From the NCBI RefSeq assembly GCF_000970025.1, contig NZ_CP009528.1, positions 4,265,168 to 4,329,167 on the forward strand: 64,000 nt of DNA, in the 5' to 3' direction. Each line of letters opens with the position of its first letter. Position 1 is the first letter of the stretch. The DNA is from Methanosarcina barkeri MS. Its GTDB lineage: Archaea > Halobacteriota > Methanosarcinia > Methanosarcinales > Methanosarcinaceae. The notes beneath the pieces were generated by a model. The model was not told the origin of the DNA. It ran no database searches and saw only the letters and a program-made list of their open reading frames with translations. Both the position numbers and the translations under genes were made by a program. Below, one piece after another: positions 1-64,000 of the stretch.

Positions 1-402
1 AAGTAAAGTGAAAAAGTGGAGAACCTAGCTACCATAAAAGGATGAACAACGAGATCGAAATTTATGACCCTATTTATTAAAAATATGGTAAAAAAATATT
101 CTTGACAAATAGCTTTTATAAGTTGTTAACTAAAAAAAATGCCCGTACTCTAATGTAATCAAAGGAGCCTGAGAATTATTTTTAGTACCCTGGTTTCTAT
201 CTCCGCTTGGACGAGGTGGAAAGGGAGATTCGAATTTATTTTTGAGTTCCCAGGCAAAACCTAAGATTTTAACTGTGTTTCAAAACTCTGGATTTTCTAT
301 TCCGGGGCGTGAAACCTTTTGGATTTAAAAGGTCTGAACACTAATATTGTCAAGTAGGCAATAAAATTCTAATAAAAATAAATCAAGACAACTTAAAAAG
401 GT
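1..402 (+). promoter_or_regulatory. Promoter and long leader of mtaA
   Basis: No gene is visible here. A TATA-like box (CTTTTATAAG) lies at about 113-122, so transcription would start near 145 and give a leader of roughly 250 nt. The leader can fold: a perfect 7-bp stem (ACCTTTT at 314-320, AAAAGGT at 327-333) has a 6-nt loop. The motif TTTCAAAACTCTGGAT near 278-293 recurs upstream of the second CobW-type gene (about 5878). Long leaders fit what is reported for methanol methyltransferase genes in Methanosarcina. The promoter position is inferred from sequence only. Confidence 0.5.
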
Positions 403-1428
403 ATGACTATGAGCGAATTTACACTTAAAACGAGACTCTTAGCTGCCCTTGAAGGCAAGCCCGTTGACAAAGTACCTGTCTGCTCCGTAACCCAGACCGG
501 GATTGTAGAACTTATGGACAAAGTTGGAGCTGCCTGGCCTGAAGCTCACACTAATCCAGAACTTATGGCAAAACTAGCAATTGCTAACTATGAACTTAGT
601 GGACTTGAAGCTGTGAGGCTCCCCTACTGTCTTACCGTTCTTGGTGAAGCAATGGGCTGTGAAATCAACATGGGTACCAAAAACAGGCAGCCGTCTGTCA
701 CAGCTAGCCCCTACCCCAAAAACCTCGATGGTGCAGCCGTCCCTGCAGATCTCCTGCAGAGAAACAGAATTCCAGCCGTACTCGAAGCAATTAAAATTGT
801 CAGGGAAAAAGTAGGACCTGACGTGCCAATTATAGGAGGTATGGAAGGCCCGGTTACACTAGCTTCCGACCTGATAAGTGTAAAATCCTTCATGAAATGG
901 TCCATTAAAAAAACTGACCTCTTCGAGCAGGCTCTTGATATCTCCACAGAAGCTGCAATCGCCTATGCAAACGCAATGGTCGAAGCTGGCGCAGATGTTA
1001 TCGCTATTGCAGACCCTGTCGCCTCTCCTGACCTCATGAGCCCTGACACATTTAGACAGTTCCTTCAGTCAAGGTTACAGAAGTTTTCCGCTAGCGTTAA
1101 CTCCGTGACTGTACTCCACATCTGTGGTAAGGTTAACGCGATCCTCAGCGACATGGCAGACTGCGGTTTTGAAGGACTCAGCGTAGAAGAAAAGATCGGT
1201 AACGCAGCTGAAGGAAAGAAAGTCATTGGAGACAGAGCAAGATTAGTAGGAAATATTTCCAGTCCTTTTACCCTACTGCCTGGACCTATTGACAAGATAA
1301 AAGCTGAAGCAAAAGTAGCTCTTGAAGGCGGCATAGATGTGCTTGCACCTGGCTGTGGGATTGCACCCATGACTCCTCTCGAAAACGTCAAAGCCCTGGT
1401 TGCAGCAAGAGACGAGTACTACGCCTGA
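403..1428 (+). CDS. mtaA: Methylcobamide:CoM methyltransferase MtaA (methanol-specific)
   Basis: Transfers the methyl group from the methylated corrinoid protein MtaC to coenzyme M, giving methyl-CoM for methanogenesis; cytoplasmic zinc enzyme. The 341-residue product has the uroporphyrinogen-decarboxylase-like TIM-barrel fold of the MtaA/MtbA family. The expected zinc ligands are visible as an HxC pair in VLHICGK (around residue 240) and a C-terminal Cys in APGCGIAP (around residue 317). Assignment to MtaA rather than the methylamine enzyme MtbA rests on overall similarity and on mtaC-mtaB lying 8.5 kb downstream. Two ATGs occur, at 403 and 409; AAGGT at 398-402 is better spaced for the second, giving an MSEFTLKTR start. 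A T-rich tract follows the stop. It has its own promoter region and is separated from the next gene by 290 bp. Confidence 0.93.
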   Translation: MTMSEFTLKTRLLAALEGKPVDKVPVCSVTQTGIVELMDKVGAAWPEAHTNPELMAKLAIANYELSGLEAVRLPYCLTVLGEAMGCEINMGTKNRQPSVTASPYPKNLDGAAVPADLLQRNRIPAVLEAIKIVREKVGPDVPIIGGMEGPVTLASDLISVKSFMKWSIKKTDLFEQALDISTEAAIAYANAMVEAGADVIAIADPVASPDLMSPDTFRQFLQSRLQKFSASVNSVTVLHICGKVNAILSDMADCGFEGLSVEEKIGNAAEGKKVIGDRARLVGNISSPFTLLPGPIDKIKAEAKVALEGGIDVLAPGCGIAPMTPLENVKALVAARDEYYA

Positions 1429-1437
1429 AAAGGCACA

Positions 1438-1457
1438 AAAATTTTTTTATTTTTTAA
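1438..1457 (+). terminator. T-rich terminator after mtaA
   Basis: A run of mostly T begins about 10 bp after the mtaA stop codon. Archaeal RNA polymerase typically terminates at such tracts without a hairpin. Prediction from base composition only. Confidence 0.4.
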
Positions 1458-1721
1458 GGACACATTCCAGAGTTCTAAGATTTTAGAATAGCTGGAACTG
1501 TGTTCTACGTTATATTTTTTTAGTTTTGGCAGAGGAGTGAAAGCTCTAGAGCTAGACTCTGATAGGCTATGACCTGAGGAAAGCCGTTCAGAACAAACAA
1601 TTCAGTTAAATAGCTTTAGATCTAATTCAACATAATACTTATTTAAATATATTAAACTAAGAATATGTCTAAAACGTACTGGCTAACAAATCTTAAACTT
1701 TTTTTTGGAGGAGGTTAAGAT

Positions 1722-3341
1722 ATGAGAATAGGAGTTGCAATTGACCTCGGAACCAGCGGTTTTAGGGCCCAGAAAATTGACCTGGAAACCGGTGAGATTA
1801 AGAAAACCGTCATAACACTGAGAAATCCCCTGCCCGGAGCAAACGTAATGGATCATCTTGATTTTGCAATCCACTACGGACTTGACAAGGCCCACGGGCT
1901 CTCGGCAACCGCAGTAAAAAACATTCTTGCTGAACTTGGAGTAAACCTGGCAGAAATGGAAAAATTTGCAATTTGCGGAAACCCAATTCAGCTTTCTATA
2001 TTCCAGGGTATTCCAATTGAAGACCTGGCATACGCCGGAGAACGTAAAAAGCAAAAATATCACATAGAAGAGCAAAACAGGGATGCTCGTATAATACCCC
2101 TGGCCGAAATAGAGGGATTTGAAGAAGCTACAAATTGCAAACTATTTGTGCCTCCGGCAATTAAACACGAAGTTGGAGCCGATGCTCTTGCTCTTATTGT
2201 AAAGGCTGGCATGATTGAGAGTAATGACATAGCGATTGCAACGGACTACGGAACAAATGCCGAAATGGCTCTTAAAGCAAACGGCGTTATATATACAGGT
2301 TCAGCTGCTGCAGGTCCTGCCCTTGAAGGTCAGGAGATAGAATGCGGGTCCATTGCTTCCCCTCACACAATTTGTGACGTGGAGTTTGAGGGAAATAATC
2401 TACGCTGCTATGTACTCGATCGGGATATGAATACCATCAAGGGAGACCTTGTAAATCCTAAAACCGGGGAGGTAGTGGAAAAGGGAGAGCTCACTGCAAA
2501 AGGCATCACAGGCACTGGAGTTATTGCCCTTATAGAGACAGCTATGAGAAATAAACTAATTGTGCTGCCAAAGATTCAGACCCCGGATGGCATTCTTCAT
2601 CTTCAGGATGGGGTCATATTTACCAATAAAGATCTTATTGAAGCAGGGAGAGCCATAGGAGCACTACGGGCCGGGCATATTACTCTCTGTGCAGCTGCAG
2701 GCATAGACATGGAAGAACTACAGACAGCCCACATGTCAGGCGCTGCAGGCACTTATATGGACGCGGCAAAAGCCCATAAGGTGGGAATGATCCCTTACAA
2801 CGCGAATTATGTTTCCCAGATTGGAAATACCTCCCTGACCGTTGCCAGAGAAATTCTGCTCTCTGAAGACAGGCTCTGGGAACTGCAGACAATTGCAAAG
2901 GAAATAGTGGGCACCCATGTAATGTTTGCAACCTCCGATGCATTTAAGGAGGCTTATATGCTGGAGCTTGCTTACTGGAACGAGGGCATGGCTTTTAAGA
3001 TGCTTCAAAAGTTCCTGAAAAAGAAAAAACTGCCCATGATTGGTGAGCCTTCCTCTATTCTTAAAATTGACCGTCAGGTTGAAAGGGATATTCCTGAACT
3101 TGGAGAAGAAGGACTGGAAGTACTGGAAAAGGTCGGGACTTACCTTACCATGGTAATCGAGGGGTGTGAAGGCTGTCATAAGTGCGTAAAGGTCTGTCCT
3201 AACGGAGCCCTGAGAATGGAAGAAAACGGAGTTGTAAAAATAAGAACTGACCTCTGTGATGGTGCAAATTGCCAGCGCTGTCTGCACGCCTGCCCTGATG
3301 ACAGATTTAAATGGGAAAATCTGACAGTCGCAGGAAAGTAA
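1722..3341 (+). CDS. RamA-family corrinoid-activating Fe-S protein
   Basis: Probably carries out ATP-dependent reduction of inactive Co(II) corrinoid to Co(I), reactivating methyltransferase corrinoid proteins, as shown for RamA of the methylamine pathways. The 539-residue protein begins with an ASKHA-like phosphate loop (AIDLGTSGFR) and has the DUF4445-type activator body. It ends in a ferredoxin-like region: the first cluster motif is CEGCHKCVKVCP (Cys 482, 485, 488, 492), the second CDGANCQRCLHACP. The second has CX4CX2CX3C spacing instead of the usual CX2CX2CX3C. A strong GGAGGAGG site precedes the ATG, and a TATA-like TTTAAATATA sits near 1642. Its position between mtaA and a CobW-type GTPase suggests it serves MtaC rather than the methylamine corrinoid proteins; that specificity is inference. 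Confidence 0.85.
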   Translation: MRIGVAIDLGTSGFRAQKIDLETGEIKKTVITLRNPLPGANVMDHLDFAIHYGLDKAHGLSATAVKNILAELGVNLAEMEKFAICGNPIQLSIFQGIPIEDLAYAGERKKQKYHIEEQNRDARIIPLAEIEGFEEATNCKLFVPPAIKHEVGADALALIVKAGMIESNDIAIATDYGTNAEMALKANGVIYTGSAAAGPALEGQEIECGSIASPHTICDVEFEGNNLRCYVLDRDMNTIKGDLVNPKTGEVVEKGELTAKGITGTGVIALIETAMRNKLIVLPKIQTPDGILHLQDGVIFTNKDLIEAGRAIGALRAGHITLCAAAGIDMEELQTAHMSGAAGTYMDAAKAHKVGMIPYNANYVSQIGNTSLTVAREILLSEDRLWELQTIAKEIVGTHVMFATSDAFKEAYMLELAYWNEGMAFKMLQKFLKKKKLPMIGEPSSILKIDRQVERDIPELGEEGLEVLEKVGTYLTMVIEGCEGCHKCVKVCPNGALRMEENGVVKIRTDLCDGANCQRCLHACPDDRFKWENLTVAGK

Positions 3342-3423
3342 AAAAGGGTAAGCTTATTGAGATTAAAGACGAATAAAGAAAAAAATAAACAATAAGCAAG
3401 AAGATACGAAGGGAGGAAAAAAC

Positions 3424-4602
3424 GTGCAGGTCATTGTAGTGGGGGGATTTCTGGGAAGCGGAAAAACCACCACTATTATCAATATGGGCAAATACCTGGC
3501 AGAGAAAGGGAAAAAAGTTGCCATTATAGTGAACGAGATCGGGGAAGTCGGAATTGATGGGGATGTGATAAAAAAGTTCGGGTTCGATACGAAAGAGATC
3601 ACAAATGGATGCATCTGCTGTTCTCTGAAAGTAGGACTAAGGGTAACAGTTACTTATCTTGCAAATGAATACAAGCCTGACATCCTTATGATCGAACCAA
3701 CAGGCATCGCCTTCCCGAATATAATAAAGAAAGAAATTGAACTTATGAATCTTGGCGAGCAGGTAAAAATCGCCCCTCTTGTGACCCTGATTGACGGCAG
3801 CCGTTTCAAGTACCTGATGAAAGAAGTAAAAGAATTTGCTATGAGGCAGATTATTGATGCGGAAATTCTCGGGATAAATAAGATAGACCTGATAGAACCT
3901 ATTCGAATTCCAATCCTTGAAGCCTCGGTCCAGCAACTGAATCCGAAATCCAGAGTAGTCCTGCTTTCAGGAAAAGACACAGGTGAAAGCTTTGAGAATT
4001 TTATGCGATTAGTGCTTCCTGATCTTGAAGAACTATCCAAAGAAGCCCCGACCGAGATAACAGAAGAAATAAAACCTTCTAAAGCTGCACCTTCTGCACC
4101 GCAGGAGACCGAAAATTCAATTGAAGCCTCAAAAGTAGGCAGTTATTCTGTAGAGTTTGCGGTTGAAAATGGAAGCCTGAGTACTGAGGTTGCCAGGGAA
4201 TTAACAACCGAACTGATGAACACAATAAAAGCAAAGGTGCTGCAACTAAATCCCGAGTTTATAGGGCACATCAAGCTTTTCCTGGACAATGGATCAGAAA
4301 CCGTGAAACAGAACATTACAATATATTATGAAGAGCCCCAGGAAGATGTGATCAAATCAAAGGAAGGAGCTACCCCTACCCTCAAGATACTTTCAGCGGT
4401 CTCAAACGTTGACGAGGAAGCTGTTAAAGCTGCTGTAAATAATTCGGTACATGAGGTATTTGAGAGAAAGCAAATAAAAGTAAACAAAATCGAGCATGAA
4501 CATGAACACCATGAACATGAACACCATGAACATGAACACCATGAACATGAACACCATGAAAAGCATAAGCATGGTGATCAGGAAGAAGAAATTAGTGAGT
4601 AA
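3424..4602 (+). CDS. CobW/CobW-like G3E GTPase with His-rich tail
   Basis: A 392-residue G3E-family P-loop GTPase, the family of HypB, UreG and CobW that delivers metals or cofactors to enzymes. Visible motifs: P-loop GGFLGSGKTT at residues 6-15, the metal-binding CICCSLK near residue 66, EPTG Walker B region, and NKID for guanine specificity. After the G domain come a Glu/Pro/Ala-rich linker and a C-terminal domain. The protein ends in a metal-binding-like tail of repeated His-Glu-His residues (about 359-386), encoded by a perfect 15-bp tandem repeat. It starts with GTG, preceded by GGGAGG. It lies 82 bp after the RamA-like gene and probably shares its transcript. A role in cobalt or corrinoid supply to MtaC is plausible; zinc or nickel cannot be excluded. 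Confidence 0.82.
   Translation: MQVIVVGGFLGSGKTTTIINMGKYLAEKGKKVAIIVNEIGEVGIDGDVIKKFGFDTKEITNGCICCSLKVGLRVTVTYLANEYKPDILMIEPTGIAFPNIIKKEIELMNLGEQVKIAPLVTLIDGSRFKYLMKEVKEFAMRQIIDAEILGINKIDLIEPIRIPILEASVQQLNPKSRVVLLSGKDTGESFENFMRLVLPDLEELSKEAPTEITEEIKPSKAAPSAPQETENSIEASKVGSYSVEFAVENGSLSTEVARELTTELMNTIKAKVLQLNPEFIGHIKLFLDNGSETVKQNITIYYEEPQEDVIKSKEGATPTLKILSAVSNVDEEAVKAAVNNSVHEVFERKQIKVNKIEHEHEHHEHEHHEHEHHEHEHHEKHKHGDQEEEISE
4501..4560 (+). repeat. Four perfect 15-bp repeats encoding the His-rich tail
   Basis: The unit CATGAACACCATGAA occurs four times without a mismatch, in frame, adding a five-residue His/Glu repeat per copy. Perfect identity at third positions points to recent expansion by slippage, so tail length may vary between strains. 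Confidence 0.9.
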
Positions 4603-4663
4603 AAGAAATTTTTCCTCACATTTTTTAATTGATCTCCGGTTTTAACTGATCTTTGTAGTTCAT

Positions 4664-5452
4664 TTAACCTTCATCGTTATAATTAATCTTCGTGGAACGG
4701 TCTATATAATACTGAGCCAGTTCATTTCCCCACTCCAGGGCACTTGGAGTAAAACTCGTGATCTTCTTGTGATCGAATTCTCCTTCTTTTCCGAAAAGTT
4801 TCAGCATAAAGAAATTATCTGTAACCATGAAGGAAGAGGGCCTTATTTTACCGGAGTATATATAAAGCGATACTTTATTTTTAAGCAACACATTATATTC
4901 TTCTGTAAAGTCATTTTTAAATCTGTTATACACTTTTTCATCGAGCATAAGGTGTACTTCGGCCCCATTTTCCGCACAGGCAGCATGGATCGACGGGCAA
5001 TCAGGACAGAAATAAGAGTAAAAGGATTTTATAGTTTTTGAACCATTTAGTTTGTCACGCAAATACTGTGGAAATTCGAAAAGGTGGTCAAGATCAGGCT
5101 CGTCCAAGTTACATTTTTCCAGCATATCAATTTTCTGAATCAGGTTTTCGGGAATAGGAGACCTGTCATGCTTTGACCAGTAGTCCTTGTTTCCATCAAA
5201 AACGTCAAGAACAGCTTTAAGAGGGAGCATTTTCTCAACGATTACTGACCCTATATCCGAAAGTTGGTAGATACTTCCCTTCTGCACTATCATATCCATA
5301 TCTTTCAGTTTTTTAATTTGAGGCATTAGAGCACAGGAGTTTACATGAAGAACTTCTTTTATCTCGTTAATATCCATCGGCCCGTTAGCTAACTGAACAA
5401 GAAGATTTTTTCTTTTTTCAGAGAAAAAAATCAGGTCTATAAGTGAACTCAT
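4664..5452 (-). CDS. Msr-type methanogenesis regulator (HTH + FilR1 domain)
   Basis: Transcriptional regulator of the Methanosarcina Msr family, which controls methanol methyltransferase operons. An N-terminal winged helix (about residues 5-80 from the chosen start) contains the phrase SEKRKNLL, shared with the two other paralogues here (near 18.9 and 21.4 kb). The middle and C-terminal part matches the methanogenesis regulatory FilR1-type domain and ends in the conserved SALEWG, seen as SALLWG and SALRWG in the paralogues. The reading frame is open to 5497, but the ATG at 5452 is chosen because it gives MSSLIDLIFFSEKRK, aligning with the MDSSLIDL starts of the paralogues, and GGAAG lies 12 nt upstream. 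It converges on the CobW-type gene, with only 61 bp between. Which operon it controls cannot be read from sequence. Confidence 0.82.
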   Translation of the reverse strand: MSSLIDLIFFSEKRKNLLVQLANGPMDINEIKEVLHVNSCALMPQIKKLKDMDMIVQKGSIYQLSDIGSVIVEKMLPLKAVLDVFDGNKDYWSKHDRSPIPENLIQKIDMLEKCNLDEPDLDHLFEFPQYLRDKLNGSKTIKSFYSYFCPDCPSIHAACAENGAEVHLMLDEKVYNRFKNDFTEEYNVLLKNKVSLYIYSGKIRPSSFMVTDNFFMLKLFGKEGEFDHKKITSFTPSALEWGNELAQYYIDRSTKINYNDEG

Positions 5453-5497
5453 GTTTATCAGCTTCCAATTACTCATATATTGTCTAAGCCGAAACAA

Positions 5498-6307
5498 ATT
5501 CGCCAGAATTTGCCCTAAAACCCACCACGATCATGGAGGCAACATAGTTTCAGCCTTTAGTCAAGATGATAAAGTAAAAAGTGTTTCATATCAATGATAC
5601 TTATCACGTTAATCAATATTAGAAGCAATGAAAATTTTATTCTTGCTTATTCGGAATCCTGCTCAGGGACATATTATCCGTGTATCAATTGATAAAACTC
5701 TCTCATCTTAAAAACGGGAAATAATTTTCAACCAGAACTAAATTAATATTGTGAGGATTGTATTTAATTTTTGATAATATATAATGTATATTGCGGAGAT
5801 CATATTTAAAGTATATTGAAAAGAAAGCTCTTTTACTGACGAATATTAATGCCATGGACTGTAAGCAGGATCGAGTTTTTCAAAACTCTGGATACTAAGG
5901 ACTCTGGATTTCTATAATTAAATATGCAGTCAAGCCTTCAAATTTTCAATACCCTTCAATATTTAATGACTTCTATTTTTCTAGCCGGTAGAATTTTGTT
6001 ATCCCCTTGCAATATTGAAAACGTAATGTGTTGGAAAATTCAGACCAGTATGAAATTTCAGGAAAAGCTTATTTTTAAAAGGGGAAAATATTGAACCTCA
6101 ATAAAAAAACAGTGTCGGTTAAGCTATATACAATTAAGAGAATCTTTAATTATAGAGTCAAAAGGAATAACGACCTCTGGAGATAACCCCGAAAAAACGT
6201 TTTTAAATGATGGTGGCAGTGTCTCTCCATTTTAGACACCCTATAAGATATTGCCACTACCAGAGGGTTATTCGGACTCTTGCTTAACTTATGGAAGGTG
6301 TAAAGGC
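5498..6307. promoter_or_regulatory. Intergenic region upstream of the Msr gene and of the second CobW copy
   Basis: About 800 bp with no convincing gene. It should hold divergent promoters. AT-rich TATA-like stretches occur near 5775-5790. CAAAACTCTGGAT at about 5881-5893, followed by ACTCTGGATTTCTATA (5910-5925), repeats a motif from the mtaA leader. The second CobW gene has GGAAGGTG about 8 nt before its ATG at 6308. Confidence 0.4.
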
Positions 6308-6979
6308 ATGAAATGTATGTTAATCGGAGGATTCTCGGAAAGCGGGAAAACCACACTGATAAGAAAACTTGTTGAACATTTGGGAAAACAGGGACAGAAA
6401 GTGGCAGTTATCGCTGACGAGATAGGAGAAACAGGGATCAATGGAGACACGATCTCGGAAGGGGAAGTTGAAACCAGGGAAATTACAAGTGACTGTGTCT
6501 ACTGTCCCCTGAAAATCAACATGGAATACACCTTGAGAAATCTCATTGCATCTTACAACCCAGACACTATTATAATAGAACCCACAGGAATAACTCCCCC
6601 TGGACAAATAAAAAGAAATATTGAGAATATGGGAATCCCGGGAATAACTTTTGCCCCGATAGTGAATCTTGTGGATGCCAGCCGCCTGAGTCAGAAGACG
6701 GGCGAGCTGCAGAATTTCATGATAAATCAGATAGGTGAGGCTGAGATCCTGGGCATCAATAAAGTAGAACTTATAAATAATCGTGAAGAACTCCTGGAAA
6801 TCTGCCTTTTCCTGCGCAAATTAAACCCCAGAGCAAGAATGATTCATTTTTCGGCCCAGCAGGGAGGAGAAAATTTAGACAAATTGATCGAACTGTTGGA
6901 AAAGACCAGTAGGAGAGGAGTAACCCTGAGCAGAGAAAACTCGATTCAAATTTCTGGAGTTTCGGCCTATTCGTCCTAA
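6308..6979 (+). CDS. Truncated CobW-type GTPase paralogue (G domain only)
   Basis: Paralogue of the GTPase at 3424, cut off after the G domain. The ATG at 6308 is chosen over the longer open frame from 6251 because MKCMLIGGFSESGKTT aligns with the paralogue's start and GGAAGGTG precedes it. The P-loop is intact, but two other motifs are altered: the metal site reads CVYC where the paralogue has CICC, and the base-recognition motif reads NKVE instead of NKID. The TAA at 6977 falls at the domain boundary, and DNA after it still encodes recognisable pieces of the missing C-terminal domain interrupted by stops (next entry). It may be a decaying duplicate or a shortened functional G domain; altered motifs favour decay. 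Confidence 0.7.
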   Translation: MKCMLIGGFSESGKTTLIRKLVEHLGKQGQKVAVIADEIGETGINGDTISEGEVETREITSDCVYCPLKINMEYTLRNLIASYNPDTIIIEPTGITPPGQIKRNIENMGIPGITFAPIVNLVDASRLSQKTGELQNFMINQIGEAEILGINKVELINNREELLEICLFLRKLNPRARMIHFSAQQGGENLDKLIELLEKTSRRGVTLSRENSIQISGVSAYSS

Positions 6980-7615
6980 TTTGAAATCGCTTCACAGGAG
7001 ATCTCCATCGAAACAGTGATTTCTGTTTCCGAGTAGATTCTGGAAAGCATAAAAACTAACATGATATTCTTTGAATAACATGCACAAATAATGAAAATGC
7101 TTGCAGATGGCAGCATTTTCATGCTAAATAAGGCAGAAGAGCTAAACCCTGAATACATAGATCACCCAACCACATAAACCACTCAATCACATAAACCACT
7201 CAATCACATAAACCACCCAACCACATAAACCACTCAATCACATAAACCACCCAACCACATAAACCACTTAATCACATAAACCACCCAACTACATAAACCA
7301 CCCAACTACATAAACCACCCAACTACATAAACCACCCAACTACATAAACCACATTAAGCTTTCTTTCAGGCGTCAGGAAAATCCGATAAAGAGAAGTGTA
7401 ACTTCTGCGCATAAAATCCCTAAAATGGAAGCCTTAAAAAAGGAAAATCTCAATCAAGAGTAAAGGTACTTTCTGCGGTAACGTCCGTGTCCAGAGATGA
7501 ACTTATTAAAGTTGTGGATAACAATAAGCAGATGTCTGAAAGAAAAGCAGCTTTCCTTCAAAAAGTGGAAAGAAAAAACCAGGTTATAGCAGGCAATGAT
7601 CATTTTTTAAGCTGA
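6980..7615 (+). pseudogene. Decayed C-terminal domain of the second CobW copy
   Basis: Translated in the plus frames, this stretch still resembles the C-terminal half of the intact GTPase. FEIAS...ISIETVISVSE, a stop, then ILESIKTN follows directly after the TAA; LNKAEELNPEYIDH near 7119-7163 matches LQLNPEFIGH; VKVLSAVTSVSRDELIKVV near 7466-7520 matches LKILSAVSNVDEEAVKAA; and MSERKAAFLQKVERKNQ matches FERKQIKVNKIE. In-frame stops, frameshifts and a 17-bp minisatellite break it. The His-rich tail of the intact copy is absent. Confidence 0.72.
7171..7352. repeat. 17-bp minisatellite, about 10.7 copies
   Basis: Tandem units of CACATAAACCACCCAAC with variants CTCAAT, CTTAAT and an initial T for C. 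It sits inside the decayed CobW C-terminal domain, immediately after codons matching LNPEYIDH. The last four copies are nearly identical, consistent with recent local expansion. There are no spacers, so it is not CRISPR. Confidence 0.92.
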
Positions 7616-8156
7616 AAAACTTTGGGCGGAAGAATATTTTTGGTTCAGGAAAGTAATTACCGGGTACAGTAGTTCCGATTTACTGTAGTTCCGAATGGCC
7701 GCTCTAATTCATTAACAATTTTTCATTAAATTTCTCTAAATTGATTTTTTTAATTGCTGGCAATTGATTTCATTTTCCACTGGTTGGTATTTGAACTTAT
7801 CGATCACATCGAAATCAATATCTACAGACAGAGTTTACATAAGAGGAATATTTACATTTTGGCCTTCCTTTATTATTTGGTTGGTGTTCTTTTTTGAATA
7901 TTCTTTGTGATATTTCTGACCTTTGACTATGCAATTCGGTTGTTACAGCAGACCTATTTTAACACATGAAAAAGAAATAATTATTAAACTGGAAACGTGA
8001 TCATGAAAACATCACCTGCGTACTGGTAGGCAACCAATTTTGCTATTTATATAATATTTGCGTTAGATTGTTTGTCCTATACAAACCACTAATTTTTAAG
8101 CATTTTGTGATTTAAACCGACAATAGCTTCAATAGAACATCTAAGATATATGTTGT
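7616..8156 (+). promoter_or_regulatory. Region upstream of the TBP gene
   Basis: About 540 bp, AT-rich, with no supported gene. A good TATA-like box (TTTATATAAT) lies near 8044-8053, roughly 105 bp before the TBP start codon, and would give a leader of about 80 nt. No clear ribosome binding site precedes the ATG at 8157. Confidence 0.4.
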
Positions 8157-8711
8157 ATGGAGTATACAATAACTATAGAGAATGTGGTGGCATCCACCAC
8201 CCTGGCGGAAGATTTCGACCTGCTGAAGATAGAGGCCGGACTGGAAGGAGCAGAATATAACAAAGCTAAGTTCCCTGGTCTGGTCTACAGAATTGAGAAT
8301 CCAAAAGCTGCTTTTCTGATTTTCACTTCAGGAAAAGTGGTATGTACCGGAGCTAAGACCGTCAAAAACGCTAAGATGGCCATAATCAATCTGGCTAACA
8401 CGCTCCAGTCCATTGGATGCGAGAAAATAAATTTAGAACCTGAGGTTCATATTCAGAACATTGTTGCCACCGCTGATTTGAAAACAAACCTGAACCTGAA
8501 TACCATTGTTATAGCCTTTGGTATGGAGAACGTAGAGTATGAGCCAGAGGTATTTCCTGGGCTTGTTTACAGACTTGAGTCGCCCAAGGTAGTAGTGCTC
8601 ATATTCAGCTCTGGCAAACTGGTGATCACAGGCGGCAAATCTCCTGAGGATTGTGAGGAGGGCCTGCAGGTTATAAAGACAGAGTTTGATAACTTAGGCC
8701 TTCTTTATTGA
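8157..8711 (+). CDS. tbp: TATA-box binding protein (TBP) paralogue
   Basis: General transcription factor that binds the promoter TATA box and recruits TFB and RNA polymerase. The 184 residues form the two imperfect TBP repeats: repeat 1 includes [18 protein letters not shown] and [10 protein letters not shown], repeat 2 includes [18 protein letters not shown] and [10 protein letters not shown]. Both keep the FPGL and SGK signatures that contact DNA, and the length is normal for archaeal TBP. Methanosarcina species carry several TBPs, and the accessory ones are dispensable under some conditions. This copy lies between methanol genes, so it may be an accessory TBP tuned to methyltransferase promoters; that is inference. 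No acidic C-terminal tail is seen. Confidence 0.93.
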
Positions 8712-9971
8712 ACCTTCTTACCCTAGAGAAAGAATAATCCATACTTCAGCCTGGCAGGGAGAAGGAAACTACAGTAGGAAGAATGTTTCCGGTTTGAAAG
8801 TTTCCGATTCAGGATGTTGCGGCATGGATGAAGATAAATGAGGAAGGAAAATATTTCCGGATCAGGACAGCTTTGACCTGGCACACAAAAACTTTATATA
8901 TCATAAAATGCTCATCGCCCCCTATCCGGAAGATGATCCCTCAGATAGAGGATAAAGTACCCTTTCAGCCATCTGGAGAAAACTGGCTTTTGAGTAACAG
9001 CATAATATTAAACAGTTATAAAGAAGCCTGATTCTTAAAAAATTAAAAACAGAAACTGAATAACCTGCCAGGAAAATAGCTTGCCTCTGTTTAAAAAAGA
9101 GTTGAAAAACGGCAAAAACCGAATCTGAATAAATCCCAGAGAACTAAAAGATTAGAGTTATGGGAGCTTTCACACAATTCTCATCGGAAGTAAGAAATTA
9201 GGGGATTTCTGAGGTGAATTGAACAGGAAATTCATTTCACTTGTGTGCTTTCAAAAATATACTTTATTTACCTCATTTTGCCTGATTTAAATCCACAATA
9301 AAAACAAATTAAATTGATAACCTCCACGCTCAAAATAAGAATCTCCATATCTTCACCCTCTGTAATAAAATCTTCCTGGAATGTAAAACAATCAACCAGT
9401 AAATTTTGATCTCGTTGATTAGATCAATAGGGAGAAAAAAACACTTCTTTTTAATAAAATCATTTGCAGAGAAAATTGAGAAGAGAATTATAAAATTATA
9501 GCAATTCAAAAATTAACATAGGTGAAGGTATATGCAATAAAATCTAACTGTGATCTGCAAGTGCATCCCGGAATACTAAAGGGAGTACACTTATCAGAAT
9601 TAACTGGAAAAAATCCTTTAGAGCCAGGAAATAGAGAATCGGAAATAGAAGAGATATGAACCTGGCGACTTAAAAACTTTCTGAAAAAAGCTTAAAAAAT
9701 GGGTAAAAACGGGAAGTAACTCAAAAGCTCTTTTCAGAAAGCTTGAAAAACGAGAGAACGGATTGAAATCCGGTTTCTGAATGATCAGTACACCACTCAA
9801 AGTTATCCAATCCCCCTCAATGGAAGGAATTCGATCTGGAGGTTTTTGAATTCTCTGACATTATATTCGAGAAGCGTTTGGTAAAAACGCTTAAAAACTT
9901 CAGGGAGATGTAACTTGCAGAGTCAACGATCTGAGCAATCCGAGACTCTTTTGCTAAATGGAGGTTAAAAT
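8712..9971 (+). promoter_or_regulatory. 1.26-kb region upstream of mtaCB with a structured leader
   Basis: No convincing gene lies here. TATA-like boxes are present near 8892-8900 (TTTATATAT) and weaker ones near 9490-9505. The last 300 bp are rich in inverted repeats (separate entry), suggesting a long structured 5' untranslated region ahead of mtaC, and the mtaC start has a good AATGGAGGT site. Long leaders are known for the mtaCB operons of Methanosarcina. Which TATA box is used cannot be decided from sequence. Confidence 0.5.
9677..9892 (+). promoter_or_regulatory. Tandem hairpins in the mtaCB leader
   Basis: Four inverted repeats follow each other. (1) A 17-bp stem with one mismatch: 9677-9693 pairs with 9725-9741 around a 31-nt loop. 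(2) CGGAT/ATCCG with a 4-nt loop near 9760. (3) GAATTC at 9827-9832 with GAATTC at 9848-9853. (4) A perfect 8-bp stem AAGCGTTT (9872-9879) / AAACGCTT (9885-9892) with a 5-nt loop, about 80 nt before the mtaC start codon. No known riboswitch consensus was recognised. A role in mRNA stability or translation control is inference. Confidence 0.55.
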
Positions 9972-10748
9972 ATGTTGGATTTGAAACTGGAAGACATCGA
10001 CGGCATATTAGTACGCTACAACGTCGCCCTCGAAAAGGAAATGACACCTGATGAAGCTGCAGAAGAGCTTTATCCCAAAGACGACCTCATCTATCCTGTT
10101 GCAAAAGCAATCTATGAAGGAGAAGAGGATGACGTAGTTGACGCACTCCAGGCTGCTATCGATGCAGGCAAGAAGCCAATCGACCTTATCGATGATGCCC
10201 TGATGGTAGGAATGGGAGTTGTAACCCAACTCTACGACGATGGTATCATTTTCCTCCCGAACGTTATGATGTCTGCTGATGCCATGCTGGCAGGTATCGA
10301 ATTCTGTAAGAGTCAGACCACCGAAGTTCCCGAGCCAAAGGGCAAGGTTGTCTGCCATGTTGCAGAAGGCGACGTCCATGACATCGGAAAGAACATTGTT
10401 GCTGCCCTTCTGAGAGCAAATGGCTACGAGGTAATTGACCTTGGAAGAGATGTTCCTGTAGACGAAGTAATCGCTGCAGTCGAAAAAGAAAAGCCAATAA
10501 TGCTCACAGGTACTGCTCTTATGACAACCACCATGTATGCATTCAAGGAAGTTAATGACAAGCTCCTTGAAAAGGGAATAAAACTCCCATTCGCATGTGG
10601 TGGCGGTGCTGTGAACCAGGATTTCGTGTCTCAGTATGAACTTGGGGTTTATGGTGAAGAAGCTGCAGACGCCCCTAAGATTGCTGACGCAATCGTTGCA
10701 GGTACCAAAGATATCACAGCATTAAGAGAGGAGTTCCACAAACACTGA
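9972..10748 (+). CDS. mtaC: Methanol corrinoid protein MtaC
   Basis: Corrinoid-carrying subunit of methanol methyltransferase: it accepts the methyl group from methanol with MtaB and hands it to coenzyme M with MtaA. The 258 residues comprise an N-terminal helical cap domain (about 1-120) and a B12-binding Rossmann domain (about 123-245). The base-off signature GDVHDIGKN places the lower-ligand histidine at residue 136, the position of the known axial His in the M. barkeri protein. ACGGGA glycine-rich corrinoid contacts are in the second half. TGGAGGT precedes the ATG. mtaB follows 13 bp after the stop, so the two are one operon behind a long structured leader. Confidence 0.97.
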   Translation: MLDLKLEDIDGILVRYNVALEKEMTPDEAAEELYPKDDLIYPVAKAIYEGEEDDVVDALQAAIDAGKKPIDLIDDALMVGMGVVTQLYDDGIIFLPNVMMSADAMLAGIEFCKSQTTEVPEPKGKVVCHVAEGDVHDIGKNIVAALLRANGYEVIDLGRDVPVDEVIAAVEKEKPIMLTGTALMTTTMYAFKEVNDKLLEKGIKLPFACGGGAVNQDFVSQYELGVYGEEAADAPKIADAIVAGTKDITALREEFHKH

Positions 10749-10761
10749 GGAGGGAGCAAAA

Positions 10762-12147
10762 ATGGTAAAAAAATACACTTCAATGGCTTACGCTAACGCA
10801 GATGAACTGATTTTCGGGCAATCAAAATTCCCTGTAAAAGCAGGGCTTGGCCTTGAGATTGGTGCCGGTTACACGACTCCCGAAATAAACTACGCCCCAA
10901 GGCCTGGAGCCGGCGTATCCAAAGAAAAGCTTATAAAAGAGTATGAAAGGATCACCACCGACGTTATGTCAAGGATGGTTCAAATAGGAGCACCCTCTAT
11001 TGTGCTTGAAACTGAACACGTCCAGCAGATGTCCAACAACCCTGAGTGGGGAGGAGCTGTTGCACATGCCCAGAAGACCATCATGGAAGAATATCATGAT
11101 GAATACGGTATAAAATGTGCACTCCGCCATACAATTGGAGATATCCGTGAGACCAGGGACTACCTAGATCTCAGAGGAGACAAGTACAGCACCTTTATGG
11201 AAGCCTTTGAAGAAGCTGCCAATAATGGTGCAGATATGCTTGCAGTTGAATCAATGGGTGGTAAGGAAATCTTTGACTATTCTATTCTGAGGAACGACAC
11301 TGCAGGCATCCTCTTCGGGATCGGTGTGCTCGGCAGTATGGACATGGAAATGGTCTGGAAGGACATTTCAGATGTTGCAAAGAAGACAGGAACTGTATCT
11401 TCAGGTGATACGGACTGTGCCCAGGCAAACACTGCAATGTTCATTGCAGGCGGTCTGCTTGACAAGAACCTTGCCCACACAACTGCAATTGTTGCAAGGG
11501 CAATCTCTGCAGCCAGGTCTCTCTGTGCATATGAAGCCGGTGCAGTCGGCCCCGGAAAGGACTGTGGTTACGAGAACAGCATCATAAAGGCCATTGCAGG
11601 TGTCCCGATTGCTCAGGAAGGTAAGACCTCAACCTGTGCTCACTCTGACCTGATGGGTAACATTGTTATGCAGTGCTGTGACCTCTGGTCCAACGAATCC
11701 GTTGAATACCACGGTGAATTCGGCGGTACAACTGTACAGTGCTGGTCCGAGACCCTTGCATACGACTGTTCCATGATGAACGTTGCCCTTAAGACCGGAA
11801 AAGCAAAGGATCTCAGAGACATTCTCGTGCTCTCGGACAAATACAGAGACCCACAGGGCTATGTGATTGCTTACGACAATGCCTACAGAGTAGCACAGGC
11901 AATCGCAAAAGATGGAGAGAACAACTACCTCCGTGCAAAGAACGCAGCAATCGAATGTTGCAACATCATCGAAGAAGGTACCAACTCCGGCAAACTCAGA
12001 CTTACAAGATTCGAAACCAATGCTCTTGCAAAAGTTAAGGCCGATCTCGAAGCCCTCACCGATGATGCTGACCAGTTCATGAGCGACAACCTGACCAAGT
12101 TCAAACAAGAAGTTGCCGTTTTCAGACCCGAAAACTATGGGCTCTAA
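10762..12147 (+). CDS. mtaB: Methanol:corrinoid methyltransferase MtaB
   Basis: Zinc-dependent subunit that activates methanol and methylates the Co(I) corrinoid of MtaC. Length (461 residues) matches the family. The zinc ligands of the M. barkeri enzyme (Glu164, Cys220, Cys269) are found one residue earlier as Glu163, Cys219 (in DTDCAQAN) and Cys268 (in GKDCGYEN), so the active site is complete. GAGGAGGGAGC is a strong ribosome binding site in the 13-bp gap after mtaC. A T-rich tract follows the stop codon. Standard genetic code, no in-frame amber pyrrolysine codon, as expected for the methanol enzyme. Confidence 0.97.
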   Translation: MVKKYTSMAYANADELIFGQSKFPVKAGLGLEIGAGYTTPEINYAPRPGAGVSKEKLIKEYERITTDVMSRMVQIGAPSIVLETEHVQQMSNNPEWGGAVAHAQKTIMEEYHDEYGIKCALRHTIGDIRETRDYLDLRGDKYSTFMEAFEEAANNGADMLAVESMGGKEIFDYSILRNDTAGILFGIGVLGSMDMEMVWKDISDVAKKTGTVSSGDTDCAQANTAMFIAGGLLDKNLAHTTAIVARAISAARSLCAYEAGAVGPGKDCGYENSIIKAIAGVPIAQEGKTSTCAHSDLMGNIVMQCCDLWSNESVEYHGEFGGTTVQCWSETLAYDCSMMNVALKTGKAKDLRDILVLSDKYRDPQGYVIAYDNAYRVAQAIAKDGENNYLRAKNAAIECCNIIEEGTNSGKLRLTRFETNALAKVKADLEALTDDADQFMSDNLTKFKQEVAVFRPENYGL

Positions 12148-12151
12148 GCCC

Positions 12152-12177
12152 TAAACTTCTTTTTTTAACTTTTTTAG
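12152..12177 (+). terminator. T-rich terminator after mtaB
   Basis: Two poly-T blocks separated by AAC lie within 30 bp of the mtaB stop and just before the next gene. They could end the mtaCB transcript, fully or partly. Prediction from composition. Confidence 0.4.
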
Positions 12178-12181
12178 AATT

Positions 12182-12784
12182 ATGGCTTCAGGTGAAACCA
12201 TGAGCGAAAACGTGGGAACTGCTACTGTAATAGTTGACAAGACTGCAAATGCTGCCCCTCTGGGCTTTACCGGCCTTGGCCTTGCCGCAGTTCTGTTAAG
12301 TCTGAGCTACATAGGGATATATCCTGTAGAATCAATGATCGTCTCCATGGCAATATTTCTGGGTGGGTTTGCCCAGGTGTTTGCAGGAATTATGTCCTGG
12401 AAAAAAGGAGATATTTTTGCAGGGACTGCATTCTCTGCTTTCGGTCTGTTCTGGTTCTCACTGGCGGGATTGCTTGTTATGCCTGCAATCGGCTGGGCTG
12501 AGGCTTCGTCCGGAACTGCTATGGCCGCTTATCTCTTTATCTGGGGCGTCTATACCTTTGTTATGCTGATCGTTACTATGAGAATAGGAGTCCGTGCCCT
12601 CCAATTTGTATTTGTTACATTATTTTTGTTATTTATGTTGCTTGCTGTTGTAAACGCAACCGGCAGTACAGGGTTGCTTATAGTGGCTGGCTATGTAGGA
12701 CTTGTTATGGGCCTTGGAGCTCTTTATACAGCTCTTGGCATGGTAATGAACGAAATTCACGGAAAAACTGTAATCCCACTCTAA
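12182..12784 (+). CDS. Acetate/succinate transporter family protein (GPR1/FUN34/YaaH)
   Basis: Membrane protein of the acetate-uptake family that includes bacterial SatP/YaaH and the Methanosarcina acetate permease. The 200-residue product has six predicted membrane spans and the family signature NAAPLGFTGLG (usually NPAPLG) before the first span. Either the ATG at 12182 or the one at 12200 may be the start; AGGTGA at 12190-12195 favours 12200 with short spacing. It lies 34 bp after mtaB in the same direction. Transport of acetate or another small carboxylate is likely from the family; why it sits with methanol genes is unclear. Confidence 0.85.
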   Translation: MASGETMSENVGTATVIVDKTANAAPLGFTGLGLAAVLLSLSYIGIYPVESMIVSMAIFLGGFAQVFAGIMSWKKGDIFAGTAFSAFGLFWFSLAGLLVMPAIGWAEASSGTAMAAYLFIWGVYTFVMLIVTMRIGVRALQFVFVTLFLLFMLLAVVNATGSTGLLIVAGYVGLVMGLGALYTALGMVMNEIHGKTVIPL

Positions 12785-13215
12785 TAGTAAAATAATCAGC
12801 AGTCATTGAGTAAAACCCTCGAGTACCTGATGAAAAGACCTGCACCAACCTCAATAAGTATATAAAATCCTAAAATTGCAGGAAAAACGGAAAAACAGCT
12901 AAAAACGACTCTTCAGGCAAGTACAGGTATTAAACCTGTGTTTACCAATCCTCCCAATATTATTGCACGAGTGACTAAACACTGTATTGTGACCGCGTTA
13001 TAAAGACACAGGCACTCGAGGGCCTATCCAATTTAAAGAAATAGTTTTCGTTTTGTTACCAAGCCTTTTCAAAAAAGACTTGAGCGAAAACCACAGCAAC
13101 ATTTGAATTTGAGTAACTTATTCCCGAACTCTATCGGCGTGATCGACCAGTGCATTGTGGCACAAACATTTTCAAAAAGGTTTGATTGGAATAAAAAGAC
13201 CCACTAGAAAAAAGA
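12785..13215. other. Intergenic region, no gene seen
   Basis: About 430 bp without a credible coding sequence. It has scattered short inverted motifs and an AAAAAGGTTTGAT sequence near 13174 whose complement also occurs in the structured intergenic block near 25.5 kb. No clear promoter was recognised. Confidence 0.4.
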
Positions 13216-14265
13216 TTGAAAAAGCTAATTAACGGTGAACTTCGAATGCAAGCGGATAAAAAGCTTGACAAAACCCACAATAAAATCCGCAATAGATCTT
13301 ATACAGAGCTTGCTTTGAGTTTGATACTGACACTTTTCAAACTGCTAGCCGGGATTTTGGGAAATAGTACTTTGCTTCTTGCCGATGCAGTTCGTTCCTT
13401 CTCTGAATTTATTGATGAGTGTATAAAACTCCTGGATTTTTCGATTGGAAGCAAGCCTGGAGACGAAAGCCACAACTACGGGCATGGAAAAATCACAACC
13501 CTCTGCATGGGAGCAGGGGCTTTTATTCTTCTTTTTGCAAGTTTTCATATGATTTCCCTGAATTCTGGGGAAATACTCATGTTTTTGCAGGGTAAAGAGC
13601 CCGAAACTCCTGAAATTATTGCACTTTATGCAGCAACCTCAGCCTTTATATTAAGAAATATTGTGGCTGTTCTGACAGAAAACCCTGAATTACAGACTAA
13701 AGAGGATTTTTCAAAAGCTCGTATACCTGTAAAAGACGTATCAATTATTTCAGTAAAACGCTTGTTAATAATCCCAATAAAAGAGGTATTAATATCCTGC
13801 TTTGTTATTTTAGGAATAGGATGCACATTTCTGCCTGGAAAAAACTTTAATATAGCTGATTCTTTCGCTGCGCTTCTTTTAAGCCTCTATCTCCTTGGAA
13901 ATTCAGGGAGACTTCTTTACAAAATTGTAAATGAACTGATAGAAGCCTCCCTTGATGAAGAAAATAACCTCAGAATCAAGGAGATTATAAACAAAACCGA
14001 AAACGTCACGGGTTCCGGAGAACTTAAAACTCGCAGGATAGGGAAAGGTATAGCAATCAATGCCATTGTTAATGTGAATAACTCCCTGAGTGTCCTGGAA
14101 GCTGCAGAGATAGCAAATCTCGTAGAAGAGAGGCTGAAAGCAGCTTTTACAGAAAATACATACGTACTGATAAAAATCGAGCCCGTCCCGGAAAGAAACC
14201 AGAATTTCAAAAACAGAGGTAGATCCTCTAACGAGAAGAAAGGGGAAAAGGCAAGTTTATTTTAA
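13216..14265 (+). CDS. Cation-diffusion-facilitator-like membrane protein with altered metal sites
   Basis: The 349-residue protein aligns with CDF transporters: first spans around NRSYTELALSLILTLFKLL, then GNSTLLLADAVRSFSEFID, HNYGHGKI after span 2, and ADSFAALLLSLYLL late. In typical members the transmembrane zinc site is formed by HxxxD or DxxxD pairs in spans 2 and 5. Here the span-2 region reads LADAVRSFSEF (Arg where His is usual) and the span-5 region reads IIPIKEVLISCF with no HxxxD. The C-terminal cytoplasmic domain is present, followed by a basic tail. It may have changed substrate or lost transport. The start is uncertain: TTG at 13216 opens the frame, ATG at 13246 is an alternative. 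Confidence 0.7.
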   Translation: MKKLINGELRMQADKKLDKTHNKIRNRSYTELALSLILTLFKLLAGILGNSTLLLADAVRSFSEFIDECIKLLDFSIGSKPGDESHNYGHGKITTLCMGAGAFILLFASFHMISLNSGEILMFLQGKEPETPEIIALYAATSAFILRNIVAVLTENPELQTKEDFSKARIPVKDVSIISVKRLLIIPIKEVLISCFVILGIGCTFLPGKNFNIADSFAALLLSLYLLGNSGRLLYKIVNELIEASLDEENNLRIKEIINKTENVTGSGELKTRRIGKGIAINAIVNVNNSLSVLEAAEIANLVEERLKAAFTENTYVLIKIEPVPERNQNFKNRGRSSNEKKGEKASLF

Positions 14266-14583
14266 CAAAATAAAAACGTAGAAATAATAAAATAATATGG
14301 TAATAATGGTGTCAACTACCAACAGCTAAAACAGTGGGCTTCATGCTTTGACTTTCGTGAAAAAACCAATATGAAAACCGAAAGATAAGAAAACAGCCCG
14401 TTTCTTTAATTCTAGCAGCTATCCATAGCTACTACAAGATTTAACAGATATCCAAGTTACGTATATGAGTCTAAATCGACACCTGATTTAGAGAGTTCTG
14501 AATCATATCACTTTCTAAAGAAAACTTAATTCCCCGAATTTAAAAATGGTCTGAATTAAAAGTAGTCTGAATTAAAAAATCGT
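14266..14583. other. Intergenic region, no gene seen
   Basis: About 320 bp, AT-rich, ending in the promoter of the hydantoinase-A-like gene. No RNA gene or repeat stands out beyond a short duplication of TCTGAATTAAAA near 14553-14577. Confidence 0.4.
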
Positions 14584-14628
14584 ATGGAAATCCCGGAAGT
14601 TATATATAACTCCCAAAAGAGGTTAAAA

Positions 14629-16650
14629 ATGCACTTTAGTCTTGGAATCGATGCAGGGGGCACTTATACTGATGCCGCTATCATTAGAGATTCAGATGGA
14701 TCTGTGATAGAATCCAGTAAAGCGCTAACTACATACCCCGATCCTCTCCCTGGAATGAAAAACGCTATTGATGCGCTGAACCCGGAGCATCTTAAAGATA
14801 TTAAACTGGTATCTGTATCTACAACCCTGTCTACAAATACCATTCTGGAAAGTACGGGGTTTCCGGTAGGGTTAATCATGGTAGGAGATTATATTATTCC
14901 TGAGAAACTTCCTACAGACTACTGGATAGCGGTTTCTGGTGGACATAACAGTGACGGAGAAGAACTGAAGGCTCTTGACCTTGACTCAGTAGAAGAATTT
15001 GCCCTCAAGGTAAAAGATAAGGTTTCGGCTTTTGCAGTTTCTTCATATTTCAGTAACCGTAACCCGGAACATGAGCTTGCTGTCAAAAAAGCTGTAAAGG
15101 AACTTACAGGTCACCCTGTGGTGTGCGGGCACGAACTTTCACAGGATCTTGGAGCCTATGAAAGGGCTATAACTGCATTTCTTAACGCCCAGTTAATTCC
15201 TATTACTCACAAGTTTATCCAAGCTATAGTTAAGGAGTTCGAAATCCGGGGTATAAACGCAAACCTGCTGATGCTGAAATGTGACGGATCGGTAGTGGGA
15301 ATAGAAGAAGCCCTGGAAAAGCCCATTGAGACAATATTTTCAGGGCCTGCCGCAAGCCTTGTTGGGGCATCTTATCTGAGCAGACTCGATACCTGCGCTA
15401 TGATCGATGTTGGCGGCACGAGCACGGATGTAGCCATGATGGAAAACGGGCTTCCCCAACTCAGCAATATGGGTGCCGTTGTCGGAGGCTGGCAAACCCG
15501 GGTAAAAGCAATTCGTATGGAGACCTCTGCAACGGGAGGAGACAGCCATATCTGGGTGAAAGGCGACAGAATTTATATAGGCCCTCGTCGGGTAATTCCA
15601 CTCTGCCGAGCTTCGGTCATATACCCCGGTTTCAGGGAAAAACTGAAATCGAACAGGGTTGCAAAAGGGTATCTCTGCGAAAGCATTCAGGTAACAAAAT
15701 TTTATGTCAGGACCGGCTTCAAACCTATCGAATTGAAGGCAGGAGAGAGGGAAATATACAAGCACATCGGAAATGAGCCTGTTTCCTTCGGTGACCTGCT
15801 CATAGCCCTGAAAAAACGTCCTTCCCCATCCATTCTGGACTCATTAGTCAAGAAAAGGTTAATCCAGGCAATAGGCTTTACGCCTACCGATGCCCTTCAT
15901 GTACTTGGAGAATATACCGAATGGGATGTAGAGGCTGCAACAATCGGAGCTTCCATGCTTGGGAGGATAGTTAAGCAGAGCCCAGAAACTTTCAGTGCGG
16001 AAGCAAAACACAAGGTTGCGCGAAATATTGCCGAAGATCTTATTGCCTATCTTATAGAAGGAATGCCTAGAAACGAGATTGACAGGGTTCTTCTCGGAAG
16101 GAACTATACCCGTTTTAGAGTTGAAATTCCTGTGGTGCTTCTAGGAGGACCTGTAAAAGCATATGTTGAGAATCTCAAAAACCTGATTAATGCTGACTTC
16201 ATAGTTCCAGAGTACGCTGATGTTGGCAATGCTGTCGGAGCTCTTGTCGGTAAAGGAATTAAAAGAGTAGAGATTCTTATAAAAACAAAAGTTATAAAAA
16301 CAAAAGTTATCAAGTCTCTTGAAGTTGAGGCTGAAAATATAGATAATGAGGCTCACGAGAAATGCACTGCAGAAGAGATCTTGCCGTATCAAACTAAAAA
16401 CGAGTTCATCGTCTTTTCCCCATCTGAAAGAAATAAATTTGAAAGCTATAGTGAAGCAGTTGAATTCGCAGAAAAACTTGGAAGACAGCTTGTTATGGAC
16501 TACATGGTGAGTGCAGGACTTCAAAAGGAGAATATAAAAATAGACGTAAGTCGGAAGCATCTAGCTCCGAGCGGCTGGACTGATGTGCCCCTGGAAACAA
16601 AACTTGTTTTCGTAGGAATAGGAATCCCAAAAACTACGATTACAGCTTGA
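14629..16650 (+). CDS. Hydantoinase A/oxoprolinase-family ASKHA protein, copy 1
   Basis: Member of the hydantoinase A/oxoprolinase ATPase family. An N-terminal domain starts with the phosphate loop IDAGGTYTDA, and the main ASKHA domain contains MIDVGGTSTDVA and later LLGGPVKAYVEN and GNAVGALVGKG nucleotide-binding motifs. The ATG at 14629 (after AGAGGTT) is preferred to 14584 because it aligns with the start of the neighbouring copy. The two copies are highly similar, but this one has an extra segment of about 35 residues near residue 545-580, including a 15-bp tandem duplication encoding KTKVIKTKVIK. True hydantoinases need a partner HyuB; none is seen. The substrate is unknown. Its place in the methanol cluster, between mtaCB and Msr regulators, suggests a one-carbon or corrinoid-related job. 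Confidence 0.72.
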   Translation: MHFSLGIDAGGTYTDAAIIRDSDGSVIESSKALTTYPDPLPGMKNAIDALNPEHLKDIKLVSVSTTLSTNTILESTGFPVGLIMVGDYIIPEKLPTDYWIAVSGGHNSDGEELKALDLDSVEEFALKVKDKVSAFAVSSYFSNRNPEHELAVKKAVKELTGHPVVCGHELSQDLGAYERAITAFLNAQLIPITHKFIQAIVKEFEIRGINANLLMLKCDGSVVGIEEALEKPIETIFSGPAASLVGASYLSRLDTCAMIDVGGTSTDVAMMENGLPQLSNMGAVVGGWQTRVKAIRMETSATGGDSHIWVKGDRIYIGPRRVIPLCRASVIYPGFREKLKSNRVAKGYLCESIQVTKFYVRTGFKPIELKAGEREIYKHIGNEPVSFGDLLIALKKRPSPSILDSLVKKRLIQAIGFTPTDALHVLGEYTEWDVEAATIGASMLGRIVKQSPETFSAEAKHKVARNIAEDLIAYLIEGMPRNEIDRVLLGRNYTRFRVEIPVVLLGGPVKAYVENLKNLINADFIVPEYADVGNAVGALVGKGIKRVEILIKTKVIKTKVIKSLEVEAENIDNEAHEKCTAEEILPYQTKNEFIVFSPSERNKFESYSEAVEFAEKLGRQLVMDYMVSAGLQKENIKIDVSRKHLAPSGWTDVPLETKLVFVGIGIPKTTITA

Positions 16651-16801
16651 TAGGATAAGGATAAATTAGTACATCCAGCCGATATTATAAACAGAAATAT
16701 ATATCTTGAGAATAATTTTATAAATCCGGATAAAAAAGATGTATACAGCTAAAAAAGGACCTTAATTGTGTAATATAAAGTAAAAATGGGGCTGTTTTGA
16801 C

Positions 16802-18730
16802 ATGCAATATAGTCTGGGTATTGACGCAGGCGGAACCTATACCGATGCCGTAATTTTAAGAGATTCGGACAGCCGGATCCTTGATACCAGCAAGGCAATT
16901 ACTACCTATCCGGACCTTATGGTCGGAATTCGAAATGCAATTGATAAACTGAATCCGGAACATCTCAGCAAAGTAAAGCTAGTATCGGTTTCCACAACCC
17001 TGTCAACAAATACCATTCTCGAAAAAACAGGGTATCCTGTTGGTCTGATCCTGGTAGGGAACTATACCGTCCCAAGAAAACTTCCAGCAGACTACTGTAT
17101 TAGTGTAAAAGGAGGACATGATAGCAATGGAGATGAACTGCAGCCTCTGGACCTTACTGCCGTAGAACAATTTGCAATAAGCCTGAAAAAGAAAGTCTCC
17201 GCGTTTGCAGTGTCTTCGTACTTCAGCACAAGAAACCCGGAACATGAGCTTAAAGTAAAGGAGATAGTTCTTAAATTGACAGGACATCCTGTGGTTTGCG
17301 GATATGAATTATCTCAGGAGCTTGGAGCTTACGAACGGGCAGCTACAGCCGTCTTAAACGCCCAGCTAATTCCTATAACCTACCAGTTTATCCATTCCAT
17401 CACTGCCGAAATAAAGAAAAGAAAACTTGATGCGAAAATCCTTATGCTGAAATGTGACGGTTCGGTTATAGATATAAAAAGTGCAAAACTGCGTCCCATT
17501 GAAACAATATTCTCAGGCCCGGCTGCAAGTATTAAGGGAGCTTCTTATCTCTCAGGACTGGACACCTGCGCCGTAATCGATGTGGGAGGGACAAGTACGG
17601 ATGTTTCCATAATAAAAAATGGAGTTCCTGAGCTTTGTGAGAAAGGAGCAGTTGTAGGAGGCTGGCAAACCCGCGTAAAAGCAATAAGAATGGAGAGTTC
17701 AGCAAACGGGGGAGATAGCCATGTGTGGTTTAAGAAATGCATCAGGATAGGTCCAAGACGGGTTATGCCTCTTTGCGTTGCTGCTGTGCGGTATCCTAAT
17801 TTTAAAGAAAAACTTGAAAAGACCCCCGTGCCCCTGAGGACCATGCTCAGTGAACATACTCAGCCCACAAAATTTTTTGTCAGCACTGGAGCAGACCCTA
17901 TTGATCCTACAGAAAGCGAAAAAAAGTTACTTGAGATTATAAAAGATGAACCTCTTTCGATCTATGGAATTTTAAATAAAATGAACCGGTTCCCCTCTCC
18001 AGCAGTCCTTGATTCATTGATTCAGCAGCGTGCGATCCAGGCTATAGGCTTCACACCAACTGATGCCCTGCACGTACTTGGGGAATATACCGAATGGGAT
18101 GTGGAAACTGCCCAGATTGGAGCCAAAAAACTTTCGCGTTTTACTCTAATGGGAGTTCATGCTTTTTGCAAAAAAATAAAGCAGCAGATTGCAAAAAATA
18201 TGGTTTACAGCCTGATGTCCTTTATTCTGGAAGGCAGGGGAAAAGAAGGAATAAAGAAAATGCTGGAGGAAGACGTTCCTGTTCAGTATAAATTAAATAT
18301 TCCCATAGTCCTGCTCGGAGGCCCTGTAAAGGCTTATTATGAAGAGATTAAAGGCCTCATAGATGCAGAGGTTATAGTTCCTGAGCAGGCAAGCGTAGGA
18401 AATGCAGTTGGAGCTCTAGTAGGAAAAGGAATTAAAAGAATTGAGATAATTATAAGACCATCTTCAATGGAAAATCCGGACCAGAATTTCCTGGTATTTA
18501 CCCCTGCGGGAAGGAAGAAATTTGAGCAATATAGTATGGCAATAGAATATTCCCATAAAACCGGTGAAGAGCTTATTCTGGATTCAATGAAAGATTTTGG
18601 ACTTCCGGAAGGCTCAATAAAAATAAGCACAAATATGGAATACCTTTCTCCACCTGGCTGGAAACATACGCCAATGGAGACAAAAATGATTTTTGTAGGG
18701 ATCTGTAACCCTGAGATGTTAACTAATTAG
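16802..18730 (+). CDS. Hydantoinase A/oxoprolinase-family ASKHA protein, copy 2
   Basis: Tandem paralogue of the previous gene, 642 residues, similar end to end: IDAGGTYTDA loop at the N-terminus, VIDVGGTSTDVS in the middle, conserved GGDSHVW, FTPTDALHVLGEYTEWD, and LLGGPVKAY late. It lacks the KTKVIK insertion of copy 1. The ATG is preceded by a weak site and a 150-bp gap, so it may have its own promoter. The family hydrolyses ATP to open cyclic amides or carboxylate ketones, usually with a B subunit, which is absent here. Catalytic activity is therefore not assured. Duplication with retention of all nucleotide loops suggests both copies are functional ATPases. Confidence 0.72.
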   Translation: MQYSLGIDAGGTYTDAVILRDSDSRILDTSKAITTYPDLMVGIRNAIDKLNPEHLSKVKLVSVSTTLSTNTILEKTGYPVGLILVGNYTVPRKLPADYCISVKGGHDSNGDELQPLDLTAVEQFAISLKKKVSAFAVSSYFSTRNPEHELKVKEIVLKLTGHPVVCGYELSQELGAYERAATAVLNAQLIPITYQFIHSITAEIKKRKLDAKILMLKCDGSVIDIKSAKLRPIETIFSGPAASIKGASYLSGLDTCAVIDVGGTSTDVSIIKNGVPELCEKGAVVGGWQTRVKAIRMESSANGGDSHVWFKKCIRIGPRRVMPLCVAAVRYPNFKEKLEKTPVPLRTMLSEHTQPTKFFVSTGADPIDPTESEKKLLEIIKDEPLSIYGILNKMNRFPSPAVLDSLIQQRAIQAIGFTPTDALHVLGEYTEWDVETAQIGAKKLSRFTLMGVHAFCKKIKQQIAKNMVYSLMSFILEGRGKEGIKKMLEEDVPVQYKLNIPIVLLGGPVKAYYEEIKGLIDAEVIVPEQASVGNAVGALVGKGIKRIEIIIRPSSMENPDQNFLVFTPAGRKKFEQYSMAIEYSHKTGEELILDSMKDFGLPEGSIKISTNMEYLSPPGWKHTPMETKMIFVGICNPEMLTN

Positions 18731-18879
18731 AGATAATATTATATATTATTTATATATAAAAGTTAAATTAAAAAACCGGAGAAACGCTCAATTTGAAAAT
18801 AAACAGCCAGAGAACCAGCCTGCCGGAAAGAAGGATCGGCTACAACTGCAAATTACTGAATAACAGGAAGTAAGAGAAC

Positions 18880-19665
18880 ATGGATTCTTCACTTATTGAT
18901 CTTGTTTTCCGCTCCGATAAGAGAAAAAACCTTCTTATATTGCTGGATAGCGGCTCAAAAAATATTGACGAAATCAAGAACACACTGGATGTTACAGCCA
19001 CCTCGATCCTTCCCCAGATAAAGAAACTGATAGATCATGATCTTATTGTCCAAGAAGACAAAAGGTATAAGCTCACAGTCCTGGGAGAGTTTATTATCAA
19101 GAAGATAAAGCCCCTGATAAGTGCTCTTGATGTAATTGAGAAAAACAACTCATACTGGACAAGTCATGATCTGAATGGAATTCCCCGTCATCTTTTGGAA
19201 CGTATATCCGAACTGGGGGATTGCACCTTTATAGAACCCGACCTGAACCATATATATGAACCTTCTCAAGAAATAATTGACAGTATGGCCAATGCAAAGC
19301 ATGCTTCTACTTTTGCTTCTTATTTCAACCCTGCTTATCTCCCCCTGTACGTTGAGCTTGGCAGAAAAGATGCCGAGCTGTCCCTGAATTTTAATCAATC
19401 TGTCTGGAACTACCTATCAAAAGAACACTCAAATATGATCGATGAAGTAATGGGCATGGACAACGTAAGCCTGTATGTTTCAAAAGAAGGAATAAAGCTT
19501 ACTGAGATTACCGTAACTGATAGGACAATGATGCTGGGTCTTTTTGATAAAAATGGGAAATTCGACCAGCAATTCATTATAAGCTCCGAACCCAGCGCCC
19601 TTTTATGGGGTCAGGAGCTGTTTGATTATTTCAAGAGACTTTCCAGACAGGTAAACAAGATATGA
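18880..19665 (+). CDS. Msr-type methanogenesis regulator, second copy
   Basis: A 261-residue paralogue of the regulator at 4664. The N-terminal winged helix begins MDSSLIDLVFRSDKRKNLL and contains IDEIKNTLDVTATSILPQIKK. The FilR1-type C-terminal domain ends with EPSALLWGQELFDYF. In M. acetivorans, proteins of this type (MsrA-E) act in pairs on methanol methyltransferase promoters, so this one and the copy at 21.4 kb may be such a pair. The ATG follows AAGTAAGAGAAC with no strong ribosome site. The gene downstream is a complete insertion sequence. Confidence 0.83.
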   Translation: MDSSLIDLVFRSDKRKNLLILLDSGSKNIDEIKNTLDVTATSILPQIKKLIDHDLIVQEDKRYKLTVLGEFIIKKIKPLISALDVIEKNNSYWTSHDLNGIPRHLLERISELGDCTFIEPDLNHIYEPSQEIIDSMANAKHASTFASYFNPAYLPLYVELGRKDAELSLNFNQSVWNYLSKEHSNMIDEVMGMDNVSLYVSKEGIKLTEITVTDRTMMLGLFDKNGKFDQQFIISSEPSALLWGQELFDYFKRLSRQVNKI

Positions 19666-20174
19666 TTTGAAAAGATGAGTATCTAGTGCTTCGATTCCAA
19701 ACTAAATTTTTTATTTGTTGGAAAAATCCGTCATCGTCAGATCTATTAAAAAGTTAAGTTTTATGAACCTATTTCGGAATCGCAGTAATAGATAATCTCC
19801 GACTACCTCCAAAAACGAGAACGATATGGTAAAGTAAGAAGATATGTGCTTTAAAAGAATTTCCATGCAGAATTTTTCAAGTGACTTATTAAAAGGTAAT
19901 GAAAAGTAATTATAACTTATTAAAAGGTAATGAAAAGTAATTATATTTAGAAATAATATTAAGATATTATGATATATTATTTATGACATTGTGATGTATA
20001 AAAAATGGTAATTACCTTTGTATCCTAACTATAAACCCCAAAAATCCCAAATATAAATCTAAACCTAAAAAAATTCCGAATATAAACCTAAAAATCCCAA
20101 ATATAAACCTAAACCTAAAAAAATTCCGAATATAAACCCAAAAATTCCAACCCCATAAAGATCCTTTATCTCAT
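19666..20174. repeat. Repeat-rich intergenic region
   Basis: No gene is visible in about 500 bp. A direct repeat of about 28 bp (ACTTATTAAAAGGTAATG core) occurs twice near 19889 and 19917. A 50-bp unit beginning AAAATCCCAAATATAAA occurs at 20041 and 20091, followed by a partial third copy. The IS inserted immediately after it. Confidence 0.75.
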
Positions 20175-21311
20175 AGGACTTACGCAGTTAAAATGCCGAA
20201 AACTTGATATCTTTATAAATATACTTATGGCTTAGTGTTTCTCTAAAAACGTACGGAGTTATGGACATAAATCCACCTAAGTGTACCGACATTGACTACA
20301 TTAATTTTCTCATTGCGGCTTCTAACGTTTTTAGCTGTACTGAAGCTGCTAGATGTTATCCAGACATAGCTAATGCTCCTTCTCATGATGCTTTTACTCG
20401 TTGCCTTCAAAGGCAACCTCCAGACACGGAAGCACTATGGGAGGAAGTAAAAAGTTATGTCAAGCTTAAGGGAGGATACCTAATTGTTGATGATTCAACA
20501 TTAGATAAACCATACGCAGAAGAAATTGCTTTTGTTCGTCGTATGTGGAGTGGAAAACATCATCGTACTGTAAAGGGAATAGGCCTGGTTACCTTAGTTT
20601 GGACTGACGGTACAACCGTTATACCTATCGATTTTCGAATTTATAACATCGATGTAGACGACAAAACAAAGAATGACCATTTCCGTGATATGCTTGACAA
20701 GGCCGAAGAACGTGGTTTTAATCCCAAATTCGTTTTATTTGATACATGGTATGCAAGTGTGAAAAACCTTAAAGCCATTAGACAGAAAGAGTGGCATTTC
20801 CTTACAAGATTGAAAAATAATCGTTTGGTAAATCCTGACAACAAGGGAAATGTGCCACTTGAAACAGTAGATATTCCTCCAAAAGGACGTGTGGTTCACC
20901 TCAAAGCATATGGATTTGTAAAGGTGTTTAGGATAGTTTCAAAAAATGGAGACACGCAACACTGGGTTACAGATGTGCAAGAGATGGATGAAGCAAAACG
21001 TGAAGATTTGGCAAAGAAGTCATGGAAAATTGAGGAATATCATAGGGGAATAAAACAGTTCTGTGGTGTCGAAAAATGTCAGGCAAGAAAGGAAGAATCA
21101 CAAAGAGCACATATAATGTTCTCATTAAGAGCTTTTCTTAGACTGGAATTACAAAGAATCAAAAGTGGAATATCCTGGTTTGAAAGTGCTATGAAAATTA
21201 GAAGAGTGGCAGTGACAGAATACTTAAGGAATCCCCAATACACGTTAAATTAATTCAAATATTTGAAAGTTTGGAAAAAACAATATGCTAGGAGCCAACT
21301 GCGTAACTCCT
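20175..21311 (+). mobile_element. Complete insertion sequence, 1137 bp, with 7-bp target duplication
   Basis: One transposase gene bounded by inverted repeats. The left end AGGACTTACGCAGTT (20175-20189) pairs with the right end AACTGCGTAACTCCT (21297-21311) with one mismatch. Both sides carry the direct repeat ATCTCAT (20168-20174 and 21312-21318), the expected target duplication. Intact gene, near-identical ends and an exact duplication point to a fairly recent insertion between two Msr-type genes. Confidence 0.92.
20261..21253 (+). CDS. DDE transposase (IS4-like superfamily)
   Basis: The 330-residue transposase keeps the catalytic pattern: first Asp in YLIVDDSTLDKP (about residue 77), second in FVLFDTWYAS (about 164), and Glu in WKIEEYHRGIKQF (about 254), with the Y-R pattern typical of IS4-like enzymes. 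It is uninterrupted. The same protein type is, from memory, common in cyanobacterial genomes, so it may have crossed domains. The exact IS family should be confirmed against ISfinder. Confidence 0.88.
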   Translation: MDINPPKCTDIDYINFLIAASNVFSCTEAARCYPDIANAPSHDAFTRCLQRQPPDTEALWEEVKSYVKLKGGYLIVDDSTLDKPYAEEIAFVRRMWSGKHHRTVKGIGLVTLVWTDGTTVIPIDFRIYNIDVDDKTKNDHFRDMLDKAEERGFNPKFVLFDTWYASVKNLKAIRQKEWHFLTRLKNNRLVNPDNKGNVPLETVDIPPKGRVVHLKAYGFVKVFRIVSKNGDTQHWVTDVQEMDEAKREDLAKKSWKIEEYHRGIKQFCGVEKCQARKEESQRAHIMFSLRAFLRLELQRIKSGISWFESAMKIRRVAVTEYLRNPQYTLN

Positions 21312-21423
21312 ATCTCATTAAAAATTACAATGGCAAGGATAAAGGTAAAAAGTTCAGAGTCTTCTAGTATAGAGATATATATGATGTCACATATAACAGG
21401 TGAGACCTAAGAGAGGGAATCAG

Positions 21424-22212
21424 ATGGATTCATCATTACTGGATGTTCTCTTTCTTTCAGAAAAAAGGAAAAATCTACTTTTATTACTTCTGGACGGACC
21501 CAAGAACATCGAAGAAATCAAAAATACGCTTGATGTCCGCTCGAGCCCAATAATGACTCAGATAAAGATACTGATGAAGCGGGATCTTATTGTTGAGAGT
21601 AACAGACTCTATAAACTTTCCAGTATCGGCGAAATTCTGGTTCCGAAGATGAAAACAATTCTTGAAACATTCAACGTTTTTGATAAAAACCACGATTACT
21701 GGATAAACCAGGATATGACATCAATTCCTCCTGAGTTTCTCGACGAGATCGGAAAGCTTGGGAACTATATTGAAGTAAACCCTGACCGAAACCATGTGTT
21801 TGAATATCCAAAAGAAGTTGTAAAATATCTTTCAGAATCAGAGAATGTTAGGATTTCATCCTCCTTTTTCCTACCCATCTATCCGTCCCTATGTATAGAG
21901 CTTGCAGCAAAAGGCACGGACATAACCCTGGTGTTTACAGAATACGTTTATGATAGAATGCTCAATGACTACAAGAAGGAACTTGAACATTTCCTGAACC
22001 TGAAACATACCAAACTCTATGTCTGCAATAATAATAATATGAAAATTGCTTCAAGCATAGTCACGGAAAAGTTCATGGCGCTTTCCCTCTTCTGCAACAG
22101 TGGAATTTACTACAATCATAACCTGGTAAGTTTTGATGAAAGTGCACTTAGATGGGGAAAAGACCTTTTCAATCACTACAAGGGTATAGCGAGACCCATT
22201 ACCAAAGTGTAA
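21424..22212 (+). CDS. Msr-type methanogenesis regulator, third copy
   Basis: Third member of the Msr family here, 262 residues from the ATG at 21424, which follows AGAGGGAATCAG and gives MDSSLLDVLFLSEKRKNLL, aligned with the paralogues; the frame is open from a GTG at 21400. It has a winged helix with IEEIKNTLDVRSSPIMTQIK and a FilR1-type C-terminal domain with ESALRWGKDLFNHY. It probably pairs with the copy at 18.9 kb. The IS insertion upstream ends about 110 bp before the start codon, so its promoter could be partly remade by the insertion. Confidence 0.82.
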   Translation: MDSSLLDVLFLSEKRKNLLLLLLDGPKNIEEIKNTLDVRSSPIMTQIKILMKRDLIVESNRLYKLSSIGEILVPKMKTILETFNVFDKNHDYWINQDMTSIPPEFLDEIGKLGNYIEVNPDRNHVFEYPKEVVKYLSESENVRISSSFFLPIYPSLCIELAAKGTDITLVFTEYVYDRMLNDYKKELEHFLNLKHTKLYVCNNNNMKIASSIVTEKFMALSLFCNSGIYYNHNLVSFDESALRWGKDLFNHYKGIARPITKV

Positions 22213-22476
22213 AAAAATCGCGATATCAATTATTTCCATCTCACTTTACTATGGAATACTTTATTTCTGTTTTTTCTTCAATTCGTGATTCTTGGCCTCA
22301 TCAATAAAAAGGCATGTGTCCAGTAATTTTATCAAATTGATTTTTATCCTGTACTGCTAAAGCAGTCAAATATCTTTCCAGGCGTAAAGTATTCCATTAT
22401 AAAATTGAAGCAAAGAAAGAATCAAAAGAGTAAAATGAAAATCTAATAGATAACAGAACTTTAAAATAAGAATTTA

Positions 22477-22548
22477 CGTCCCGACTGAGACTTGAACTCA
22501 GGTCTAAGGCTCCGCAGGCCTCAAGGATATCCACTACCCTATCGGGAC
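22477..22548 (-). tRNA. tRNA-Arg (anticodon GCG)
   Basis: Folds as a cloverleaf on the minus strand: acceptor GTCCCGA / TCGGGAC, D-arm region GGGTAGTGGATATCC, anticodon stem GAGGC/GCCTT around the loop CTGCGGA (anticodon GCG, reading CGC and CGU), variable loop AGAC, T-arm CTGAG/CTCAG around TTCAAGT, discriminator G. No intron, and CCA is not encoded. Confidence 0.95.
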
Positions 22549-22721
22549 AGAAGCGAGCAACACTGATAAGCACATTCAAGGATATAAACTTTATTCTTCA
22601 AGAGACGACTTAACCCCTAATTTGCAGTTCTGACCTCGGCTCGGAAGTTGAGGAAAAAATCCTATTTCTCTAACATCACTATCAATAAAGATTAAATGCA
22701 ACAAGTTCGTTTTTATAATTT

Positions 22722-23906
22722 ATGTCAATGACTATAGGACTTGCGGGAAAACCCAATGCGGGAAAATCCACTTTTTTCAAAGCTGCTACACTTGCAGATG
22801 TTGAAATTGCAAATTATCCTTTTACAACTATTAATGCTAATCACGGAGTTACCTATGTGCGGGTTGAATGTCCCTGCAAAGAAAAGGAAAAGAGATGTGG
22901 AAAGTGTGTAGACGGGGTGAGGCTCGTCCCGATTGATATAATTGACGTTGCTGGACTTGTCCCTGATGCATACAAAGGAAGGGGACTTGGGAATACTTTT
23001 CTGGATGAACTTAGACAGGCTCAGGCAATTATTCATGTAGTAGACGCCTCAGGCGGGACTGACGCTGAGGGCAACCCTGTAGATATAGGAGATCATGACC
23101 CTCTTGAAGATGTAGCTTTCCTGAACAGGGAAATCACAATGTGGCTTTATGGCATTCTGGAAAGAAACTGGGTTAAACTTGCGAGAAAAATTCAGGCCGA
23201 AGGGCTCAAGCTCGAAGTTGTAATTGCAGAACAGCTTGCCGGTGCAGGAATAAGAGAATCTCATGTGAATGCAGCTTTGATAGAAACAGGGCTTGCAAGG
23301 CTGGACCATGTTAAATGGAACGAAGAAGATATGATCCGGCTCTGCGACACAATGAGAGAGATCAGCAAGCCTATGCTTATCGCCGCAAATAAATCTGACA
23401 TCGCCTCAAGAGAAAACCTGGACAGGCTTAAAGACCTTGATAAAATAGTAGTCTCTGTAAGTGCAGCAGCCGAACTGGCACTTAAGTCTGCAGCAAAAAA
23501 CGAGCTTATTAAATACAGTCCTGGAGACCGGAAATTCGAAGTGCTTGGTGGAGACCTTACAAAAGCCCAGAAAAAAGGGCTCGAAGCTATTCATAAAGTG
23601 ATTGCGAGACTTGGCGGTACAGGTGTCCAGGAGTGCATAAACAGGACTGTCTTCGAGCTTCTGGACCTCATTGTTGTATACCCCGTAGAAGATGAAGGAA
23701 AGTGGTCCGATAAAAGTGGGAATATGCTTCCTGATGCCTACCTTATGAAAAGGGGTTCTACCTGCCATGATCTTGCTTACCAGATACATACTGACATCGG
23801 AGACAGATTTTTATACGCGGTAGATGCAAGGACAAGGCTCAGGCTTGGGGAAAAGCATGAACTGAAAAACGGTGATGTAATCAAGATCGTATCCACTGCA
23901 AAGTAA
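22722..23906 (+). CDS. YchF/OBG-related GTP-binding protein with TGS domain
   Basis: The 394-residue P-loop NTPase of the OBG family is the archaeal YchF-like form, linked to ribosome function or stress. G1 is GLAGKPNAGKSTFF at residues 5-18, the G3 region is IIDVAGLVPDAYKGRGLG, and G4 is NKSD in LIAANKSDIAS. An insertion with four cysteines, CPCKEKEKRCGKC (about residues 50-62), looks like a zinc-binding loop. A C-terminal TGS domain ends with VDARTRLRLG and NGDVIKIV. The ATG at 22722 has no clear ribosome site and may be nearly leaderless. Confidence 0.85.
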   Translation: MSMTIGLAGKPNAGKSTFFKAATLADVEIANYPFTTINANHGVTYVRVECPCKEKEKRCGKCVDGVRLVPIDIIDVAGLVPDAYKGRGLGNTFLDELRQAQAIIHVVDASGGTDAEGNPVDIGDHDPLEDVAFLNREITMWLYGILERNWVKLARKIQAEGLKLEVVIAEQLAGAGIRESHVNAALIETGLARLDHVKWNEEDMIRLCDTMREISKPMLIAANKSDIASRENLDRLKDLDKIVVSVSAAAELALKSAAKNELIKYSPGDRKFEVLGGDLTKAQKKGLEAIHKVIARLGGTGVQECINRTVFELLDLIVVYPVEDEGKWSDKSGNMLPDAYLMKRGSTCHDLAYQIHTDIGDRFLYAVDARTRLRLGEKHELKNGDVIKIVSTAK

Positions 23907-24059
23907 ATAAACCCAATAATAGACTCGATAGACCTGAAAAATTTGTCATTTGGAACAGATCATACGGAACAGGTCTGGAAAGAATTATGAAGTTGAGATG
24001 AATAACAGAAAAGATGAAATAGTGGATTGCTTTAGCTTGTCAGGGAGGATATTTTTCAG

Positions 24060-24734
24060 ATGGATTTACTTTCTTTTGCATACCCGGTCTATGAGAGGTA
24101 CCTGACCTGGCAAATAGCCAGAGAATTTTCAAATATTCCCAGGCATGTAGCAATCATACTCAAGGAAACTGACCTTTTTGACCCTGAAGGAATCGAGAGG
24201 CTCACATCCACACTTAACATTTTTAGAAAATTCAAGGTCCAAATTGTGAGCGTCTATGTAGACATCCTGAAAACTGATCCGGCTTTAAAAGCCGAAGTCA
24301 TATCAACGCTCAAAGCAAAGCTGGAAAAGAACTTTTCGAGTCTGCATGCCGGCACAGGTTATAGAATATATGGCGCTGACGGAGAAGTAAATAGCATTGC
24401 TCCCGGAAATGATTTTCTTGTTTATGTATCACTGGGATTTGGGGGAAGAGATGAAATTATGAGGGCTGTACTGACAATCCTTGAGGAAGTTAAAGCAGGG
24501 ACTGTCATGCCTGAAGAAGTGGACGAAAAAATGCTTGAATCTCATCTCCTTGTCAACCACGAGCCTGATATCATGATCCGTTCGGGAGGGCAGAACCTTT
24601 CGGATTTCCTGGTGTGGCAGTCAGTTTATTCGGAACTTTATTTTACAGATGTTAACTGGAAAGATGTACGAAAGGTCGATCTGCTGAGAGCTATGAGGGA
24701 CTATCAGAAAAGAAAGAGAAGATACGGAAGGTGA
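24060..24734 (+). CDS. cis-Prenyltransferase homologue lacking the DGN motif
   Basis: Homologue of undecaprenyl/dehydrodolichyl diphosphate synthase, which builds polyprenyl carrier lipids for glycosylation. The C-terminal half is canonical: PDIMIRSGGQNLSDFLVWQ followed by YSELYFTDVNW. The N-terminal catalytic P-loop is not: active enzymes have HVAIIMDGN, whereas this protein reads HVAIILKETDLF, so the Mg-binding Asp is missing. It therefore looks like the non-catalytic partner of a heteromeric enzyme, as in eukaryotic NgBR. I recall a two-subunit enzyme being described in M. mazei, and gene order here (next to a zinc-ribbon gene and nrpR) fits one of its subunits; the identity should be checked. 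GGGAGGA precedes the ATG. The next gene starts 33 bp later. Confidence 0.8.
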   Translation: MDLLSFAYPVYERYLTWQIAREFSNIPRHVAIILKETDLFDPEGIERLTSTLNIFRKFKVQIVSVYVDILKTDPALKAEVISTLKAKLEKNFSSLHAGTGYRIYGADGEVNSIAPGNDFLVYVSLGFGGRDEIMRAVLTILEEVKAGTVMPEEVDEKMLESHLLVNHEPDIMIRSGGQNLSDFLVWQSVYSELYFTDVNWKDVRKVDLLRAMRDYQKRKRRYGR

Positions 24735-24767
24735 GTTGAGCTGGAATTTGGACAAAAGCACAAAAAT

Positions 24768-25274
24768 ATGCGCTACGCAGTAATTGTGTGCCCGAAATGC
24801 CGACAGCATGCCCAGATCACAGAAACCGGAAAAAAGACCCTGAAATGCCAGCATTGCGGCACTCTCCTGCAAACCCGAAAACTGAAGGTATTCCACTTTT
24901 CCGAAGATCTCGAAGACGCAGTGATTTTTCGAACTCACCTTCAAGCTGAAATCTCCGGAAAAGTCAACGAAAACTTTTCACTAATCTCACCTCCCAAAAA
25001 GTATGAAACCTCAATCTTCAAAGCTAAACTCCCAGTAAAAAACCTCAAACTCCCCGAAAAAAGCCCTTCCAATCCTTTCCCTATAAAAAAAGACCCAAAA
25101 TCAATTTTTATAGAGATTCTGAACACCACTGGTGGAAAAATAGAAAAAGAAGAACTTAAACAGAAAGCTCTCGAAAAAGGAATAACTCAAGAAAAATTCG
25201 AAACACTTCTCAAAAACCTCCTGGAAGCAGGAGAACTTTACTCCCCCCAACCAGGAATTATAAAAATTGTATGA
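24768..25274 (+). CDS. Zinc-ribbon protein with C-terminal helical domain (DUF5817-like)
   Basis: The 168-residue protein of unknown function has an N-terminal zinc ribbon, CPKCRQHAQI...LKCQHCGTLL (Cys at about 9, 12, 28, 31). A basic Pro/Lys linker and a C-terminal segment (about 110-168), KIEKEELKQKALEKGI, look like a small winged helix. It resembles archaeal DUF5817-type proteins. It probably shares a transcript with the cis-prenyltransferase homologue. Function unknown; nucleic-acid binding is plausible. Confidence 0.65.
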   Translation: MRYAVIVCPKCRQHAQITETGKKTLKCQHCGTLLQTRKLKVFHFSEDLEDAVIFRTHLQAEISGKVNENFSLISPPKKYETSIFKAKLPVKNLKLPEKSPSNPFPIKKDPKSIFIEILNTTGGKIEKEELKQKALEKGITQEKFETLLKNLLEAGELYSPQPGIIKIV

Positions 25275-25813
25275 AGGATATAATTAAACACAGCCACCTT
25301 CATATAACCCAGTATAACCTTAAACCCCCCGAATTCTAGAACCAAAATAAAATTCGGATAAAGCAGCCCCTGGGTGAGTTAAAAATCAACTTTTCTTGAC
25401 CATAAGTTTGCCCTCATGGCTTATTTAAAACACTTTCATTATAATTCAACCCTCTTAAGCGCAACCGTTGCGCCGGTTGATCACACAGTAACAACGTTTT
25501 CGATCAAACCTTTTTAAAACGGCTGCAGGTAAATCAGCCCTTTTCAGCAAATTGAAAAACAATTTATCTTGACCATAATTCAGCCCTCTTGAGCGTAGCG
25601 AAAAGGGCTCCGTCCTCCCGAGACGGGACTCGGGGACGCGATTAGGGAGATAAAATATATTAACTACGAAAAGATTTACTATAATTGAATATAAATAAGA
25701 ACTAAATCGGTTTTGGGCAAGCCAGGAGAGAACAGGCTTTACTCAGAGCTTATTTGAAAATTATAAAATTTTGTCACAATCAAGTCAATTCATTTTTATT
25801 GTAAATCATAACG
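25275..25813. ncRNA. Structured, repeat-containing intergenic block (possible RNA)
   Basis: No protein gene is seen. TCTTGACCATAA occurs twice (25394 and 25567), each followed by a GCCCTC-containing stretch, and a third related stretch starts near 25440. The last one is GC-rich and folds: AGCCCT (25582-25587) pairs with AGGGCT (25604-25609), and a 10-bp stem with a 2-nt bulge spans 25611-25638 (CCCGAG / CTCGGG core). This could be a small RNA or a degenerate dispersed repeat. The region after 25640 should contain the nrpR promoter. Confidence 0.35.
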
Positions 25814-26794
25814 GTGTTAAACATGATGGATCCGCAAATTGAGCGAAAACTCATTGAAATTATGAGGGTAATTCACGAGAGTGACAAGCCTATAGGTGCC
25901 CGGGCAATAGCTGATGAACTTAATAACCGGGGCTATGATATAGGAGAGCGGGCTGTCCGCTACCATCTGAGGATCCTGGACGAGAGAGGGTTCACAAGCA
26001 AACATGGATATGCAGGACGTACACTTACCGAACTTGGAGAAAGGGAGATGAATGACGCCCTCATCGCAGACCGGTTTGGCTTTGTAATATCCCGAATAGA
26101 AGAGATGGCTTTCAGAACAACATATAACCCCGCGACCAATGAAGGAGTAGTGCCTGTAAATATTTCATACTTTGATAAGGACGATTTAGAGACTGTTATT
26201 GAGTTGATTTCATACACTGCACACGAAGGGTATATGATAAGCCCAAGAGTGAGAGTCATCGAAGAAGATGAAGAACTGATTTCCCTGCCTCCCGGAAAAG
26301 TTGGAATAGCTACGGTCTGCAGCGTTGCTTTTGACGGGCTCCTTCTCAAAGCAGGCATCCCTGTGGAACCTGCTTACGGCGGAATTCTTCAGATAGAAAA
26401 TCGAAAACCTGCACGGTTTTCAGATTTGATTTCCTACAGTGGGACTTCAATTGACCCGATACAAATTTTCATGAGCAGAAAGACCACTTCTGTCCTTGAC
26501 GTGCTTGAAAAAGGGGAAGGGAAAATTCTTGCCAATATGCGACAGATCAACTCCTCGGCTCACGACAGGGCTAAAGAAGTTATGAAAAATGTAGAAAAAA
26601 TGGGCCTTGCGGGTTATTTCCCTCCGGGAGAAGTTGGTGAAACTTTACTTGGAGCTCCCGTTGAAACCGGGAAGTTCGGAATCGCAATCGTAGGAGGCAT
26701 TAATGGCATCTGCGCCCTTGAAGAGACCGGAATTAAAATGGAGACAAATCCTGTTTCTACTGTTATGGAATATAAAACCATGACAGAAATCTGA
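25814..26794 (+). CDS. nrpR: NrpR nitrogen regulator (HTH form)
   Basis: Archaeal global repressor of nitrogen-assimilation genes, released from DNA by 2-oxoglutarate. The 326-residue protein has an N-terminal winged helix (about 10-80, GARAIADELNNRGYDIGERAVRYHL with the stretch split by the recognition helix) and a single NrpR effector domain (about 85-320) containing VGIATVCSVAFDGLL and FGIAIVGGINGICALEE. One HTH plus one effector domain is the NrpRI arrangement of Methanosarcina, where a second HTH-less protein (NrpRII) bridges to the transcription machinery. The start at 25814 (MLNMMDP) could be moved to one of the internal ATGs. It forms an operon with the next gene (9-bp gap). Confidence 0.93.
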   Translation: MLNMMDPQIERKLIEIMRVIHESDKPIGARAIADELNNRGYDIGERAVRYHLRILDERGFTSKHGYAGRTLTELGEREMNDALIADRFGFVISRIEEMAFRTTYNPATNEGVVPVNISYFDKDDLETVIELISYTAHEGYMISPRVRVIEEDEELISLPPGKVGIATVCSVAFDGLLLKAGIPVEPAYGGILQIENRKPARFSDLISYSGTSIDPIQIFMSRKTTSVLDVLEKGEGKILANMRQINSSAHDRAKEVMKNVEKMGLAGYFPPGEVGETLLGAPVETGKFGIAIVGGINGICALEETGIKMETNPVSTVMEYKTMTEI

Positions 26795-26803
26795 GGAATC
26801 CAA

Positions 26804-27466
26804 ATGTTCAGGCTTACTGTAATTTATGACAACAAAGCAAGTCAGGGTTTTACAGGAAGCTGGGGTTTTGCAGCTCTTATTGAAACAAGTCGTGAAACCC
26901 TTCTTTTTGACACAGGATGGGATGGGCCTCTCCTCCTGAGACATATGAAGAGGCTAAACATTGATCCAGCAGGCATCGGAAAACTAATTCTTTCTCACCA
27001 GCACTGGGACCATATAGGAGGCCTTCCTGAGGTTCTTCAGGCAAATCCCGGGCTTGAGGTATATGTTCCTACTTCTTTTTCGGAGAATCTGAAGAACGAA
27101 ATAAAGAAACGGGCAATGCTGATCGAAATAAAAGAGCCTGTAGAAATCTCCCAGTGTATCAGGAGTACAGGGGAACTTGGAGATAAGGTGAAGGAGCAGG
27201 CTCTTATTTTGGATACGGGAAACGGATCTTACGTACTTACAGGCTGTGCTCACCCCGGGCTTGCCGCAATCCTGGATACTGCCAGTCGTTACGGAAAAGT
27301 AAAGGGAATTCTAGGGGGTCTTCACGATAACGAGGAGTTTGAAAGACTGAGAGGGATGGAACTCATTGCAGCAGGGCATTGTACCGTTCATAGAGAAAAA
27401 ATAAAAGAGATATTTCCGGCAAAATTTGTTGAAATCAAAGCCGGTCTGCGCTTGGACCTGGAATAA
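26804..27466 (+). CDS. Metallo-beta-lactamase-fold hydrolase
   Basis: The 220-residue MBL-fold enzyme belongs to the subgroup related to the dihydropterin beta-ribofuranosyl-aminobenzene 5'-phosphate synthase-like proteins. Metal ligands are visible as HQHWDH (usual HxHxDH, about residues 65-70), a further His in TGCAHPGL (about 149), and a late His in the GGLHDN or GHCTVH region. GAGGAATCC precedes the ATG 9 bp after nrpR, so the two are co-transcribed. The substrate is unknown; a link to pterin chemistry would suit a methanogen but is inference. Confidence 0.8.
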   Translation: MFRLTVIYDNKASQGFTGSWGFAALIETSRETLLFDTGWDGPLLLRHMKRLNIDPAGIGKLILSHQHWDHIGGLPEVLQANPGLEVYVPTSFSENLKNEIKKRAMLIEIKEPVEISQCIRSTGELGDKVKEQALILDTGNGSYVLTGCAHPGLAAILDTASRYGKVKGILGGLHDNEEFERLRGMELIAAGHCTVHREKIKEIFPAKFVEIKAGLRLDLE

Positions 27467-27962
27467 ATTAAAATATTTGGTTATGTAGAAATTCTTTGAA
27501 ATAAAGAATATACAATTATTTAAACTGAATTACCTGAGATACTTTTGCACATTCAATATAGATTTAGTCAAAGCTAATTAGATAGGTTTTGTACAAAGAC
27601 AAATATTCTAAACAAATTAAAAACTTCTATTTTAGGAATTTTACTTTCTTTATACTCCTGCATTTGAAATACATTTTATTAAATTCTGGATTTTAACATT
27701 ATACTTTTAAGGAATACAAAAAAGTTACAGAAAATTAATAAAGAATCTATAGTTAGAAATAGAATGTCCTCTAAAAAGAATATAGGATTTGGTGGGAAAT
27801 AACGGAAGGTGGGAAAATATGCTGAAATTGTTCGGTTCTTGACGTTTTTCCAGCCATCTAAAGTGCACTTTGAATAAATTTACTTTCAAGCATTATTTTA
27901 TGTAAATGAACAAAAAGTAGAGGGGACTCGTATTAAAAATGAAATAAAGGGAGAAAATATCG
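27467..27962. promoter_or_regulatory. Intergenic region upstream of sufCB
   Basis: About 495 bp, strongly AT-rich, with no gene recognised. It must contain the sufC promoter; an AAATTTACTTT/TTATTTTATGT stretch near 27876-27905 is a candidate AT box. The ribosome site AAGGGAG is at 27947-27953, 10 nt before the sufC ATG. Confidence 0.35.
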
Positions 27963-28706
27963 ATGCTAAAAATAGAGGATCTGGCTGTAGAGGTTAACGG
28001 AAAAATTTTGCTTCATGACGTGAACCTCGAAGTCAAAAAAGGATATACCAATGTGCTTTTTGGGCCAAATGGAGCCGGAAAGTCAGCTCTGATGAGAACG
28101 ATCATGGGCTTCAGCGAATACAAAGTTGTGAAAGGCAGAATTCTGTTTAACGGGAAAGATATTACCGGCCTGTCGGTAGATGAACGAGCCCGCCTCGGAA
28201 TTGGAATTATGATGCAGCGCCCTCCGAATATGACCGGAATTAAACTAAAGAATCTTGTAAAGGTATTATCAAAAGGAATGAAAGATCCAGAGGCCCTTGC
28301 CGAGAATCTGGATATGAAGCGCTTTATGGACAGGGATGTGAATGTGGGCTTTTCGGGAGGAGAAATCAAACGTTCAGAACTTCTGCAACTTTCAGCCCAG
28401 AACCCGAGCCTTTACCTGCTTGACGAGCCGGAATCCGGAGTCGACCTCGTAAGCATAGAACAGGTAGGAATGACAATAAAGGAACTGCTTGAAGAAGGGC
28501 TGAACTGCCCTGGCGAAAGTTGCGAGAAAGGCAAATCCGCCCTTATAATCACTCACACAGGCCAGATTCTGGATTATGTAAACGCAGATCGGGGATACAT
28601 CCTTTGCAACGGGACAGTTATGTGTTCAGGAAACCCCCTGAAGATGCTGAAAGAGATCAAGAACAGAGGGTATGAGGAGTGTATAAAATGCAGACTGATG
28701 AAGTGA
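27963..28706 (+). CDS. sufC: SufC-type Fe-S assembly ATPase
   Basis: ABC-type ATPase of the SUF iron-sulfur cluster assembly machinery; it drives conformational change in the SufB scaffold. The 247 residues show Walker A GPNGAGKSAL (about 36-45), Q-loop near MMQRPPNMTG, ABC signature FSGGEIKRSELLQL, Walker B LYLLDEPESGVD, and the switch His in IITHTG. A family-unusual insertion with two cysteines (NCPGESCEKGK) sits just before IITHTG. AAGGGAG precedes the ATG. It overlaps sufB by 28 bp, implying translational coupling. Confidence 0.94.
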   Translation: MLKIEDLAVEVNGKILLHDVNLEVKKGYTNVLFGPNGAGKSALMRTIMGFSEYKVVKGRILFNGKDITGLSVDERARLGIGIMMQRPPNMTGIKLKNLVKVLSKGMKDPEALAENLDMKRFMDRDVNVGFSGGEIKRSELLQLSAQNPSLYLLDEPESGVDLVSIEQVGMTIKELLEEGLNCPGESCEKGKSALIITHTGQILDYVNADRGYILCNGTVMCSGNPLKMLKEIKNRGYEECIKCRLMK

Positions 28707-29911
28707 ACCTGAAAAAGCGTGCTGAAAGCGCAGTCGAGAAAAAGGCAGCTTTTGGAGAAGATTTTGAGCTGGAAAAATTTGAGGAAGGTTCCAGGATTAG
28801 CAGGCCTATAGAAGACCTCCAGACCCTTGATGAGGAAAGCAAAAAAACCCTGCTTCAGGTAGGAGTCGTGCCTAGCGAAGAAGGCCGATCCGGCAGTCTG
28901 ATAGTGCTTGATAATGCAGTATCGCATTCTTCTCTGAAAGATAAAAATGTAGAACTGATGTCTACCCAAAAAGCTTTGGAAAAATACGAATGGCTTAAAG
29001 AGTACTCCTGGAAGCTTGTATCTGTTGATACCGACAAATACACCGCAAAAACTTACCTTGAAAATGCGGACGGATACTTTATCCGGGTGCCTGCTGGAAA
29101 GAAATCGTCTCTGCCAGTCCAGACCTGTCTTTTGCTCGGGAGAGATAAAATTTTCCAGACCGTACATAACATTGTGATAGTCGAAGAAGGCGCCAGCCTT
29201 GACATAATTACAGGCTGCACGTCTAAAAAGGGAGTGGAAGAAGGTCTGCACCTGGGAATTTCCGAAATGTACGTAAAAAAAGGAGCTACCCTGAACTTCA
29301 CAATGATTCACAACTGGGCTGAGCAGATAGGGGTCAGGCCAAGGACAGTAATCAAAGTCGAAGAAGGAGGGACCTACGTAAGCAACTATATCTGCCTGAA
29401 ACCTGTCCGTTCTGTGCAGACATATCCGACTGTCAAACTTGAAGGGGAAGGAGCAGTTACCAGGCTAAATACTATAGCCATTGCCCATTCAGGTTCTGAA
29501 CTGGATCTCGGAAGCAAGGCTATTTTCAATGCACCTGGCACAAAGGCTGAGCTTATATCAAGGACTATTACAATCGGTGGAAGAGTAATTGCAAGAGGAG
29601 AAATGATAGGCAATGCAAAAGGAGCAAAAGGACACCTTGAATGCAAAGGCCTTGTCCTTTCCGACAAAGGAAGCCAGCTTGCAATCCCCATCCTTGAAGC
29701 AAACGTAGACGATGTCGAACTTACTCACGAGGCCGCCGTTGGAAAAATTGCTAAAGACCAGGTGGAGTACCTTATGGCCCGAGGCCTTACCGAAGATGAA
29801 GCGGTAGGCATGATCGTGCGCGGGTTCCTGGATGTAGGAATACGAGGAATTCCGGAGGAACTGAAGAAAGAAATCGAAAATACAATTACACAGACAGCCT
29901 TTGGAATGTAA
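28679..29911 (+). CDS. sufB: SufB/SufD-family Fe-S scaffold protein
   Basis: Scaffold component of the SUF complex. The 410-residue protein has a helical N-terminus and a beta-helix core with the conserved VIVEEGASLDIITGC and a C-terminal helical segment with MARGLTEDEAVGMIVRGFL, a hallmark of SufB/SufD. Only one scaffold gene accompanies sufC; there is no sufD, sufS or sufU here. That two-gene arrangement matches the minimal SUF-like system described for methanogens and other early-branching anaerobes, in which the B subunit forms a homodimer. The start at 28679 lies inside sufC. Confidence 0.93.
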   Translation: MYKMQTDEVNLKKRAESAVEKKAAFGEDFELEKFEEGSRISRPIEDLQTLDEESKKTLLQVGVVPSEEGRSGSLIVLDNAVSHSSLKDKNVELMSTQKALEKYEWLKEYSWKLVSVDTDKYTAKTYLENADGYFIRVPAGKKSSLPVQTCLLLGRDKIFQTVHNIVIVEEGASLDIITGCTSKKGVEEGLHLGISEMYVKKGATLNFTMIHNWAEQIGVRPRTVIKVEEGGTYVSNYICLKPVRSVQTYPTVKLEGEGAVTRLNTIAIAHSGSELDLGSKAIFNAPGTKAELISRTITIGGRVIARGEMIGNAKGAKGHLECKGLVLSDKGSQLAIPILEANVDDVELTHEAAVGKIAKDQVEYLMARGLTEDEAVGMIVRGFLDVGIRGIPEELKKEIENTITQTAFGM

Positions 29912-29996
29912 TGCAAAATGAATATAATCCAAAACAGAATCCAAAACAGATATAATTTAAGATAAAGATTGAACAGTGATATCGGATAAGGAGAAT

Positions 29997-30116
29997 AGGA
30001 CTTACGCAGTTGAAGGACTAAAGAATAAACAGCATCAAACCATTACCTGTCTAGAACATGGCTTTAATCTACAGTCTTTGACGTGATTGATTTTGGTTCT
30101 TAAGTGCGTAAGTCCT
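29997..30116. mobile_element. 120-bp MITE related to the window's IS
   Basis: Left end AGGACTTACGCAGTT is identical to the left end of the IS at 20175. The right end AAGTGCGTAAGTCCT is its inverted repeat with two differences. No coding capacity. Flanks GGAGAAT and AGAGAAA agree at 5 of 7 positions, perhaps an eroded 7-bp target duplication. Likely moved in trans by the transposase of that IS family. Confidence 0.85.
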
Positions 30117-30194
30117 AGAGAAAAAGGAGTATAGAAAAACTAAATCGGGATACAACTTTTCCGAACCAGAATATTCTGGAACCGGGTGTGTGAA

Positions 30195-30225
30195 ACCGGT
30201 AGGGAAAAAGGAGAAACCTACCGGT
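30195..30225. terminator. 9-bp perfect hairpin followed by TCTTTT
   Basis: ACCGGTAGG (30195-30203) pairs exactly with CCTACCGGT (30217-30225) around a 13-nt A/G-rich loop, followed by CTTTTG. It is 280 bp past sufB and separated from it by the MITE, so it could end a long sufCB transcript or an unrecognised small RNA. Confidence 0.45.
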
Positions 30226-30517
30226 CTTTTGTTGAATGTTTGTGGACTTTAATGAGCTGAACACAAAGAGAATAGGGTTTTCCTGTGAAAAAGAAAGCCT
30301 TAAAGTTTAATCTGCTCATTAAACCGCAGTTCGCAAATTAAAGAAAGAAGTATAAAAATGTTTCCATGAAATTAATGAATGAATAAGATATCGAAGTCAT
30401 CAGACAAAAACCTCATTTTATAAAGGCACGACGAAGAGTCTTTACTCACTCTCCTTTTTATGTGCGCTCTTTTTATTTTTCTGCAAGGCGGCAAGGTTAA
30501 AAACACACTAAAAACCG

Positions 30518-30596
30518 CAGTACTTCCTATTTTTTGCTGGACAATACAGTACTTGACATTGTATATATACGGCGGTGAGAGTATTACAGTACTGTA
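30518..30596 (+). promoter_or_regulatory. Promoter with three CAGTACT operator-like sites
   Basis: CAGTACT occurs at 30518-30524, 30547-30553 and 30587-30593; the last lies in the perfect 12-bp palindrome TACAGTACTGTA (30585-30596). A TATA box (GTATATATA) at 30561-30569 lies between the second and third sites, and the palindrome covers the expected transcription start. This is a typical layout for autorepression by the downstream HTH protein; binding is inferred. Confidence 0.6.
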
Positions 30597-30615
30597 GTGA
30601 TTTAGAGGGATTGAA

Positions 30616-30975
30616 ATGATAGACTTTGCCTGTAAAGAGTTCAAAATAGAAGACGTAATCAAATGCGCCCTTAACCTTACAAAGGCTGACCTTAAGGTTA
30701 TGAAGTACTTTTTAAATGAGAAAGAGCAGTGGGTTGATACTGATTTTCTCTCAAAAGTCTTAAAGCTGGATATTTCCACAATCCAGCGCTCCGTCAAAAA
30801 ACTGCATGAGAAAGAAATTCTGCAAAGGTCGCAGCAGAACCTGGATGGAGGAGGCTATGTTTTCAAGTATAAGGTCAACTCAAGGGCTAAAATAAAAAAT
30901 ATCATCATGACCGTAGTGAATTCCTGGGCTGAAAGGCTCGGACAGGAACTTGAAAAATGGGGAAACGGAGTTTGA
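30616..30975 (+). CDS. Small winged-helix transcriptional regulator (TrmB-like)
   Basis: A 119-residue protein with one winged helix (about 20-90): KADLKVMKYFL, then LKLDISTIQRSVKKLHEKEIL as the recognition region, then a short wing. The N-terminal segment contains two cysteines (FACKEF and VIKCALNL) that might sense redox or a metal. AGAGGGATTGAA precedes the ATG. It lies 6 bp before a NapH-like Fe-S membrane protein and downstream of three CAGTACT sites, so it probably autoregulates this two-gene operon. The signal is unknown. Confidence 0.78.
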   Translation: MIDFACKEFKIEDVIKCALNLTKADLKVMKYFLNEKEQWVDTDFLSKVLKLDISTIQRSVKKLHEKEILQRSQQNLDGGGYVFKYKVNSRAKIKNIIMTVVNSWAERLGQELEKWGNGV

Positions 30976-30981
30976 TTCACT

Positions 30982-31599
30982 TTGCTTAAAATAACGCCTT
31001 ACCTGGGAGTTATAGTTCTTATCGTTTCCATAGGAGGGCTCTGGTATCCAGTACTTGGGTACTTCCTGCTAGTGGTTTTTGCAGCAATTTTCCTGATTAG
31101 TCCTTTCAGAGGTAGATGGTTCTGTGGAAACCTCTGCCCTAGGGGAAGTTTTGTTGATTTCTGGGTCAGCAAGATCTCAAGGAAAAAGAAGATACCTGCC
31201 ACTCTGCGTTCCCTGTGGATCCGCCTGCCAATATTTTTCCTGCTAATGGGATTTATGGGATACAGAATCTCAAACGCTATTGGAAGCCTTAATGCTTTTG
31301 AGAAAATCGGCATGGTGTTTGTGATGATGTGCCTGGTAACAACTGCAATAGCAACTCTTCTGGGCAGTTACCTGAGCCCAAGAACCTGGTGTTCCTTCTG
31401 TCCTATGGGGACAGCTCAACGCCTGCTTGGTGGTAAAAAGTATCCTCTTAAACTCGAAAAGGAAAAATGCATTGGCTGTAAAAAATGTGAGAAAGTTTGC
31501 CCCATGCAGCTGAAAATCACTCAGAATGCTACAAACCCTGACTGTATTAAATGTGGGCGTTGTGTGGATACCTGTCCTAAAGATGCCCTGAAATTTTGA
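30982..31599 (+). CDS. NapH/MauN-like membrane ferredoxin
   Basis: A 205-residue polytopic membrane protein with about four spans and ferredoxin clusters. Two CxxxCP motifs follow membrane segments (FCGNLCPRGS at about 49-58 and WCSFCPMGT at about 137-145). Two 4Fe-4S motifs close the protein: CIGCKKCEKVCP and CIKCGRCVDTCP. This NapH-type architecture passes electrons between membrane carriers and soluble partners. The start is TTG at 30982, 6 bp after the regulator stop. The partner is unknown; the large FAD/Fe-S protein downstream is a candidate by position only. Confidence 0.83.
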   Translation: MLKITPYLGVIVLIVSIGGLWYPVLGYFLLVVFAAIFLISPFRGRWFCGNLCPRGSFVDFWVSKISRKKKIPATLRSLWIRLPIFFLLMGFMGYRISNAIGSLNAFEKIGMVFVMMCLVTTAIATLLGSYLSPRTWCSFCPMGTAQRLLGGKKYPLKLEKEKCIGCKKCEKVCPMQLKITQNATNPDCIKCGRCVDTCPKDALKF

Positions 31600-31811
31600 A
31601 ATTCTATGTTTATTAATTTTTATTGTTTATTTATAGAAATAGAAAAACGGAATGACCCTGGACAAATATAATAAGTATTATTATCACCACTTATATAGTA
31701 AAATATAGGGGAGACGGAAAACACTTCCGGAATTAGACTTTAGCATAACAAAATGTGCATACTGGAAAGTGTCTACAAATTAGCTAAATTAGGAGAAAAA
31801 GGAGAAAAAAC

Positions 31812-34800
31812 ATGACAAGTCGTGTAGCGGAACTTTCAGAAGCTCAAAAAAAAGAAATCTCCGAACTCTTTGGGGAATATATCAATCTTGACAAACGCGA
31901 ACGCCATTATTACAACCACGATATCGGAGCTTTACCCCCACTTGTTAAGAAGGTAATTGGGAATACCGACCCTGCAGCTGTCGTAAAAATCCGGACTGAG
32001 GAAGACGCAGTAAAGCTCCTTAAATTCGCAAACAGACATAAGATTCCGGTTGTACCCCGCGCAGGAGCCTCTTCCGGATACGGAGGAGTGATCCCAACAA
32101 AGGGAGGAATCGTTGCCGATGTTACACCACTGAATAAGATCATAAACGTCGATACCGAAGGGCAGAAAGCAGTTGTGCAAAGCGGTATAATCTGGGAAAA
32201 GCTTGAAAGGAAACTAAAAGAAAAGGGACTGTCATTACAAGCAATTCCTTCAAGTGCTCCTTCTTCGACAGTTGGAGGATGGTTGTCCCAGAGCGGAGCC
32301 GGTTACGGAAGTTATGAGTTTGGCTGGGGCCACAAGAGCATGGAAAAAGCCAGAGTTGTGCTTCCCACAGGAGAAATCCGGGAGTTTTCAGGTCCTGAAC
32401 TGAAAAAGTTAATCGGGACAATGGGAACTATAGGCATCATTACCGAGATTACCCTGAAAGTCCAGAAATTCGAAGAAAGAAAGGCTGTTTCTGCCAGTTT
32501 CCCAAGTGCTTCAGCCCTGAAAAACGCAGTCGAAGATATAAAAAGAAAAAATATTCCTCTCTGGTCAATTTCCTTCCTGAACCCTGAATGGGCGGATATG
32601 AAGAATAAAGCGCCCAGGAAACTCCACTATGAAGAAGTAGTGGATAAAGACAGACCAATGTTACCGGTCTCTTACGTTTCAACTTTCATGTACCCTGCCT
32701 CGAGAGACGTCTCCGGCCTGAAAGAAGCAATCGAAGGTGCAGGCGGGACAATTCTTCCGGAAGAAATTGCAAAATACGAGACCGAGGAATGGTTCAAGTC
32801 CATGAAAGTAAAGAGACTGGGGCCTTCGTTTATCCCGGCAGAAGTCCTGGTGCCTCTTGAGAAAATGGACAAAGCTTTTGAAGAAATGGGGAAGAAAATC
32901 AAATTGCCTGTGCTTACCGAAGGCATGGTTATAAACGATGGGTACGTGGTCCTCCTCTGTTTCATGCGCCATTCAGAGCGCTCCGTGCTCTTTAATACAG
33001 CTTTTGCTCTTTCTCTGAGCATTTTGAAGATTGCAGAAGATAATGGCGGAAGAGCTTATTCATCAGGGATTTTCTTCGCTTCAAAGAGAAAAAGTGTCTT
33101 TGGGGAAAGGCTTGCTGAAATCGAGGCCCTGAGAAAGGAAATTGATCCAAACGGTATCATGAACCCTGAAACCCTGGAGGGAAAAGGACTCCTGAACACT
33201 GCCGTATCAATGGGCTCTGCCTTTGAACCTTTTGCCAGAATAGTCGGAAACATGTCAGGAATTGGGAAGGTTTCTTTCAAAGACGAGAAAGAGATCCCCG
33301 CAGAAGTCGCAGAACTTGCCTATTCCTGCTCTCAGTGCGGGTACTGTGTGAGCGAGTGCGACCAGTACTACGGCAGAGGATGGGAATCACAATCACCTCG
33401 TGGAAAATGGTTCTTTATCAAGGAATACCTGGCAGGCCGGGAAAAACTTGACCAGAGACAGACAAATACCTTCCTCGGCTGTACAACCTGCCAGATGTGT
33501 GACTCCCGATGTGAGCTGGATATGCCGATCGAAGATGCCTGGATGACCATGCGCAAAAAGCTGGTTATAGAAGAGAAAAAGATGACCTTCCCACCCTTTG
33601 AAATCATGGCTGCAAGCCTTCTTAAAGAGAGGAACATCTGGGCAAACTACAGAAAAGACCGGGACAAATGGATTCCGGAGGATATCAGGGCAAAGATGAA
33701 GGATAAAGCCGATTATGCCTATTTTGCGGGCTGTACGGCGTCCTTTGTTGAAAAAGATGTAGCTGTCGGGGCTGTCCGTATGCTTGATGATGCAGGTGTG
33801 GAGTTTACAGGACTCTTTGACAAAGAATCCTGCTGCGGAATTCCCATGCTCGTTGCCGGAAGGTGGGATGTTTTTGAAAAGACAATGAGAATGAACATCG
33901 CGAACATGAAAAAGAGAGGTGTAAAAACCGTAATAACTTCCTGCCCTGCCTGCTGGCTGATGTGGCATACAGTTTATCCCCAGTGGGCGAAAAAGCTGGG
34001 AATCGAATACGGGCTTGAGGCAAAACATTACTCTGAAGTGCTCGCGGATCGTCTCGATGTCCTGAAACCAAAGTTCAAACAGCCTCTGGATAAAGTGGTA
34101 ACCTGGCACGATTCCTGTCACATTGGCAGGGCAGGAGGCAAAGTGTACGAGCCGCCTAGAGAACTGCTCAAAGCTATACCCGGAATAAAGTTCAGGGAAC
34201 TTGAATACAACCGGGAAAGAGCTCACTGCTGTGGTTCAGTTGTAAGCCTTATTGCCGAGCCCCCTGTTGCATACAAACTGGGAGATATGAGACTCCAAGA
34301 AGCCCTTGATGTTAAAGCCGACATCGTTGCAGCGCTTTGCCCGTGTTGCGTTTTCCAGTTCCGTGTAGCAGCGAAGGAAAACAATCTTGATATCGAGATT
34401 CAGGATTTGGGTGCCCTGGTGGCAAGGAGCCTTGGGTATAACCTCCCGGACTCAACCGCCTATACTCTGGAATCCTGGGCTCCCTTTGAAAAGATGATCG
34501 CCCTCATGCAGCCTGAGAATATGGCCAATCTGATGGTTGAACTCATGCCCCAGATGATGGCAGCGATGCCAGCATCACTTCAGGCAATGATGAAGATGGT
34601 CAAATATGTGCCAGGCATGGATGCTCTGATGAAACCAATGATGCCGATCATGATGCCAAAGCTAATGCCTTCAGTCATGCCAAAAGTCATGCCTGACATG
34701 CTCAAAGCTGTAGAAAAGAAAGTTCCTATGCCTGATTACATGAGAGAGCAGCTTCCTGTCCTTATGCCGAAGGCTATGGATAACCTGATGCCAAATATGC

Positions 34801-34859
34801 TTCCTGAGCTGATTCCACTGCTTACTCCGCGCATGATTGAGTACATAAAAACGCATTAA
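31812..34859 (+). CDS. GlcD-HdrD-like FAD/Fe-S oxidoreductase with Met-rich tail
   Basis: A 1015-residue fusion. An N-terminal FAD-binding type-4 (PCMH) domain (about 50-220, with VPRAGASSGYGG) and FAD-oxidase C domain (to about 465) resemble D-lactate/glycolate dehydrogenase. Two ferredoxin motifs follow: CSQCGYCVSEC (Cys 506 onward) and CTTCQMCDSRC (about 560). Two CCG domains then carry CCG at 674-676 and 806-808, as in HdrD/GlpC, which can bind noncubane clusters. The final 120 residues hold about 28 methionines in MMP/LMP repeats. It probably oxidises a 2-hydroxy acid or similar donor and passes electrons to a membrane or thiol acceptor; the substrate is unknown. GGAGAAAAAGGAG precedes the ATG. 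Confidence 0.85.
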   Translation: MTSRVAELSEAQKKEISELFGEYINLDKRERHYYNHDIGALPPLVKKVIGNTDPAAVVKIRTEEDAVKLLKFANRHKIPVVPRAGASSGYGGVIPTKGGIVADVTPLNKIINVDTEGQKAVVQSGIIWEKLERKLKEKGLSLQAIPSSAPSSTVGGWLSQSGAGYGSYEFGWGHKSMEKARVVLPTGEIREFSGPELKKLIGTMGTIGIITEITLKVQKFEERKAVSASFPSASALKNAVEDIKRKNIPLWSISFLNPEWADMKNKAPRKLHYEEVVDKDRPMLPVSYVSTFMYPASRDVSGLKEAIEGAGGTILPEEIAKYETEEWFKSMKVKRLGPSFIPAEVLVPLEKMDKAFEEMGKKIKLPVLTEGMVINDGYVVLLCFMRHSERSVLFNTAFALSLSILKIAEDNGGRAYSSGIFFASKRKSVFGERLAEIEALRKEIDPNGIMNPETLEGKGLLNTAVSMGSAFEPFARIVGNMSGIGKVSFKDEKEIPAEVAELAYSCSQCGYCVSECDQYYGRGWESQSPRGKWFFIKEYLAGREKLDQRQTNTFLGCTTCQMCDSRCELDMPIEDAWMTMRKKLVIEEKKMTFPPFEIMAASLLKERNIWANYRKDRDKWIPEDIRAKMKDKADYAYFAGCTASFVEKDVAVGAVRMLDDAGVEFTGLFDKESCCGIPMLVAGRWDVFEKTMRMNIANMKKRGVKTVITSCPACWLMWHTVYPQWAKKLGIEYGLEAKHYSEVLADRLDVLKPKFKQPLDKVVTWHDSCHIGRAGGKVYEPPRELLKAIPGIKFRELEYNRERAHCCGSVVSLIAEPPVAYKLGDMRLQEALDVKADIVAALCPCCVFQFRVAAKENNLDIEIQDLGALVARSLGYNLPDSTAYTLESWAPFEKMIALMQPENMANLMVELMPQMMAAMPASLQAMMKMVKYVPGMDALMKPMMPIMMPKLMPSVMPKVMPDMLKAVEKKVPMPDYMREQLPVLMPKAMDNLMPNMLPELIPLLTPRMIEYIKTH

Positions 34860-34964
34860 GCATTTTTGCACAAATTGTGCAGAAAAAAATCTGTTCAGAA
34901 AAAGTCGAAGGGAGAACTTTAACATCCCTTCAATCAATTTTTTAAGATTTTACTTTTTAAAAAC

Positions 34965-35024
34965 TATCAGTAGATTGCTCTTTTAGGTAAGTAAAAGTAT
35001 CAGTAGATTGCTCTTTTAGGTAAG
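34965..35024. repeat. 27-bp direct repeat
   Basis: TATCAGTAGATTGCTCTTTT plus GGTAAG context occurs at 34965 and again at 34998, separated by 6 bp and without a mismatch. It is about 100 bp past the oxidoreductase stop. Probably a recent duplication. Confidence 0.85.
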
Positions 35025-35160
35025 CCAGACACTTTTCACAAGCACTTTCTATTCCCACCAGAACAGGATTGGAAATAAAATTATTTTTGGACGATTCATA
35101 GACTTCTCAATCTGGCTGAAACTACCTTGATGAACTCATCCATGAATTAAGGTATTGTAT

Positions 35161-35562
35161 TTACCGCGGCTTTGCCAATTCACCTTTACCCTTACATTCC
35201 TTGATGACATCGGAAAAGTTTGTGTATTCCCGGTCTGAACAAGACTCGAGAACGTTTATCACTTCACTACGAGCATTAAGTTTTTTAGCTTCCTCTATAA
35301 GTTGACTCCTTGTTGCAGGGAACTTCACATCTCTAAAAGCTTGCATAACATTCTGAATACCTTTGAATTCCTGGAGGACATCCGAAGAACTGTGGTATTC
35401 CTTGTCTGGAATATTTTCAATAGCTTGTATTACTTCGTTACGGGCATTAAGACTTTTAGCTTTATCAATAAGTTGCCATTTTGTTACAGGATATTTCATC
35501 TCTTGAAAAGCTTGTAAAGCTTTTTGAATCGCATTATGTACTTCAGTAGCACTTTCCTGCAT
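35161..35562 (-). CDS. DUF2795 protein with two repeats
   Basis: A 133-residue protein made of two copies of a ~50-residue helical unit: MKYPVTKWQLIDKAKSL...IPDKEYHSSSDV (about 22-64) and VKFPATRSQLIEEAKKL...CSDREYTNFSDV (about 78-121). Each matches the DUF2795 pattern, found in many bacteria and archaea without assigned function. GGGGGAAA precedes the ATG. The gene stands alone, facing away from the thermosome gene. Function unknown. Confidence 0.75.
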   Translation of the reverse strand: MQESATEVHNAIQKALQAFQEMKYPVTKWQLIDKAKSLNARNEVIQAIENIPDKEYHSSSDVLQEFKGIQNVMQAFRDVKFPATRSQLIEEAKKLNARSEVINVLESCSDREYTNFSDVIKECKGKGELAKPR

Positions 35563-36271
35563 TTGATTTTCCCCCGTATTTTGGTTTTACCCCGTATTTT
35601 GGTTTTATTTTCTGTTGAATTTGTCCACTTAAAACATTTGAATCAATTTGATACAATTTTACACCTGCATCTGTTGATTTATGTTTGATTTATAGTCCTT
35701 TTATGTGCCAGTGAGAGTGATTTCAAATTGTATCAACAAGAAGATAGTATTTATCAAATATAATATCTAGAGAAATATAAATAAGAAACCGATATAAATT
35801 AAATGCCGATGTTATTCAGTCAGATATTAGCATATATTTACTCACTAAATGGTATTTTTCCCAAGAAATCTCTTACTTTTCAGAAGTGCTTATAAAAACA
35901 ACATATATCTGGACAAATATCTTAGAATAGAGAAAGCAAGATTAATGGAGATGAATAAAATCTGCTTTTGATTTAAAATACAAGTCGTCGGAATTTTTGA
36001 AACCAACTTTATTGCAAATGTTGCGATGTTTTATTATTGATTTTCGGACAGACTCTTGATAGACTCTTTATACACCGGGAAGAATAACCCAGAGAAGCCA
36101 TTAAAAGATCCAGGAGCCCCTTTTTTTTAAAATGAGATTTTACGCTCCAGAGAAATTCTTATATAGAAGTGCTTGCATTAAGAATAGGAAAATACGCACA
36201 AAGGTAACGTGCTCAGGAATACAATTAATAAAAATTCATATAAATTCATATCATTAAAAGGAGATTAAAGC
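35563..36271. promoter_or_regulatory. Intergenic region with the thermosome promoter
   Basis: About 700 bp without a gene. Near the DUF2795 start, CCCCGTATTTTGGTTTT is repeated twice (35573-35607). Towards the thermosome, CTTATATAGAAG at about 36158 is a good TATA box, giving a leader of about 85 nt. AAAGGAGA is placed 8 nt before the TTG start. Confidence 0.5.
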
Positions 36272-37906
36272 TTGGCAGCACAACCGATCTTTATTTTAAG
36301 GGAAGGCAGCAAGAGAACCCATGGTTCCGATGCCCAGCACAACAATATTATGGCCGCAAAGGCGGTTGCTGAAGCAGTAAGAACCACTCTTGGGCCCAAG
36401 GGTATGGACAAGATGCTTGTAGACTCCATGGGTGATGTTGTTATCACCAACGACGGAGCAACAATCCTCAAAGAAATGGACATCGAGCACCCAGGTGCAA
36501 AGATGATCGTAGAAGTAGCCAAGACCCAGGATGCCGAAGTAGGAGACGGAACAACCACCGCAGCCGTACTTGCAGGGGAATTCCTGACAAAGGCAGAAGA
36601 CCTGCTTGAAAGCGGAGTACACCCAACAGTAATTGCAAGCGGCTACAGGCTTGCAGCAGACCAGGCTACAAAGATAATCGATACCATTACTGTAAGTGCA
36701 TCTCCTGAGGATACCGAGACTCTCGAAAAGATTGCAGCCACAGCCATAACAGGAAAAGGCGCAGAGGCTCAAAAAGAACATCTCTCCAAGCTTGCAGTCA
36801 AGGCCGTTAAGTCAGTTGCTGAGATAAGCGAAGATGGAAAGATCACTGTAGACATCGAGGACATCAAGGTGGAAAAGAGACCCGGTGGAAGTATCAAGGA
36901 TTCCGAAATTGTCGACGGTGTAATTGTTGATAAAGAGCGTGTCCACCCAGCTATGCCCGAAGTAGTGGAGAACGCAAAAATCCTGCTCTTAAGCGTACCA
37001 ATCGAGCTCAAGAAAACCGAAACTAAGGCCGAAATAAAGATCACCAATCCTGACCAGATGCAGCTCTTCTTAGACCAGGAAGAAGCAATGCTCAAGGAAA
37101 TTGTGGACAAGGTTATCAAGACAGGCGCAAACGTTGTCTTCTGTCAGAAAGGAATCGATGACCTTGCTCAGTACTACCTGACAAAAGCAGGAATCTTTGG
37201 TATGCGCAGGGTGAAGAAGAGCGACATGGATAAACTTTCCCGCGCAACAGGTGCAAAGATTATCACCAGCCTCGACGAAATTGAGGAATCCGACCTTGGC
37301 CATGCCGGACTTGTAGAGGAAAAAGACGTTACAGGCTCAAGAATGACCTTCGTTACAGGCTGCAAGGACAGCAAAGCTACCTCAATTCTTCTGCGCGGCG
37401 GAACCGAGCATGTAGTTGAAGGAATTGAGAGAGCCCTCGAAGACGCTCTCAGAGTAGTGGGCGTTGCTCTTGAAGACCAGAAGATTGTTGTGGGTGGCGG
37501 CTCTCCAGAAATTGAACTGTCCCTCAGGCTCAAGGAATACGCAGCAACCCTTAAAGGCAGGGAGCAGCTTGCTGTTACGAAATTCGCTGAGTCTCTCGAG
37601 ATTATTCCCAGCACCCTCGCAGAGAACGCAGGACTTGACCCGATTGACATGCTTGTGGAAATGCGCTCCCAGCACGAGAAAGGAAACAAGCGTGCCGGAC
37701 TCAATGTTTACACTGGCAAGATTGAGGACATGTTCGAAAATAACGTTGTCGAACCTCTTAGGATCAAAACCCAGGCAATCAATGCAGCCACTGAAGCCGC
37801 AATTATGGTTCTCAGAATCGATGATGTAATTGCCTCATCCAGCCCAGCCAAAGTCGGTGGCCCGGGAGCAATGCCCCCAGGCGGCGAAATGCCTGAGATG
37901 ATGTAA
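36272..37906 (+). CDS. Thermosome subunit (group II chaperonin)
   Basis: ATP-dependent chaperonin subunit that refolds proteins in an eight-fold double ring. The 544 residues show the family signatures: [19 protein letters not shown]-like region near residues 30-48, [20 protein letters not shown], and [13 protein letters not shown] near the C-terminus, ending in the Gly/Met-rich GGEMPEMM tail. The start codon is TTG (after AAAGGAG), giving [13 protein letters not shown]. Methanosarcina encodes several thermosome subunits; I cannot say with certainty which one this is. It stands alone with a strong TATA promoter. Confidence 0.96.
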
Positions 37907-38066
37907 AATTAGAAGTATAAATCCAGGAATCCAGGATTGCCGGAAATTTCCAGCATTCCTGAAACTCTCTTTTTAATATTGGTATAATCATTCAGGAATT
38001 CGTTTAAAATATCTTTTTTAAATATTCTTTCCAGAAATTGTTTCCAAGAGAATTAGCTTCAGAAAT

Positions 38067-38128
38067 CGGTTTTAGAGGTTTTTTTCATAATTCTTTTCGG
38101 TTTTAGAGGTTTTTTTCATAATTCTTTT
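38067..38128. repeat. 31-bp tandem duplication
   Basis: Two adjacent copies of a unit beginning CGGTTTTAGAGGTTTTTTTC lie 160 bp past the thermosome stop. The surrounding 450-bp gap has no gene; its T-rich stretches (37970-38030) could end the thermosome transcript. Confidence 0.8.
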
Positions 38129-38362
38129 TCAATGATGAATTTTCCTTTTATGTAAGTCAATTTGTACATAGAACCTCAATTTATACATAGAGCCACGAAA
38201 ATTGTTCAAAATAAAGAAAAGGCCAGGACTTTTCAAACAAAAAACAAACCAGAAAGTTAGGGTCTCCAAACAAAAATATTTAAAAATTAAAAAAGGCGTT
38301 TTTGAGTATTTTATACCGAGTATTACTGAATTTTTAAAATGAAATATGACCAGTGAAAATTG

Positions 38363-38752
38363 TTATCTGGCTTCATAGCAGGAAATTTCCCTGGCATCTA
38401 CCCGGACTGGTTTCCCAAGCTCGTTTGAAATAACATTTCTTACCCTTGCCATACATCTGCACTGAAGCTGGATACGAGCTGACATAGCTTCTCGTTCTTC
38501 AATGTAGAAATCATTCGAACTGACAATAGAATGAACCGAAATCTGCTTCTGTACAACCTTTGCTATGAGACCCTGAGTCCCATTCGTGAGGTCCTGAAGG
38601 CTGGTGGAGGTCAGGAGAACATTATCCCCTGCATTGAGCCCGAGTACTCCTACGAAGTTTTGAGGACTCCGAATCTCAAGAGTCCTGAGATGGTGTTTTT
38701 TCAGGATCTCGATAAGAGAATCAGCAATTCCTGTTAACGCGATGTACTCCAT
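38363..38752 (-). CDS. DUF473 family protein
   Basis: A 129-residue archaeal protein of the DUF473 family, found mainly in methanogens and relatives. Recognised from the N-terminal ALTGIADSLIEIL and the central GLNAGDNVLLTSTSLQDL. The fold is probably small and beta-rich. It follows the PAC2 gene with a 4-bp gap on the same strand, so the two are co-transcribed. Function unknown. Confidence 0.75.
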   Translation of the reverse strand: MEYIALTGIADSLIEILKKHHLRTLEIRSPQNFVGVLGLNAGDNVLLTSTSLQDLTNGTQGLIAKVVQKQISVHSIVSSNDFYIEEREAMSARIQLQCRCMARVRNVISNELGKPVRVDAREISCYEAR

Positions 38753-38756
38753 GGGA

Positions 38757-39503
38757 TCACCCGTACATTGGAAACTCCTTCTTTACTTCTCCTTTCTGCT
38801 CTGCAGTCTGAACATCTTCAGCAAGCCTCTGAAGTTCGACCTCTATACGTTCAGCCTGCTCTATAAGCCGAACTGTACTTATTGAAAGCCCGTAGAGCTC
38901 GTTTAAAACTTCGATAACAGCAGAAGCAGCTCTTGGGTCAGGATTCTGGGTCCTGGTGGCACCAAGCAAGCTAAATGCAGGAATTCCACGTAGCAGGCAT
39001 TCAGCCATCACACTACCTGAAATCCCAGAGATAGTTCCCATCTGGAAAACTTCTACTTTTTCCTTAATTTTGTTCAGCATCTCCGGAGTGGTGGCTGCCC
39101 CAAAGACTTTCTGTCCTCCATCCATTATGGCAATGCCTGCAATGGAAGCGATTTCTCTTACGTTAATAGACTCAGCCCAGTCCACCAGAGCATTACTAAC
39201 ATCGTAGGAGACAGTGTGACTAATCGGGATATCGGAGATTACAACAATCAGGTTATGTTCCGCGCTTTCATAAATCCTTACAGGCATATTTATAAGCCCC
39301 TCGTAAAGTACTGCAATCGAGGGAAAATACCTTGATTCAATAGAGCCAATGTATTCCATTTTCAATTCTTCTATCATATGTTGACTTGCAATATTCCCCA
39401 CAAGCCCGATTCCGGGAAACCCTTCAATCAAAACAGGATTTTTTGACTGCACAGGTTTGGTAATAATCTTCACGTCGTTGTTGTCATAATCTGTATTTGA
39501 CAA
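38757..39503 (-). CDS. PAC2-family proteasome assembly chaperone homologue
   Basis: The 248-residue protein of the PAC2 family (archaeal PbaB-like). Signatures: VLIEGFPGIGLVGNIASQ near residue 25, VVISDIPISHT, and GLSISTVRLIEQAERIEVEL in the C-terminal helical part. Archaeal relatives assist proteasome assembly or bind its unassembled subunits. A TATA-like box on the minus strand lies near 39680. It heads a two-gene operon with DUF473. Confidence 0.85.
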   Translation of the reverse strand: MSNTDYDNNDVKIITKPVQSKNPVLIEGFPGIGLVGNIASQHMIEELKMEYIGSIESRYFPSIAVLYEGLINMPVRIYESAEHNLIVVISDIPISHTVSYDVSNALVDWAESINVREIASIAGIAIMDGGQKVFGAATTPEMLNKIKEKVEVFQMGTISGISGSVMAECLLRGIPAFSLLGATRTQNPDPRAASAVIEVLNELYGLSISTVRLIEQAERIEVELQRLAEDVQTAEQKGEVKKEFPMYG

Positions 39504-40020
39504 GTAACCACCTCAGCGAGATACAACCCCTATGATTATATCTGAGCTAATCCTAGATAAACAAGCTTCTCAGCAGTCCGATCTACGCTACTTCCTGCAC
39601 ATACATAATAAGAAATATACAATAGACCCGGGCTCCGACCACAGAACCCTTTTTTGGTAAAAAGAGAATCTTTTTAATATATATCTTTTCTCCTGATAAG
39701 GAAAAATAACTCCGATAAAGAAATATAATAAACCCAAATTTCATCTTCCAACTAGAAAAACTGACAGAAACCTGATTTTATAAAATATGAATAAGAAAAA
39801 AACATAATACACAAAGGAAACAGTAAGAAGAAACAGTAAGAAGAAACAGTAAGAGGAAACAGTAAGAGGAAACAGTAAGAGGAAACAGTAAGAGGAAACA
39901 GTAAAAGAGTTCATAGGAAGAAACGTCCGAATATGGGCAAAAGAGTTTATAAAAAGAAAAATCCGAACACAGGAAAAGAGCTAATAGAAAGAAACATTCG
40001 AACACAGGAGGAGAAAAATC
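39504..40020. repeat. Leader region with a 13-bp minisatellite and ~36-bp repeats
   Basis: Seven tandem copies of GAAACAGTAAGAA/G (13 bp) fill 39817-39907. They run into about three imperfect ~36-bp units (39916-40014) sharing AAGAAAxxTCCGAACACAGG; the last contains the GGAGGAG ribosome site of the next gene. The rest of the gap holds the PAC2 promoter region. Confidence 0.85.
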
Positions 40021-40608
40021 ATGGAAAAATCTATTCTATATTTTGACAATGTAGGGGAGTCAAATACAGACGCCGTTATTACAGCAGCAGCTAAAAGGGC
40101 GGCAGAACTTCATATATCCCATATTGTGGTGGCAAGCACCAGCGGAAAAACCGCGCTAAAAATGGCAGAGGCTGTAAAGGGCAGCGGCATAAAAGTTATT
40201 GGAATAAGCCACCAGTATGGGCAGAATAAGAAAGGCGAATGGGAAGTAGAAGATGAATACAAAAAGAAACTTGAAGAACTTGGGGCGGTAATAACCACTC
40301 AATCACATATATTCTCAGGAGTCGAACGCTCAATCACAAAGAAATTCGGGGGATATTCCAGAGTAGAAGTAATTTCGGACGCTCTCAGATCTCTCTTTGG
40401 AAAAGGATTCAAAGTAGCCATTGAAGTCGCAGTTATGGCAGCCGATTCAGGTCATATCCCTGTTTCCGACAACACAGAGATTATAGCGATAGGAGGCACA
40501 AGGCATGGTGCAGACGTAGCACTTGTGCTCAGACCAGCCCACAGCGGGGATTTCTTCTCCCTTCAGGTTAGGGAGATTATTGCCATGCCGCGAACCAAAG
40601 AAGATTAA
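40021..40608 (+). CDS. Pyruvate-kinase C-terminal-domain-like protein
   Basis: The 195-residue stand-alone version of the pyruvate kinase alpha/beta (allosteric) domain. It begins ILYFDNVGESNTDAVI and contains HIVVASTSGKTALKMAEA and later EIIAIGGTRHGADVALVL, the usual phosphate-binding and C-terminal patterns. Such proteins are common in archaea without the catalytic kinase domains; their function is unknown. GGAGGAG lies 7 nt before the ATG, inside the last unit of the upstream repeat. Confidence 0.82.
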   Translation: MEKSILYFDNVGESNTDAVITAAAKRAAELHISHIVVASTSGKTALKMAEAVKGSGIKVIGISHQYGQNKKGEWEVEDEYKKKLEELGAVITTQSHIFSGVERSITKKFGGYSRVEVISDALRSLFGKGFKVAIEVAVMAADSGHIPVSDNTEIIAIGGTRHGADVALVLRPAHSGDFFSLQVREIIAMPRTKED

Positions 40609-40809
40609 GGTGAGAAAAAGGCAAGAAATGGCAAGAAATATTCATGGATAAATCATGGAAAAATCAGGGAACGATAGGTTTCTTTGATACAGGTGATTCA
40701 GCTCTTCATTTGAGAGTGATAAGGAAGCTCAGGTGATTTATTAGAATTACCTTTGCTTCCCGCTATTCCCCAAAGATAAATATATCTGAGAGACATCTAT
40801 AACGCCGGC

Positions 40810-42282
40810 ATGTCAGCAATATTCGAAATACTCGACAAGGATGCAGGCGGAAGGATAGGAAGACTCAGGACTCCCCATGGGACTGTTGAAACGCCTACCG
40901 TTATGCCTGTGATTAATCCAAATATCCAGCTTATTCCCCCGAAAGAAATGCGAAACTTCGGGGCAGAGATTCTGATTACTAATTCCTATATTATTTACCG
41001 CAAGGAAGAACTGAAAAGTGTCGCCCTGGAAAAAGGGCTGCATGGGCTCCTGGGCTTTGATGGACCCATTATGACGGATTCAGGTTCTTTCCAGCTTTCT
41101 GTATATGGGTCCGTCGAAGTTACGAATGAGGAAATTCTCGGGTTCCAGCAAAAGATAGGAAGTGACATTATTGTCCCACTGGACATCCCTACGCCCCCTG
41201 ATGTTCACTACCGACGGGCTGAAGAGGAACTTGCAATCACAGCTGAACGCCTTGAAGCGGCACGCAAGTTTATCCAGGGCGAACAGCTTCTTGCAGGGCC
41301 AGTTCAGGGTTCAACATACCCTGAATTGAGGGAAAAAGCTGCTTCCCACCTGAAAGATCTTAATTTTGAAGTTTATCCTCTTGGAGCAGTCGTCCCGCTC
41401 ATGGAAGCCTATCGTTATGCGGAACTTGTTGACGTGATTGCTGCATCTAAAAAAGGACTCTCCCCAGCTTCCCCGGTACACCTTTTCGGAGCAGGTCACC
41501 CAATGATGTTTGCCCTTGCAGTAGCCATGGGCTGTGACCTTTTTGATTCGGCAGCCTATGCTCTTTACGCCAAAGATGGGCGCTATATTACTGTGAATGG
41601 AACTTACCACATTGAAAAGCTGAACTATCTGCCCTGTTCCTGTCCGGTTTGTTCAAGATACACGGCAGAAGAATTGAAAAAAGCTGATAACCGGGAAGAA
41701 CTTCTGGGAAAACACAACCTTTACGCGACTTTTGCTGAAATCCGGCTGGTAAAGCAGTGCATAAAAGACGGGAAATTGCTCGAACTTGTGGAGCAGCGCT
41801 GTCGTGCTCATCCGAAACTTCTGGATGGGCTGAAGAAGCTTTACACTCACTCTTCCTGGCTTGAACAACTTGATCCGGCTACAAAAGGCACCTTCTTCTA
41901 CTGCGGACCTGAGTCCTCCTCCCGCCCTGAAGTCCTGCGTTTTGGGAAACGGCTGGATAGGTTCAGCCTGCAAGGCTCGGTAATTATTCGGACAGGGCCA
42001 GTAAAAGGAGAGAAAGATTACGACCAGATTCTTACTTTCAAAGCACCTTTTGGAGCGTTTCCTGTCGAAATGGAAGAAGTGTATCCTTTCAATGCTGAAG
42101 TTCCAAAATTTCCGGATTACGAATCACTCAATTCAGCTCTTTCGAACACTCTTAAACTGATAGACCTGAACCCAGAAGCCGAGTTTACTTTTATTTGCGA
42201 GGAGGAGTTCAAGCATCCTCTAATTGAAGAAATCAGAAAAAGGGCAAAACTGGTATACAGGAAAGATTGGAAAAAAGAATAA
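40810..42282 (+). CDS. tgtA: Archaeosine tRNA-guanine transglycosylase TgtA
   Basis: Exchanges guanine-15 of tRNA for preQ0, the first step of archaeosine formation. The TIM-barrel catalytic part has MTDSGSFQLSVYG (nucleophile/base region), PLDIPTPPD and GPVQGSTYPELREKAA, and a zinc site CSCPVCSRYTAEELKK (about 277-292). At 490 residues it covers the catalytic domain and the following C1/C2-like part, but is about 90 residues short of the ~580-residue form that ends in a PUA domain; no PUA motif is seen. A TATA-like ATAAATATATC near 40777 suggests a short leader or none. Confidence 0.93.
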   Translation: MSAIFEILDKDAGGRIGRLRTPHGTVETPTVMPVINPNIQLIPPKEMRNFGAEILITNSYIIYRKEELKSVALEKGLHGLLGFDGPIMTDSGSFQLSVYGSVEVTNEEILGFQQKIGSDIIVPLDIPTPPDVHYRRAEEELAITAERLEAARKFIQGEQLLAGPVQGSTYPELREKAASHLKDLNFEVYPLGAVVPLMEAYRYAELVDVIAASKKGLSPASPVHLFGAGHPMMFALAVAMGCDLFDSAAYALYAKDGRYITVNGTYHIEKLNYLPCSCPVCSRYTAEELKKADNREELLGKHNLYATFAEIRLVKQCIKDGKLLELVEQRCRAHPKLLDGLKKLYTHSSWLEQLDPATKGTFFYCGPESSSRPEVLRFGKRLDRFSLQGSVIIRTGPVKGEKDYDQILTFKAPFGAFPVEMEEVYPFNAEVPKFPDYESLNSALSNTLKLIDLNPEAEFTFICEEEFKHPLIEEIRKRAKLVYRKDWKKE

Positions 42283-42530
42283 ATATACAGGAAAAATTGG
42301 AAAAAAATAAATTTTGGGTAGCCGATTAAGAGTACTGGATACCTTGAGTTCCTGATACCTTGAAATCCTTAAAGCTACTGGCAACCAAAACGTGCCTCAA
42401 AAGAGATAAAAAGAAAACTTTTTTGTGGTGCAAACCTTTATAGAATTACCTGCAAAAACCCTCTAAATAGGGAAAGAGCTAAAATACAACGCTCGACACG
42501 AAAACTTTCGTACAAACCAGAAAAGTCTAG

Positions 42531-43481
42531 GTGAAACTATTGTCCCTTACAGCAAGAATCGGCGAACTCAGTCCTTATCTGCGACTAATGAGACCCGAAC
42601 TCTACTACATGGACCTTACCCTACCTGCCTCAAGTGCAATCCTTGCTTCGTATTTGGCGACCGGAGGGCTTCCCGAACTTATTCCCTTCCTGATTGCAGT
42701 AATAGGTGGCTTTGCAGCCATTACAAGTTCATACGTATTCAATGACTGCTGTGATATAGATATAGATACGATCAATCTGCCTGGCCGTCCCTTACCCTCA
42801 TCAAAATTGTCAAAGAGCTCTGCACTTGCTTATGCCGTCTTTTTGTTAGTAATTGCAGGAGCAGCAGCGGCTTACCTGAATCCTGAGTCTCTCGTAACCC
42901 TTATTATTGCGGCTTCAGTTATCACAATATATTCAATCTTTGCAAAAAGGAATACTTTCCTCAGTTTTTTGCCAGTAGGTATTTCTTATGGGCTTGTACC
43001 AGTGGGTATCTGGCTTGCCTTTGACCCCGCAGGAATCCTGAAAGGCAGCGATGGAGTAATTCTCCCTTTGCCGGCTATTTGTTTCGGGCTAATGATTTGC
43101 GTTACAGACTGGGCTTTTACCCTTGGAGGAGTTTCCAGAGATGTGGAAGGAGACAGAATGAAGGGTGCCCCAACGATGCCCGTAACCTTTGGAATCCCCT
43201 TTACCGCCAGATTCGTTACTTTCTGGTGGATTGTCGGAGTCATCGCTTCACTAACCATAGGCTGGTCGGCTCATCTTGGACCTGTATACTATGCAGGAGC
43301 CCTGACTTCAGGACTCTGGATGCTTACTCAATGTCTCGATTTTATCAAACATCCTACCCCGGAGAGAGGTGGCAGGCTCTTTCTTAATGGTTCAAATTAT
43401 AGAGCAATTATGTTTGGATCAATGATTCTTGACGTAGTGCTATGCATTTATGCAGGGGGCTACACCTCCATTCTCTGGTAA
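42531..43481 (+). CDS. UbiA-family membrane prenyltransferase
   Basis: Integral membrane enzyme that joins a polyprenyl diphosphate to an acceptor. The 316 residues form about nine spans with both Asp-rich motifs: NDCCDIDIDTIN (about 80-91) and DVEGDRMKG (about 203-211). The acceptor is not evident. The archaeal lipid enzyme DGGGP synthase belongs here, but so would an enzyme attaching the prenyl tail of methanophenazine. The start is GTG at 42531 or TTG at 42540; AGGTGA at 42529-42534 suits the TTG. A divergent geranylgeranyl-reductase-like gene follows after 15 bp, then a radical SAM gene. Confidence 0.82.
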   Translation: MKLLSLTARIGELSPYLRLMRPELYYMDLTLPASSAILASYLATGGLPELIPFLIAVIGGFAAITSSYVFNDCCDIDIDTINLPGRPLPSSKLSKSSALAYAVFLLVIAGAAAAYLNPESLVTLIIAASVITIYSIFAKRNTFLSFLPVGISYGLVPVGIWLAFDPAGILKGSDGVILPLPAICFGLMICVTDWAFTLGGVSRDVEGDRMKGAPTMPVTFGIPFTARFVTFWWIVGVIASLTIGWSAHLGPVYYAGALTSGLWMLTQCLDFIKHPTPERGGRLFLNGSNYRAIMFGSMILDVVLCIYAGGYTSILW

Positions 43482-43496
43482 AACAGGTAGAAAAAA

Positions 43497-44654
43497 ATGG
43501 ACGCGGATATTATCGTAATAGGGGCATCTCCTGCAGGAATGATGGCTGCAAGGAGCGCCTGTGAGAAAGGGGCAGCGGTCCTTTTGCTGGAAAAAAAAGA
43601 AGAGATAGGGCATCCTCCCCACCCTGCAAACTCTTTTTTTAAGGGGATGCTTGATAAATGCGGAGAAAAGGTAGACCCTTCTTATGTTCTGCATAATCTC
43701 AAAGGCATGAAGATTATTTCCCCGTCAGGAAGGACAGTCGAAGTTGAGACTACTGGATATGCCATTGATAAAACGGCTTTCGACAGATTTTATGCAAAGA
43801 AAATAATGAAAACCGGTGTAGATCTTCGAACAGGGGTGGAAGTGCAGGATATCCAGAAAGAAGGAGATAAATTTACTGTCAATACCTCTGCCGGGGTATT
43901 TACCTCAAAACTGGTTATTATCTCCGACGGCATAAATTCAAAAATTGCTTCCCTTGTGGGCTTGAAGACAATGAAACATCCTGAAGATATTGCCTGGGGA
44001 ATTGAACTGGATATTAAAAGTCCTGGACTTGGGAAACCAGAGATGTTTGAGTATTATGTTGGGAATCATGCTCCAGGCTGGAAAACTACATACTCTCCAA
44101 GAGGAGGCGATAATGCTGCAATCGGAGCTTATGTGCGCCGGTGCGGAACTGATGCAACGCCTTACCTTAATGCCTGGGTTGAAAATTTCAAAAAGCTTAA
44201 AGGGCTCGAAGAGCTTGAAGTTGTAAGAAAACTGTCTGGAGGAGACCCTATTGTGACCATTCCAAAGGAGTACATAACCGATGGGATAATGGTCGTTGGT
44301 GGGGCAGCAGGTCAGTCGGGAATAGGATATGCAATGAGGGCAGGCCAGATATGTGGAGATGTCGCTGCAGATGCCATAAGCAAAGGAAATATCTCAAAAT
44401 CTGCCCTCCTGACTTACCGGAAGACCTGGGAAAAGGAATTTCTGGCCGAACACTACCTGGGCCGAATAGGGCTTGAGACTCTCAGGAAAATGACGGATAG
44501 GGAAATTGATGAGATGGCTAGGGTCTTTGAAAAGGAGGACCTTTCGTTTATTCATGGAAGTTCAGTTGAACAGGCTATGCAGGTTTTTGCATTCATGCTA
44601 AAGAAAAAACCCTCTGCAATCTTAAAGTTCAGAGCACTCCTCAGGAATAAATGA
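43497..44654 (+). CDS. Geranylgeranyl-reductase-like FAD oxidoreductase
   Basis: The 385-residue FAD protein of the geranylgeranyl reductase family, which saturates isoprenoid double bonds. The Rossmann FAD site is IVIGASPAGMMAARSA (about 6-21), with the second FAD contact in IMVVGGAAGQSGIGYAMRAG (split by a short loop). The conserved PxxYxWxFP region of lipid reductases reads APGWKTTYSPRGG, so it is a divergent member. It begins 15 bp after the UbiA gene and is surely co-transcribed. With UbiA it could saturate and attach a polyprenyl chain; the substrate is inference. Confidence 0.8.
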   Translation: MDADIIVIGASPAGMMAARSACEKGAAVLLLEKKEEIGHPPHPANSFFKGMLDKCGEKVDPSYVLHNLKGMKIISPSGRTVEVETTGYAIDKTAFDRFYAKKIMKTGVDLRTGVEVQDIQKEGDKFTVNTSAGVFTSKLVIISDGINSKIASLVGLKTMKHPEDIAWGIELDIKSPGLGKPEMFEYYVGNHAPGWKTTYSPRGGDNAAIGAYVRRCGTDATPYLNAWVENFKKLKGLEELEVVRKLSGGDPIVTIPKEYITDGIMVVGGAAGQSGIGYAMRAGQICGDVAADAISKGNISKSALLTYRKTWEKEFLAEHYLGRIGLETLRKMTDREIDEMARVFEKEDLSFIHGSSVEQAMQVFAFMLKKKPSAILKFRALLRNK

Positions 44655-44725
44655 ACTGAAATTTAAAAGAGAAAAAGAGAACGGAACCGATATGGACATT
44701 ATCAAATGTCAGGTGCAGGAACAAT

Positions 44726-45865
44726 ATGCAATACGATTTCTATAAAAGCCCTCTATTCAGAGTTTATACTGAGATCGAAGACGGGCACATGAGGATGAAA
44801 ACCAGCGGGGTTGCTTCCATCCTTATGAGAAAAACTCTTGAGAAAAACCTCTCAATTTTTGAAGGCGAGAAGCCTGCAAAAGTCGAGGCCGACAGGCTCA
44901 TCTGTTCAACCTGGATGCCCCCGGTGCCAAGCCAGGGTTTTGACCGCCTGGTAAAAAGCCAGATTTATTCCATGCTGGGAAAAATGGTTCCGGACCAGGT
45001 AACTATTTCTGTTACTGAAGAATGCCCTAATAACTGTATTCACTGCGCTCTGCCTGACACGAAAAACCGTAAAAAACTTGCTCCTGAAATCGTAAAATCT
45101 ACAATTGACCAGGTACTCGAAATGGGCACAACTTTCGTGATCTTTGATGGAGGCGAGCCCCTGACTTATCCTGGTCTGGAAAACCTGATAAGGTACGTAA
45201 ACCCTGAAAAAGCAATCACAGGTATGTTTACCTCAGGTGTGGGGATGACTGAAGAGCGAGCCAGCAGTCTGAAAGAAGCGGGACTTTATTCCCTTACTGT
45301 AAGTTTTGACAGCGCGTATGAAGATAAGCACGATCACGTAAGAGGCAGGAAAGGAGTTTTCAAAAGTGCGGTTGAAGCCGTCAAAAATGGGATTAAGGCT
45401 GGCCTGCTTGTAAATATATATGTGGTGCTTTCCAGGGATAATGTGAACGAGCTTGAAGAACTATATGCTCTTTCGTCCGAGCTTGGAGTCCATGAACTCT
45501 CCTTCTACGAAATCGTTCCCACGGGCAGGTGGATAGATCACGCCTCTGAAATCATGACCCCAAAAGACCTGAAAAAATTTGAGAATTTCGTATCAGGAGC
45601 CAGGGAGAAAGAAGGCCCCAGAATATTTCCTATCCCACTGGTCATGAACACCACAGGCTGCATGGCAGGCCGAAAGTGGCTCCATATAACCCCGGAAGGA
45701 AATATTCTTCCCTGCGCCTGTATCCCCATTTCCTATGGAAATGTTCATAGAGACAGAATAAAGGATATCTGGAAAAAGATAAGGGAAGACCCTGCATATA
45801 ATGCAAAGTGCTGCCTTATGAGAAACCCCGAGTTCAGGGAGAAGTATCTGAGTCTGTCAGAGTAA
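44726..45865 (+). CDS. Radical SAM protein with SPASM-like C-terminus
   Basis: The 379-residue radical SAM enzyme has the cluster motif CPNNCIHC (CX3CX2C, about residue 103 on), a GGEPL SAM-binding motif, and a C-terminal extension with CMAGRKWLHITPEGNILPC, then C and CC pairs, typical of SPASM/twitch auxiliary clusters. An N-terminal extension of about 95 residues precedes the barrel. It follows the reductase-like gene by 71 bp in the same direction. The reaction is unknown; context suggests modification of an isoprenoid or aromatic precursor. Confidence 0.83.
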   Translation: MQYDFYKSPLFRVYTEIEDGHMRMKTSGVASILMRKTLEKNLSIFEGEKPAKVEADRLICSTWMPPVPSQGFDRLVKSQIYSMLGKMVPDQVTISVTEECPNNCIHCALPDTKNRKKLAPEIVKSTIDQVLEMGTTFVIFDGGEPLTYPGLENLIRYVNPEKAITGMFTSGVGMTEERASSLKEAGLYSLTVSFDSAYEDKHDHVRGRKGVFKSAVEAVKNGIKAGLLVNIYVVLSRDNVNELEELYALSSELGVHELSFYEIVPTGRWIDHASEIMTPKDLKKFENFVSGAREKEGPRIFPIPLVMNTTGCMAGRKWLHITPEGNILPCACIPISYGNVHRDRIKDIWKKIREDPAYNAKCCLMRNPEFREKYLSLSE

Positions 45866-46138
45866 ATTGGGGACGATTATTGAAAGTCTCAGAGCAAAGT
45901 TCGAAGAAAGTTATAATTTTGCTCTCATAATCCTTCTTTTTTGAAGTAAAAAGTGTTAGTTAAAATAACTTGAGTTGCTGGACTATATAGCACTGGAGTA
46001 TAGAACCAGCCAGATAAAAACAGAATCAGTAATAGCACAGAATAAGCCGGAATGAACTCGAAAAATTAGGATGCAGGTTGAAACATACCTGCAACGTAAA
46101 TTGAAGACTTTAAGCTAAATTTTTGTTTATGAGACGAA

Positions 46139-46996
46139 TCAGACTAAACCCGATCTCTGAAGAGTCATCAGGTCTTCGGTGGTGAGTTTTCCTCCGCCCT
46201 TGAACTTTTCGAAGATGGACTTGGCATCCTTCTGGAGTTCGGACTTAACAACGCGAGATCTTCCTTCTTTGTCTTTCTTCCTGAGCTTAAAGATTTCTTT
46301 ATCGAGATCCCGGATTTCCTTCTGGGCATTGATGAAAGCCTTATGCTGTTCGTCAGCTGCTTCCTGAGCTTTTACAAATTCCCTGTGAGCAACGTCAGAC
46401 TCTGCTCTGGTTTTGTCAGCCTCTTTGAAAGCTGCAATCATCTTCTCATGATATTCCTGAGCCTGCCTGGCATATTCAGCCAGCTGGGTATGGAATTCTG
46501 AGGCTTCATCTCGGATTTTCTGAGCTTCGTCCAGAAGATTCTTCAGTTCGGAGTTGCTCTCAAGCTGGACTTTTTTGACGTGATATTGCTTTTGAAGCTG
46601 AGTGATCTTTCCAACGAGTTCCCTTTCCTTGCTTGTACTCAGGACTTCAGTCTGCTGAGCAAATTCAAGGCGATCAATGTCTTTTCTTAGAGATTTGATT
46701 GAAGGACCACCCAGGTTGCTCTGCTTCCTGATGGAATCAGCCTTTGCAAAGAGCTCATTTGCCTTAGCATTGGTTTCATCGCGCTTGCTCTTGTATTCGC
46801 TGACCTTCTCATTAATTTCGTCCCTGAGAACTTTTAGTTCCTGAGCTTCGTTAATAAGGTCTTTTGTCTTCTTGTTAAGTTCATTACGCTTTGCAGCGAG
46901 TGCACTGGCCTCTGCGTTTAAAGTATTCCTTTTTTCCTTGGCTTCTTCAGAAATGTCTTTCAAATCTGATCTTTTTTTCTGCAGTTCCTTTAGCAT
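46139..46996 (-). CDS. Long coiled-coil protein (COG1340-like)
   Basis: A 285-residue, highly charged, almost wholly alpha-helical protein with heptad patterns over residues 1-235, for example KRNELNKKTKDLINEAQEL, and a short C-terminal globular segment, GGGKLTTEDLMTLQRSGL. It resembles the conserved archaeal coiled-coil family COG1340, often next to serB. No signal peptide or membrane span. It follows serB by 49 bp on the same strand. Function unknown. Confidence 0.78.
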   Translation of the reverse strand: MLKELQKKRSDLKDISEEAKEKRNTLNAEASALAAKRNELNKKTKDLINEAQELKVLRDEINEKVSEYKSKRDETNAKANELFAKADSIRKQSNLGGPSIKSLRKDIDRLEFAQQTEVLSTSKERELVGKITQLQKQYHVKKVQLESNSELKNLLDEAQKIRDEASEFHTQLAEYARQAQEYHEKMIAAFKEADKTRAESDVAHREFVKAQEAADEQHKAFINAQKEIRDLDKEIFKLRKKDKEGRSRVVKSELQKDAKSIFEKFKGGGKLTTEDLMTLQRSGLV

Positions 46997-47045
46997 CTCT
47001 TATTGTGCCTCCCGATCCAGCAAAAAAGCTGGCATTTTAGTAGCT

Positions 47046-47750
47046 CTATTGTTCGATGTCAACATGCTGTGCCTGATTACAACATTGATAAGAAAGAGAT
47101 TCAAGAACAGGGATAACGGCTTTAAGGTCTTTTTTTGTTATGACCACATCCGCATATTCCCTCAGGATGGGCTTGGGATTGAAAGCTATAGCAAAACCTG
47201 CTTTCTCAAAGACACAGGCATCGTTTGCGCCGTCCCCGACAACTACACATTGCTCCGGCCGAACCCCATTTAGTCGGGTGAGTTCTTCAAAAACCTTTGC
47301 TTTGGAGTCACTCTGAGTGATCGGGCCGACAACTTTGCCGGTAAGAAAGCCGTCTTCCACAAGCAGTTTGTTGGAAACAATGAAATCAATGCCAAGCGCT
47401 TTGCCTATCGTATCGGCAGAAATGGTAAATCCACCGGAAATCATTGCAGTTTTATAGCCCCTACTTTTGACATAAAGGATAAGTTCTGCTGCTCCCGGCA
47501 TCAGATTGATCTGGTTTACCGCATCAAGGGCAGTTTCAAGAGGAAGTCCCTTAAGAAGCCTGACCCTTTCAATAAGTGCTTGCTCAAAATCAAAGTCTCC
47601 ATACATCGCTTTCTTCGTAATCTCCTCTACTTTGCTTACAACACCTGCAGCCCTGGCGAGCTCATCGATAGTCTCAGCGTCTATAAGGGTGCTATCCATA
47701 TCAAAAACAATCATTTTGTTTCCAGTAAAATTATGCATAGGACAGTTCAC
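47046..47750 (-). CDS. serB: Phosphoserine phosphatase SerB
   Basis: HAD-superfamily enzyme that dephosphorylates phosphoserine in the last step of serine synthesis. The 234 residues show motif I FDMDSTLIDAETIDELA (nucleophile Asp near 17), motif II SGGFT, and motif III/IV GDGANDACVFEKAG, with the FEKAGFAIAFNPKP ending typical of SerB. The frame starts with MNCPMHNFTGNKM; the ATG at residue 13 could also be the start. It heads an operon with the coiled-coil gene and is divergent from mtd. Confidence 0.93.
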   Translation of the reverse strand: MNCPMHNFTGNKMIVFDMDSTLIDAETIDELARAAGVVSKVEEITKKAMYGDFDFEQALIERVRLLKGLPLETALDAVNQINLMPGAAELILYVKSRGYKTAMISGGFTISADTIGKALGIDFIVSNKLLVEDGFLTGKVVGPITQSDSKAKVFEELTRLNGVRPEQCVVVGDGANDACVFEKAGFAIAFNPKPILREYADVVITKKDLKAVIPVLESLSYQCCNQAQHVDIEQ

Positions 47751-48153
47751 TCAATCAAAACCTGGACCTGAATAACTATTAGATATAGCGGGATAATTTC
47801 CCGAAAAAGGGCATGCTGCCTGGTGTACCTTCTTCAGGGGTACCCCCGCAATTTAGTATAATAAATTTGCCCTGACATTAAAAGCCCACCAACGGATAAA
47901 GTTTTCAAATTATAATACGGGTTCTGTGAACAAGACCACAAAACAACAGCAATGATGTCAACGTTTTTGAGTGAAATAAATCACATCCTTTTTAAGCTTT
48001 TCGGAGGAGCAAAGAAAGATATTGAATAATAGTTATATATCACATACATTTTTATAAAAGAAGGTTGATAAGGATATAACCTGCCAAAAGGATTATAAAC
48101 CCATTAGGAATTCCATTATTTAAAAAATTGGTTAACACAGGATTTTGAGAAAA
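47751..48153. promoter_or_regulatory. Divergent promoter region serB / mtd
   Basis: About 400 bp without a gene. A TATA-like box GTTATATATCA near 48031-48041 is suited to mtd, leaving a leader of about 85 nt. Near 47822-47848 the partly inverted GGTGTACC and GGGGTACC could be a regulatory site. No ribosome site of normal strength precedes mtd. Confidence 0.45.
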
Positions 48154-48984
48154 ATGGTCAACATAGGTTTTATAAAAATGGGCAACCTGGGAATGAGCCA
48201 GGTTATCAATCTGGTCCAGGATGAAATTGCAGCAAGAGAGGGAATTACGGTACGTGTATTTGGTACAGGTGCCAAAATGAGCCCTGCAGAAGCTGCAGCT
48301 TCTGAAAGTTTCAAGCAGTGGGATGCAGATTTTGTGATAATTATCAGCCCAAACGCAGCAGCTCCGGGTCCCAAAGCAGCTCGTGAAGTATGGAAGGACG
48401 TCCCTTGCATTGTGGTCTCAGATGGTCCAACAAAGAAAGAAGCCAGAGAGGCTCTTGAGAAGGCCGGTTTCGGATATATGATCCTCCCAGTAGACCCTCT
48501 TATCGGAGCCAAGAGAGAGTTTCTTGACCCTGTAGAGATGGCATCCTTCAATTCCGATGCAATGAAAGTATTATCCGTTTGTGGTGTTGTTAGACTCGTC
48601 CAGGAAGAACTGGACAAGGTAACTGACCAGGTTGCTTCCGGAAAATCAGGAAAGGAGCTTGAACTTCCACACATTTTTGCAAAACCCGAAAAATGTGTTG
48701 AGTACGCAGGCTTTGCAAATCCCTATGCAAAAGCAAAAGCTCTTGCCGCCCTTCACATGGCTGAAAAAGTAGCACAGGTTAACTTCCCTGCATGTTTCAT
48801 GTTAAAGGAAATCGACCAGGTGTGCCTGACAGCAGCAGCTGGACACGAAATAATGGGAGCCGCTTCACAGCTTGCAATACAGGCAAGAGAGATTGAAAAA
48901 TCCAATGATACCGTATTCAGACAACCCCATGCAAAGAACGGTACCCTGCTGAAGAAAGTAAAATTATACCAGAAGCCAGAGTAA
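48154..48984 (+). CDS. mtd: F420-dependent methylene-H4MPT dehydrogenase
   Basis: Reversible reduction of methenyl-tetrahydromethanopterin (or sarcinapterin) to the methylene form with reduced F420, in the C1 branch used by methyl oxidation and CO2 reduction. The ATG at 48154 gives the classic MVNIGFIKMGNLGMSQVINL-type start and 276 residues, the usual length; the frame is open from a TTG at 48145. Also seen: VFGTGAKMSPAEAA, IISPNAAAPGPKAARE, and AAAGHEIMGAASQLA near the end. During methylotrophic growth it works in the oxidative direction, linking this gene to the mta cluster metabolically. Confidence 0.97.
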   Translation: MVNIGFIKMGNLGMSQVINLVQDEIAAREGITVRVFGTGAKMSPAEAAASESFKQWDADFVIIISPNAAAPGPKAAREVWKDVPCIVVSDGPTKKEAREALEKAGFGYMILPVDPLIGAKREFLDPVEMASFNSDAMKVLSVCGVVRLVQEELDKVTDQVASGKSGKELELPHIFAKPEKCVEYAGFANPYAKAKALAALHMAEKVAQVNFPACFMLKEIDQVCLTAAAGHEIMGAASQLAIQAREIEKSNDTVFRQPHAKNGTLLKKVKLYQKPE

Positions 48985-49489
48985 AACCGGAAAAATTTAA
49001 GGTTTGAACAGGAAGCTTAAATGGAGGAGCGAATAATTCTCCTGGGAAAGTAAGCGGGAGCTGGTCCTCCAATAACCACTTTTTTCAATTAACATGCAAT
49101 TGGCAGGTAATTTTTCAATTTACTATTCAAATGTCAATAATTTTTCAGTTTACTATTCAAATGTCAGTGATTTTTCAATTTATTATGAAATTCATTTTTC
49201 ACATATGCCTTCAAAAAGAGAACATGTTTTTTGATATCGTTTTTGGAGAATTACTCGAAATTTGCAGTTAACTTGAAAATTTGCGGTTATTATCTCAACT
49301 AAAACTTAGGTAAATGATCGCTGGAAGTTTTCAATGAAGGCAAAAGGTCGAAAATATGGGGTACTTCAAAAATACACTTTTGAGTAACCAAGACGATTTT
49401 CAGAAAAAACGATAGCCAGAAAAAGGATGAAAATTAAAAGAACATCTGTGAAAGGTCAGATGCAAACTTCAGGTTATATATTACGACCT
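48985..49489. repeat. Intergenic region with 30-bp tandem repeats
   Basis: About 500 bp without a gene. A 30-bp unit beginning ATTTTTCAATTTACTATTC is repeated about four times between 49080 and 49200 (offsets 49080, 49110, 49140, 49170), the outer copies diverged. A weak hairpin, AGGAG/CTCCT, at about 49024-49043 may belong to the mtd 3' end. Confidence 0.75.
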
Positions 49490-49915
49490 TTATTTTTTAG
49501 CATATTCGACTTCTTCCAGTACCGATGTATATTCCTGAAAAACAGAGTGAAGATCTATAGTAGCCAGTATGTCCACAACTCCAAGAGCTGCAATAACTTC
49601 TCCGTCTTTCGAGTGAATGGGAGCAACAACTACAGGTTTTCCACTGTACACTCCTTCCGTAGGGACTTTGTGGACAACTTTGTTTGTTTTCAATACTTCT
49701 TCGAGCACAGGCCCTGTGTAGTCTCTATCAAGGATTTGACCTTTTTCCAGGCGAAGTCCTTTTCGCTTGAGACTGCGAATGGTTGTAGGAAGTCCAATGA
49801 CCGAGTGTACTGCGACTGCTAGTGTCTCGAGGTCTTCGGGCCCTGAATCTTCTGAGATAGATAGGGTAGTAATCTTTTCACCCCTGTAAATTACTTGAGA
49901 CCGGCCAGGACACAA
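49490..49915 (-). CDS. DUF2111 family protein
   Basis: A 141-residue archaeal protein of the DUF2111 family, found in methanogens. Recognised from LETLAVAVHSVIGLPTTIRS, GPVLEEVLKTNKVVHKVP and VVAPIHSKDGEVIAALGVVDI. The core may adopt a GAF- or PAS-like sensor fold, judging from the last motif. The start is uncertain: TTG at 49915 opens the frame and gives an N-terminal MCPGRSQVIYRGEK that may be untranslated. It lies 80 bp behind the DUF166 gene on the same strand. Function unknown. Confidence 0.7.
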   Translation of the reverse strand: MCPGRSQVIYRGEKITTLSISEDSGPEDLETLAVAVHSVIGLPTTIRSLKRKGLRLEKGQILDRDYTGPVLEEVLKTNKVVHKVPTEGVYSGKPVVVAPIHSKDGEVIAALGVVDILATIDLHSVFQEYTSVLEEVEYAKK

Positions 49916-49995
49916 AGTAAAGGCTCCTCAGAAATGAAAAGCTGAATCCAACTTTCCGGTCATATTTAGAATATGTTTTTTCAAAGAATATATAA

Positions 49996-50658
49996 TCACT
50001 CCTCACTTTCAAGAGCTTTTATAAACGCCTGTTTATGCAGTTCCCCTGACTCATGGATCCCACCAATCTCGCCACGTGTCGCCCGACAGGGGTAATGCTG
50101 GATCAACAGCCCGGCTTTGGGAGGTGCATCTTTTATTTCCGTTCCGACTATTTCCTCTGCCATATACCAGGTACTCCCACATGGAGCGCCTTTTATTACC
50201 TTGACATCGGCAATTTTTCCATCTTTTGTTTTTACCTTCAAGATAGGAGACCCAAAGAGTTCTGCAAACGGCCTGTTGAAATCATTGGGTTCAAGACTAC
50301 AGCAGATTTCATCTACCTCGATATCCATACCTGAAACTTCGGAGATCTTTTTGAGTTCGGGAACTGAAGCTCTGGATGGCCCACCCGGTACTATAAGAGA
50401 ACGCACACCAGCTTCTGCCGCAAGCTTTGCAATTGCAGATGTCAAATCCGGATGCAAAGAGTAGGTAATTATAATTTCGGCAGAGAACACATGTTTATCG
50501 AAGTTAAGAGCTTCCAAATATTCATCAGGCTCTTCAATAAATACAGGCACGAATTCAGGCAGATCCGCAGTTACGATTGAAAAATCACTGTACTCCCTGA
50601 TAGTCTCAATAAGGCGGTGCCCGTACTTACCCCGCGTAATTACTCCTATTACAGTCAT
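49996..50658 (-). CDS. DUF166 family protein (putative archaeal thymidylate synthase-like)
   Basis: A 220-residue protein of DUF166, a methanogen-enriched family historically annotated as a thymidylate synthase without firm proof. Conserved cysteines occur in DEICCSLEP (about 118-126), GAPCGSTWYMAEE and HYPCRATRGE, with glycine-rich LIVPGGPSRASVPE in the middle. It starts with a clean ATG and is divergent from thymidylate kinase (tmk), a suggestive neighbour for a dTMP role. No classical ThyA or ThyX motif is present. Cysteines could bind an Fe-S cluster. Confidence 0.72.
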   Translation of the reverse strand: MTVIGVITRGKYGHRLIETIREYSDFSIVTADLPEFVPVFIEEPDEYLEALNFDKHVFSAEIIITYSLHPDLTSAIAKLAAEAGVRSLIVPGGPSRASVPELKKISEVSGMDIEVDEICCSLEPNDFNRPFAELFGSPILKVKTKDGKIADVKVIKGAPCGSTWYMAEEIVGTEIKDAPPKAGLLIQHYPCRATRGEIGGIHESGELHKQAFIKALESEE

Positions 50659-50836
50659 ATTATTCTAATCTATTTTTAATATTGCATAAATAGATACTTA
50701 TTTTGTCTAGAATTTAGCCCTGAATTGCCAATTATATATGGAATTGAGACCTTATAATGAGTCCGGAAAGCCTGTAGATTATAAATACAGATAACGCGTT
50801 TCACTAAAAATCTCTAAAAGAAAAAAGACGATATTT

Positions 50837-51454
50837 ATGAGAGGGAAACTGATCACACTTGAGGGCATTGACGGCTCAGGCAAAAGCACAGTTGCAGAAA
50901 AACTTCAGAAGAATCCTGAAATTAAAGCCTTTAAACCTGTTTTTACCAGGGAACCAACAAGAGGTACTCTAACTGGAAATGTCGTGGAAAAAGCTATTCA
51001 GTCAGATACTGATCAGCTTGCCGAGCTTTTCCTTTTTACAGCTGACCATGCCGAACATCTGGCAAAACTTATAAAACCTGCACTTGAAAAAGGAAAAATA
51101 GTAATTTCTGACCGCTATTCCGACAGCCGATATGCTTACCAGGGCATGACCCTGAAAACTCACCTGGAGAATCCTCTTGAATGGGTAAAGGATCTGCACC
51201 GGGGTTGGACTATTGTTCCAGATCTGACCTTTCTCTTTGATATCAGGCCCGAAATTTCAATTGAACGCTGTGGGAAACGAGGAGAACAAAGTAAGTTCGA
51301 GAAATTAGAGTTTTTACGGGGAGTCAGGGAGATTTTCCTCAAGCTTGCGGCAAACGATCCAGAACGTTTTATTGTAATCGATGCTTCCCACTCTCCCAAA
51401 TACATAGAAAAAGAAGTTGTGAAAAAAATAATGGAGTTCCTGAGCAGGAACTGA
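50837..51454 (+). CDS. tmk: Thymidylate kinase
   Basis: Phosphorylates dTMP to dTDP. The 205 residues show P-loop LEGIDGSGKSTVAEKL (about 8-23), the TREPTRG substrate motif, DRYSDSRYAYQG (the DR(Y/H) motif) and a lid region RCGKRGEQSKFEKL. Normal length. The ATG has weak upstream complementarity. It is convergent with the small gene at 51497 and divergent from DUF166. Confidence 0.93.
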   Translation: MRGKLITLEGIDGSGKSTVAEKLQKNPEIKAFKPVFTREPTRGTLTGNVVEKAIQSDTDQLAELFLFTADHAEHLAKLIKPALEKGKIVISDRYSDSRYAYQGMTLKTHLENPLEWVKDLHRGWTIVPDLTFLFDIRPEISIERCGKRGEQSKFEKLEFLRGVREIFLKLAANDPERFIVIDASHSPKYIEKEVVKKIMEFLSRN

Positions 51455-51496
51455 CCAGATTCAATAATTGAACCTAAATTAAAACCAAAATAACCA

Positions 51497-51757
51497 TTAG
51501 AGGCCGTTATCATCCGCAAATTTGATCAGAGTTTCTCCCAACATCCTGACATGGGCGGGGTTAAGGTTGAACCTGGACCTCTTTACGCCTCCCCGCTCCT
51601 TTGCAAGTTCGACATACTCTTTCTCAAAGCGTTCACTATGCGCCAGAGAGACCGTCATATACCAGCCTCCTCCCATCTTAATCTCCACATATCCATCTCC
51701 GCTTGTCTCCTCAGCGTTTTCCTCAATATTCTCTTCAGATGTATCCTTCTTTACCAT
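51497..51757 (-). CDS. Small conserved-looking protein, function unknown
   Basis: An 86-residue acidic protein: a charged, likely disordered N-terminus (to about residue 20), a beta-rich middle VEIKMGGGWYMTVSLAHSE, and a C-terminal helix LNPAHVRMLGETLIKFADD. No cysteine motif, signal or membrane span. GC-rich codon use and composition look like a real gene, and an AAATATG start follows a GAGGTTTAA site. No family was recognised. Confidence 0.6.
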   Translation of the reverse strand: MVKKDTSEENIEENAEETSGDGYVEIKMGGGWYMTVSLAHSERFEKEYVELAKERGGVKRSRFNLNPAHVRMLGETLIKFADDNGL

Positions 51758-51888
51758 ATTTAAACCTCATAATTTCCTGATTTTAAATGAAATCTGCAAC
51801 TTTTCTCAATACTAAAATACTCGATTATATACAAGACATATAGGGTTGAAATAAAAGGATTTCCAGGTAACAGTTAGTTTTTATTATC

Positions 51889-52058
51889 TGATTTTTATTT
51901 TGTTATTCGATTTTATTTTGTTATTCGATTTTATTTTGTTATTCGATTTTATTTTGTTATTCGATTTTATTTTGTTATTCGATTTTATTTTGTTATTCGA
52001 TTTTATTTTAAGTCATCCGATTTTATTTTGTTATTCGATTTTATTTTAAGTCATCCGA
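51889..52058. repeat. 18-bp minisatellite reaching into a gene's stop codon
   Basis: About nine units of GATTTTATTTTGTTATTC lie in tandem. Two units near the right end carry the variant TAAGTCATCC. The TTA at 52041-52043 in the last variant is the stop codon of the HisA-like gene on the minus strand, so the array appears to have grown from the gene's 3' end. Confidence 0.92.
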
Positions 52059-52775
52059 TTTAAGCCCTGAACTCATCACGGATAGAGGAACCATTCCCGA
52101 ATGAACGGCAGTTGCGACCAGAGCTCCTTTTATCCCGAGCTTATCAAGAGTAAAAAGATCCTCCATATCCTTGACCCCTCCGGCAAGAAGCACGCTATGC
52201 CTGGAACATTCAACCAGTTTTCGAAGGAATTCAGGGTCAAAGCCTGAGGCTGTTCCAACCCTATCAAGGTCAAGGAAAATAAGGTCTTTTAAGGGTAAAT
52301 TATTTAACATTTTTACTATTTCAAAAGGAGACTCCGGGAGCTCAGGATCATTATTCAGAACTTTACCATGCTTTATATCAATGCTAACACTGATCCTTCC
52401 GGAGTTTCCATAAGCAGCATCCTTTATTGCCGAAAGCGTACCTGTTTCTGTGCCTATTACAGCAGTTCCTGCAATAGAAAGGGCTTTTTCCACGTCCTGT
52501 GAAGCCGAGATCCCAAAATCAAGCATTGTGTCTACCTTTGAGCTTACTTCCCGAATTACTTTGGTATTCGTTTCGAGAGGCCCTTTACCCTGAAGCACGT
52601 TAAGGTCGGCAATATAGACTTCCCTCGGACGCAGGAGTTCCACTATGTCCACAGGGTCCGAGCTACTACACACAGTACTTGAATCTGAAACCGGACGGTA
52701 TTTTTCCCTGACCCCACCCTTTGCAAGAACTACGTTACGGTTAAATATATCCATCACAAAGACTACTCGGAACAT
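52041..52775 (-). CDS. HisA-like TIM-barrel protein
   Basis: A 244-residue homologue of HisA (phosphoribosylformimino-AICAR-P isomerase) in a separate subgroup. Visible: VYIADLNVLQGKG in place of the HisA LHVVDLDGA region, VSIDIKHGKVL, LIFLDLDRVGTASGFD, and LLAGGVKDMEDLFTLDKLGIKGALVATAVHSG with the phosphate-binding GG and GA loops. The true HisA of histidine synthesis is expected elsewhere. Divergent from mfnB with 112 bp between, so a link with methanofuran synthesis or another one-carbon cofactor is possible. The C-terminus lies in a minisatellite. Confidence 0.75.
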   Translation of the reverse strand: MFRVVFVMDIFNRNVVLAKGGVREKYRPVSDSSTVCSSSDPVDIVELLRPREVYIADLNVLQGKGPLETNTKVIREVSSKVDTMLDFGISASQDVEKALSIAGTAVIGTETGTLSAIKDAAYGNSGRISVSIDIKHGKVLNNDPELPESPFEIVKMLNNLPLKDLIFLDLDRVGTASGFDPEFLRKLVECSRHSVLLAGGVKDMEDLFTLDKLGIKGALVATAVHSGMVPLSVMSSGLKSDDLK

Positions 52776-52887
52776 ACTTATTCAATAGCTGTATCATCCT
52801 ATAAAAAAGTATAAAATAAAGAATATTGTATAAAAAGAATAATATTCACTGTAAGATTCCAATTAGATGTTTATTTAGAGGCTTTAT

Positions 52888-53592
52888 ATGAAACTGCTTA
52901 TAAGTCCAATTAATAAAGAGGAAGCAATAATTGCTTCCAGAGGCGGCGCAGACATTGTAGATGTCAAGAACCCTAAAGAAGGCTCCCTTGGTGCGAATTT
53001 CCCGTGGGTAATAAGGGACGTAAAGGAAGCTGTAAACGGTAGACAGCCCATAAGCGCAACTATAGGAGATTTTAACTATAAACCAGGAACTGCTTCCCTT
53101 GCAGCATTTGGAGCAGCCGTTGCAGGGGCAGATTATATTAAAGTTGGCCTTTACGATATCCAGACTGAAGATCAGGCCTTCGAGCTTATTACAAAAATAA
53201 CAAAGGCTGTAAAAGACTATGACTCAACAAAGAAAGTTGTTGCCTCAGGATATTCGGACTACAAGCGCATCAATTCAATTTCTCCATTGCTGCTTCCTTC
53301 AATCGCCGCAAAAGCTGGGGCAGATGTGGTGATGGTTGATACAGGAATTAAGGATGGAAAATCTACCTTCGAATTTATGGACGAGGAAGAACTTAAAAGG
53401 TTCACAGACCTTGCCCATGGATGTGGACTTGAAAACGCGATTGCAGGCTCCCTGAAATTTGAGGATCTTCCAGTGCTTGAGAAAATCGGACCGGATATTA
53501 TCGGGGTCCGTGGTATGGTCTGCGGAGGAGACAGAACAAATGCAATCCGACAGGAACTGGTAGAAAAACTCGTAGCTGAATGCCAGGCTTGA
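52888..53592 (+). CDS. mfnB: (5-formylfuran-3-yl)methyl phosphate synthase MfnB
   Basis: Makes the furan precursor of methanofuran from two glyceraldehyde-3-phosphate molecules. The 234-residue TIM barrel keeps the catalytic residues of the characterised Methanocaldococcus enzyme at the same numbers: Lys27 (in VDVKNPKEGS), Lys85 (in DYIKVGLYD), Asp151 and Lys155 (in VMVDTGIKDG). Methanofuran is the first C1 carrier of CO2 reduction and the last of methyl oxidation, so this fits with mtd in the window. A TTTAGAGGC site precedes the ATG. Confidence 0.96.
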   Translation: MKLLISPINKEEAIIASRGGADIVDVKNPKEGSLGANFPWVIRDVKEAVNGRQPISATIGDFNYKPGTASLAAFGAAVAGADYIKVGLYDIQTEDQAFELITKITKAVKDYDSTKKVVASGYSDYKRINSISPLLLPSIAAKAGADVVMVDTGIKDGKSTFEFMDEEELKRFTDLAHGCGLENAIAGSLKFEDLPVLEKIGPDIIGVRGMVCGGDRTNAIRQELVEKLVAECQA

Positions 53593-53626
53593 AATACTTT
53601 TTTAATTTAAGATTGAAGTTCTGTAC

Positions 53627-53652
53627 CGGCAGGTCATCAGGCAGGCCTGCCG
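53627..53652. terminator. Hairpin after mfnB
   Basis: CGGCAGG (53627-53633) pairs with CCTGCCG (53646-53652) around a 12-nt loop; an overlapping perfect palindrome GGCAGGCCTGCC lies at 53640-53651. It is followed by A-rich, not T-rich, DNA, so termination is not certain. It could instead be a protein-binding site for the downstream gene. Confidence 0.4.
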
Positions 53653-53688
53653 AAAAAGAATTATAAGTAAATAACTATTTTTGACCTG

Positions 53689-54243
53689 ATGTTTATTTTC
53701 GGACATGTTGGGATTACTCTGGGGGTCTTTTATCTCCTGAGCCGATTATTTTCAAAAAATAACTTCTGGGTAAAGGTTCCGTGGATTGCATTCGGAGCGC
53801 TCCTTCCAGACTTTATCGATAAACCTCTTGGCAGGATAATTCTTGCTGAAACCATAGGAAGCGGACGAATTTTTGCTCATACTCTACTTTTTGGCCTTCT
53901 GCTGGGCCTGGCAGGGTACTATCTCTATAGCCAGGGGAAACCTGAACTCCTGATTATTGCAGGAGCATCTTTTTGTCATATTTTTGAAGATCAGATATGG
54001 AACAGCCCTGAAGTATTTTTCTGGCCGCTTCTGGGCTGGGGGTTTCCGAAAGACACGATTTCGGCAAGTTTTATTGAGTATCTTATGATAATTCTTAGTA
54101 GATCATACAACCCCGGATTTACAGAAGTTTTTATCTCAGAAATCGTCGGACTGATTATAATTGTCCTTCTTACTGGCAAATATATTAGCGAAAAGAAAAA
54201 AGACAATTTGCAGTGTAAAAAAGAGAAAAAGTTAAACATTTAA
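53689..54243 (+). CDS. YdjM/DUF457-like membrane protein
   Basis: A 184-residue polytopic membrane protein (about five spans) of the metal-dependent-hydrolase-like YdjM family. Metal-site residues typical of the family are visible: FGHVGITLGV near the start, GALLPDFIDKPLG (about 38-50), FAHTLLFGL, and FCHIFEDQIWN. Ends in a lysine-rich cytoplasmic tail. It stands alone and converges on the large membrane-protein gene. Physiological role unknown; relatives are linked to envelope lipids or stress. Confidence 0.75.
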   Translation: MFIFGHVGITLGVFYLLSRLFSKNNFWVKVPWIAFGALLPDFIDKPLGRIILAETIGSGRIFAHTLLFGLLLGLAGYYLYSQGKPELLIIAGASFCHIFEDQIWNSPEVFFWPLLGWGFPKDTISASFIEYLMIILSRSYNPGFTEVFISEIVGLIIIVLLTGKYISEKKKDNLQCKKEKKLNI

Positions 54244-54264
54244 AAGAAAATACAAATATTCGAA

Positions 54265-54306
54265 AACTGGAAGTTACCTTCCTTAGAACTGGAAGTTACC
54301 TTCCTC
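54265..54306. repeat. 22-bp direct repeat between convergent genes
   Basis: AACTGGAAGTTACCTTCCT is present twice at a spacing of 22 bp (54265 and 54287). Each unit contains the inverted GGAAG/CTTCC, so the pair can form hairpins. It lies between two convergent genes and may help end both transcripts. Confidence 0.6.
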
Positions 54307-54340
54307 AGAGACCGGATCTCCAGACGAAACATAGGGGAGT

Positions 54341-56149
54341 TTACGAAACATATTCATAAATTTTGATATTAAGGGAATCATAGATCTTATATACAGGATC
54401 CGCAACCTGGGATTTGAGGGTGCCTCCACCTGTAGAAACTGATGTTTTATTGGATCCCTGCCCCCTGGTCCTCAAAGCCTCAGAATAAGTTGTTTCCGCA
54501 ATATAGAAAGTTTCATTTTCTGCTACTTTTTCTATAGAGATACCGCCTTCAGAATTATTTTTAGAGGTATAAAGAAGCTTTTGGGAAACATCATCAAGAT
54601 CAGTCCGACTCATATTGCTGCCAGGTATCTCAGGCTGGGTGATGATTTCATACTTATCTGTACAAGACATAACATATGGATAAGCTTCTCTCACACCAGA
54701 CAACCACTGAATCCCATCTGCCTCATTTTCCGAAATTGCTTCAGAAACTCCACCTGTATACGGCGAACTGAAACAGGTGAAGAATCCCAGTGTCCAGAGC
54801 AGACAAAGAACCAGCACTGCAGAGCCAAGGCCAAGAGTATACCCTTTTCGAAGGAAAATAATGTAAAGGGAATACCCCAACAAAGGAATCTGGGCAAAAA
54901 TAATGAAGCTCAAATTTGCAAACTTATCTGGAGGATAAGGAATGAAGGGGTTTAAAAGAAAAGCAAGCTCCAGGAAAAAGGTTACTATATAGAGAACCAG
55001 AAAACGGGGGTACCTGCGAACAAAATGCTGGCAAAACCTTTTACGATTCTGCCATACGATTACGGAATTGATCAGAATAAAAATCAAAGGAATATAGTAT
55101 TTGCCGTAGTAAAGATTCAAGAGATGCACAAACTCGAAAAATCCGTTTTCAGTTGATGGAAATGTGGAAAAACCTGCAGTCATTAGCATTTTAGTGCGCA
55201 GGATAAGATTTGAAATAGATACATCAAAGAACTGAAGAATATATTTCGCACAAAGCAGGAAACCTACCAAGATAAGTGACAGAACGGCAAATATAGATAT
55301 TTTTTTTCCTGCAGGGTGGGAGGCGTCAGAGAATAGAGAGTTGAGACTCAGGGTTTTACGGACAAATCCGAGCTTCGGTATTTTGCTCGAGAAGACAAGG
55401 GACAGGGAGAAACAGGCAAGATATGCAAAAATAAAGGGATGAGCTAAAGGAATCAATGGTATCATGAAAAGAAGGCAAACAGCCATTGCCCTGTTTTTAT
55501 CCGAAATTACTTTTCTCAGCACAAGAAGGTACAGAGGTATCAGGCAAAAACAAAGATAATAAGGAACTGATGAGGTCTGAAAATGGCCAAAATATGGAAT
55601 AAGCGAGGAGAGAAAAGCTGTTAAGACCAATTTTTCCCTGCTCATAAAGATCCGATAGAACAGGAACATTCCAGTAATAAACATTATTGAAAAAAATACT
55701 GGCAGGAAGTATGAAAGTGCCGATGTTTCCAGGCCTGAAACCTGAGCCAGGGCTGAAACGAGCAGAGGACCCGTGGGAGAAAGGTTGGAAAAGCCCGAAA
55801 GGTTACAAAATGAACCCTGTCCTGCAAGCCCGAGGTAAGAAAATTCCTCTCCCCTGCCTATTGAAACATAGCCAAGCATGTGAGGAGTTATCAGTACTGC
55901 AGTATGAACAAGAAACAGTATAAAAACTGCACTCATTTTTCGATATGCAAGAAGCAAAACGCAGGCTGAAACGTAACAAAGGAGCAGGGTAAGGTAAAAA
56001 TGAAAAGGAAGCTGTTCATAGATATCGACTGCATATCCTTCGGGCTGAATTCCCCTGAGAATAAAAAGACTATAAACTAGTAGTAATAGAGAAATTGAGG
56101 TTATAAGGTTTAATATGTTATTAGTAGTTTTAGACAATGTGTCCCCCAT
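54341..56149 (-). CDS. Large multi-span membrane protein (GT-C-like)
   Basis: A 602-residue protein with about 12 predicted membrane spans over residues 15-460 and an extracytoplasmic C-terminal part of about 140 residues. The first extracytoplasmic loop carries VDIYEQLPFHFYL, the place where GT-C glycosyltransferases usually have an acidic catalytic motif. Overall layout resembles GT-C type enzymes using lipid-linked sugars, but I recognise no definite family. The DNA in front of it, and the deacetylase and acetyltransferase genes downstream on the map, suggest surface polysaccharide or glycoprotein synthesis. Function is inferred from architecture and context only. Confidence 0.6.
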   Translation of the reverse strand: MGDTLSKTTNNILNLITSISLLLLVYSLFILRGIQPEGYAVDIYEQLPFHFYLTLLLCYVSACVLLLAYRKMSAVFILFLVHTAVLITPHMLGYVSIGRGEEFSYLGLAGQGSFCNLSGFSNLSPTGPLLVSALAQVSGLETSALSYFLPVFFSIMFITGMFLFYRIFMSREKLVLTAFLSSLIPYFGHFQTSSVPYYLCFCLIPLYLLVLRKVISDKNRAMAVCLLFMIPLIPLAHPFIFAYLACFSLSLVFSSKIPKLGFVRKTLSLNSLFSDASHPAGKKISIFAVLSLILVGFLLCAKYILQFFDVSISNLILRTKMLMTAGFSTFPSTENGFFEFVHLLNLYYGKYYIPLIFILINSVIVWQNRKRFCQHFVRRYPRFLVLYIVTFFLELAFLLNPFIPYPPDKFANLSFIIFAQIPLLGYSLYIIFLRKGYTLGLGSAVLVLCLLWTLGFFTCFSSPYTGGVSEAISENEADGIQWLSGVREAYPYVMSCTDKYEIITQPEIPGSNMSRTDLDDVSQKLLYTSKNNSEGGISIEKVAENETFYIAETTYSEALRTRGQGSNKTSVSTGGGTLKSQVADPVYKIYDSLNIKIYEYVS

Positions 56150-57217
56150 CCTTTTTGAAAATTGCAGAGTCCAGTTTCCGCACCTAACTATGATCTATTC
56201 CTGAAAACTTGGTTTCACTCTTAAAGAGGTTTTCTTTTACAGGCAGCACACAGGCCCAAAAACTTTCGATCCGAAGATTTTGTTTATTTAGTTCTCCTCT
56301 TTCGTATTCTTCCTATATTCAATCGGCCCAACAAATAATTAATGGTTGTGCCCTAAGTGAAGTTTGATATACCTGCCTTAACTTAATTAATGTTTTGATG
56401 GGTTAAAATTTTTCAATAATTAAAGGCTTTCGGGTACTATAAACTTATTCAGAGACTTTAGTGTTTCTGTCACAGGTAACTCACAGTATATTAATTATAT
56501 CCTTCTTGAGTACAAATCCTGCTAATACTATATGCAGTTTTAGCCTTACGAAGTGAACATCATTTATAGATTTATTTGTTATTTCTGCCAGCACTGCATG
56601 CCCCAAATCCAGCACTACATGCCCCAAATTAATCTTTCAGAAGAAAGCATTCGTTTAGATCAGAATAATTAAGGTTTCCCCTGAGAAGTAGATGGAACGA
56701 GGGAATACATGGATAGATATGCTGTAAAATCGTATAAATTAGGTACAATTAGAATCTAGTTAAATGAGCAAATAAGAGTTACGATATAAATATTTATCTT
56801 ATATAATTAATATGCGGCGTTGATAATTCTTTATTATATGTTTATTTTTTTATATGTTTATTTTTTTATATGTTTATTTTTTTATATGTTTATTTTTTTA
56901 TATGTTTATTTTTTTATATGTTTATTTTTTATTATACTTATTATTATACTCGTTGCTATGTATTCTTCTGCAATATTATTAACTTATTGTCCTTTAGATT
57001 GCACATCTACCAGGATAGATATACAGAAGAAAAGCTAGGAGTTAAGAAAAAAATCAGTTTGGCAAATACTTCGATCACTGTAAAAGCATATTGTGGATTC
57101 AAAGCGACAACTAGGACTAGAGGAGTAAATAAGACATAATAGGATATGGTTTAAAAATTTAGACTTATCAAGACCACGTTCAAATTTTCAGTTAGATATA
57201 GAAAACCTTTCTAAAGG
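56150..57217. other. 1.07-kb gene-poor region with a 16-bp minisatellite
   Basis: No convincing gene. Six perfect units of ATATGTTTATTTTTTT occupy 56836-56931; the short open frames over it (encoding FFICLFF-type repeats) are repeat artefacts. ACTACATGCCCCAAATCCAG-like duplication (GCACTACATGCCCCAAAT) occurs near 56592 and 56613. It contains the promoter of the large membrane protein at its left end. Confidence 0.75.
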
Positions 57218-58114
57218 CTATATTTCGGGGTAATCCCTCAGGCACACTTTTTTAACATCATTAAGAGCTTTCAGAATATGACGAATTCTGCGTTCTACAA
57301 GCTTTCCTTTCATACACCAGTAAAATGGCCTGTTGTTCCCTACTGAAGGAAATTTAGTACAGGAAATATCAATTGGGTGGAAATAAAAGATAGTATGTCC
57401 TCTTTTCAAACTCTGGATAAGCCCATTCAATACCAGAGGAGCTCCAAGAAAGCGGAGTATCGGGCCTCCTGAAGCTGGAATTTTAAGTACATTCTGATAA
57501 TATGCCCAGGGAAACTCAATAAAATTTCTATCGCCGCCTACCTCAAGCCCGTTCTTTAAAGGGTAGTAAGGAAAAGATGAGACTGTCTTAAGGAACGAAT
57601 CTGTTTTATTATAAAGAGAATTTACGGAAACTGAGGAATCATATTTGAACCCGATGTTTTCAAGTGAATCCAACATCCAACCACCTACAAAAGCATTTGG
57701 TGCCCTGTAACCTGCTACTCTCTCTCCACTAACTTTTTCAAGAATTCTTTTCGCAAGAAATGTTTTCTGTTCGAATTCCTCGTTACTCATTAATCGTTCC
57801 TTTGTCTCAGGATTGATTTTGCAGGCGTGATGCAGGCCATGACATGCAATTTCATGCCCTTTTTCCGCAATTGACTCGACAAGTCCAGGATAATGTTCTA
57901 CAATATCCGCAACTACAAAGAAAGTAGCAGTTACGTTGAACTCATCGAGAATATCCAATGCCCGTTTTGTAGGTTCAGTAAGGTAATCGTACCTACCGTC
58001 CCATTGTTCAAAAAACTCATTCACAGTCCTGTAAACAGCGTAAGGAGAACTGCAGACTGAAGGAATATGGTACCAATCTTCAAGATCCACTGTAACTGAA
58101 AAACTCCCCCTCAT
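57218..58114 (-). CDS. Polysaccharide deacetylase (NodB fold, DUF3473-like C-terminus)
   Basis: Metal-dependent enzyme removing acetyl (or similar) groups from amino sugars of an exopolysaccharide. The metal and catalytic motifs are present: VDLEDWYHIP near the start (catalytic/metal Asp) and CHGLHHACK (HxxxH) at about residues 96-104, then RAPNAFVG and a late IFYFHPID. The C-terminal PFYWCMKGKLVERRI region matches the extension in XrtA-linked deacetylases. The ATG at 58114 (MRGSFSVTVDLEDW) is preferred to 58135, with GGGGTC upstream. No signal peptide is seen, so it may act in the cytoplasm on a precursor. Likely part of a surface polysaccharide (methanochondroitin-like) pathway. Confidence 0.85.
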   Translation of the reverse strand: MRGSFSVTVDLEDWYHIPSVCSSPYAVYRTVNEFFEQWDGRYDYLTEPTKRALDILDEFNVTATFFVVADIVEHYPGLVESIAEKGHEIACHGLHHACKINPETKERLMSNEEFEQKTFLAKRILEKVSGERVAGYRAPNAFVGGWMLDSLENIGFKYDSSVSVNSLYNKTDSFLKTVSSFPYYPLKNGLEVGGDRNFIEFPWAYYQNVLKIPASGGPILRFLGAPLVLNGLIQSLKRGHTIFYFHPIDISCTKFPSVGNNRPFYWCMKGKLVERRIRHILKALNDVKKVCLRDYPEI

Positions 58115-58135
58115 AAGACCCCGCCGCGCGACCAA

Positions 58136-58984
58136 ATGCGCTTATAATGACATAACAAATTTCTGACTTATAGTGAAATTACATGCGAATAGAAGTAAAT
58201 GAGAAGCCTACTTTGTAAAAATTGTGATGCTTATAAAAGGGCAACAAGAGTATAAAAAAATTTTTGATGATTTAATTGAAATAAAAAGTTGGAAATAATC
58301 TTGAGAAGTATTTTTATATTTAACACTGAAAATTTAATTAAGAGTCCAAAAGGACAGATGGATATAAATATAGGATCAATAGACAAATTTTTATTTTGAG
58401 AACCTGGAGAGACTGATAAAATTTAATTTGATATTATTTATATCTCATAATAAATTACTCGAAAATGCAGGAATCTTTTATAGTATGTCCGAGCCACGCC
58501 CGAATCCTACAGAATAAGTTGCAGTGTGATATCTGACACTAAAGGAACTATAAAAGTTGAAACCGAGATAAGTGTTACTATTTTGCAGGAAGATTGAAGA
58601 AACAGCTAAGAATACATTGCCCGAATCTAATTTCTTTACATATAAAGAATAAGTTTACTGTATAAATTTATTAACTAGTGATCATTGCTTAAAAATTGTA
58701 GGATCAAAGTTCATTAGCGCACCTCGCTGCAAGTAATGGAGTATTCAACTGAAATAAACTTCTTGTATACTGCCGTAATTAATAGATCTTGTTTTGTATG
58801 TTTTCCAGAAGCTTTAGAGGCTTTAAGAAAAAGAAGCTGGTAAAGTTTTACATTGGTTAACCATACAGTCTACGAGATCAAAAAGAAATATTAATCTATA
58901 TGCTAAAATTTAACTGATAATATTCTCTGAAGATAGCTTTTTTCATGCCTTGAGAGTTGAGACTAAAAAAGTATAGGAATAAGA
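58136..58984. other. Intergenic region, no gene seen
   Basis: About 850 bp, AT-rich, with many stops in all frames. It should hold promoters for the divergent deacetylase and beta-helix genes; TTATAAAAGGG near 58233 and TTTTATATTT near 58312 are AT-box candidates. Nothing else was recognised. Confidence 0.45.
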
Positions 58985-59060
58985 ATGAATGGAAAAAGTC
59001 TGAGACATCGATGGCAAAAAAAGAAAAAAAAACGTATTCTACTTTACAATTTTAGTTTTT
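58985..59060 (+). other. Out-of-frame start and signal peptide of the first beta-helix gene
   Basis: The ATG at 58985 encodes MNGKSLRHRWQKKKKK, matching the MNGK start of the paralogue at 61994, but the frame is one base off from the downstream ORF and stops at 59102. A run of nine A (59024-59032) after a run of seven A (59016-59022) lies between. Losing one A would join the ATG to KNVFYFTILVFLIALGTTA, a good signal peptide that continues into the 59061 ORF. Confidence 0.75.
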
Positions 59061-60599
59061 TTGATCGCATTAGGGACAACCGCTCTTTCCACAACATCGC
59101 CTAGTATAACTGTTTATGTTTCTGCCGACGGAAGAGGGAATTTTAATTGCGACGGAAGTAATGACCAGATAGAAATAAACAAAGCTTTCACATATGTTGC
59201 AGAAAATCCTCAGTTCACAACCGTTTATCTGAAGGGCCCCAATACATACATCATCTCGGACAGTATTTTACTTGGAAACAACACTATTCTGGCAGGAGAT
59301 TCTACAGCCGTAATCAAACTTGAAGATAAAGCAGGCTGGTCAAGGAATAAACCCCTAATTACGCAGATGAACAGTTTTGGAAATCAGAATATCACTATAA
59401 AAGGATTCGAAATCAACGGGAATCATGACAAGAACAAAGAAAAAAAGAGAGGAGAGGGATATTACAATCAGATTTGTTTCTCTAATTCCAGCAATATTCA
59501 GGTTCACTCTATGTACATGCATGACGGGCATGGAGATGGGCTGAAGATAGAGAGAAGCTCTAATATTCAATTTTACGATAACCAAGTATATAAACTGGGG
59601 CATGATGATCTTTTTGCCACCGATTGCCTGAACGTTGAAGCCTGGAATAATACAATAACCTGCAGGACTAACAGCGGTTTTAGAGTATGGAACTCAAACC
59701 ATGTAAAATTCCATGATAATGTAATAGATTCCTTTTACCACTGGAGTGCAGGCGGCTCTGGAATTCAGATTGAGAAAACAACAGGCGTAATGAATGACAT
59801 AGAGGTGTATAATAATACTATTCATAACACCTATGGACCCGGGATATGGCTGTTAGGCTATGGTAATTCTTACCCCAGGGAAGAGGCAGAGAATGTACAT
59901 ATTCATCACAATATTTTCTATAGCACCGGCACTAACCCAAACATAGATTGGGTAGGTGGTATAGTAACAAGTGGATTTTACAATACCCTTGTTGAGAATA
60001 ATGTATTTGATGATACGTATCATGCTGCAATTGTCCATATGTATCCTACAGATGCTTCTACCGATCTTTCACCCAAAGATACAGGATATACCACAATTAT
60101 CCGCAATAATATTATTGTAAACACGCTGCAACGTAAGAAAGGCCCTGACGGAACGGGATACGCAGTGATTAATTCTCTGCCTGAAACGCATTCCTTTGTG
60201 CTTGAAAACAACTGCCTTTACAATAACTCCGCAGGAAACTACAATAACGCCAGCTCGACAAGCAACATCTGTGTAGACCCTCACTTTGCAAACGAGAAAA
60301 ATCACGATTATCATCTGAAATCAACAGGTGGAAGATTGAATGGAAAAACGTGGGTAAAGGATACTGTAAGTTCTCCATGTATCGATGCCGCTTATCCGGA
60401 CTCTGACTATTCAAAGGAGCCAGGAAATAGTGGAAATAGGACCAACATAGGCAGGTATGGAAATACTGAATGGGCTTCTATCTCAGGAAATAGGCTCGGG
60501 TATGTTGTATGGTGGAACCAGCTATTTTCACCAGAATGGAAAACTTTCAGACTGCTACTGAAGATGTTTTTCTTATTCTGCTTTAATGTGTTATATTAA
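59061..60599 (+). CDS. Exported parallel-beta-helix protein, disaggregatase-like (frameshifted start)
   Basis: A cell-surface right-handed parallel beta-helix protein. Many short strands with Asn ladders, for example FYDNQVYKLGHDDLF and VENNVFDDTYHAAIV, follow an N-terminal YVSADGRGNFNCDGSNDQI start shared with the paralogue at 61994. The ORF begins at TTG 59061 inside a signal peptide; the real start is probably the ATG at 58985, one base out of frame (see separate entry). It ends with the usual family closing region (GNRTNIGRYGNTEWAS) and then an unrelated hydrophobic tail, with no DNRLRE domain. It probably acts on or binds the outer polysaccharide. It is either phase-variable or disrupted. 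Confidence 0.72.
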   Translation: MIALGTTALSTTSPSITVYVSADGRGNFNCDGSNDQIEINKAFTYVAENPQFTTVYLKGPNTYIISDSILLGNNTILAGDSTAVIKLEDKAGWSRNKPLITQMNSFGNQNITIKGFEINGNHDKNKEKKRGEGYYNQICFSNSSNIQVHSMYMHDGHGDGLKIERSSNIQFYDNQVYKLGHDDLFATDCLNVEAWNNTITCRTNSGFRVWNSNHVKFHDNVIDSFYHWSAGGSGIQIEKTTGVMNDIEVYNNTIHNTYGPGIWLLGYGNSYPREEAENVHIHHNIFYSTGTNPNIDWVGGIVTSGFYNTLVENNVFDDTYHAAIVHMYPTDASTDLSPKDTGYTTIIRNNIIVNTLQRKKGPDGTGYAVINSLPETHSFVLENNCLYNNSAGNYNNASSTSNICVDPHFANEKNHDYHLKSTGGRLNGKTWVKDTVSSPCIDAAYPDSDYSKEPGNSGNRTNIGRYGNTEWASISGNRLGYVVWWNQLFSPEWKTFRLLLKMFFLFCFNVLY

Positions 60600-60760
60600 A
60601 GCTTCCTTAGCTTATTTTAGTAGCAGAATATTTAGCTAATTAGAAAAAACAGGATTTTATTTTAGTAGCAGAATATTTAGCTAATTAAAAAAACAGGACT
60701 AAACAATATATAATATTACCTGAACGTGATGTTCATTTACGGAGTGTTCACTTATTAGAA
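60600..60760. repeat. 45-bp tandem duplication
   Basis: A 43-bp segment starting TTATTTTAGTAGCAGAATAT occurs at 60612 and 60657 with one substitution and one base of length difference. The first copy begins 12 bp after the beta-helix gene stop. Confidence 0.85.
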
Positions 60761-61345
60761 TCAGGGATTATTTTTTGCAATTTGCGTAGCTGCAACTATA
60801 ATACCATCTGATCCTTTAGTGCTTATTTTTTCGGCAGGGATACCTGCAATCGAGATACCTTTTTCATAAAACGATTTATTTACGACCGAGTTTGCCCCAA
60901 TCGCTATATCGTCGGCAATTACGATATTTCCAAAAATTTTGGCACCAGGCCCGATATATACATTATTTCCAATTTGTGGGGCTGAAACTTCAGCCCGGCT
61001 AGATCCTATATTAGTACAGGCATGTATTCTGCAGTTTTCTCCAACCCTGGTATTTTTGTTTATAATGATAGTTCCTCTATGGGCGATACACAATCCTGGA
61101 CCAAAGACATTTATTGGGATACTGAACCCTAGATGGACACTCATCGTGTAGAACCTGAATAATAAGTATTTGAGATATAACTTGGAAATTAGAGATTTCT
61201 TGCAGTTGTTAAAGTACTCAGTTTTTCGTAGTAATCTCTGAAATTTCCATATATCGTCACCAATTAGTCTAGGGCTTCTACAGTGTTTACCTAAAGAAAA
61301 CTTGTCTGCTCTGACATAGAAATCGTAATCTGCTTTTGATTTAAT
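60761..61345 (-). CDS. Serine-acetyltransferase-like hexapeptide protein, start codon lost or ATT
   Basis: Left-handed beta-helix acyltransferase related to CysE/WcaB. Hexapeptide repeats cover the C-terminal half: IIINKNTRVGENCRIHACTN (interrupted), GNNVYIGPGAKIFGNIVIAD and ADDIAIGANSVVNKSF. The first in-frame ATG is at 61144 and would cut off the N-terminal helical domain. The frame stays open upstream to 61409 and encodes a good family N-terminus: KSKADYDFYVRADKFSLG, then SPRLIGDDIWKFQRLLRKTE. The codon where relatives start is ATT (61345), with AGGGGT 9 nt upstream (61355-61360). So initiation is at ATT, or a point mutation has removed the ATG. It probably acetylates a sugar or serine in surface polysaccharide synthesis. 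Confidence 0.72.
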   Translation of the reverse strand: MKSKADYDFYVRADKFSLGKHCRSPRLIGDDIWKFQRLLRKTEYFNNCKKSLISKLYLKYLLFRFYTMSVHLGFSIPINVFGPGLCIAHRGTIIINKNTRVGENCRIHACTNIGSSRAEVSAPQIGNNVYIGPGAKIFGNIVIADDIAIGANSVVNKSFYEKGISIAGIPAEKISTKGSDGIIVAATQIAKNNP

Positions 61346-61993
61346 AATAACTATACCCCTGTACTTACTTTTGCAGAATTTAGAAGTTTCGATATATCCT
61401 AGAATCTGCTAAGTTTAACTTCCCAAACACCCTGACGTGAAATATAGGCAAACCGATAAACCCTATGGATTAAAGAGATTTACGAGCTCAGAAGCCTAAT
61501 ACATACAACCGTAGACAATTCAGTTAATTATGGCAAGGATTTATATAAAAATTAGAGTAAGAGTGCTTCTTATAAAGATTACTTATTAATGGTTAGTTAG
61601 TTTTACTCCAACATTAAAGTGAAAATTAACAAGCTAATTTTTAAATTAGAGTTGACCTCAAAACTCAAAATTACATCTCATAATCCACATTCTGAAAAAT
61701 CGATCGAGTTTTTTATCGTGGGAAATAGTTCTGAATATCCTATCAATTTGGAAATAAAATTGATTTTGGGATGAGCTCATTCAAGAAATTAAAATCAAAT
61801 AAATTTTAAAAATTTAGACTTCCCATGAGTTTACTTTAATTTTCAAAGTTAAGATGTACTTCTTAGAACTCTAGTCATGGAATTTAAACAACAGGAAGAA
61901 TGCAAATATTTTCAAGGAGGTTTTAGTTACAGTTTTGAAAAGATAAATTTTTTAATATTGAGGAATTATAGTTCAATGTATTGGGGATTTGAG
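61346..61993. promoter_or_regulatory. Intergenic region upstream of the second beta-helix gene
   Basis: About 650 bp without a gene. AT-rich; possible TATA-like stretches near 61549-61560 (TTTATATAAAAA). GATTTGAG precedes the ATG at 61994; no strong ribosome site. Nothing else recognised. Confidence 0.4.
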
Positions 61994-64000
61994 ATGAATG
62001 GAAAGGAGCAAACATATGAATGGGGAGACAAAAAAAAGTTATTGTTTCTTAGTATAATTTTTGTTTGTATAATTGTAAGTATAACCCTTACTCTATCAAA
62101 GACATCCTGTACAACAGTTTATGTTGCTACCAACGGGAGTGGAGACTTTAACTGTAATGGAAGTGACGATCAGGTAGAGATAAACAAAGCTCTTGCATAT
62201 GTTGCAGAAAACCCAAAATTCACAACCGTTCATCTGAAAGGCCCCAGTACATACATCATCTCGGACAGTATTTTAATTGGAAACAACACTATTCTCGAGG
62301 GAGATACGACAGCTGTAATTAAACTTGAAGATAAAGCAGGTTGGCCTCTAGAAAAACCTATGATTACGCAAATGGACAGTGCTGGAAATCATGATATTAC
62401 TATAAGGGGATTTGAGATTGACGGAAATCACGACAAAAATAATGAAAAGAATAGGGGGAAAGGATATCACAACCTGATCAATGTCCTTAATTGCGAGAAT
62501 ATACAGGTTCACGATATGTATATGCATGACAGCCATGGCGATGGGTTTAAAGTCGTAAAATGTTCAGGTGTTAAGTTTTACAATAACCGAGTATACAAGT
62601 TAGGGCATGACGTCCTCTACGCTATCTATTCTTCGAATATAGAGGCCTGGAATAATAAAATAACGTGCAGAACGAATAGCGGTTTGAGAATTTACAATAC
62701 AAACCATGTAAAATTCTATAACAATATAATTAACTCAGAAGGAGAGGGCGGGGCAGGAATTGAAATCCAGAAAATTGGCCCGTCAACTGTGATGAATGAT
62801 ATTGAAATCTACGATAATCTGCTATATGAGACGAACGCAGCAGGTATATGGATTACAGGCTACGGGGCCGGGTATTCAAAAGATTCTGCAAAAGACATAT
62901 TCATACACCATAATAAATTTTATAAAACCGGTACTAACGAGGGTGCGGACTGGGCAGGGGGCATAGTGCTTAATGGTTTCCAAAATACCTTGATAGAGGA
63001 CAATAAATTCGATGGATGCTATGGAGCTGCTATTGCCCATAAACAGGTCAGTAATGAATTTTCGGCCCCAGGTTCAGGCTATACAACTATCGTGAGAAAT
63101 AATATAATAATTAATACACAGTCCAGTCCTGCAGCTGGGGAAGGATATGCTGTATACAACCAGCTAAAAAATACTCATTCCTTTATCCTGGAAAACAATT
63201 GTCTTTCAGGCAACGCCGGTGGGAACTATATGAGTGCAAATTCTACCTCAGACATTGAAGCTGACTCAGAACTTGCAGCAAAGTTGAACACCAACGAGAC
63301 TTTGGGTAAGGACTTTCCCTGGAGTGAAGCTATGTCTACTGGACCACAGACGCCTTATGAGATAAATGAAAGCAAAGTCCAGACCGAACAGGAAGAAAGC
63401 TTCGAGTTGAGCCTTAAAAAAGCTTTTTCAGAGTTTAGAAAGTTCCTGAAAAAATTATTATTAAATATTTCGATGCAATTTGATAAGGCAGAAAACCTCA
63501 AGGTTGCTTTACCTTTCATTATTTCTGACAATCGGCTGAGAGAAGAAGCCCCAAATACCACTTTTAGTGATAGTGAATATATCGATGTCGGAAAAAAATC
63601 CGATGGAGGCATTTACAGAGGTATTATAATCTTTGAGCTGAGTTCACTTAATCATACTGACCAGGTTGAAGAGGCCACTCTATCTTTATTCTGGTACTAC
63701 CCGGAGAACCAAATAAGATCAAAGGATACTATACTGGAAGTATACAGACCTATGAAATGGTGCAGAGAACATGTTACCTGGCAGCAGAGGGAATCTAATG
63801 ACCCCTGGAAAAACTCTGGAGGGGACTGGTATGACAGGAATGGGGTCTTCCAGGGAAACACCCCATATGCCACGATAACTATCAGTGGAGACGAGAACCC
63901 TGATAACCGCTACTACGATCTGGATGTAACAGAACTTGTGCAGGAATATATAAGTGGAAAGTATGAGAATACAGGTTTCCTTATAAAGGCTCGTGAGGAA
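61994..64000 (+). CDS. Disaggregatase-family beta-helix protein with DNRLRE domain (partial, runs off the edge)
   Basis: At least 669 residues, open to the last base of the window. An N-terminal signal/anchor (about 16-36, LLFLSIIFVCIIVSITLTL) precedes a parallel beta-helix (about 42-420) beginning VYVATNGSGDFNCNGSDDQV and including MYMHDSHGDGFKVVKCSG. A charged linker (about 440-495) follows. A second domain begins with DNRLREEAPNT and contains IIFELSSLNH, WYYPENQ and EHVTWQQRES, the DNRLRE/disaggregatase-related repeat. Disaggregatase of M. mazei breaks up cell packets by attacking methanochondroitin; this gene is a clear relative, but its own activity is inferred. It is paralogous to the gene at 59061. 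Confidence 0.88.
   Translation, partial: MNGKEQTYEWGDKKKLLFLSIIFVCIIVSITLTLSKTSCTTVYVATNGSGDFNCNGSDDQVEINKALAYVAENPKFTTVHLKGPSTYIISDSILIGNNTILEGDTTAVIKLEDKAGWPLEKPMITQMDSAGNHDITIRGFEIDGNHDKNNEKNRGKGYHNLINVLNCENIQVHDMYMHDSHGDGFKVVKCSGVKFYNNRVYKLGHDVLYAIYSSNIEAWNNKITCRTNSGLRIYNTNHVKFYNNIINSEGEGGAGIEIQKIGPSTVMNDIEIYDNLLYETNAAGIWITGYGAGYSKDSAKDIFIHHNKFYKTGTNEGADWAGGIVLNGFQNTLIEDNKFDGCYGAAIAHKQVSNEFSAPGSGYTTIVRNNIIINTQSSPAAGEGYAVYNQLKNTHSFILENNCLSGNAGGNYMSANSTSDIEADSELAAKLNTNETLGKDFPWSEAMSTGPQTPYEINESKVQTEQEESFELSLKKAFSEFRKFLKKLLLNISMQFDKAENLKVALPFIISDNRLREEAPNTTFSDSEYIDVGKKSDGGIYRGIIIFELSSLNHTDQVEEATLSLFWYYPENQIRSKDTILEVYRPMKWCREHVTWQQRESNDPWKNSGGDWYDRNGVFQGNTPYATITISGDENPDNRYYDLDVTELVQEYISGKYENTGFLIKAREE

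Follow-up and report, generated by a model that had tools for sequence, protein, structure and literature searches.

A one-base offset between the start codon and the signal peptide at a poly(A) stretch in a disaggregatase-related gene of Methanosarcina barkeri MS

A frameshift in a 5′ poly(A) tract has been described for inlA of Listeria monocytogenes (Orsi et al. 2010, PMC2831843), and poly(A) tracts lie preferentially at the 5′ ends of genes in bacteria and archaea (PMC2831843). In the genus Methanosarcina, the disaggregatase of M. mazei disperses aggregates (PMC12369344), and M. barkeri CM1 is reported to encode eleven proteins with the PF08480 domain (PMC4582637). A gene of this family was analysed here in M. 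barkeri MS, in a stretch of 64 000 nucleotides (referred to as the window; position 1 is its first letter). The predicted body of its protein has PF08480 and the beta-helix in common with the M. mazei disaggregatase and related proteins. As in inlA, a difference of one base in poly(A) near the 5′ end of a gene for an exported protein leaves a short peptide; the rest of the gene is intact, and slippage could reverse the change. For inlA, however, the frequency of variation was measured and strains were compared, whereas a single archaeal sequence was available here.

The features of the locus are collected in Table 1. The frame opened by the ATG at 58985–58987 was read as 39 codons ending with a TAG at 59100–59102. 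Its translation, MNGKSLRHRWQKKKKKR, is offset by one base from the signal peptide and the 531-codon body, as an earlier, sequence-only reading had noted. In the body frame, a TGA (59001–59003) precedes an open frame (59004–60599) that contains KKRKKNVFYFTILVFLIALGTTALS. The signal peptide is typical by eye, with a lysine-rich first part followed by a hydrophobic part. After the TGA, the first ATG, GTG or TTG of this frame is the TTG at 59061, already within the hydrophobic core. A third-frame ATG (59011) shares bases with a conserved tryptophan codon, and no ribosome-binding site can be seen for it; it was taken as a coincidence. The two poly(A) tracts are separated by a single G at 59023, and a one-base change in the tract joins or separates the start and the body. 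Upstream, an alignment showed that AGGAATAA(A/G)AATG is conserved in three relatives (G004, G030 and G014).

Table 1. Positions of the features of the locus in the window
Feature	Position	Strand	Remark
Polysaccharide deacetylase-like gene	57218..58135	-	Conserved neighbour; adjoins the orthologue in L014 and L016
AGGAA, likely ribosome-binding site preceding ATG 58985	58975..58979	+	Putative function
Ancestral start with its present frame, MNGKSLRHRWQKKKKKRILLYNFSFFDRIRDNRSFHNIA	58985..59102	+	39 aa, then stop; the homologous ATG is in frame in orthologues and shifted here
Body frame, disaggregatase-related beta-helix protein	59004..60599	+	531 codons, uninterrupted up to the natural stop; PF08480 E 1.2e-87, PF13229 E 3.4e-18
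Third-frame ATG (MAKKEKK...)	59011..59013	+	From the sequence, would join the body only via a -1 shift or one extra A
Region of the signal peptide, body frame, GKKRKKNVFYFTILVFLIALGTTALS	59013..59090	+	Core score 2.8; conserved in orthologues
A7 tract, alternative place of the extra A	59016..59022	+	A6 in G014 and G030
A9 tract	59024..59032	+	A8 in the closest relative
Paralogue, MNGK start and signal peptide both intact	61994..64000	+	Runs beyond the window; PF08480 and PF06848

The PF08480 match of the body reached 293 bits, against a Pfam gathering score of 22.6, and the C-terminal end is conserved in orthologues. A search of PDB sequences with the body gave no solved relative, the NCBIfam search gave no match for the gene and the Rfam search found nothing near it. 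What the earlier reading called a surface protein is better named a disaggregatase-related beta-helix protein (PF08480) with predicted export. The paralogue carries a PF06848 repeat that is missing from the window protein.

Orthologues with matching bodies were taken from a search of 31 Methanosarcina genomes, which gave 19 genes of other species (L030–L048). In 17 of the 19, an ATG, mostly in the form ATG AAC GGA AAA, shares its frame with the signal peptide and the body. Given these ATGs and the paralogue, which also begins with MNGK, the start is homologous, as had been proposed. Compared with the 19 orthologues, only the window has an extra A at this place. With one A less, the frame would be as in the relatives, and the link between start and export signal is broken here. 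The closest relative (G004, locus L030, 90% identity) reads CAAAAGAGG-A8-CGTA versus CAAAAAAAG-A9-CGTA in the window, which places the extra A in A9. The sequence C-A6-G-A4-G of G014 (L014) would place it in A7. The tract that holds the extra base is thus ambiguous on alignment, two relatives favouring A7. In G002, a T6 replaces the T7 of the hydrophobic core, which shifts the frame of the orthologue. This shift is probably an assembly error, because a neighbour on the same contig is likewise broken across two frames. As a separate observation, the ATG is replaced by AAG in L038 (G012:C19:653907), which has an intact body and no standard in-frame start upstream.

Constraint on the body was estimated from substitutions. 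The dN/dS ratio was 0.166 against G004 and 0.14–0.16 between relatives; on these sequences the body appears to be still under constraint. Synonymous change on the two branches was about equal (0.137 versus 0.130). Amino-acid changes numbered 31 on the window branch versus 15 on the G004 branch (binomial p 0.026), or 26 versus 13 with two outgroups (p 0.053). The neighbouring genes had no such excess (29:23, 8:9 and 10:7, window versus G004), and the excess of the window gene tested against them was not significant (Fisher p 0.19). It at most hints at a short spell of weaker constraint.

The explanation we favour, with slightly more than an even chance of being right, is a recent +1 slip, potentially reversible, at a poly(A) hot spot of lysine codons that is not a dedicated switch. 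Slippage during replication would have added one A to the poly(A) of the lysine codons near the start of this gene for a secreted disaggregatase-related protein. Ribosomes that begin at the native ATG would then stop after 39 residues and make neither the signal peptide nor the beta-helix body, and the allele would effectively be off. Tracts of this kind revert by slippage at elevated rates, which would make the allele contingently reversible. It is presumed that the allele is present in living cells, that the gene is silenced and that the change is recent; the offset, its absence in the relatives and the intact body are read directly. A real and reversible allele would provide an archaeal example of contingency at poly(A) near a 5′ end, in a family linked to the break-up of Methanosarcina aggregates. 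In the case of an error or a simple recent loss, the outcome would be a corrected annotation for one gene.

A sequencing or assembly error in an ordinary gene whose true tract keeps the frame had been offered as the trivial explanation. An arrangement such as A7-G-A9 is difficult for several sequencing methods. The remainder of the gene looks healthy (dN/dS, intact end), and the T6 shift and split neighbour in G002 are a sign that public assemblies probably contain such errors. The base rate of errors was estimated from sampled stretches, 264 kb of this genome versus 255 kb of G004. In the 264 kb, orthologue-supported genes contain 15 A/T tracts of at least 8 bases; 14 of them keep the frame and the window tract is the sole exception. 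About 105 ORFs with orthologues at an identity of at least 75% were compared and three were flagged as frame-split. The first clearly lacks one base compared with G004, outside homopolymers, at about 4377700 of G000:C2 (window coordinate about 112,580, outside the window). The second, at window position 51806, is the end of a short ORF and includes a T run that differs by one base (CTTTTCC versus a CTTTTTC-like sequence) in possibly non-coding sequence, and the third lies in a poorly conserved stretch. These ORFs showed no further substantial frameshift at a homopolymer, in a comparison that is good for internal shifts and weaker for short N-terminal ones; the window case itself appears there as an alignment from residue 11 only. 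This local base rate disfavours an error, which we regard as unlikely but as a serious contender.

The sequence-only reading had proposed a phase-variation switch. The longest A run near the start was compared with that in synonymous shuffles of the same proteins for 17 orthologues, and the mean was 6.65 observed versus 6.01 expected (one of the 17 rows, L043 with 7 versus 7.2 expected, was matched to another ATG and is to be ignored). At 6.6 versus 6.0, the tract is not longer or purer than amino-acid coding requires. It seems to be a side effect of the lysine codons, with a natural liability to slippage. The A9 is not special, since 54 A9 runs occur in the genome. True phase variation, with a tract kept for slipping and subpopulations that toggle export of the protein, would agree with the 5′ position, the intact body, the conserved upstream region, the tie of the family to aggregate dispersal (PMC12369344) and the precedent of inlA (PMC2831843). 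It is nevertheless improbable, given that synonymous shuffles match the tract length and that among the 139 family members examined at most one other, on an error-prone contig, is clearly homopolymer-shifted with no alternative start. An archaeal poly(A) switch that toggles export of a matrix-cleaving disaggregatase-like protein, by which a fraction of the cells would leave or hold multicellular aggregates, is given a slim chance. No such switch is described in the titles and abstract openings of ten of the 18 papers found on Methanosarcina and phase variation.

The family-wide count bears on the same proposal, which the lysine codons, the number of A9 runs and this count together speak against. 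An in-frame ATG ahead of the hydrophobic core was found in 129 of 139 family members. The 10 others include the window gene, several genes with GTG or TTG starts, one gene lacking a hydrophobic core, and L103, which likely has a GTG start after loss of the ATG and whose A tract differs from that of L049. Clearly shifted genes are only those of the window and of G002; L103 and L038 show other changes of the start. A heuristic scan of 50 of the 54 genomic A9 loci gave no other clear case, the orthologue test being applied to the window gene and L213 only. The latter (L213:1498-2997, G000:C2:671375) is a subtilisin-like protease gene with a GTG start, then A9 and an out-of-frame ATG. It was rejected as a second frameshift, the GTG being in the body frame and kept by orthologues in seven other genomes. 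The window gene has no such non-ATG start in its body frame.

A product could be made via a rare start codon or via slippage. The latter route, also raised in the sequence-only reading, requires that RNA polymerase slips on A9 or that the ribosome shifts, for instance by -1 on GAA AAA AAA ACG from the ATG at 59011. A stimulatory structure is not required for slippage on A runs. RNA folds around the tract were not better than those of shuffles (z-scores -0.1, 1.7 and -0.1), which counts against stimulation by an RNA structure. Nor is a shift-prone arrangement conserved, the 17 orthologues being simply in frame, and in-frame A9 and A10 runs, present in other family members and in other genes of the genome, weakly suggest that slippage is not heavy. 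A9 is a known bacterial slippage length in Thermus dnaX, which resembles the window gene in its sense-strand A9 in a coding region (PMC1088944); the out-of-frame arrangement of the window, however, is not conserved in orthologues. In Sulfolobus, fucA1 is a precedent for archaeal -1 programmed frameshifting and is likewise an archaeal gene split between two frames (PMC8211752). The shift there is -1, whereas +1 would be needed here from the native ATG, with no stimulatory fold and with orthologues in frame. The constraint on the body would fit a protein that is still made. From the sequence, nothing points to slippage on A9 or to programmed frameshifting as an expression route, and we judge continued production by slippage or frameshifting very unlikely. 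Public RNA-seq data of M. barkeri MS exist (SRP265010, PMC8196204).

Several repeats were seen around the gene. On its 5′ side, about 56 bases (58703–58758) have approximately 80% identity to many scattered sites in other Methanosarcina genomes and form a dispersed repeat. Further upstream, a tandem array of TTTTTTATATGTTTAT (56826–56942) contains about six copies with 98% matches. A 45-base unit in two near-identical copies (60612–60698) immediately follows the gene's stop codon. The next stretch, 60761–61144, encodes a 127-aa hexapeptide-repeat protein that resembles the C-terminal part of serine O-acetyltransferase, below the NCBIfam cut-offs. An ORF of similar size is found in G004 and the two may represent a shared truncated gene.
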